From a virus, in IMG/VR virus record IMGVR_UViG_3300022594_000032, positions 1 to 22,040 of that record: a stretch of 22,040 bases of DNA; one strand, 5' to 3'. The notes under the pieces are model-generated. The model was given only the letters and a program-made list of their open reading frames with translations. It was not told the DNA's origin and searched no databases. Shown in pieces: positions 1 to 22,040 of the stretch (position 1 is the first letter of the stretch; every line of letters begins with the position of its first letter). The position numbers were made by a program, and so were the translations under genes.

Positions 1-1
1 T

Positions 2-157
2 AAATACTTCAATAACCGCCCGTGGGAGTTGATAAAAATGGATAAAAAGGACAAGATTTTGTTCTACGCCATAGTTAATGAGTATTACTCTGAGTACGTT
101 TGCCACCCTTCAGGAAAGATACCTCTGCCTTATAATCCAGCTATACCTACCAAGTAA
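2..157 (+). CDS. Partial CDS, C-terminus of an unknown phage protein
   Basis: An open frame runs from the left edge to a TAA at 155-157, giving at least 51 residues and ending in YNPAIPTK. It may begin upstream of the window or at an internal ATG at 38, which would give a 39-residue protein. The visible part is rich in Tyr, Lys and Pro, has no membrane segment, and is not a family I recognise. It stands directly before the adaptor gene, with the stop codon fused to that gene's Shine-Dalgarno site, so it belongs to the late virion operon. In related phages this position holds small head or connector proteins. That placement is inference. Confidence 0.6.
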   Translation, partial: KYFNNRPWELIKMDKKDKILFYAIVNEYYSEYVCHPSGKIPLPYNPAIPTK

Positions 158-166
158 GGAAGCGTT

Positions 167-1159
167 ATGGCCCTATTTATTCAATCAGCTAACACATTGG
201 TTAGCCGTGTTGCGCAATGGGTTGGGGCTTTGCCACAAACAGTAAGTGGCGTTACTTTTACCTCTATAAATACTACAACAGGCGTAATTACAGTTTCCGC
301 TGATCCGACTAGCCAAGTACAAGTTGGTGATTTTATTGGTCCTAACCAAATACTGCCATTTTGCGTAGTTATTGGAGTAACAAGTTCTACCATTACGGTA
401 AATGATCCTGATGGTGCTTGGACGGGAATTTCTAGTGGCAATGCAATATTAAAACTGCCCACTCAATCTTCAATTGAAATACAAACATGTATTCAGTTTG
501 CTGAACTAAAGATGAGAACGGTTGAACTGCCTTCGTTGCGTTCTAACCCAAATGATCCATCATATCCATCTATTTTGACGACAGATGCCAACGGCATGGC
601 TCCGATACCTGCCGACATGAACTGGCCTATTCTGTTTTATCAAGAGACACCTAATTCTGTAGTCACACCTGGCACTCCAGCGGCTGCAATGGGTCCTTGG
701 ATTGTTTATGACCGTGTAGGCGACCGTGAGATCATCCGTCGTCGCATGATTGACCAACTCTACGTCAGACCGTTTGGTGTGCCTAGGGTTATCCGCGCTT
801 CTTTCTCTGAAGTAGGCCCTAACTACGTGTTTACCCCTAATCCAGGCGCTAACACAACCATTAAGGCTTACTATCAGCGCACGTTCCCATTTTTATTTGG
901 CGCAACAACAGATAGTTTGAACCCTGTTGTCCAAAATAATGCTGTGTTGGCCTCATTCCCTGAAGGCTATTTTTACGGTACTTTAGAATCTTATTACGAT
1001 AAAAACAAAAACACTCAAGAAGCTGAAAAGTGGAGAGCGCGTTGTGATGAAGCTTATGGGCTTATTGAAGACCAGAACTTCAAAGATAAATGGCGCGGTG
1101 GAGATGCCCACCTTACGTCAGAATTTCAGCCACGCGACTATCGCTACAGCTTTAAATAA
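167..1159 (+). CDS. Probable head-to-tail adaptor (connector) protein
   Basis: 330 residues; ATG preceded by AAGGA fused to the previous stop. The start (LVSRVAQWVG), the helix CIQFAELKMRTVELPSLRS at about 108-126 and the end (FYGTLESYY...EAEKWRARCDEAYGLI) match the general pattern of podovirus adaptor proteins of the SU10/P22 gp4 type. Those sit under the portal as a ring and receive the nozzle. Residues about 25-98 form a beta-rich stretch (VQVGDFIGP, VVIGVTSSTITV) that appears to be inserted between the first two helices, so the protein is longer than the usual adaptor. Its place ahead of the tail genes fits. The family call rests on pattern recognition, not on a search; a generic head-tail connector is the main alternative. 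Confidence 0.6.
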   Translation: MALFIQSANTLVSRVAQWVGALPQTVSGVTFTSINTTTGVITVSADPTSQVQVGDFIGPNQILPFCVVIGVTSSTITVNDPDGAWTGISSGNAILKLPTQSSIEIQTCIQFAELKMRTVELPSLRSNPNDPSYPSILTTDANGMAPIPADMNWPILFYQETPNSVVTPGTPAAAMGPWIVYDRVGDREIIRRRMIDQLYVRPFGVPRVIRASFSEVGPNYVFTPNPGANTTIKAYYQRTFPFLFGATTDSLNPVVQNNAVLASFPEGYFYGTLESYYDKNKNTQEAEKWRARCDEAYGLIEDQNFKDKWRGGDAHLTSEFQPRDYRYSFK

Positions 1160-1168
1160 GGACAAGAC

Positions 1169-3835
1169 ATGGCAACAGGCGGTCTTTACGGAAGTAGCCC
1201 AAACGGTGCATTGGTCGCAGGACCAAACTCAGATACCAGCGGTTTATACGGTGGTGGAGTTACTTTTGGCGGAACTTACTTTGAATGGTTTATTTTTAAA
1301 GAATCCGCAACTCAGCCAGCCACGCCAACAGGTGGTTCTTGGAGTTTTGTAACTAATACTGGCACACCGCCCACAGGATGGACCCTACAGCCTCCTACAG
1401 CGCCTGTAAATCAGATTTGGGTATCCATAGCACTGGTTAACTCTAAAAGCGGAGCAGCGCTATCGTGGTCTGTCCCAGGGCTATTGGGAACTATTCCTTA
1501 CTTTACCTTTGGCGCTGTCATTACGGGTGCGCCTGGAACAAACGCTTCGCTGGTTAACACTGGCACAGCAATTAACCCTAACTTGATATTTACCATCCCG
1601 CGCGGGGACACGGGCGCGACTGGCGCTACAGGCCCTCAGGGGCCAACAGGTACAGCGGCTACTATTTCGGTAGGAAGCACAACTACTGGCGCAGCAGGTA
1701 CATCAGCGTCTGTTACAAATGTAGGCACATCTAGTGCTGCGGTATTTAATTTCACAATCCCTAGGGGCGATACAGGTGCTACGGGAGCGACAGGTGCTAC
1801 GGGTTCTGCTGCGACTATTGCAGTTGGCACGACTACAACTACAGCGCCAGGTACTTCTGCAACAGTTACCAACTCTGGCACATCTAGCGCAGCGGTTTTT
1901 AACTTTGGAATACCTAGAGGAGCAGGTGTTGTCGCTGGTGGCACAACTGGTCAGGTTTTAACCAAGGCTAGTTCTACTGATTACGACACTACTTGGACAA
2001 CCATTACAGGTGGATTAAATTACCAAGGCTCTTGGAATGCATCTACAAACAGTCCAACCCTTACATCTAGCGTTGGAACAAATGGTTATTACTATGTTGT
2101 TTCTGTCAGTGGTTCTACCAATTTAAATGGAATTACTGATTGGGTAGTTGGTGACTGGGCTATCTTTAATGGAACTATTTGGCAAAAGATTGACCAAACT
2201 AACTTGGTAACCTCTGTAGCAGGTCGCACAGGTGCTGTTGTTTTGTCTAACACCGACATTAGTGGCTTGGGTACGATGTCTACCCAAAATGCCAACGCTG
2301 TGGCTATTACTGGCGGATCAATATCAGGACTATCTAGTCCATTGCCTGTTGCATCTGGCGGTACAGGCGTAATTGCATCTACAGGCGCTAACTCTGTTGT
2401 ATTAAGAGATGCAAATGGCAACATAACTACTAATTGCTTGTTTGAAGGTTATGTAACGCAAGCGGCAAGCGGTACGACTATCACGCTAATTGCATCATCT
2501 GCACAGAACTATCAGATAACTGGCTCTGGTGGTCAAGTTATCAAGTTGCCAGATGCTACAACGCTACCTAATGGCGCAACTTTTACATTTAATAACAACC
2601 AGTCATCTGGTGCTATTACTGTCCAAAATAATTCTTCTACGACTGTTGCAACAATAAACTCTGGCGGTTATGTAACGATTGTTTTGTTGTCTAACTCGAC
2701 TGCGGCTGGATCATGGGATAGACACGATTCCACACCAAGTAATGTTTCCTGGTCAACCAACACGCTAGATTATGCTGGATCTATAACAAGCGCCACATGG
2801 AACGGAACTACTGTTGCTATCAACAGAGGCGGTACAGGCCAGACTACAGCAAGCGCAGCTTTTAATGCTTTATCTCCTATCACCACAACTGGTGACCTAA
2901 TTATTGGTAATGGAACAAACAGCGCAACTAGACTTGGCATTGGCACAAACGGCTACGTACTCACTTCTAATGGAACGACTGCTACTTGGTCGGCATCTAC
3001 AGGCGGTGTTACATCATTTAGCGCAGGTACAACAGGATTAACTCCTAGTACAGCGACAACAGGTGCAGTTACTCTTGCTGGAACATTGGCTGTTGCTAAT
3101 GGAGGAACAGGTGTAACAACATCTACTGGCTCTGGTAGCAATGTATTGTCAACAAGTCCTACTTTGGTTACTCCAGTACTTGGAACACCAACTAGCGTTA
3201 CTTTGACAAACGGTACAGGGTTGCCGATTTCTACAGGCGTATCAGGATTAGGAACTGGTGTTGCTACTGCTTTAGCGGTAAACGTAGGAACTGCTGGATC
3301 GCCACTGGTTAACGGTGGTGTACTTGGAACTCCATCATCAGGTACTTTGACCAACGCAACTGGCCTACCTTTGACCTCAGGCGTAACAGGAACACTTCCT
3401 ATCGCAAATGGCGGTACAGGTCAGACTACTGCTAACACAGCTTTCAACGCTCTAGTCCCTAGTCAAACAAGTAACTCAGGTAAATACCTAACTACTGATG
3501 GATCAAATACATCTTGGGCAACAGTTGTCTCAGGCGCAAGCATCAGCAACGATACGACTACATCAAGTAATCTGTATCCATTGTTTGCGGCAGCCACATC
3601 AGGTGTTCCAACAACAATCTATACAGGTAACACCAAGTATTTGTATAAGCCAAGTACGGGAGAGTTAACTGCGCCAGCGCACATCTCATCTAATGGCATA
3701 AACATTAACTCAGCAACTGTTAGCTCAAGTTACACGATTGCTAGTGGCAACAACGGAATGTCTGTTGGTCCAATAACTGTAGCAACAGGCCAATCAGTCA
3801 CAGTCTCTAGCGGTCAACGCTGGGTAGTTTTGTAA
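1169..3835 (+). CDS. Collagen-like modular tail fibre protein
   Basis: 888 residues, rich in Gly, Thr, Ser and Ala, and almost all predicted beta. Residues 1-112 form an N-terminal part that may attach to the virion. Three modules ending in IPRG (143-146, 197-200, 248-251) alternate with two collagen-like Gly-X-Y stretches (146-161, 200-212). A middle part, about 280-390, includes GDWAIFNGTIWQKID and a VAGRTGAVVL segment. Then come four GGTG-type fibre repeats (397, 554, 645, 748). The end, NNGMSVGPITVATG followed by SGQRWVVL, is a C-terminal motif often seen in tail fibres of aquatic phages. The protein is likely a trimeric receptor-binding fibre. AAGGA is fused to the preceding stop, with ATG 6 bases further on. 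I see no chaperone domain at its own C-terminus, so folding may need a partner. Confidence 0.8.
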   Translation: MATGGLYGSSPNGALVAGPNSDTSGLYGGGVTFGGTYFEWFIFKESATQPATPTGGSWSFVTNTGTPPTGWTLQPPTAPVNQIWVSIALVNSKSGAALSWSVPGLLGTIPYFTFGAVITGAPGTNASLVNTGTAINPNLIFTIPRGDTGATGATGPQGPTGTAATISVGSTTTGAAGTSASVTNVGTSSAAVFNFTIPRGDTGATGATGATGSAATIAVGTTTTTAPGTSATVTNSGTSSAAVFNFGIPRGAGVVAGGTTGQVLTKASSTDYDTTWTTITGGLNYQGSWNASTNSPTLTSSVGTNGYYYVVSVSGSTNLNGITDWVVGDWAIFNGTIWQKIDQTNLVTSVAGRTGAVVLSNTDISGLGTMSTQNANAVAITGGSISGLSSPLPVASGGTGVIASTGANSVVLRDANGNITTNCLFEGYVTQAASGTTITLIASSAQNYQITGSGGQVIKLPDATTLPNGATFTFNNNQSSGAITVQNNSSTTVATINSGGYVTIVLLSNSTAAGSWDRHDSTPSNVSWSTNTLDYAGSITSATWNGTTVAINRGGTGQTTASAAFNALSPITTTGDLIIGNGTNSATRLGIGTNGYVLTSNGTTATWSASTGGVTSFSAGTTGLTPSTATTGAVTLAGTLAVANGGTGVTTSTGSGSNVLSTSPTLVTPVLGTPTSVTLTNGTGLPISTGVSGLGTGVATALAVNVGTAGSPLVNGGVLGTPSSGTLTNATGLPLTSGVTGTLPIANGGTGQTTANTAFNALVPSQTSNSGKYLTTDGSNTSWATVVSGASISNDTTTSSNLYPLFAAATSGVPTTIYTGNTKYLYKPSTGELTAPAHISSNGININSATVSSSYTIASGNNGMSVGPITVATGQSVTVSSGQRWVVL
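1505..1921 (+). repeat. Three protein-level repeats with collagen-like linkers inside the fibre gene
   Basis: Three modules of about 51-54 residues, each with the plan VG(T/S)TTT..APGTSA.VTN.GTSSAAVFNF.IPRG (the first is more diverged), are separated by GDTGATGATG linkers. The repeats are clear in protein but the codons differ between copies, for example in the three IPRG segments, so the copies are old or selected for protein shape rather than recently duplicated DNA. Confidence 0.75.
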
Positions 3836-3843
3836 GGATAAAT

Positions 3844-4434
3844 ATGTCATCTGTCGTTATAAGCGGAGATACAAGCGGTTCTATAACGCTACAAGCACCT
3901 GCGGTAGCGGGTAGCAACACGCTTACGTTACCTGCAAGCACGGGAACAATTATCACAACCGCATCTAGCGGCCAGTCTATTCCCAAAGCCGCACTACCTA
4001 CTGGCTCGATATTGCAAGTTGTCAGTGCAACTTATGCCACTAATGTAAATATAAGCACCACAACTCTTACATCTACTGGAGTTTCTGCTTCTATTACTCC
4101 AACATCTTCAACAAGCAAAATAATGGTTTTTATAAACAACCCGATGAGAAGAGGCAATAATTCGGGAGGTGCTGGTTATGGCGGCATGGTAGTTGCAGTT
4201 TACAGAAATTCTACAAATGTTTATACAGCAATGACCAATCTTGGTTATACATATCCAGTTACAAACTTGTCTCAATCTTGGACAGTATCGTTAATGTATT
4301 TAGATAGCCCAGCGACTACATCTTCCACTTCATACACAATGTATTTTGCTAATAATGCAAGCGATGGCACTAATATGTCATCTTGTGTAGATGGAAATAC
4401 AGCATCAATTACCCTTATGGAGATTGCGGCATGA
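3844..4434 (+). CDS. Short tail fibre-type protein
   Basis: 196 residues. It begins MSSVVISGDTSGSITLQAPA, followed by NTLTLPASTGTI, a beta-helix-like opening found on many phage fibre and tailspike proteins. The C-terminal half is a Ser/Thr/Asn-rich beta domain ending ITLMEIAA. AAGGA at 3834-3838, fused to the previous stop, gives a well spaced ribosome site. It lies directly after the long collagen-like fibre and overlaps the next gene by ATGA. The likely role is a small receptor-contacting fibre or the distal part of a composite fibre. The exact partner is unknown. Confidence 0.6.
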   Translation: MSSVVISGDTSGSITLQAPAVAGSNTLTLPASTGTIITTASSGQSIPKAALPTGSILQVVSATYATNVNISTTTLTSTGVSASITPTSSTSKIMVFINNPMRRGNNSGGAGYGGMVVAVYRNSTNVYTAMTNLGYTYPVTNLSQSWTVSLMYLDSPATTSSTSYTMYFANNASDGTNMSSCVDGNTASITLMEIAA

Positions 4435-4715
4435 TAAATACTACTGAAGCAATTTTTAAACTTTACCCAGAAACTGTAAAAACTGTTGGGGTTGACAATC
4501 CAATTGCTTATGATGCAGAAGGCAATGAAATTAAATACGATAAAGTGGAAGTTCAAGCCTATATAGATGCTCATGCCTACATAGAGAAGCGTAGGGCTGA
4601 ATACCCACCATTTACAGATTATTTGGATGGCATAGCAAAAAATGACCAAGAGCAAATAAACAAATACATAGCAGACTGCCAAGCAGTTAAGGCTAAATAT
4701 CCTAAAGGGAGTTAA
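4431..4715 (+). CDS. Small tail-fibre assembly/chaperone-like protein
   Basis: 94 residues. The start is ATG 4431, which overlaps the previous stop as ATGA; an upstream in-frame ATG at 4383 would lie deep inside the fibre gene and is rejected. The protein is soluble, mostly helical and charged, unlike its beta-rich neighbours. It opens with INTTEAIFKLYPETV and has a middle RRAEYPPFTDYLDGI and a C-terminus of QAVKAKYPKGS. This YP...DYLDGI...VKAKYP plan recurs in small proteins beside phage tail fibres that are thought to help fibre assembly. Being the only helical protein among fibres supports a chaperone role. The functional call is inference. Confidence 0.5.
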   Translation: MINTTEAIFKLYPETVKTVGVDNPIAYDAEGNEIKYDKVEVQAYIDAHAYIEKRRAEYPPFTDYLDGIAKNDQEQINKYIADCQAVKAKYPKGS

Positions 4716-4717
4716 TA

Positions 4718-5683
4718 ATGGCAAGCATAGTCTCAGCAGGAACAACTAGCGGTACTGCTCTAAACATGAGTGGTGACACCTCTGGTGTGTTGCAACTTGC
4801 ATCTAATAATGGCACTACGGCAGTAACTATTGATACTTCACAAAATGTCGGCATTGGCACTACTTCACCAAGTTACAGAGTTGATGCGGTTGGTACTGGA
4901 ACTGCGTCAACAGGAATTATCAGAACATCAAGTAACCTTACCAATTCTTCAACAAAATATGGTTACTACACAGTAGGTCACTATACAAACGCTAATGCGC
5001 CTTTTGGTTTTATTCAAGGTGAAAGTAACAGCACAGATAACAATGTCCACATAGGTGGTGGTGCTGGTGAAGTTAATGCGGCAACAAGGATTGATTTTTA
5101 TACTGCCGCAAATAACACTACTACTAACGGCACAGAGCGTATGCGTATTGACTCTGGCGGTAGATTGTTAGTAGGTTGCACAACAGAACCAAATAGTTCT
5201 GTAAATGGATTTAAGGCTGATGTTAGTTACACAATTATTGCGTCATCTGGGCAAACACCATTTTATGTTAATAGAAATACAAATACTGGCACTATCATTG
5301 AATTGAGATACAACAATTCTAGTGTGGGAACAATTAGCACCAATGGTTCAAATACCGCATATAACACCTCATCTGACTATCGTTTAAAAGAAAATATTTC
5401 ACCAATGACGGGTGCTTTAGCAACTGTTGCACAATTAAAACCAGTCACATATAAATGGAAATTTACTGGTAAAGAATCTCAAGGCTTTATTGCACATGAA
5501 ATTGCAGAAGTAGTACCCGATTGTGTAACAGGTGAAAAAGATGCAGTAGATGCTGATGGAAAACCCGTCTATCAAGGTATTGATGTTTCGTTCTTAGTGG
5601 CTACTTTGACTGCCGCTATACAAGAACTTTCAGCAAAGAATGACGCATTAACCGCCCGTGTGGTGGCTTTGGAGGCTAAATAA
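4718..5683 (+). CDS. Tail fibre/spike with C-terminal peptidase S74 intramolecular chaperone
   Basis: 321 residues; AAAGGGAG at 4704-4711 sets the ATG at 4718. Residues 1-217 are beta-rich fibre repeats (TSQNVGIGTTSP, GTERMRIDSGGRLLVG). The C-terminus, about 218-321, is the S74 or intramolecular chaperone auto-processing domain. It opens with SDYRLKENI, where Ser219 and Lys224 match the Ser-Lys dyad spacing of endosialidase-type chaperones, and continues LKPVTYKWK, GFIAHEIAEVVPD, then a terminal coiled coil (ATLTAAIQELSAKNDAL...VALEAK). In this family the domain trimerises the fibre and then cuts itself off before the Ser. The mature fibre would be about 218 residues. It overlaps the next gene by one base (TAATG). 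Confidence 0.85.
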   Translation: MASIVSAGTTSGTALNMSGDTSGVLQLASNNGTTAVTIDTSQNVGIGTTSPSYRVDAVGTGTASTGIIRTSSNLTNSSTKYGYYTVGHYTNANAPFGFIQGESNSTDNNVHIGGGAGEVNAATRIDFYTAANNTTTNGTERMRIDSGGRLLVGCTTEPNSSVNGFKADVSYTIIASSGQTPFYVNRNTNTGTIIELRYNNSSVGTISTNGSNTAYNTSSDYRLKENISPMTGALATVAQLKPVTYKWKFTGKESQGFIAHEIAEVVPDCVTGEKDAVDADGKPVYQGIDVSFLVATLTAAIQELSAKNDALTARVVALEAK

Positions 5684-6732
5684 TGACAATGATCATTGAC
5701 GGAACAAATGGCATAACATTTCCAGATAGCAGCCAGCAGTACAACAGTTACTACGGCTTTAAGAACCGCATCATCAATGGTGCGATGGTGATTGACCAGC
5801 GAAGTGCTGGTGCTTCTACAACAGTAACTGCCAATGGATATTATTCATGCGATAGGTGGCTTACATTCTCATCTCAATCATCTAAGTATAGTATTCAACA
5901 AAACGCTGGGACAGTAACGCCACCAAGTGGATTTTCTAACTATATTGGCGTAACTTCCTTATCGGCTTATTCAGTAACATCTACTGATTATTTTGTTTTA
6001 ATACAAAGAGTAGAGGGTTATAACATCGCAGATTTGGCATGGGGAACTGCAAGCGCCGCTACGGTTACTTTATCATTTTGGGTAAGAAGTTCTTTAACTG
6101 GAACATTTGGAGGAGCACTTCGTGGTGGCACAGGAGAAGGACGTTCTTATCCATTTACATACACAATTTCTAGCGCTAATACATGGGAACAAAAGTCTAT
6201 CACCATTGCGGGAGACACAGCAAGCACATGGTCTTCCACAAATACTAGCGGGTTACAAATTCAATTTGGCCTTGGTGTTGGAGCAACTTATAGCGGTACT
6301 GCTGGTTCATGGCAAGCATCTGCATTGAATTCTGCCACAGGCGCAACAAGCGTAGTTGGCACAAATGGCGCAACCTTTTACATCACAGGCGTACAACTAG
6401 AAAAAGGCAGTACCGCAACATCGTTTGATTACAGACCTTATGGTACTGAGTTGCAGTTATGCCAGAGGTATTATCAATTAGGTGCTGGTTTTACGGCTGG
6501 TTATGCGGTAGGTAGTACAACAATGGGTGGTATGGCTTCTTTAGGAACAACTATGCGTGTTGCACCTACGGCAGTTTTAACAAGTGCTGGTGCGCCACCT
6601 GGGGCAAACTTTAGTGGTTCACCATCAGCGGGAACAACTACTACTACATATATTCCAGTAACTTGGGGAACAAATGGATTAGCGCAAAACGCCTATGGCA
6701 TATTTACTTATACAGCAAGTTCGGAGTTATAA
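5683..6732 (+). CDS. Tail fibre protein with a probable carbohydrate-binding-like domain
   Basis: 349 residues. The start overlaps the previous stop (TAATG); an in-frame ATG at 5689 is possible. The N-terminus, IIDGTNGITFPDSS, is a fibre-type opening. It is followed by KNRIINGAMVIDQR, then a jelly-roll-like beta region (TVTLSFWVRSSLTG, NTWEQKSITIAGDT) and ATFYITGVQLEKGSTATSFD with YRPYGTELQLCQRYY. The RIINGAM to LCQRYY plan is common in tail fibres of aquatic phages and resembles carbohydrate-binding folds. The last 80 residues are Gly/Ala/Thr-rich. The likely role is host-surface binding. No catalytic residues for a depolymerase are evident. Confidence 0.7.
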   Translation: MTMIIDGTNGITFPDSSQQYNSYYGFKNRIINGAMVIDQRSAGASTTVTANGYYSCDRWLTFSSQSSKYSIQQNAGTVTPPSGFSNYIGVTSLSAYSVTSTDYFVLIQRVEGYNIADLAWGTASAATVTLSFWVRSSLTGTFGGALRGGTGEGRSYPFTYTISSANTWEQKSITIAGDTASTWSSTNTSGLQIQFGLGVGATYSGTAGSWQASALNSATGATSVVGTNGATFYITGVQLEKGSTATSFDYRPYGTELQLCQRYYQLGAGFTAGYAVGSTTMGGMASLGTTMRVAPTAVLTSAGAPPGANFSGSPSAGTTTTTYIPVTWGTNGLAQNAYGIFTYTASSEL

Positions 6733-6734
6733 AA

Positions 6735-6911
6735 ATGTATAAATTAAACAATATGAAAGATATAAATGGAAATCCTGTATTGGTAAATATTATTCGCATT
6801 TCTGACAATGCGTTTATTCCACTAGACACCGCTAACACAGACTACCAAGCCTATTTAAAGTGGGTGGCTGAAGGCAATACGCCTTTGCCTTCTGATGAGG
6901 CAACACAATGA
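6735..6911 (+). CDS. Small hypothetical protein of the tail cassette
   Basis: 58 residues. The start is ATG 6735 with GGAG at 6723-6726; the longer frame from 6663 lies inside the fibre gene and has no ribosome site. It contains NGNPVLVNIIRISDNAFIPLD and ends DYQAYLKWVAEGNTPLPSDE. Short proteins ending in a Y..WVAEGNTPLP-type motif often lie beside tail-fibre genes. It may be a small adaptor or chaperone, but no function is established. It overlaps the next gene by ATGA, so translation of the two is probably coupled. Confidence 0.6.
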   Translation: MYKLNNMKDINGNPVLVNIIRISDNAFIPLDTANTDYQAYLKWVAEGNTPLPSDEATQ

Positions 6912-8536
6912 GCGAATACACCCCTTTACGCACCCCATTTGGAATGATGTCATTCACTCCAGATGTGCCTAGCAATGCTTTGTCTGCTAATGAATACAAC
7001 ATTGGGCAAAATATTGAGTGTGATGTTAGGGGTATACGTAAAGTTGCTGGTGAGCAGGAAATCCTAGACTCAATTCCAGGAAATATTATTTTTATTGATG
7101 GTGGATTCCGTGGCACAACATGGACGTACATTGTTGCTACCCGTGAAGGTAAATGGTACAAAGTTACCGCAGGCACAGGTACTGTATCGAATATCACACC
7201 TGGTGTTGGCGCTAATCCTAATGTGGCTTTATCTGGCTACAGTGACGATATAAATATCACTACATCTTGGGTTGGTAGTGTTTTCTTTATTAACGATACC
7301 CTGCGTCCTCCAATGTATTTCTTGCAGACAGCAACAGAGATATACATTTACGACCAAGCGCCCGATAACTATGTCTGGAATTACGAAAGCGGTCTGTCAC
7401 CCGCTGTAACTTCAGTAACCGCTGCTTTTGTACGTAACTATTCTTCGCCTAATGTTGGTAACATCTTGGTTGCTGGTAATTTAACCAAAACTTACAGCAC
7501 TGGTTCTACAATTAACTATCCAACCACCATACGTTGGTCGCAAGCTTTTGCAAATACTGGCGTACCTGCTACTTGGACACCTACTCTTAATAACGTAGCC
7601 AACGAGCAAGAGATTCCCGTTCGTGGTCCTATTGTTGATGGCTTTTTCCTTGGGGCTAATTTCTATCTCTGTAGTTATTGGGATACGGTAGTGATGTCTC
7701 CTATTGCCTACCAGAACTCTACAGCGCCTGTCTTTGGTATTAGACTGTTTAATCAAGGCCGTGGATTAATGAATAACAACTGCTGGTGCAATACAGACTC
7801 TGAAGTCTACGGTATTGACAGTAGGGATATTTGGGTATTTGACGGATCTAACTTTGCTCCTTTGGGTAACCAGCGGGTTAAGAATTATTTCTTTTCTAAT
7901 CTTAGCCCAACATACAACAACCGTATGTTTATGGTCAACAACACCCAAAAGAATCAGATCGAGATCTACTATCCTGATTTGACCTCTACAGGCTGGTGCA
8001 ACAAGATGTTGTCATATAGGTATGACCTCAAGCTTTGGAACGCTCCTAGAGACGTTGCAGGGGCTTGTATGGCTGCTGAATCACCCGTATACAACGGATC
8101 AATATTTAACTATGCATCTAGGACTGTTACGTATGCGCGTGGGGGTGTTGCATCCTCAAAGATGCGCCAAACTAACGTAACTAACGGATTTGCAGGCGCA
8201 GCTATCCCTGCGAAATTTGAACGCACTAACGCTAGTTTACAGACTTCTGAAGGACCTGTTCCATACTCTGCCAAGGTATATGTCCACAGAATATTGCCAG
8301 AAGTGGTAGGCACTGGAAAACTAACTATATCGGTTGGCGGTGCTAATTCCGCAGCGCAGACACCTACATATGGAACATCTGTTCAGACCGATGTAATAAC
8401 AGATAACCCTTGGGTAACAACACAACAAAACACGGTAAGAACTGTGGCAATCAAGATGGAGTCAAACGATTCGACCGATACGTGGAATGTGCCTGCATTG
8501 AACTGGCAAGCCACCATAACTGAGGATGCCTACTAA
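6908..8536 (+). CDS. Probable tail nozzle protein (P22 gp10 / T7 gp12-like role)
   Basis: 542 residues, beta-rich with blade-like repeats. The N-terminus (YTPLRTPFGMMSF followed by NEYNIGQNIECDVRGIRKVAGEQEIL) follows the pattern of podovirus nozzle or stabilisation proteins, whose body is a beta-propeller. Segments such as FINDTLRPPMYFLQT, IRWSQAFANTG, IWVFDGSNFAPLGN and RYDLKLWNAP look like propeller strands. The C-terminal beta domain (TGKLTISVGGANSA... VRTVAIKMESND) ends at 542. Size fits the family (about 470-790). The nozzle closes the short tail below the adaptor. Here the two genes are separated by the fibre cassette instead of being adjacent. Confidence 0.65.
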   Translation: MSEYTPLRTPFGMMSFTPDVPSNALSANEYNIGQNIECDVRGIRKVAGEQEILDSIPGNIIFIDGGFRGTTWTYIVATREGKWYKVTAGTGTVSNITPGVGANPNVALSGYSDDINITTSWVGSVFFINDTLRPPMYFLQTATEIYIYDQAPDNYVWNYESGLSPAVTSVTAAFVRNYSSPNVGNILVAGNLTKTYSTGSTINYPTTIRWSQAFANTGVPATWTPTLNNVANEQEIPVRGPIVDGFFLGANFYLCSYWDTVVMSPIAYQNSTAPVFGIRLFNQGRGLMNNNCWCNTDSEVYGIDSRDIWVFDGSNFAPLGNQRVKNYFFSNLSPTYNNRMFMVNNTQKNQIEIYYPDLTSTGWCNKMLSYRYDLKLWNAPRDVAGACMAAESPVYNGSIFNYASRTVTYARGGVASSKMRQTNVTNGFAGAAIPAKFERTNASLQTSEGPVPYSAKVYVHRILPEVVGTGKLTISVGGANSAAQTPTYGTSVQTDVITDNPWVTTQQNTVRTVAIKMESNDSTDTWNVPALNWQATITEDAY

Positions 8537-9861
8537 TGCCGTTTTTTCTTGATGGTGAGCCAACGCCTTCTGAATTATCAGAATCGATTAACTATTTGCT
8601 AAGTAACTTTACGCAAAATGTATCTGCCGATCCTGCAACAGGACAAATTATTGGTCCAGCAGGAAGCGTCAACGGTTATTTATACAAATACATGTTTGTT
8701 AAATATGCCGATAGCTTTGATGGCACTGTTAACTTTAGTAACTCGCCAACCAATAGGTCCTATTATGGACTGCGTAATTCAGATAGTTCTACAGAGTCTA
8801 CTAACCCTGCCGATTATTTGTGGACCAAGGTTACACCTGCTTTTGGTACAACTTACTTTCTCTACTACCTAACCTCTGGTGGTCGCACTATTCAATTCCA
8901 AGTAGCTACATCTGTTCCTAATGCTGGATGGATTGTTGATGGTGGATCGGCTATTGATTTAGACATTACCAATGCTACTAATGCTGTGGCTAATTTTGTA
9001 ATTATTCGTACACCAAATAATTCTACTGCTCCAACGAATGCTGAAGTTGTTTCTGCAATTGGTAGAACTCCAATATCTGGGGACCTTGCTACTATTAATT
9101 ACAACAGCGGATTGTCTTCTGTTCAATACAAATATACAACTGGATGGACATTTTTCCAAAAGTACATTACCGCTGACATTGTCCAGGCATCTGTTTTATC
9201 TGCGTTTACTGCAAATTTAGGAACAGTTACTGCGGGAGAATTAACTATAGGTTCTTCTCCAACAATTAGTGGCACAACAATGACTGGCGCAGGGACACAT
9301 TTGTATAGTGATGGCAGATTTGCTATGGGAAATTCAACTGCAAACATAACATTTAATGGAACTGTTGCCACATTAAATGGTTTTACAAATGCTCCTCAGA
9401 CTACAACTGCTTCTTCTAATCCATTTGCTAGTACTGTAACTATTGCCACATTAACGTTATCAAGAACTGGAACTACATTATTTTGTTTTGATGGCCTTAT
9501 TTCTATTACAGATAGTGGTACTACTAGTATTCCAGCATTAAGATATGTTGCTAATGGTGCATTAAATATTGATCTAGTAAATTCATCTAATGTTATTTTG
9601 TATACCATGCAATTAAGTTATGGTGGCGCATCAGTTTTACAAAGTTATGTTTCAGGAGTTGTTGGAAGAAACGCAGCATCAATTTATAGACAACCTTTGG
9701 CTGCTTCATACCCAATATCTTTAACTCCTGATACATACACTATTAAAGCAACAGCAGGCGCAACGAGAAGAGATGGTTCTGGTGTTGATATAGGTCCAGC
9801 TTCTGGCGCATCGTCAGTCAATTTATATGCCAATGTTTCATTATTCCAAGTAGCAGCATAA
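8536..9861 (+). CDS. Tail fibre / tail-tip protein
   Basis: 441 residues, starting within the previous stop (TAATG). The N-terminal part is FFLDGEPTPSELSESINYLL, then an NGYLYKYMFVKYADSFDG segment and SYYGLRNSDSS. Around residue 211 comes ITADIVQASVLSAFTANLG with TVTAGELTIGS. This resembles the DUF1983-type segment in which short helices precede fibre repeats in phage tail-tip proteins. The C-terminal 150 residues are a beta jelly-roll-like domain (TLSRTGTTLFCFDGLISITDS...). It follows the nozzle, so it probably attaches to it as a fibre or needle-like extension. The exact role is inferred. Confidence 0.55.
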   Translation: MPFFLDGEPTPSELSESINYLLSNFTQNVSADPATGQIIGPAGSVNGYLYKYMFVKYADSFDGTVNFSNSPTNRSYYGLRNSDSSTESTNPADYLWTKVTPAFGTTYFLYYLTSGGRTIQFQVATSVPNAGWIVDGGSAIDLDITNATNAVANFVIIRTPNNSTAPTNAEVVSAIGRTPISGDLATINYNSGLSSVQYKYTTGWTFFQKYITADIVQASVLSAFTANLGTVTAGELTIGSSPTISGTTMTGAGTHLYSDGRFAMGNSTANITFNGTVATLNGFTNAPQTTTASSNPFASTVTIATLTLSRTGTTLFCFDGLISITDSGTTSIPALRYVANGALNIDLVNSSNVILYTMQLSYGGASVLQSYVSGVVGRNAASIYRQPLAASYPISLTPDTYTIKATAGATRRDGSGVDIGPASGASSVNLYANVSLFQVAA

Positions 9862-9869
9862 GGATAAGT

Positions 9870-10157
9870 ATGGGTTATTCAGCACAAGTACAACAAAGTC
9901 CTAACCAGCAATCTGGCAAAGGATCAGCAGCACCATATAACCCACCACAAGCGGGTATGGTTCAAGGACCTGCACCTACTGATGGAGTTGGTGGACAAAC
10001 ACCACAACCGATGGGCAAGGGTGGTAACTATCAATCAAACGCAACATCAGGACAACCACAAATGGGTGCGCCTAATGCATACCCAAATACTGTAGGACAG
10101 TGGGATAATACGCAACAACAGTTACCCAAGGCGGGTAGCGGGAAAGGTAAGGCTTAA
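9870..10157 (+). CDS. Low-complexity Gln/Gly/Pro-rich hypothetical protein
   Basis: 95 residues, dominated by Gln, Gly, Pro, Asn and Ser, with Lys near the end (KAGSGKGKA), and expected to be disordered. There is no membrane segment and no catalytic motif. AAGGA at 9860-9864, fused to the previous stop, gives a clear ribosome site. It opens the group of probable internal virion proteins and lies 2 bases before the next gene. It may be a disordered virion or scaffold-like protein. No function is recognised. Confidence 0.55.
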   Translation: MGYSAQVQQSPNQQSGKGSAAPYNPPQAGMVQGPAPTDGVGGQTPQPMGKGGNYQSNATSGQPQMGAPNAYPNTVGQWDNTQQQLPKAGSGKGKA

Positions 10158-10159
10158 TT

Positions 10160-10870
10160 ATGGGTTCCTCCAAAGGTAGTTCGTCAACACAGACGGAAAT
10201 GTCGCCTGAACAAAGACAGGCAGTACAAGCACAAACTAATTTCCTTACAGGTACAGCATTTCCTGCTTACCAAAATACTATTGCTCAGGCCAAAGACGTA
10301 TATGGACAAACGGCTGGAAATGCAATTAATGCTGCAAACAATGCAACAAATGTTGCTCAACAAACTGGTGGATTACAACAGGCCGCTGGTAGTGCTGGTT
10401 TATTAGGCGGAATGGCTGGTTTGGCTTCTTTGTTTGGACCACAGTACAAAGAACAGCAAGTACAAGCCGCATTACAAGCAGGTCGTGAAACATCACGTGA
10501 AGCCCTTGGCGCTCAGAATGCTATGTACGGTGGGGCGGGTGGATTAGGTTCCGCACGTCAAGCACTTGCTGACACCAATCTTTCAAGTCTTAATGCACAA
10601 CGACAAGCCACCGCAGCAGCAAATGCTTCAGCAGGTGTAGAAGCAAATCGTGCAGCCGCAGCCAATCAACTTGCTACTCTTGGTCAAACAGGATTACAAA
10701 ACGCTAATCAAGCCGCAGCCGCGCAGATTGGTTACGCTGGAACACCTCAAGATGTGTTGGCTAAATACGCATCTGTTATTTACGGCACACCACAAGCCTC
10801 TACTACGCCCAACTTTGCTGGTACTCAAAGTTCTAGAACATCTGGCAAGAGTAGCGGTATTAGTTTGTAA
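10160..10870 (+). CDS. Probable internal virion / DNA-ejection protein
   Basis: 236 residues, extremely Ala/Gln/Gly-rich and mostly helical. It opens with a Ser-rich segment (MGSSKGSSSTQTEMSPEQRQ). There is a hydrophobic Gly-rich stretch at about 78-93 (SAGLLGGMAGLASLFG). Then comes a helix and GGAGGLGSARQALADTNLSSL at 125-144, followed by long Ala-rich helices. This plan, a glycine-hinged GG.GSARQA loop between Ala-rich helices, is typical of phage internal proteins that leave the capsid ahead of the DNA and help it cross the envelope. The position after the tail genes fits. A structural adhesion protein remains possible. Confidence 0.5.
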   Translation: MGSSKGSSSTQTEMSPEQRQAVQAQTNFLTGTAFPAYQNTIAQAKDVYGQTAGNAINAANNATNVAQQTGGLQQAAGSAGLLGGMAGLASLFGPQYKEQQVQAALQAGRETSREALGAQNAMYGGAGGLGSARQALADTNLSSLNAQRQATAAANASAGVEANRAAAANQLATLGQTGLQNANQAAAAQIGYAGTPQDVLAKYASVIYGTPQASTTPNFAGTQSSRTSGKSSGISL

Positions 10871-10879
10871 GGAAACAAA

Positions 10880-11281
10880 ATGGCAGATACCTATCACCCT
10901 GGGATGGAGTTTCAAAGCTGGCGCAGTATGCCTCGTTTGCGCGATCAAATTGGTACGCCTATAGGAATGTTAATAGGTGGTGCTATAGACGCTTTATCAG
11001 GATCTAATGTTGGTTCTGACATCATGTCTAAGAAAAAAGTAGAAAACGCTGCTAACCCAGCAGATTTTGTAAGCAATTTAAATGTAATCCAACAACCAAT
11101 TGTTCCACCATCATATGCTGGACAAGGTAAATTTCCATCTGCATATCAAACTCAAGATGATTTAACTCAAGCATCGCCAGTTACCAATCAGTCATCGGGA
11201 TTACCAGCTTTGCCATCACTTAATACACAACCTAGTTTTGGTGGTTATCGCAAATTCCTTGATATGACACCATCGCAATAA
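10880..11281 (+). CDS. Hypothetical virion-associated protein
   Basis: 133 residues with AAGGA fused to the previous stop at 10868-10873. The N-terminus (HPGMEFQSWRSMPRLRDQIG) is followed by a short hydrophobic stretch, TPIGMLIGGAIDALSG at about 26-41. It continues as a Pro/Gln/Ser-rich, probably disordered, tail ending GGYRKFLDMTPSQ. The hydrophobic Gly-rich stretch resembles the membrane-active patches of ejection proteins, and the gene lies between two other candidates. I do not recognise the family. Confidence 0.5.
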   Translation: MADTYHPGMEFQSWRSMPRLRDQIGTPIGMLIGGAIDALSGSNVGSDIMSKKKVENAANPADFVSNLNVIQQPIVPPSYAGQGKFPSAYQTQDDLTQASPVTNQSSGLPALPSLNTQPSFGGYRKFLDMTPSQ

Positions 11282-11290
11282 GGATAAATT

Positions 11291-12790
11291 ATGGCTGAAC
11301 CAACAACAGGAATTGCTCCTACACAATTTACAGGCGGTATTACTGCGGTTGCTCCACCTGATTTTGGTAATGTAGATAAGACAATTAAAAGAACTCAAGA
11401 CTTCAATGCTTTAACTGACAGGATTAAAAGCCTGGGTGGTATAGATGCTCCAGAAAAAAGAATGGAGTTTGTTAAAGATTTTTCTCAATTGCAACCAGAA
11501 ACTAGTGTTCTTAAAGCAGTAGCTGCAAAAATGATGGGTGTGCCTGATGCGGGTTTAATTGCCACACAAGGACGCATTACAACTGTTCCAGAGTATGACG
11601 TAAATGGCAAACAGCTTACTGCACAATACGCACAAAACAATCCTAAAGTACCTTTAAAAGTATGGGATGAAAATGGTACGCCCATGTCATTAGATGAGTA
11701 CAAAAAACGTCAAGGCGGTCAATTTGCAACATATGCAGAAACACCTGCTGGACAAGCCAAAAAGATTGAAACAGAACTCAGAAAGAATGCATATGAGTCA
11801 GAAGCAGCGGCTACAAATGTGCAGTCTGCTGCGGCTATACCATTGTTGGATTTGCATAAACAACAACAAAAAGATTTACAAACATTATCAAAATTTGGCA
11901 TAACAAGCGATGATCTTACTAAACTAAGTTCATATAGTGCTGGCACTGTTTCTTACTCGCAGTCTTTAAGCGATGCTATTAATACATTAAAACAAGCTCA
12001 AGAAAACAAATCTAAAAAAGATGAGTTAACTAAGTCTGGTCAACTTGGTGTTGCTGCAAAAATATTAGAAGCAACTGGCAGAGTTTCTAAAGGTGAAGCT
12101 ACTTCTAAAAGTTCAAGTGATCTTGATCAATTACAAAAGCAACTTGGATCTGGCCAAAGTCTTGATTCACAATTTAGTCAAACTAAAAAAGAAGCTTTTG
12201 AATCTGCTTGGTACAAAAACTTGCCACCAGAAGCAAAATTGATTTATGAAAACACATTCCAAAGGGCGGCCAATATTGCTCAGCTAACAGGTGAAGCATC
12301 TAAATATGGTGACCTCAATATTGCGCCAAATCCTTACATGCCAGAAATTATTAAACAAGCTGGATCAGGTGAATTGCAATCTGTTCTTGGTCAGTTTAAA
12401 GCAGAGTCAACTCTTGCATTCCAAAAATGGCGTGAGTCACAAAAGTTCCCAGAAGGAAGTTTGCCTACGCCTGGCCAACTGCAATCTGCGTTTACTCGCA
12501 CAGACGAATACAGGGCATTAAAAGACAAGTATGCAAACATCATGGATGATGTTGAGGCTCGTTCTGTGGCAACTATTAAAGCTAACGAAGAGAAGAACAA
12601 GGGCAAAGGACCATCAGGCATATCTATGGGTTCATTAGAAGCAGGTTCTGCGTCTGGCAAACAAATGGAAGGAAAATCTGCAAAAAGAGAAGTTGCTCCT
12701 CCACCAGCAGTAAAACAAAAATCTTCTGAAGAAAGAGTAAGGGATTTAACTCAAAGCATTCTTAACAGCCTTAATCCTAATAAGAAGTGA
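11291..12790 (+). CDS. Large helical protein, probable internal virion / ejection protein
   Basis: 499 residues, with AAGGA fused to the previous stop. The N-terminus is Thr/Pro/Gly-rich (MAEPTTGIAPTQFTGGITAV), followed by helices to about 100 and a small beta segment (QGRITTVPEYDVNGKQLTAQ...VWDENGTPMSLDEYKKRQGG). A long helical, coiled-coil-prone region with many Lys, Gln and Glu follows. The C-terminus is disordered and Lys/Pro/Ser-rich, ending LTQSILNSLNPNKK. There is no enzymatic motif, such as a lytic transglycosylase. Size, helicity and location fit a second ejection protein. The function is inferred from context only. Confidence 0.5.
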   Translation: MAEPTTGIAPTQFTGGITAVAPPDFGNVDKTIKRTQDFNALTDRIKSLGGIDAPEKRMEFVKDFSQLQPETSVLKAVAAKMMGVPDAGLIATQGRITTVPEYDVNGKQLTAQYAQNNPKVPLKVWDENGTPMSLDEYKKRQGGQFATYAETPAGQAKKIETELRKNAYESEAAATNVQSAAAIPLLDLHKQQQKDLQTLSKFGITSDDLTKLSSYSAGTVSYSQSLSDAINTLKQAQENKSKKDELTKSGQLGVAAKILEATGRVSKGEATSKSSSDLDQLQKQLGSGQSLDSQFSQTKKEAFESAWYKNLPPEAKLIYENTFQRAANIAQLTGEASKYGDLNIAPNPYMPEIIKQAGSGELQSVLGQFKAESTLAFQKWRESQKFPEGSLPTPGQLQSAFTRTDEYRALKDKYANIMDDVEARSVATIKANEEKNKGKGPSGISMGSLEAGSASGKQMEGKSAKREVAPPPAVKQKSSEERVRDLTQSILNSLNPNKK

Positions 12791-12797
12791 GTAAAAC

Positions 12798-13985
12798 ATG
12801 GCTGATCCAAAACCATATCATTTAAAAAACATAGATGTAGAAAATCTTGATCTAAGTCAACATGAGAAAGATTTCACACCTGAAGAGCTTGCCGCTGTTA
12901 AACAAGCTTTAATTGCTACTCGTAATGAGCATATTGCTAATTATGAAGCTTTGCCTATGTTGGATAAAGCAGGGATATATGCTCAAGAAAAATTTGGACA
13001 GGCCAGTGATTATGTCTCAGAAAATCCTGAAAAAGTAATATTGGGTCCTTTGGCTGTTCTTGGTGCTAAAGCAGTGGCAGATAAAGGTAGAGCAATATAT
13101 GGTTCTTTGCGTGAAAAAATGTCATCAGGTTCCGCTCCTACATTTGCACAAGAACTTGCTGCTGATCAAGCTGTAATTGATCAAGGTAAACAAGCTACAA
13201 CAAAGACTGGTCCTACTCCAGAAAATCCAACAACGCCATTGAACACTGAGGTTGGTAAGCCGCCTAAAGATATGAATTTGGTGGAGCAGTCAGAACAAAA
13301 CAAAATTAAAAACGAAATTGTTAATACTAAAAAGCAAGCTGAAACAGAAGGCGCTCCTCAGGGTTGGAGAAATCAATATTACAAAAATACAAAGAAAAAT
13401 CCTAATGGTCCAAATCCGTTAGGACCAGGCGCATTTAATTATGTGGCAAGCAATGTTGAACAAAAAGGCGTAGAAACACCAGAATTGGCTAGAAAGATTT
13501 GGGAAGAACAATACGGAACTAAAAACGTATCTTACGACCAAATGATGAAAGATTGGAGCGCTGCAAAACGTCCAGAAAAGCCAGCATCAATAGGAGTAAA
13601 GCCAGGTGGTTCTGGCGGTACACCAAAGTTTATTCCTGAATACATTAAAGGTAATGCTTCTTTAGGTGGAATGGGGTCTCTTGCGGTTATGGCTACGGCA
13701 CTTGGATTAGCTGGTTCAGAAAAAGGACAAGCGGCAATGGCTAAAGCAGCGAATGCAATTAAAGATATTGGATTTTCTCCAGACATTCTTACCAACAAAG
13801 CAGAAGAAATGGGACGTTTAGGCACAGGATATGTTACTGCTGGTAATCCTGTATACCGTAAAGAACTAGAACAAAAATTACAATCTACCAATGACCCTCA
13901 ATACAAAAAAGTTTTACAAGAAGAGTTAGCCAAGATTTCATCTTCTAGTAATAGCCCATACCGTTCAGTTCCACCACCAAAGTAA
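12798..13985 (+). CDS. Helical protein with Gly/Ala hydrophobic patches, probable ejection protein
   Basis: 395 residues. The N-terminal 60 residues are helical and acidic (EKDFTPEELAAVKQALIAT). A hydrophobic patch, VILGPLAVLGAKAVA, lies at about 80-94. The middle (110-280) is low-complexity and rich in Thr, Pro, Asn and Lys, with GWRNQYYKNTKKNPNGPNPLGPG. A second hydrophobic Gly/Ala patch lies at about 288-306 (SLGGMGSLAVMATALGLAG), and the end is Pro-rich. Two short membrane-active patches fit a protein that inserts in the host membrane during DNA entry. It follows the other candidates by 7 bases and precedes the holin by 3. The ribosome site is weak, so coupling from upstream is likely. 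Confidence 0.5.
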   Translation: MADPKPYHLKNIDVENLDLSQHEKDFTPEELAAVKQALIATRNEHIANYEALPMLDKAGIYAQEKFGQASDYVSENPEKVILGPLAVLGAKAVADKGRAIYGSLREKMSSGSAPTFAQELAADQAVIDQGKQATTKTGPTPENPTTPLNTEVGKPPKDMNLVEQSEQNKIKNEIVNTKKQAETEGAPQGWRNQYYKNTKKNPNGPNPLGPGAFNYVASNVEQKGVETPELARKIWEEQYGTKNVSYDQMMKDWSAAKRPEKPASIGVKPGGSGGTPKFIPEYIKGNASLGGMGSLAVMATALGLAGSEKGQAAMAKAANAIKDIGFSPDILTNKAEEMGRLGTGYVTAGNPVYRKELEQKLQSTNDPQYKKVLQEELAKISSSSNSPYRSVPPPK

Positions 13986-13988
13986 ATC

Positions 13989-14171
13989 ATGACACACGAA
14001 AACGAAACCGCAGGAGCAATCATCACCAAAGTAGCACCGCCAGTAAGTGTGTCGTTAGCGACCGTTTACGGCTTCCCAGTGAGTGAAATACTTGTTTGGG
14101 TTACTTTGATATACACCCTACTGATGATTGGTATCAAGCTATACCAGATCTACAAAGAAATAAAGAAGTAA
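13989..14171 (+). CDS. T7-type (class II) holin
   Basis: 60 residues. A polar N-terminus with Pro-Pro at 17-18 (KVAPPVSVSLATVYGFP) leads into one clear membrane segment, about 31-52 (VSEILVWVTLIYTLLMIGIK). A basic tail (LYQIYKEIKK) follows. Length, the VS-x-x-x-x-GF-P-x-S/N-E pattern before the membrane helix and the Lys-rich end resemble the T7 gp17.5 holin family. Holins collect in the inner membrane and open it at a set time so that the lysozyme can reach the wall. It heads the lysis region 1.4 kb before the endolysin. A second holin candidate lies nearer the endolysin. Confidence 0.7.
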   Translation: MTHENETAGAIITKVAPPVSVSLATVYGFPVSEILVWVTLIYTLLMIGIKLYQIYKEIKK

Positions 14172-14195
14172 GCCATTGATCCTTTCTCCCTCCTC

Positions 14196-14903
14196 ATGCT
14201 TGCCCAAGGGGCAGTCGGCTTTATTAAGTCGGGCTGTGCCATGCTCCACGAAGGGCGAATGGAGATTGAGAATGCTAAGAAGACAGTTGAAGGGGCTATT
14301 GGCGATGCAAAGGCTATTGCAAGTCAACTCACGGGTCTATGGTCGTGGATTAAAGGTTTATTTGGACAGAGTAGCGAGAAGCCAGCAGACAAGCCTGCTC
14401 CACTAGTCACCAAACAAAAAGTTGCAAAACAACAACAGTCTTATGAAGAACTAGAACTAAAACTAATAAGTGAGATTGGCGCAAACCTAGGGGTTTTGTT
14501 TGATACGCAACAACAAATCAACAACCATTATCTTGAACTAGAAGAGGAATCTAAGACCAACTACAACCCTGAGCAAAACACCAGCAAGAAAGCTATAGAG
14601 AGAGCGCTGATTGAATTGCAGATGGAGAAGTTGATGGAGCAGACTAGAGAAGCAATGGTGTATGCCCCAGCAGAATTAAAGGATTTGTATAGCAGATTCT
14701 TGAAGATGCATAACAAAATAGAGCAGGAGCAAGCTTGGGCAAGATCGGAAATGATTCGCAGAAATAGATTGGCTAGGTGGAAAAAAGAACAAGAAGAAAT
14801 CAGATGTATTGAATTGACTGGTGGAGTAATTGCTGTGACGTTTATATCTTTAATTTTTGGATGGATGATGTGGCAACTACGAAACTTGTCTGGTGGATTC
14901 TGA
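14196..14903 (+). CDS. Membrane-anchored coiled-coil protein of the lysis region
   Basis: 235 residues from ATG 14196. The N-terminus (LAQGAVGFIKSGCAML) is followed by a helix and WSWIKGLFG at about 48-56. The middle is long, charged and helical, with coiled-coil character (EELELKLISEIGANLG, KKAIERALIELQMEKLMEQT). A single membrane helix lies at about 208-227 (TGGVIAVTFISLIFGWMMWQ). No clear Shine-Dalgarno site precedes the ATG. The frame stays open upstream to an ATT at 14175 and would then begin with IDPFSLL. I recall similar phage proteins beginning (M)IDP..LL.LA, so the true start may be ATT 14175. It lies between two holin-like genes. Function unknown; a lysis or envelope role is inferred. 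Confidence 0.6.
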   Translation: MLAQGAVGFIKSGCAMLHEGRMEIENAKKTVEGAIGDAKAIASQLTGLWSWIKGLFGQSSEKPADKPAPLVTKQKVAKQQQSYEELELKLISEIGANLGVLFDTQQQINNHYLELEEESKTNYNPEQNTSKKAIERALIELQMEKLMEQTREAMVYAPAELKDLYSRFLKMHNKIEQEQAWARSEMIRRNRLARWKKEQEEIRCIELTGGVIAVTFISLIFGWMMWQLRNLSGGF

Positions 14904-15034
14904 TAGGGGTGGCTATATGTCTTATTGTTGGCGTGACATCAATGGCATATGTAGAAACTCTCTATATGAAGGCACAACTCAAACAGGAAATGAAAGAGTT
15001 GCGCAAACTTAAACGTGAACTAAAGGAAAAATGA
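14861..15034 (+). CDS. 57-residue membrane protein overlapping its neighbour
   Basis: It starts at ATG 14861 inside the end of the previous gene, with a 43-base overlap in another frame, and stops at TGA 15032-15034. The N-terminus (MDDVATTK) is short and followed by one strong membrane helix at about 9-31 (LVWWILIGVAICLIVGVTS). The cytoplasmic or periplasmic tail is charged and helical (KQEMKELRKLKRELKEK). The stop overlaps the next ATG as ATGA. The clear hydrophobic helix and the continuous coupling support a real gene. It may be a small antiholin- or spanin-like component, but it is shorter than usual i-spanins and the role is not established. Confidence 0.6.
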   Translation: MDDVATTKLVWWILIGVAICLIVGVTSMAYVETLYMKAQLKQEMKELRKLKRELKEK

Positions 15035-15561
15035 TGCTGACTTTACTATCGACACTGATGTCTTTCTTGATGGGTGGTTTACCAAAACTACTTGATTTCT
15101 TTCAAGATCGTGCTGACAAACAACATGAACTTGCCCTAGCCCAAATGCAGACTGAGCGCGAGTTGACCTTGAAGAAGGCTGGCTTGGAGTCTCAAGAGCA
15201 TATCGAGGCTATCCACCTGGACGAGATCAAGGTGCAGGCAGAGGTAGCTACCCAGCAGGCTAACGTAGCTATGGTCAACGCCAAAGTCCAAGAGCGCCAA
15301 GCACTGTATGCCCACGACATCGAGATCAGCAAGGGTGCGTCTTCATGGGTTATCAATGCCCGTGCAATGGTTCGTCCTACCCTGACCTACGGTATGTTCT
15401 TGCTTTTGGTCTTTGTAGATATTGCTGGTTTCTTGTATGCATGGCATAGCAATGTGCCATTTGGCGAGTGTTTAGACCAATTGTGGGACAACGATACTCA
15501 GTTGATCTGGGCATCGATTGTGGCTTTCTGGTTTGGTTCACAGGCATTTGAAAAGAAATGA
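15031..15561 (+). CDS. Holin-like protein of the 3TM type
   Basis: 176 residues. AAGGA at 15023-15027 is better spaced for the second ATG at 15034 than the first at 15031. A hydrophobic N-terminus (LLSTLMSFLMGGLPKLLDFF) is followed by a long charged helix (about 25-100: DKQHELALAQMQTERELTLK... ANVAMVNAKVQERQ). Two membrane helices lie at about 117-137 (LTYGMFLLLVFVDIAGFLYAW) and 157-171. This plan resembles the family described as the three-transmembrane holin of gene transfer agents (PF11351-like). It lies directly before the endolysin (ATGA overlap), as expected of a lysis partner. Confidence 0.65.
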   Translation: MMLTLLSTLMSFLMGGLPKLLDFFQDRADKQHELALAQMQTERELTLKKAGLESQEHIEAIHLDEIKVQAEVATQQANVAMVNAKVQERQALYAHDIEISKGASSWVINARAMVRPTLTYGMFLLLVFVDIAGFLYAWHSNVPFGECLDQLWDNDTQLIWASIVAFWFGSQAFEKK

Positions 15562-16037
15562 ACGTAAGCGCACGTTGTATTGAAGACATCAAGCATCACG
15601 AAGGGGTTCGGCAAAAGCCTTATCGTGATTCGGTGTATCTGTGGACGGTGGGTGTTGGCCATTTAATGTATGACTCGCAGGCTAAGTTGCCTGTTGATCA
15701 GCGGATGGCCATACAGTTGCGTCCTGAGGACAATCGCGTTTTTAGCATGGATGAAGTAGATGCAATTCTTAGAGCAGATTTGGCAAGGTTTGAACGTGGG
15801 GTCTCCTCTTTCTGTCCTGTCCCTCTTACACAAGGTCAGTTTGATGGCCTTGTTTCTTTTAGCTTTAACGTCGGTCTTGGAACACTCCAGCGTTCGACGC
15901 TTCGGCAGAAAGTACTTCGCGGGGATATTGAAGGGGCAGCGGACGAATTCTTAAAGTACACCAAAGCAGGTGGCAAAGAATTAAAAGGACTTGTGACTAG
16001 ACGCAAAGACGAACGTGCTTTGTTTCTTAGTTCATAA
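15558..16037 (+). CDS. Endolysin, T4-type lysozyme (glycoside hydrolase family 24)
   Basis: 159 residues, close to the usual length. The N-terminal catalytic triad has the T4 lysozyme spacing: Glu15 in HHEGVRQKPYRD, Asp24, and Thr30 in LWTVGVGH (E-8-D-5-T). It is followed by LTQGQFDGLVSFSFNVGLG at about 90-108 and the C-terminal GLVTRRKDERALFLSS. It cuts the N-acetylmuramic acid to N-acetylglucosamine bond of peptidoglycan. There is no signal peptide or signal-anchor helix, so it should stay in the cytoplasm until a holin opens the membrane. The ATG overlaps the holin-like gene's stop as ATGA. Confidence 0.92.
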   Translation: MNVSARCIEDIKHHEGVRQKPYRDSVYLWTVGVGHLMYDSQAKLPVDQRMAIQLRPEDNRVFSMDEVDAILRADLARFERGVSSFCPVPLTQGQFDGLVSFSFNVGLGTLQRSTLRQKVLRGDIEGAADEFLKYTKAGGKELKGLVTRRKDERALFLSS

Positions 16038-16054
16038 ATAAGTCATATTACCTT

Positions 16055-16069
16055 TGTCTAATACACGCC
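16055..16069 (+). promoter_or_regulatory. Possible -10 element for a leaderless transcript of the acetyltransferase
   Basis: TCTAAT at 16057-16062 matches the TATAAT consensus in five of six positions. A start about 7 bases downstream would fall at 16069-16070, on the ATG itself. A -35 hexamer at normal spacing is not evident (TTCATA at 16031 is 20 bases away). There is no Shine-Dalgarno site before the ATG, which would fit a leaderless message. This is a weak call. Confidence 0.2.
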
Positions 16070-16492
16070 ATGAAAATACAGCGCGTAGACATTCGCCTCG
16101 ACTCTGTGCAGACGAGACTGTCTGTACTTCAAAAGAAATGCCTACCCTATGACAAACCTTACGACACAACTCATGGATATTGGTGGATTGCTACTAAGGA
16201 TGGTGTGGATTGTGGTTTCGCAGGTCTTGTTTATTCTTCTCGCTGGTCTGATTGCGGTTACCTTATACGCGCTGGTGTTGTTCCTAATTATCGTGGACGG
16301 GGATTACAGAAGAAGTTTATTCGCGTCCGCATCAGACAGGCGAAAACTCTCAAAATGAACTGGTTGATCACCAGCACCTACGACAACCCTGCTTCTGCTA
16401 ATTCTCTAATCTCATGTGGTTTCAAGATGTTTAACCCATCACAACCTTGGATGGCTAAACATACCTCGTATTGGCGATTAAAACTGGAGTGA
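16070..16492 (+). CDS. GNAT family N-acetyltransferase
   Basis: 140 residues. The acetyl-CoA-binding motif A is clear: AGVVPNYRGRGLQKKFI at about 69-84, with R/Q-x-x-G-x-G/A. A second motif, DNPASANSLISCGF, lies at about 105-118, where an N-x-x-S-x-x-L..GF pattern is usual. The preceding beta strands (YWWIATKDGVDCGFAGLVY) complete the fold. The enzyme moves an acetyl group from acetyl-CoA to an amine; the substrate cannot be read. The ATG has no Shine-Dalgarno site, unlike its neighbours. It lies right after the lysozyme and 2 bases before the phosphoesterase. Phage acetyltransferases can modify host or phage proteins or nucleic acids; which one applies is unknown. Confidence 0.8.
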   Translation: MKIQRVDIRLDSVQTRLSVLQKKCLPYDKPYDTTHGYWWIATKDGVDCGFAGLVYSSRWSDCGYLIRAGVVPNYRGRGLQKKFIRVRIRQAKTLKMNWLITSTYDNPASANSLISCGFKMFNPSQPWMAKHTSYWRLKLE

Positions 16493-16494
16493 TC

Positions 16495-17460
16495 ATGCCT
16501 CAAAAGCCCCGTGTTACCGATGCTGAGTTCATAGAATTGTGGAAAACACATGGTTCTATTACTGCTATACACAAAATAATAGGGGGCAATCTACGAACCC
16601 TTCAGAGGCGCAGAGCAGAATTAGAGACAAGATATGGTCTGTTATTGGAAGCTAAGGACCCAAACAATAGGCCAGAGAGATCGGCATCAGCCTATCAACG
16701 CAAGCAGCTGGGTGTTTTAAATGGGGTGGGCATAGTATTTTCAGACGCACACTATTGGCCTGGCATCATCACAACTGCTCATAAAGGTCTTTTATGGGCG
16801 ATTAAAGAGTTTAAGCCAGCATTTGTGATATGTAATGGCGATGCTTTGGACGGGGCATCTATCAGTCGCCACCCACCTTCTGGTGTATCAGGTAAAGAGC
16901 CTAGTCTCATAGAAGAGTTAAAAGCTTGTCAGAAACGACTTGCTGAGGTCGAAGAGACGGCCAAGGAGGCGCGTCATAACGTCAGACTAGTCTATACATG
17001 GGGTAATCACGATGCGCGGTTTAACGCCCGTTTAGCAGCCAATGCGCCTGAGTTTGCCCAAACCTATGGGTTTAAGTTAGAGGACCATTTCCCAGCCTGG
17101 GAGTTCTGTATGACCTGCTGGCCTACAGATGATTTGGTTGTTAAACATAGGTATAAAGGTGGTGTTCATGCAACGCACAATAACACCGCAACAGCAGGAA
17201 AAAGTATTGTTACTGGCCACCTGCACAGCCTAAAAGTAACACCTTATGCTGACTATAACGGTAACCGATTTGGCGTAGATACAGGTACACTTGCTGAACC
17301 ATATGGACCGCAGTTCAGTTATGGAGAGGACAATCCCCTAAATCACAGGTCAGGTTTCGCAATTCTGACATTTATTGATGGGAAACTTCTTTGGCCTGAA
17401 CTGGTTCATAAGTGGGACGAAAATCAGGTCGAGTTTAGAGGTCAAATCATCAACGTTTAA
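16495..17460 (+). CDS. Calcineurin-like metallophosphoesterase with N-terminal helix-turn-helix-like region
   Basis: 321 residues. ATG 16495 has GGAG 6 bases upstream; an in-frame TTG at 16471 lies inside the previous gene. Metal-binding motifs are in the family order: D84-x-H86 in VFSDAHYWP, G115-D116-x-x-D119 in CNGDALDG, G170-N171-H172-D173 in WGNHDAR, H226 and H229 in GVHATHN, and G241-H242-x-H244 in VTGHLHS. The N-terminal 50 residues (DAEFIELWKTHGSITAIHKI with a following RTLQRRRAELETRYG) look like a helix-turn-helix. Members hydrolyse phosphodiesters or phosphomonoesters with two metals, many acting on nucleic acids. The substrate here is unknown. It lies at the end of the late operon. 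Confidence 0.85.
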   Translation: MPQKPRVTDAEFIELWKTHGSITAIHKIIGGNLRTLQRRRAELETRYGLLLEAKDPNNRPERSASAYQRKQLGVLNGVGIVFSDAHYWPGIITTAHKGLLWAIKEFKPAFVICNGDALDGASISRHPPSGVSGKEPSLIEELKACQKRLAEVEETAKEARHNVRLVYTWGNHDARFNARLAANAPEFAQTYGFKLEDHFPAWEFCMTCWPTDDLVVKHRYKGGVHATHNNTATAGKSIVTGHLHSLKVTPYADYNGNRFGVDTGTLAEPYGPQFSYGEDNPLNHRSGFAILTFIDGKLLWPELVHKWDENQVEFRGQIINV

Positions 17461-17469
17461 AGGATTTAT

Positions 17470-17712
17470 ATGTACAAGGTCGAGATCGAGTTGGGTGGCT
17501 GGGGCGAAACAATCACAATCGAAACCAGCGATTTTTCTAAAGTTGCTTTGTTGTCTGAGTTTATCGAGTTGCAAGAAGAGTGCGGCTGGTGCGAAGACGA
17601 CGAATTAGTCTTCACTGACGAAGACGGTATCAGCTACTACTATGACGAAGAAGCTGACGAATGGATTGAAATCGAAGACGAAGAAGAAGACGAAGAAGAA
17701 GATTACGAGTAA
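17470..17712 (+). CDS. Very acidic 80-residue protein
   Basis: AAAGGA at 17460-17465 sets the ATG. The protein has 33 Asp or Glu among 80 residues and only two Lys and no Arg, giving a net charge near -31. The last 14 residues are almost all acidic (EIEDEEEDEEEDYE). The N-terminal part (EIELGGWGETITIETSDFSK) has beta character and the middle has two Cys (CGWC). Strongly acidic phage proteins sometimes mimic DNA and block restriction or DNA-binding host proteins. Charge alone does not prove that, and it may be a virion or regulatory protein. It is the last gene of the late operon. Confidence 0.65.
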   Translation: MYKVEIELGGWGETITIETSDFSKVALLSEFIELQEECGWCEDDELVFTDEDGISYYYDEEADEWIEIEDEEEDEEEDYE

Positions 17713-17724
17713 TCTTACGAGTAA
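17703..17724. repeat. Tandem near-palindrome TTACGAGTAA at the operon junction
   Basis: TTACGAGTAA occurs at 17703-17712 and again at 17715-17724, 12 bases apart. Each is a near-palindrome (TTAC/GTAA) that carries TAA on both strands. The first copy gives the stop of the acidic gene, and the second gives the stop of the leftward gene. The first is part of a 14-base inverted repeat (GATTAC/GTAATC, 17701-17714). No T-rich terminator hairpin is seen. Confidence 0.5.
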
Positions 17725-17906
17725 ATTAGAGGCATAACGTCTTGCACGATTTCTTGAATGCAGGCCAAGGTCTGCTCCACAGGGACATCGTGTTTACGCT
17801 GCGATCTAAGTAGTTCGCTAATTTCACTGAGGGCTATCCACGCATCACTTGCATGGATGGCTCTTTTTGCATCTTCTAGGTCTTCAAACTCTAGAGTGAC
17901 TTTCAT
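17715..17906 (-). CDS. 63-residue hypothetical protein, last gene of the leftward operon
   Basis: The chosen start is ATG 17906, which overlaps the stop of the upstream 33-residue gene as ATGA; a longer frame from 18068 covers two upstream genes and is rejected. The protein is helical and charged (VTLEFEDLEDAKRAIHASDAW, then ISELLRSQRKHDVP) and ends QEIVQDVMPLIYS. The fold is not recognised. It is the final gene of the early operon, 2 bases from the oppositely directed acidic gene, so the operons meet head-on. Confidence 0.6.
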   Translation of the reverse strand: MKVTLEFEDLEDAKRAIHASDAWIALSEISELLRSQRKHDVPVEQTLACIQEIVQDVMPLIYS

Positions 17907-18004
17907 TTCTCTATGCTCATGTAAAGCACGGCTATCAGGATTGCCACCCCAATAACCGCACCTGAAAAAAGTAAAGCAATAATGGTGAGTAAAGAATCGA
18001 TCAT
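17903..18004 (-). CDS. 33-residue single-span membrane peptide
   Basis: It starts at ATG 18004 and stops at TGA 17903-17905, with a strong AAGGAGG ribosome site 5 bases upstream. The sequence is short and almost all membrane helix (LLTIIALLFSGAVIGVAILI, then AVLYMSIEK). Its start overlaps the upstream stop and its stop overlaps the downstream start, both as ATGA. The strong ribosome site and two coupled junctions support a real gene. Small phage membrane peptides can act in superinfection exclusion or membrane stress, but no role is shown here. Confidence 0.6.
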   Translation of the reverse strand: MIDSLLTIIALLFSGAVIGVAILIAVLYMSIEK

Positions 18005-18252
18005 GCTTGCCTCCTTGCTCTAATTGTGTGGGCGCAAAAATTTTTTGTGTGATTGCAAGAAATTGCATCTAAAAAAATACCTGTTATTGAAATATCTTCA
18101 CACAACTTTGCACACGCCTCACGCTCTTTTCTAGCAATATCTGAATTAATGAAAGTTGCCTTACACGCCTCACAAATGGCTTCTATCAACTCAAGCGGTG
18201 TTAAATCTTTAGAAGCCCTCAAAAGGGCTAATTTTTCTGCGTCGCTAATCAT
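18001..18252 (-). CDS. 83-residue EREACAK-motif small protein
   Basis: The start is ATG 18252, overlapping the upstream stop as ATGA, with AAGGGG just before it; an earlier ATG at 18285 lies within the upstream gene. It contains MISDAEKLALLRASKDLTPL, a Cys-containing helix (EAICEACKATF), the motif RKEREACAKLCED at about 41-53 and an ending IRARRQA. The same motif and an IRARGQA ending occur in the gene upstream, so the two are paralogs. The motif is common in small phage proteins of unknown function. Confidence 0.65.
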   Translation of the reverse strand: MISDAEKLALLRASKDLTPLELIEAICEACKATFINSDIARKEREACAKLCEDISITGIFLDAISCNHTKNFCAHTIRARRQA

Positions 18253-18512
18253 GCTTGTCCCCTTGCTCGGATTAAAGCTGCACAAGCATTACTTGCGTAA
18301 TTAAATGCTTCAACAGGTGTTCCGTTCGTAATTACATGAGCAATCAGTTCATCACACACCTTTGCACAAGCTTCACGCTCTTTCTCTGCTGCCAGTTTGG
18401 CAAAGGCTTCAAGTTGCTCAAGATTGCACAAGAATTCAACATAACAATTTTGGTTTTGCCATGCCCTTGCACCAGCCTGTCTAGCCATCTCAATGATTTC
18501 ATCTTGTGTCAT
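18249..18512 (-). CDS. 87-residue EREACAK-motif small protein
   Basis: AAAGGAGAA precedes ATG 18512. The N-terminus is TQDEIIEMARQAGARAW and the middle LEQLEAFAKLAAEKEREACA, then KVCDE; it ends AALIRARGQA. It shares EIIEMAR and EELEAFAKL-type segments with the next gene upstream and EREACAK with the gene downstream. It overlaps both neighbours by ATGA. The probable all-helical protein has no catalytic motif. Function unknown. Confidence 0.65.
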   Translation of the reverse strand: MTQDEIIEMARQAGARAWQNQNCYVEFLCNLEQLEAFAKLAAEKEREACAKVCDELIAHVITNGTPVEAFNYASNACAALIRARGQA

Positions 18513-18754
18513 GTGTTCTTCTCCTTTAATTTAGCACCTATGGCTCGGGCTAGTATCCCTGCAAGGTCAGCCGAAATGGTGCAGTTGTGTTTTGCAAATG
18601 TCTTTTGCGCCTCCTCATCCGTCAGCCCTACCCATGTTCGTTGTTGTTTCTCTGCTACCAGTTTGGCAAAGGCTTCAAGTTCTTCATAAGAATTAAACGT
18701 CCATCCTTCAACGTTGCCATACCATGCTCTAGGTCTAGCCATCTCAATGATTTC
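18381..18754. repeat. Duplicated DNA between the two paralog genes
   Basis: The 20 bases at 18481-18500 occur exactly again at 18735-18754. A 35-base stretch at 18381-18415 matches 18647-18681 with one mismatch (G at 18391, A at 18657). Offsets are 254 and 266 bases, so an insertion or deletion of 12 bases separates the copies. This is direct evidence of tandem duplication of the gene at 18249-18512 and 18509-18766. A weaker third match (tttgcaca...tcacgctctt, 18107-18130 versus 18361-18384) covers the EREACAK segment. Confidence 0.8.
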
Positions 18755-18766
18755 TTCACTGTTCAT
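18509..18766 (-). CDS. 85-residue paralog with EEIIEMAR and FAKL segments
   Basis: Two adjacent ATGs, at 18769 and 18766, are possible; AAGG fits the second better, with about 6 bases of spacing. A longer frame from 18787 overlaps the upstream gene. It opens with NSEEIIEMARPRAWYG and continues GWTFNSYEELEAFAKLVAEK. It differs from the sister gene by ending with WVGLTDEEAQKTFAKHNC and ILARAIGAKLKEKNT. The W.GLTDEE motif is frequent in small phage proteins. Its 3' half is unlike the downstream copy, so this looks like a mosaic of the paralog family. Confidence 0.6.
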   Translation of the reverse strand: MNSEEIIEMARPRAWYGNVEGWTFNSYEELEAFAKLVAEKQQRTWVGLTDEEAQKTFAKHNCTISADLAGILARAIGAKLKEKNT

Positions 18767-18959
18767 CATGTGCCTTTTCTGCGCCACTTAGGACGCGCAT
18801 ACGTTCCAATAAGATACTTAAAGGTTCAAGTTTCATTACTCTAGCGCAACTTACAGCTATCGGTGCCCACATGCGTCCTGAGTCCGAACACACCCTCGTG
18901 TTCAGATAGTCCTCAAAGAAAGACTTCACGCAGGCTTTTAGTTCTTCATCTTGTGTCAT
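18756..18959 (-). CDS. 67-residue hypothetical protein
   Basis: The start is ATG 18959, which overlaps the upstream stop as ATGA; a start at 18971 has the Shine-Dalgarno too close. It begins MTQDEELKACVKSFFEDYLN, like the TQDE opening of its downstream relative, and ends ILLERMRVLSGAEKAHDEQ. The middle, VCSDSGRMWAPIAVSCARV, is short and has a Cys at each end. The last bases overlap the next gene. Function unknown; the shared opening suggests a link to the neighbouring family. Confidence 0.6.
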   Translation of the reverse strand: MTQDEELKACVKSFFEDYLNTRVCSDSGRMWAPIAVSCARVMKLEPLSILLERMRVLSGAEKAHDEQ

Positions 18960-19243
18960 ATAGCCTGCCATTCCCTTTCTGATCTACCTGAGTTAGACCT
19001 AGCTGTTTTACCTGTTAACTCCACCATCCCCATCTTTTGCATTTCTGGCAATCGCCTCCAAACCTGATCGTTCCGCAGGCCAGAATACTTTGCTATGCCA
19101 TCTTTTCCTAGGGGGCCATATCTTTTAAGGCAGGCATGGATAACTTCTGTATGGGCTTTTGCTACATCAGTGATGCTTTCAGCAGCCATATGACTTGTTA
19201 TTGGATCAAGGACCCGCGCTCTGAAGAAATCGAGTATTTTCAT
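18956..19243 (-). CDS. Small winged-helix/helix-turn-helix protein
   Basis: 95 residues from ATG 19243, chosen because it overlaps the upstream stop as ATGA; a start at 19300 would overlap that gene by 60 bases. It contains FRARVLDPITSHMAAESITD, where the DP.TS..AAE pattern is common in phage winged-helix proteins. A helix-turn-helix-like region follows at about 43-72: GPLGKDGIAKYSGLRNDQVW with RRLPEMQKMGMVEL. The C-terminus is Arg/Ser-rich (GKTARSNSGRSEREWQ). It probably binds DNA, perhaps as a regulator or replication accessory. The exact target is unknown. Confidence 0.65.
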   Translation of the reverse strand: MKILDFFRARVLDPITSHMAAESITDVAKAHTEVIHACLKRYGPLGKDGIAKYSGLRNDQVWRRLPEMQKMGMVELTGKTARSNSGRSEREWQAI

Positions 19244-19455
19244 TTCCTGACCACTCTGCGAAACATTCTGTCTGGATGCGTCCAAAAGGCTTGATGACAT
19301 CTGTTTTCCTCTTTCATTTGTGTTTTATAGCCAAATTTATCAGTACAGTCCTCACAGATCGAGCAAGTTTCCTTGACCAATCGTGCGAGGGCTAACCATT
19401 CCATAAATTGCTTTCTAGAGTGAAAGCATAAAGGTTTGAGTTCTTCGTCCATCAT
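19240..19455 (-). CDS. Small Cys-rich probable zinc-binding protein
   Basis: 71 residues. It starts at ATG 19455, one base into the upstream stop, with another ATG directly after. A C31-x-x-C34-x-x-C37 cluster (CSICEDC) and C53-H54 (NRCHQAFW) suggest a zinc site. The N-terminal half has EWLALARLVKET and the C-terminal half is basic (DRMFRRVVRK). Small zinc proteins of this kind in phage early operons often bind nucleic acids. The function is not established. It overlaps the downstream winged-helix gene. Confidence 0.6.
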   Translation of the reverse strand: MMDEELKPLCFHSRKQFMEWLALARLVKETCSICEDCTDKFGYKTQMKEENRCHQAFWTHPDRMFRRVVRK

Positions 19456-19745
19456 CAGAAGGGTACGGAGTCGTCCATATCCTCAACGGTTTTAACAGGC
19501 GTGTTTTGCTTGGCAGCTTTGGCCTTCTCAAGCACTACAGAGTTAAATTTCTCGTTGGCATAGATGTAGTTAAACCATTTGCCATCGTCCATTTTCTTTG
19601 ATGGGTACTTAACGAACTCACCCTTACTGCCTGACATGATGCTGCAACTCTTAATCGTGATAAATGGGTCTACGCCCACTTTAGAGGATAGGATTAAGTT
19701 AAAGGAGGGGTATTTGCCCTCTTTCCATTCGATTGAAATTTCCAT
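19455..19745 (-). CDS. SSB-like protein with C-terminal acidic tail
   Basis: 96 residues; AAGG precedes ATG 19745. The N-terminal beta-rich body (EISIEWKEGKYPSFNLILSS, ...DPFITIKSCSIMSGSKGEFV, KYPSKKMDDGKWFNYIY) is followed by a Lys/Ala-rich linker and ends EDMDDSVPF. The tail matches the C-terminal acidic tip of single-stranded DNA-binding proteins, usually D-D-x-x-P-F, which recruits partner proteins. The core (SGSKGEFVKYPSKK) also resembles SpoVG-type sequences. It is 2 bases downstream of the annealing protein, as SSB genes often are. Single-stranded DNA binding is inferred. Confidence 0.6.
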   Translation of the reverse strand: MEISIEWKEGKYPSFNLILSSKVGVDPFITIKSCSIMSGSKGEFVKYPSKKMDDGKWFNYIYANEKFNSVVLEKAKAAKQNTPVKTVEDMDDSVPF

Positions 19746-19747
19746 GA

Positions 19748-20365
19748 TTAACCTTTCTGTTTTTTAATTGCGGATCTGGTTGGTGCAGTTAACTGACTCC
19801 AGAGCCATACTTTTTGATCACTATCTAGCATTGCCTCGTCGAGCATTTGGGATGCTTCTTTTGCTTTGCCGACACTAACCAATTCCTCACAAGATGCTGC
19901 CATCTCACGTAAGAATTCTTCGTCTTCCTCATTAACCGTTGGGTTACCTTTGGGAGTAATTATTGGTGCATCACCTTTGCGTCTAACACCACCTTCTTCG
20001 GGAATGTCTTCACCACTAAAAATGTATAGACCGAGACCATGCAATGCCAAACCTTTTGTCATGCAACGCATGATGGCTGTGTTGACTGCAAATGCATCAG
20101 GATTAGGGATTGCTTTGTTGCGGTAATCCATCACAGGCAATTGGCAGGTCATTGGTTTGCCAAACATAACGACAGTAACCATCACCATTGCTGTGCCATT
20201 GATGTCTACAAATGGTTTGCCATCAAACATTTCTATCTTGTATGTGGCTGCTGGATCGGCCTTTAGAGCCTCTGCCCATGCCCATGCCCATGACAGGTAT
20301 GTCAGACCATTTTTCTTCTCTGTATGCTCGTTTACATTCAGTTTAAGTAGGTTCTCTACACTCAT
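19748..20365 (-). CDS. Single-strand annealing protein, Sak family (DUF1071-like)
   Basis: 205 residues. Conserved features are the YLSWAWAWAEALKADP segment at about 23-38, VDINGTAMVMVTVVMFGK, and NTAIMRCMTKGLALHGLGLY with IFSGEDIP at 95-122. These match the Sak/DUF1071 single-strand annealing family of the Rad52-like group. A charged linker and a helical C-terminus (about 145-205) follow; they may contact partners. Sak proteins pair complementary strands in phage recombination and repair. It shares an operon with the SSB-like gene. The ATG overlaps the upstream stop as ATGA. No matching exonuclease is seen in the window. Confidence 0.85.
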   Translation of the reverse strand: MSVENLLKLNVNEHTEKKNGLTYLSWAWAWAEALKADPAATYKIEMFDGKPFVDINGTAMVMVTVVMFGKPMTCQLPVMDYRNKAIPNPDAFAVNTAIMRCMTKGLALHGLGLYIFSGEDIPEEGGVRRKGDAPIITPKGNPTVNEEDEEFLREMAASCEELVSVGKAKEASQMLDEAMLDSDQKVWLWSQLTAPTRSAIKKQKG

Positions 20366-20544
20366 TTCTTTTCCTTTTTAATTTCAATAATTATTGGATC
20401 AATTAATTCTTGAGCATATTGCAATGCTTTTTTTTCCATGTCGTCACCATGAAATGATTGTTCGTAATACCAACGACGCTGAAACCAAACTTTACTTTCT
20501 ACTACCCAATAAGCTGTTGGATGTTTACGTACTCTTACTCTCAT
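20362..20544 (-). CDS. 60-residue basic hypothetical protein
   Basis: The start overlaps the upstream stop as TAATG, and the stop overlaps the annealing-protein start as ATGA. It is basic and aromatic (MRVRVRKHPTAYWVVESKVW with QRRWYYEQSF). The C-terminal half is helical (KKALQYAQELIDPIIIEIKK). The N-terminal strands with alternating Arg and Lys could bind nucleic acid. I do not recognise a family. Tight coupling to the annealing protein suggests the two are made together. Confidence 0.6.
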   Translation of the reverse strand: MRVRVRKHPTAYWVVESKVWFQRRWYYEQSFHGDDMEKKALQYAQELIDPIIIEIKKEKK

Positions 20545-20747
20545 TACTCTGCTCCAAATGCTAGTTCTAACTCTTCGTTGATGATGGCTTGCTGGTCTTC
20601 GGGATATAGATCCTTAAACTCAACAAAATGGTTTTCATGGCAACAGCCAATCTTTTCTTCTCTTGGCTGGCAACAATAGCAACAGTACTCAACACTTGAT
20701 GCCATAAACTCTTGCTTGAACTGTTCGTATAGGCTTTTTACTTTCAT
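20544..20747 (-). CDS. Small Cys-rich probable zinc protein
   Basis: 67 residues. A CCYCC cluster at 22-26 and GCCHENH at 34-40 (Cys35, Cys36, His37, His40) suggest a bound metal. Flanks are acidic helical segments (KSLYEQFKQEFM, FVEFKDLYPEDQQAIINEEL). This fold is common among small phage proteins with no known role. It may structure a zinc-bound hairpin for protein contacts. It overlaps both neighbours by 1 or 4 bases. Confidence 0.65.
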   Translation of the reverse strand: MKVKSLYEQFKQEFMASSVEYCCYCCQPREEKIGCCHENHFVEFKDLYPEDQQAIINEELELAFGAE

Positions 20748-20941
20748 AATTCCCTCGCTTTCATCATTGCGTCTGCCATTTGATATGCAACTTCAGCATC
20801 ATTTTGAAGTGTGCTTTCTTCATACCCAAGAAGTGCTTGCATAGCCTTAGCCGCAAAGTAATCACGCAAAGTCATGCCAGTTTGATATTTCACGCCATCG
20901 CCATAATCAACAACGATTGGAAATGCTGGTATATCTTTCAT
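20744..20941 (-). CDS. Small phage protein with GMTLRDYFAAKAMQALL motif
   Basis: 65 residues. It begins with IPAFPIVVDYGDGVKYQTGM, followed by TLRDYFAAKAMQALLGYEES, and ends AEVAYQMADAMMKAREL. The GMTLRDYFA.KA....L then AY..ADAM...RE pattern is very widespread in phage and prophage early regions, and its role is not settled. ATGA overlaps join it to both neighbours. The protein looks soluble and helical after a short N-terminal strand. Confidence 0.7.
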   Translation of the reverse strand: MKDIPAFPIVVDYGDGVKYQTGMTLRDYFAAKAMQALLGYEESTLQNDAEVAYQMADAMMKAREL

Positions 20942-21159
20942 ATCATTTTCTCCAATGCTTGGATTACTCTATCGCGCAACATGTCGATGATGTTTTGGCC
21001 ATCAAGGGTTTGCACTTCGTCAATGCTATACATGTCGTCATATAGCCTGTGATAAACAAGAATTAGTTTGTTATCTTCCCACTTTACATGCTTTACAAAT
21101 TGTGAAGTCTTCATGTTCCAAGTGCTGAAACCGTTTGTCCATGCGATGTTATGGTCCAT
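20938..21159 (-). CDS. 73-residue hypothetical protein
   Basis: ATG 21159 has a modest TGGA site and overlaps the upstream gene by 11 bases; an internal ATG at 21114 is a less likely start. Beta strands in the middle (MKTSQFVKHVKWEDNKLILV with YHRLYDD) precede a helix (IIDMLRDRVIQALEKM). I do not recognise the family and see no catalytic motif. It belongs to the same tightly packed operon. Confidence 0.55.
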   Translation of the reverse strand: MDHNIAWTNGFSTWNMKTSQFVKHVKWEDNKLILVYHRLYDDMYSIDEVQTLDGQNIIDMLRDRVIQALEKMI

Positions 21160-21397
21160 ATGTAATCCACAGTTTGTGTTCTAGTTCTTTTATTTCTTCT
21201 TCGATGTAGTTCAGTTGTTCTTCGTCTAGAGTGTCGGTGATGTCCAAACCTTTTCTGCTGCCATCTTCGTCACCGCGATAAAGAACTCTGAACTCATAAG
21301 ACTCTGGTTCGCCCCACTCAGGGTCACCTGCACAGTAGTCATACTGCACATCACACACACCTAGGTCGCCCAGGTCAACTTCAATCCAATCATTCAT
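21149..21397 (-). CDS. 82-residue acidic hypothetical protein
   Basis: It opens with NDWIEVDLGDLGVCDVQYDY, then AGDPEWGEPESYEFRVLYRG, and closes with a helix (EEQLNYIEEEIKELEHKLWI). The V.YDY..GDPE..EPESYE pattern is like small phage proteins with an unnamed alpha/beta fold. It is strongly acidic overall. The next gene upstream ends 3 bases before its start. No role is known. Confidence 0.6.
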   Translation of the reverse strand: MNDWIEVDLGDLGVCDVQYDYCAGDPEWGEPESYEFRVLYRGDEDGSRKGLDITDTLDEEQLNYIEEEIKELEHKLWITYGP

Positions 21398-21399
21398 TG

Positions 21400-21603
21400 C
21401 TATTCCTCTGCGAACGGATCGCCAAAATTAGAACTAATACCAGTGCTTAAAGATTTAAACACCCCGTTATCCTCTTCCACCATGTTGCCTTTGTCATCAA
21501 TCCATGTGCTACCAACTTTGATGAACTCAGCGCCCTCATTAGACTGCTTGACATTACCTGTTGTCACGTAGGTAATACCCGAATACTTGTCTGTTTTAAT
21601 CAT
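21400..21603 (-). CDS. 67-residue hypothetical protein
   Basis: Residues KTDKYSGITYVTTGNVKQSN and FIKVGSTWIDDKGNMVEEDN suggest a small beta-hairpin protein, followed by a polar tail (STGISSNFGDPFAEE). It overlaps the first gene of the operon by 8 bases. The tail ends with an acidic, Phe-containing stretch (GDPFAEE), which is reminiscent of, but not the same as, an SSB tip. Function unknown. Confidence 0.55.
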   Translation of the reverse strand: MIKTDKYSGITYVTTGNVKQSNEGAEFIKVGSTWIDDKGNMVEEDNGVFKSLSTGISSNFGDPFAEE

Positions 21604-21784
21604 AAAAATTCTCCATCTGTAAAACTCTTGACTTTAGGTCTTCTACTTGCTCTTCCAAACTACCGATATACACAACTAGTTCTGATACCTTGTTCAAATC
21701 TAGGTTCAGGGTTTCGTTAACCAGCTTGAGAGCAAACTCTTGACCGCTTGTATAACCTTCCTGCCATGCTGTTAAATAATCCAT
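21596..21784 (-). CDS. 62-residue coiled-coil protein, first gene of the leftward operon
   Basis: AAGG about 7 bases before ATG 21784 fits a real start. The first part, MDYLTAWQEGYTSGQEFALK, is helical, and about residues 36-60 (VVYIGSLEEQVEDLKSRVLQ) form a likely coiled coil. As the first gene after the control region it would be expressed earliest from the leftward promoter. Small coiled-coil proteins at this position are often regulators or anti-host factors, but nothing here shows which. Confidence 0.6.
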   Translation of the reverse strand: MDYLTAWQEGYTSGQEFALKLVNETLNLDLNKVSELVVYIGSLEEQVEDLKSRVLQMENFYD

Positions 21785-21879
21785 GCTTTGCCTTTCTCAG
21801 CCACCGTTTTCTGATGACTTGGGTAGACTTTACATCAACTTTGCGACATCACCTAAACATTTATTTCTATCTATTTGTC

Positions 21880-21899
21880 AGAAACGATAGGTAGTTTCT
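21880..21899. promoter_or_regulatory. Inverted repeat AGAAAC-8-GTTTCT, candidate operator
   Basis: The arms AGAAAC (21880-21885) and GTTTCT (21894-21899) are perfect complements, separated by 8 bases, ending just before the -35 of the rightward promoter. The 20-base span is a typical size for a phage repressor dimer site. Another TTTCTAT copy at 21864-21870 lies 31 bases upstream of TTTCTAT at 21895-21901. Confidence 0.4.
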
Positions 21900-21900
21900 A

Positions 21901-21929
21901 TTGCAGGCTGTTGTAGTTTGCGCTATTAT
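21901..21929 (+). promoter_or_regulatory. Rightward sigma-70-type promoter for the Cro-like gene
   Basis: TTGCAG at 21901-21906 and TATTAT at 21924-21929 are 17 bases apart. TATTAT differs from TATAAT at one position; the -35 keeps only the TTG core. Transcription would begin about 21936, leaving a short leader of about 20 bases with AAGGA before the ATG at 21958. Confidence 0.55.
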
Positions 21930-21949
21930 CGCACCGTTAACAACTACAA
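21911..21949. promoter_or_regulatory. Spaced inverted repeat TTGTAGTT / AACTACAA flanking the promoter -10
   Basis: TTGTAGTT (21911-21918) and AACTACAA (21942-21949) are 8-base complementary arms 23 bases apart. They bracket the -10 and transcription start, and the second arm overlaps the ribosome site. GTAGTT also occurs at 21891-21896. These may be half-sites bound by a regulator. The left arm lies upstream of the expected start, so an RNA hairpin is unlikely. Confidence 0.35.
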
Positions 21950-21957
21950 GGAAAGCA

Positions 21958-22040
21958 ATGAAAGTCACAGATTTACCTAAGAATGTCACTTTGTATGAAC
22001 TAGCAAAGGTGCTTGGCATAACAGCGCCAGCAGCTTACAA
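21958..22040 (+). CDS. Partial CDS, Cro-like helix-turn-helix regulator
   Basis: The gene starts at ATG 21958 with AAGGA 5 bases upstream and runs off the right edge; 27 full codons are visible. The segment TLYELAKVLGITAPAAYK has the helix-turn-helix pattern of Cro-type phage repressors (ELAK.LGIT..A...W). The divergent position opposite the leftward early operon fits a Cro-like switch. The DNA-recognition helix continues past the end, so length and dimer part cannot be judged. A CI-type repressor remains possible, though the gene looks short in pattern. Confidence 0.6.
   Translation, partial: MKVTDLPKNVTLYELAKVLGITAPAAY

Follow-up and report, generated by a model that had tools for sequence, protein, structure and literature searches.

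The closest described counterparts of the locus analysed here are phage modules in which a gene of single-stranded DNA-binding protein (SSB) type adjoins that of an annealing protein (annealase). Sak and Ssb are both required in 80alpha (PMC5499656), and modules of the erf-ssb and duf1071-ssb kinds are widespread among phages of Firmicutes (PMC8093625); according to both sources, the SSB-type gene lies directly behind the annealase gene and the pair is without exonuclease. HK620 Sak4 is, in the available text, a RecA-like annealase rather than a member of PF06378, and the last six residues (NDYPPF) of the adjacent protein, a distant SSB homolog, are needed for stimulation (PMC5928155). Redbeta of lambda Red carries behind its annealing core a small helical domain that is implicated, in excerpts of a further study, in exonuclease and potentially SSB contact (PMC9512822). 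An annealase-SSB module without exonuclease is already known and as such ordinary, and domain shuffling as such is not new because the annealase survey, in its available portion, mentions C-terminal domain shuffling among annealase families (PMC8093625).

The locus described here shares with the 80alpha and survey modules the gene order and a gene pair that includes no exonuclease, and with HK620 an adjoining SSB-type gene whose acidic tip ends VPF, compared with PPF in HK620. Unlike the partners in the available accounts of those systems, its protein in the SSB position is SpoVG-like, and its annealing core has been swapped with the tail kept; the SpoVG-like body and the tail retained through core exchange are the unusual aspects. 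SpoVG is absent from the main text of the annealase survey as available (PMC8093625), and the matches listed in open-licence PubMed Central included no description of a SpoVG-type SSB partner of an annealase. The window, by which we mean the whole stretch of DNA analysed, is a virus record of 22,040 bases and a fragment. Its features are:

19455..19745, minus strand: SpoVG-like protein in the SSB position, 96 aa (PF04026 18.7 bits, cut-off 29.6; hhalign to a SpoVG set)
19458..19475, minus strand: acidic tip DDSVPF, codons 91-96 (compared with the tips of alignment A1 and the partner ORFs of a 160-locus set)
19581..19631, minus strand: SpoVG core motif G39-G55 (GSKGEFVKYPSKKMDDG), with G39, G42, F44, P48, S49 and G55 invariant in alignment A2
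19593..19598, minus strand: K50-K51, the position of the SpoVG DNA-contact pair (KK in A1, KK or RK in A9)
19748..20365, minus strand: Sak single-strand annealing protein, 205 aa (PF06378 139.2 bits against a cut-off of 22.3, E 1.1e-40; phrog_659 E 2.4e-47)
19748..19981, minus strand: retained C-terminal tail, codons 129-205, tail type A (the typing of relatives was built with this tail)
19752..19758, minus strand: ribosome-binding-like AGAAAGG in the last Sak codons, from the sequence
19982..20365, minus strand: annealing core open to exchange, codons 1-128 (Sak in the window; most close relatives have ERF)
20362..20544, minus strand: basic ORF upstream of Sak, 60 aa

A sequence-only reading of this DNA had proposed a 60-residue basic protein, a Sak-family protein and a 96-residue SSB-like protein with a SpoVG-like motif (SGSKGEFVKYPSKK) and a DDSVPF end; we recovered these features, in minus-strand ORFs of 60, 205 and 96 aa respectively. 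That the three genes are co-transcribed, as it also proposed, is suggested by their packing only: an ATGA overlap joins the 60-aa gene and Sak, 2 nt separate Sak from the 96-aa gene, and the latter overlaps the next ORF by 1 nt. The three promoter-like sites in 17600-22040 fall below the shuffled mean of 8.2 and give co-transcription no promoter support. The 60-aa basic protein loses the place in the system that it had been given, being confined to the window record (also L001) and the contig of L002/L018 and absent from the other loci compared; it matches no family among the Pfam, PHROG and NCBIfam profiles. The 96-aa gene is under strong purifying selection (dN/dS 0.027-0.049, with dS 0.87-1.56 and dN 0.026-0.060, against seven relatives).

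The 205-aa protein belongs to SSAP_Sak (PF06378; named DUF1071/Sak3 in part of the literature) and is predicted to have annealing activity, with family matches stopping at residue 132 (Pfam) and 144 (PHROG). Among 16 related loci, the annealase upstream of the SpoVG-like gene is of ERF type in 11 (L003 in part), Sak in three (L002, L006 and L016 in part) and cut in two (L013, L017). Pfam confirms ERF for L004/G001 (29.9 bits, cut-off 25) and for MW202484 (33.6 bits). The SpoVG-like gene lies directly behind the annealase in all 14 of these first-set loci that show the annealase end. In L245, a divergent relative found later, 186 nt separate the two genes.

Sak and ERF cores have no blastp match to each other at E up to 1, and the last 77-79 residues are nevertheless shared across core types, with 93.5% identity between the window and L004 and 97.5% between L006 and L005. 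DNA homology between L006 (Sak) and L005 (ERF) runs up to the start codon, breaks, and is back from codon 129, and the SpoVG-like proteins of the two loci are identical. Between the window and L004 homology ends at the start of the 60-aa gene, which falls in a stretch missing from L004, and likewise resumes at codon 129, so that the 60-aa gene and the Sak core occupy the place of the L004 ERF core. These alignments indicate that the annealing core alone is exchanged, as Sak or unrelated ERF, and that the 77-residue C-terminal tail stays. Mapped onto a tree built from 17 SpoVG-like proteins, the core label requires 5 changes (bootstrap 4-6) against a shuffled mean of 5.1; shuffled core labels were as low for ERF in 305/500 cases, and strongly supported inner branches (1/13) force at least 2 changes.

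The last 67 residues of the window tail are modelled as four helices (pLDDT 91.4), with fragment residues R59, I62, K63, K64 and K66 invariant in 11 rows. Searches of the PDB (best Foldseek E 0.72, VIA Z 4.8), PHROGs and Pfam (best E 0.06, under cut-off) gave tail A no dependable match, and TPR-like and Tom20 folds were rejected given their weak PDB rows. The tail thus resembles the Redbeta C-terminal domain in being small, helical and placed behind an annealing core, but differs in having neither a confident PDB match nor a detected adjoining exonuclease.

The 96-aa protein had been called SSB-like, a label that its acidic tip and gene position uphold and that its fold does not, PF00436 (OB-fold SSB) having no match to it at E up to 1. 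Of the two profile comparisons that had been suggested, the one with SSB gave no match and the one with SpoVG is borne out by profile-profile alignment, though below the Pfam cut-off. PF04026 (SpoVG) is the best Pfam match of the protein, and the Pfam and NCBIfam SpoVG matches, both under their cut-offs, are in register (residues 23-62 with 23-62 and 23-60 with 23-60); the similarity is confined mainly to residues 23-71. The best-scoring relative, in L245, reaches 26.8 bits, still under 29.6. SpoVG is the sole Pfam family matched by the ten close relatives (10/10, E up to 0.1), and it is matched by 9/9 of the wider set A9.

Aligned by hhalign with a SpoVG set (A3) in which PF04026 matched 10/10 rows, the family alignment A1 gave 96.3% and a score of 55.2, rising to 97.1% and 63.8 with a wider set to which five divergent relatives were added. 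Leave-out comparisons were run because L072 came from a window-family motif and L032-L034 from tblastn with the window protein: the score was 47.3 without L072, 42.7 without L072 and L032, and 42.5 with only L073-L078, a subset that kept L077 though its record was a weak tblastn match (H11). By comparison, the highest scores from 300 column shuffles were 22.5 with A3 and 25.7 when L072 and L032 were left out. Chance resemblance is ruled out by these shuffles, by reversal (score 17.0) and by leaving out the window-family-derived rows, and the SpoVG likeness noted in the sequence-only reading reflects homology. That tblastn search matched 11 phage records, of which H7, H1 and H2 were examined; their proteins (L032, L033, L034) match PF04026, with 62.3 bits for L032 and 128.5 bits for L034.

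Other searches were weaker. Against PDB sequences SpoVG was recovered only weakly, at E 0.3 with the single protein and at E 0.11 with the set A9, and the A1 profile alone matched nothing up to E 10. Confidence in the structural model is low (pLDDT 58.7), and its first PDB rows are SpoVG, led by 2i9z (Foldseek E 2.0; VIA Z 5.2, rmsd 3.9, 71 aligned). BFVD gave one match below 0.001, an uncharacterised phage protein (A0A6J5N099, E 1.8e-5), a plasmid search gave one match, annotated SpoVG (E 0.7), and PHROGs gave no useful match for the window protein. A supposed cellular relative, L079, the one locus from a genome-contig profile scan, was a false positive in which KMDDGKW lies inside a 1,817-aa ORF.

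From these profile comparisons we conclude that the 96-aa protein is a divergent relative of SpoVG, related by homology, rather than a member of PF04026. It has the core motif GxxGxFVxxPS[KR][KR]xxxG, the DNA-contact pair and, in the weak model, the topology; it differs in its score under the Pfam cut-off, a shorter region before the helix, an SSB-like tip and its setting in a phage annealase operon. The basic pair K50-K51 is KK in 10/10 sequences of A1 and KK or RK in 9/9 of A9; in Staphylococcus aureus SpoVG, according to the accessible part of the report, K50-R51 is needed for DNA binding (PMC3688583).

The tips in A1 are DDSVPF, DDDVPF, EDDIPW, ESDIPW and ESDAPF, so that 10/10 end P[FW], and no SSB-like tip occurs in the ten SpoVG rows of A3. 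Other proteins that occupy this slot have such an ending too. In MW202484 the annealase is an ERF whose tail is of the window's kind (59% identity), and the 91-aa protein behind it, which ends DDGSDLPF, belongs to phrog_7364, 'single strand DNA binding protein' (E 1.2e-14). MW202691 has Sak with a phrog_18154-type partner (E 7.9e-8) ending DDDVDQIPF. MW202481 encodes a 139-aa ERF, a YqaJ exonuclease and a phrog_18154-type protein ending EDEDVPF. In MW202710 a Sak with a different tail is accompanied by an exonuclease (phrog_5715, E 2.6e-69) and by an SSB of OB-fold type (PF00436, 89.7 bits) ending DDDIPF. The PHROG 7364/18154 proteins thus share slot and tip with the SpoVG-like protein, behind Sak or ERF, but their bodies are unrelated to it. 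A whole-profile alignment at 82.7% includes linker and tip; the bodies alone give 0.7% and a score of 13.4, within shuffles (top 23.3 of 200), and homology of the bodies was rejected. Exchange of linker and tip between bodies was considered from PTR[RK] in the L016 linker, and is not claimed because that motif occurs in 21/122 unique PHROG-type partner proteins and 0/9 unique SpoVG-like ones of the 160-locus set.

That set comprises the best 80 of at least 581 loci from an ERF-alignment scan and the best 80 of at least 586 from a Sak-alignment scan, with ORFs read on the annealase strand only and the partner sought within 2.5 kb downstream; its counts take related loci as separate, and six contigs with SpoVG-like genes are common to the first set. 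Among these 160 best loci the partner is of phrog_18154/7364 type in 134 and SpoVG-like in 11 (six on known contigs, five new), with none or a cut one in 15; either type is present in 147 loci and both together in 0/147. If the tip is taken as a P[FW] end on a complete partner ORF, preceded by five residues of which two or more are acidic, it is present in 128/145 partner ORFs (SpoVG-like 10/11, the eleventh ending DDLDF; PHROG-type 118/134), compared with 7/2,082 other same-strand ORFs of at least 60 aa under a slightly different scoring rule. Five of those seven, which the partner call had passed over, overlap the annealase end or lie less than 400 nt from it: L106 and L216 are of phrog_7364/18154 type, and L125, L167 and L225 match phrog_18187. 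When nearest downstream ORFs were picked without HMMs, 97/144 bore the tip, the others including exonuclease, homing-endonuclease-like and overlapping frames. What we take to be HNH homing-endonuclease-like ORFs lie between or across the annealase and partner genes in L128, L175, L178, L194, L197, L199 and L200.

The phrog_18187 family is of unknown function, and its matches, which stand behind Sak or ERF and likewise bear the acidic tip (L125:4122-4400, E 0.0073; L167:4129-4416, E 1.1e-7; L225:4489-4800, E 5.5e-6), represent a possible third partner body.

A freshwater-type phage appears to have swapped the usual ssDNA-binding protein for a small SpoVG-like one with the usual acidic end. By analogy with the adjacent SSBs of HK620 Sak4 and 80alpha Sak, the protein most likely coats ssDNA while its tip brings the annealase. 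In this proposal, a SpoVG-fold stand-in for SSB would hand ssDNA to the annealase of an annealase-plus-SSB module: the body would hold ssDNA with K50-K51 facing the backbone, the flexible tip DDSVPF would recruit the annealase, and the annealase would pair complementary strands as phage DNA recombines and forms concatemers. Two parts are interchangeable, the annealing core (Sak or ERF) and the putative ssDNA-binding body (SpoVG-like, PHROG 18154/7364, perhaps PHROG 18187 type); the annealase tail, as a putative docking site, and the acidic tip are likely contact parts because both are kept while core and body interchange. We regard this SSB stand-in as probable, if by a modest measure of confidence. 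Against it stand the available descriptions of SpoVG proteins as binders of site-specific duplex DNA (PMC3688583) and of RNA (PMC4959528), the SpoVG match below the Pfam cut-off even in the best relative, and the weakness of the 96-aa model. A further point against it is that the acidic tip also accompanies annealases which have an exonuclease beside them and a tail of type C (the tail types A, B and C are described below), so that it need not work via tails A or B.

Should this hold, phages have adopted a fold known from bacterial regulators, that of SpoVG, in place of SSB, and the specificity of an annealase would be readable from two short parts, tail and tip, rather than from the annealing core, which bears on the host-dependent success of annealing proteins. 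Nature supplies swaps for testing this, since one tail occurs on both Sak and ERF, and L005 and L006 share an identical partner as well.

The exonuclease bears on how the tail is understood. No exonuclease gene was seen in the window, where the sequence-only reading had likewise seen no lambda Exo-like gene, and none was found when the search was extended by the following tests to relatives. These include G001 (39,413 bases), which is near complete, since a single gene is split between its two ends (residues 1-299 and 308-542). PF09588, PF12684 and PF12705 each matched 0/9 records (the window fragment and eight relatives), though Pfam also misses the MW202710 exonuclease; PF00436 matched 0/9 by genome search, with a control matching in 12/14 genomes. 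A PHROG scan of 36 chosen non-structural ORFs of G001 and G003 assigned families to 23, among them primosomal, replication-initiation, endonuclease and HNH families and no exonuclease. G001 also encodes an 89-aa endonuclease-like protein (phrog_93, L046:14664-14933), a relative of which is annotated VRR-NUC in MW202691.

The tails of the 160 best loci fall into types A (117), B (26), C (13) and other (4). By hhalign A and B are related (93.9%), and C is unrelated to either (A-C 0.07%, B-C 0.23%). A first tail HMM had left 38/160 loci apparently 'tail-less' (Fisher 7e-9), a result that was discarded when typing revealed 26 loci of the related type B. Type A sits on 71 Sak and 46 ERF cores, B on 8 Sak and 18 ERF, and C on 12 ERF and 1 Sak. 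A YqaJ-type exonuclease accompanies C in 12/13 loci, the exception (L161) being cut at the contig end, and A in 0/117, B in 0/26 and the others in 0/4. The exonuclease was sought with four query proteins in flanks of at most 3.5 kb, of which only the YqaJ query (from MW202481) gave matches, and the tail C HMM was built from exonuclease-bearing members; the association is a lead, not a test, because the counts share ancestry and physical linkage and rest on those four queries. Tip-bearing PHROG-type partners follow tail C in 11/13 loci, and SpoVG-like partners follow only A (9) and B (2), so that both bodies are found behind A and B.

We tentatively entertain a broader reading, possible but not probable, in which the annealase is a plug-in machine: a Sak/ERF-swappable core would carry a C-terminal adaptor tail that sets the supply line (a YqaJ-type exonuclease for C, none detected for A or B), and the ssDNA-binding body would be swappable too, with the SpoVG fold among the options and the acidic tip constant. 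In that case tails A and B would dock a host nuclease, or the tip-bearing protein itself, as a substitute for an exonuclease of the phage.

The alternative that survives best dispenses with any functional tie between tail and partner: recombination in conserved DNA would simply move tail, exonuclease and SSB gene as one block. Tail and downstream DNA do form one block across Sak and ERF types (97.9% over 611 bases, L006 vs L005), and the tail-type counts ignore kinship, with tail C on one Sak locus only. However, the break falls within the annealase gene, even though homologous DNA ends near the gene start too, both bodies occur behind tails A and B, and the Redbeta C-terminal domain, in the available part of the study, binds its exonuclease (PMC9512822). 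We hold linkage as the sole explanation to be possible but not probable.

Bacterial SSB ends in the tip DDDIPF, on which RecJ, RecQ, ExoI, PriA and RecO dock. The resemblance of DDSVPF to it suggests a second alternative, an adaptor or decoy that binds such host proteins and either brings a host nuclease for the annealase or blocks host repair, consistent with a near-complete relative (G001) that has no detected phage exonuclease and with a tip that is kept while bodies differ. Neither its unvarying position beside the annealase nor a direct tip effect on the annealase, for which Sak4 is the precedent, calls for a host partner, and we find this adaptor or decoy role doubtful. A SpoVG-type regulator of phage or host genes that recognises specific duplex DNA or RNA, and has only an operon in common with the annealase, agrees with the activities of known SpoVG proteins in the available account (PMC3688583) and with SpoVG in phage-like gut records (L072, L032) that have no annealase in view, but is unlikely given an SSB-like tip absent from the ten A3 SpoVG rows and a slot shared, in mutual exclusion, with PHROG ssDNA-binding proteins.

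Elsewhere, SpoVG genes lie close behind long ORFs in two human gut records (L032:357-3222 in MT836115; L073:8-2797 in MT837423). These long ORFs presumably resemble protein-primed DNA polymerases, and the L073 SpoVG protein has a long acidic stretch at its end; this may be a second place where SpoVG serves phage replication.

The window itself holds further minus-strand ORFs of note. A 65-aa ORF at 20744-20941 with TLRDYFAAKA matches phrog_2201 (E 1.7e-17), of unknown function, and ORFs like it lie directly behind the tail C annealases of L153, L156, L163 and L234. Three neighbouring short ORFs (18001-18285, 18249-18512 and 18509-18787) share EIIEMAR and EREACAK, as if by tandem duplication, and similar ORFs occur in L004. 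On the plus strand, 16471-17460 encodes a calcineurin-like phosphoesterase (PF00149 above cut-off; phrog_221 E 1.1e-24) that is also present in G001.
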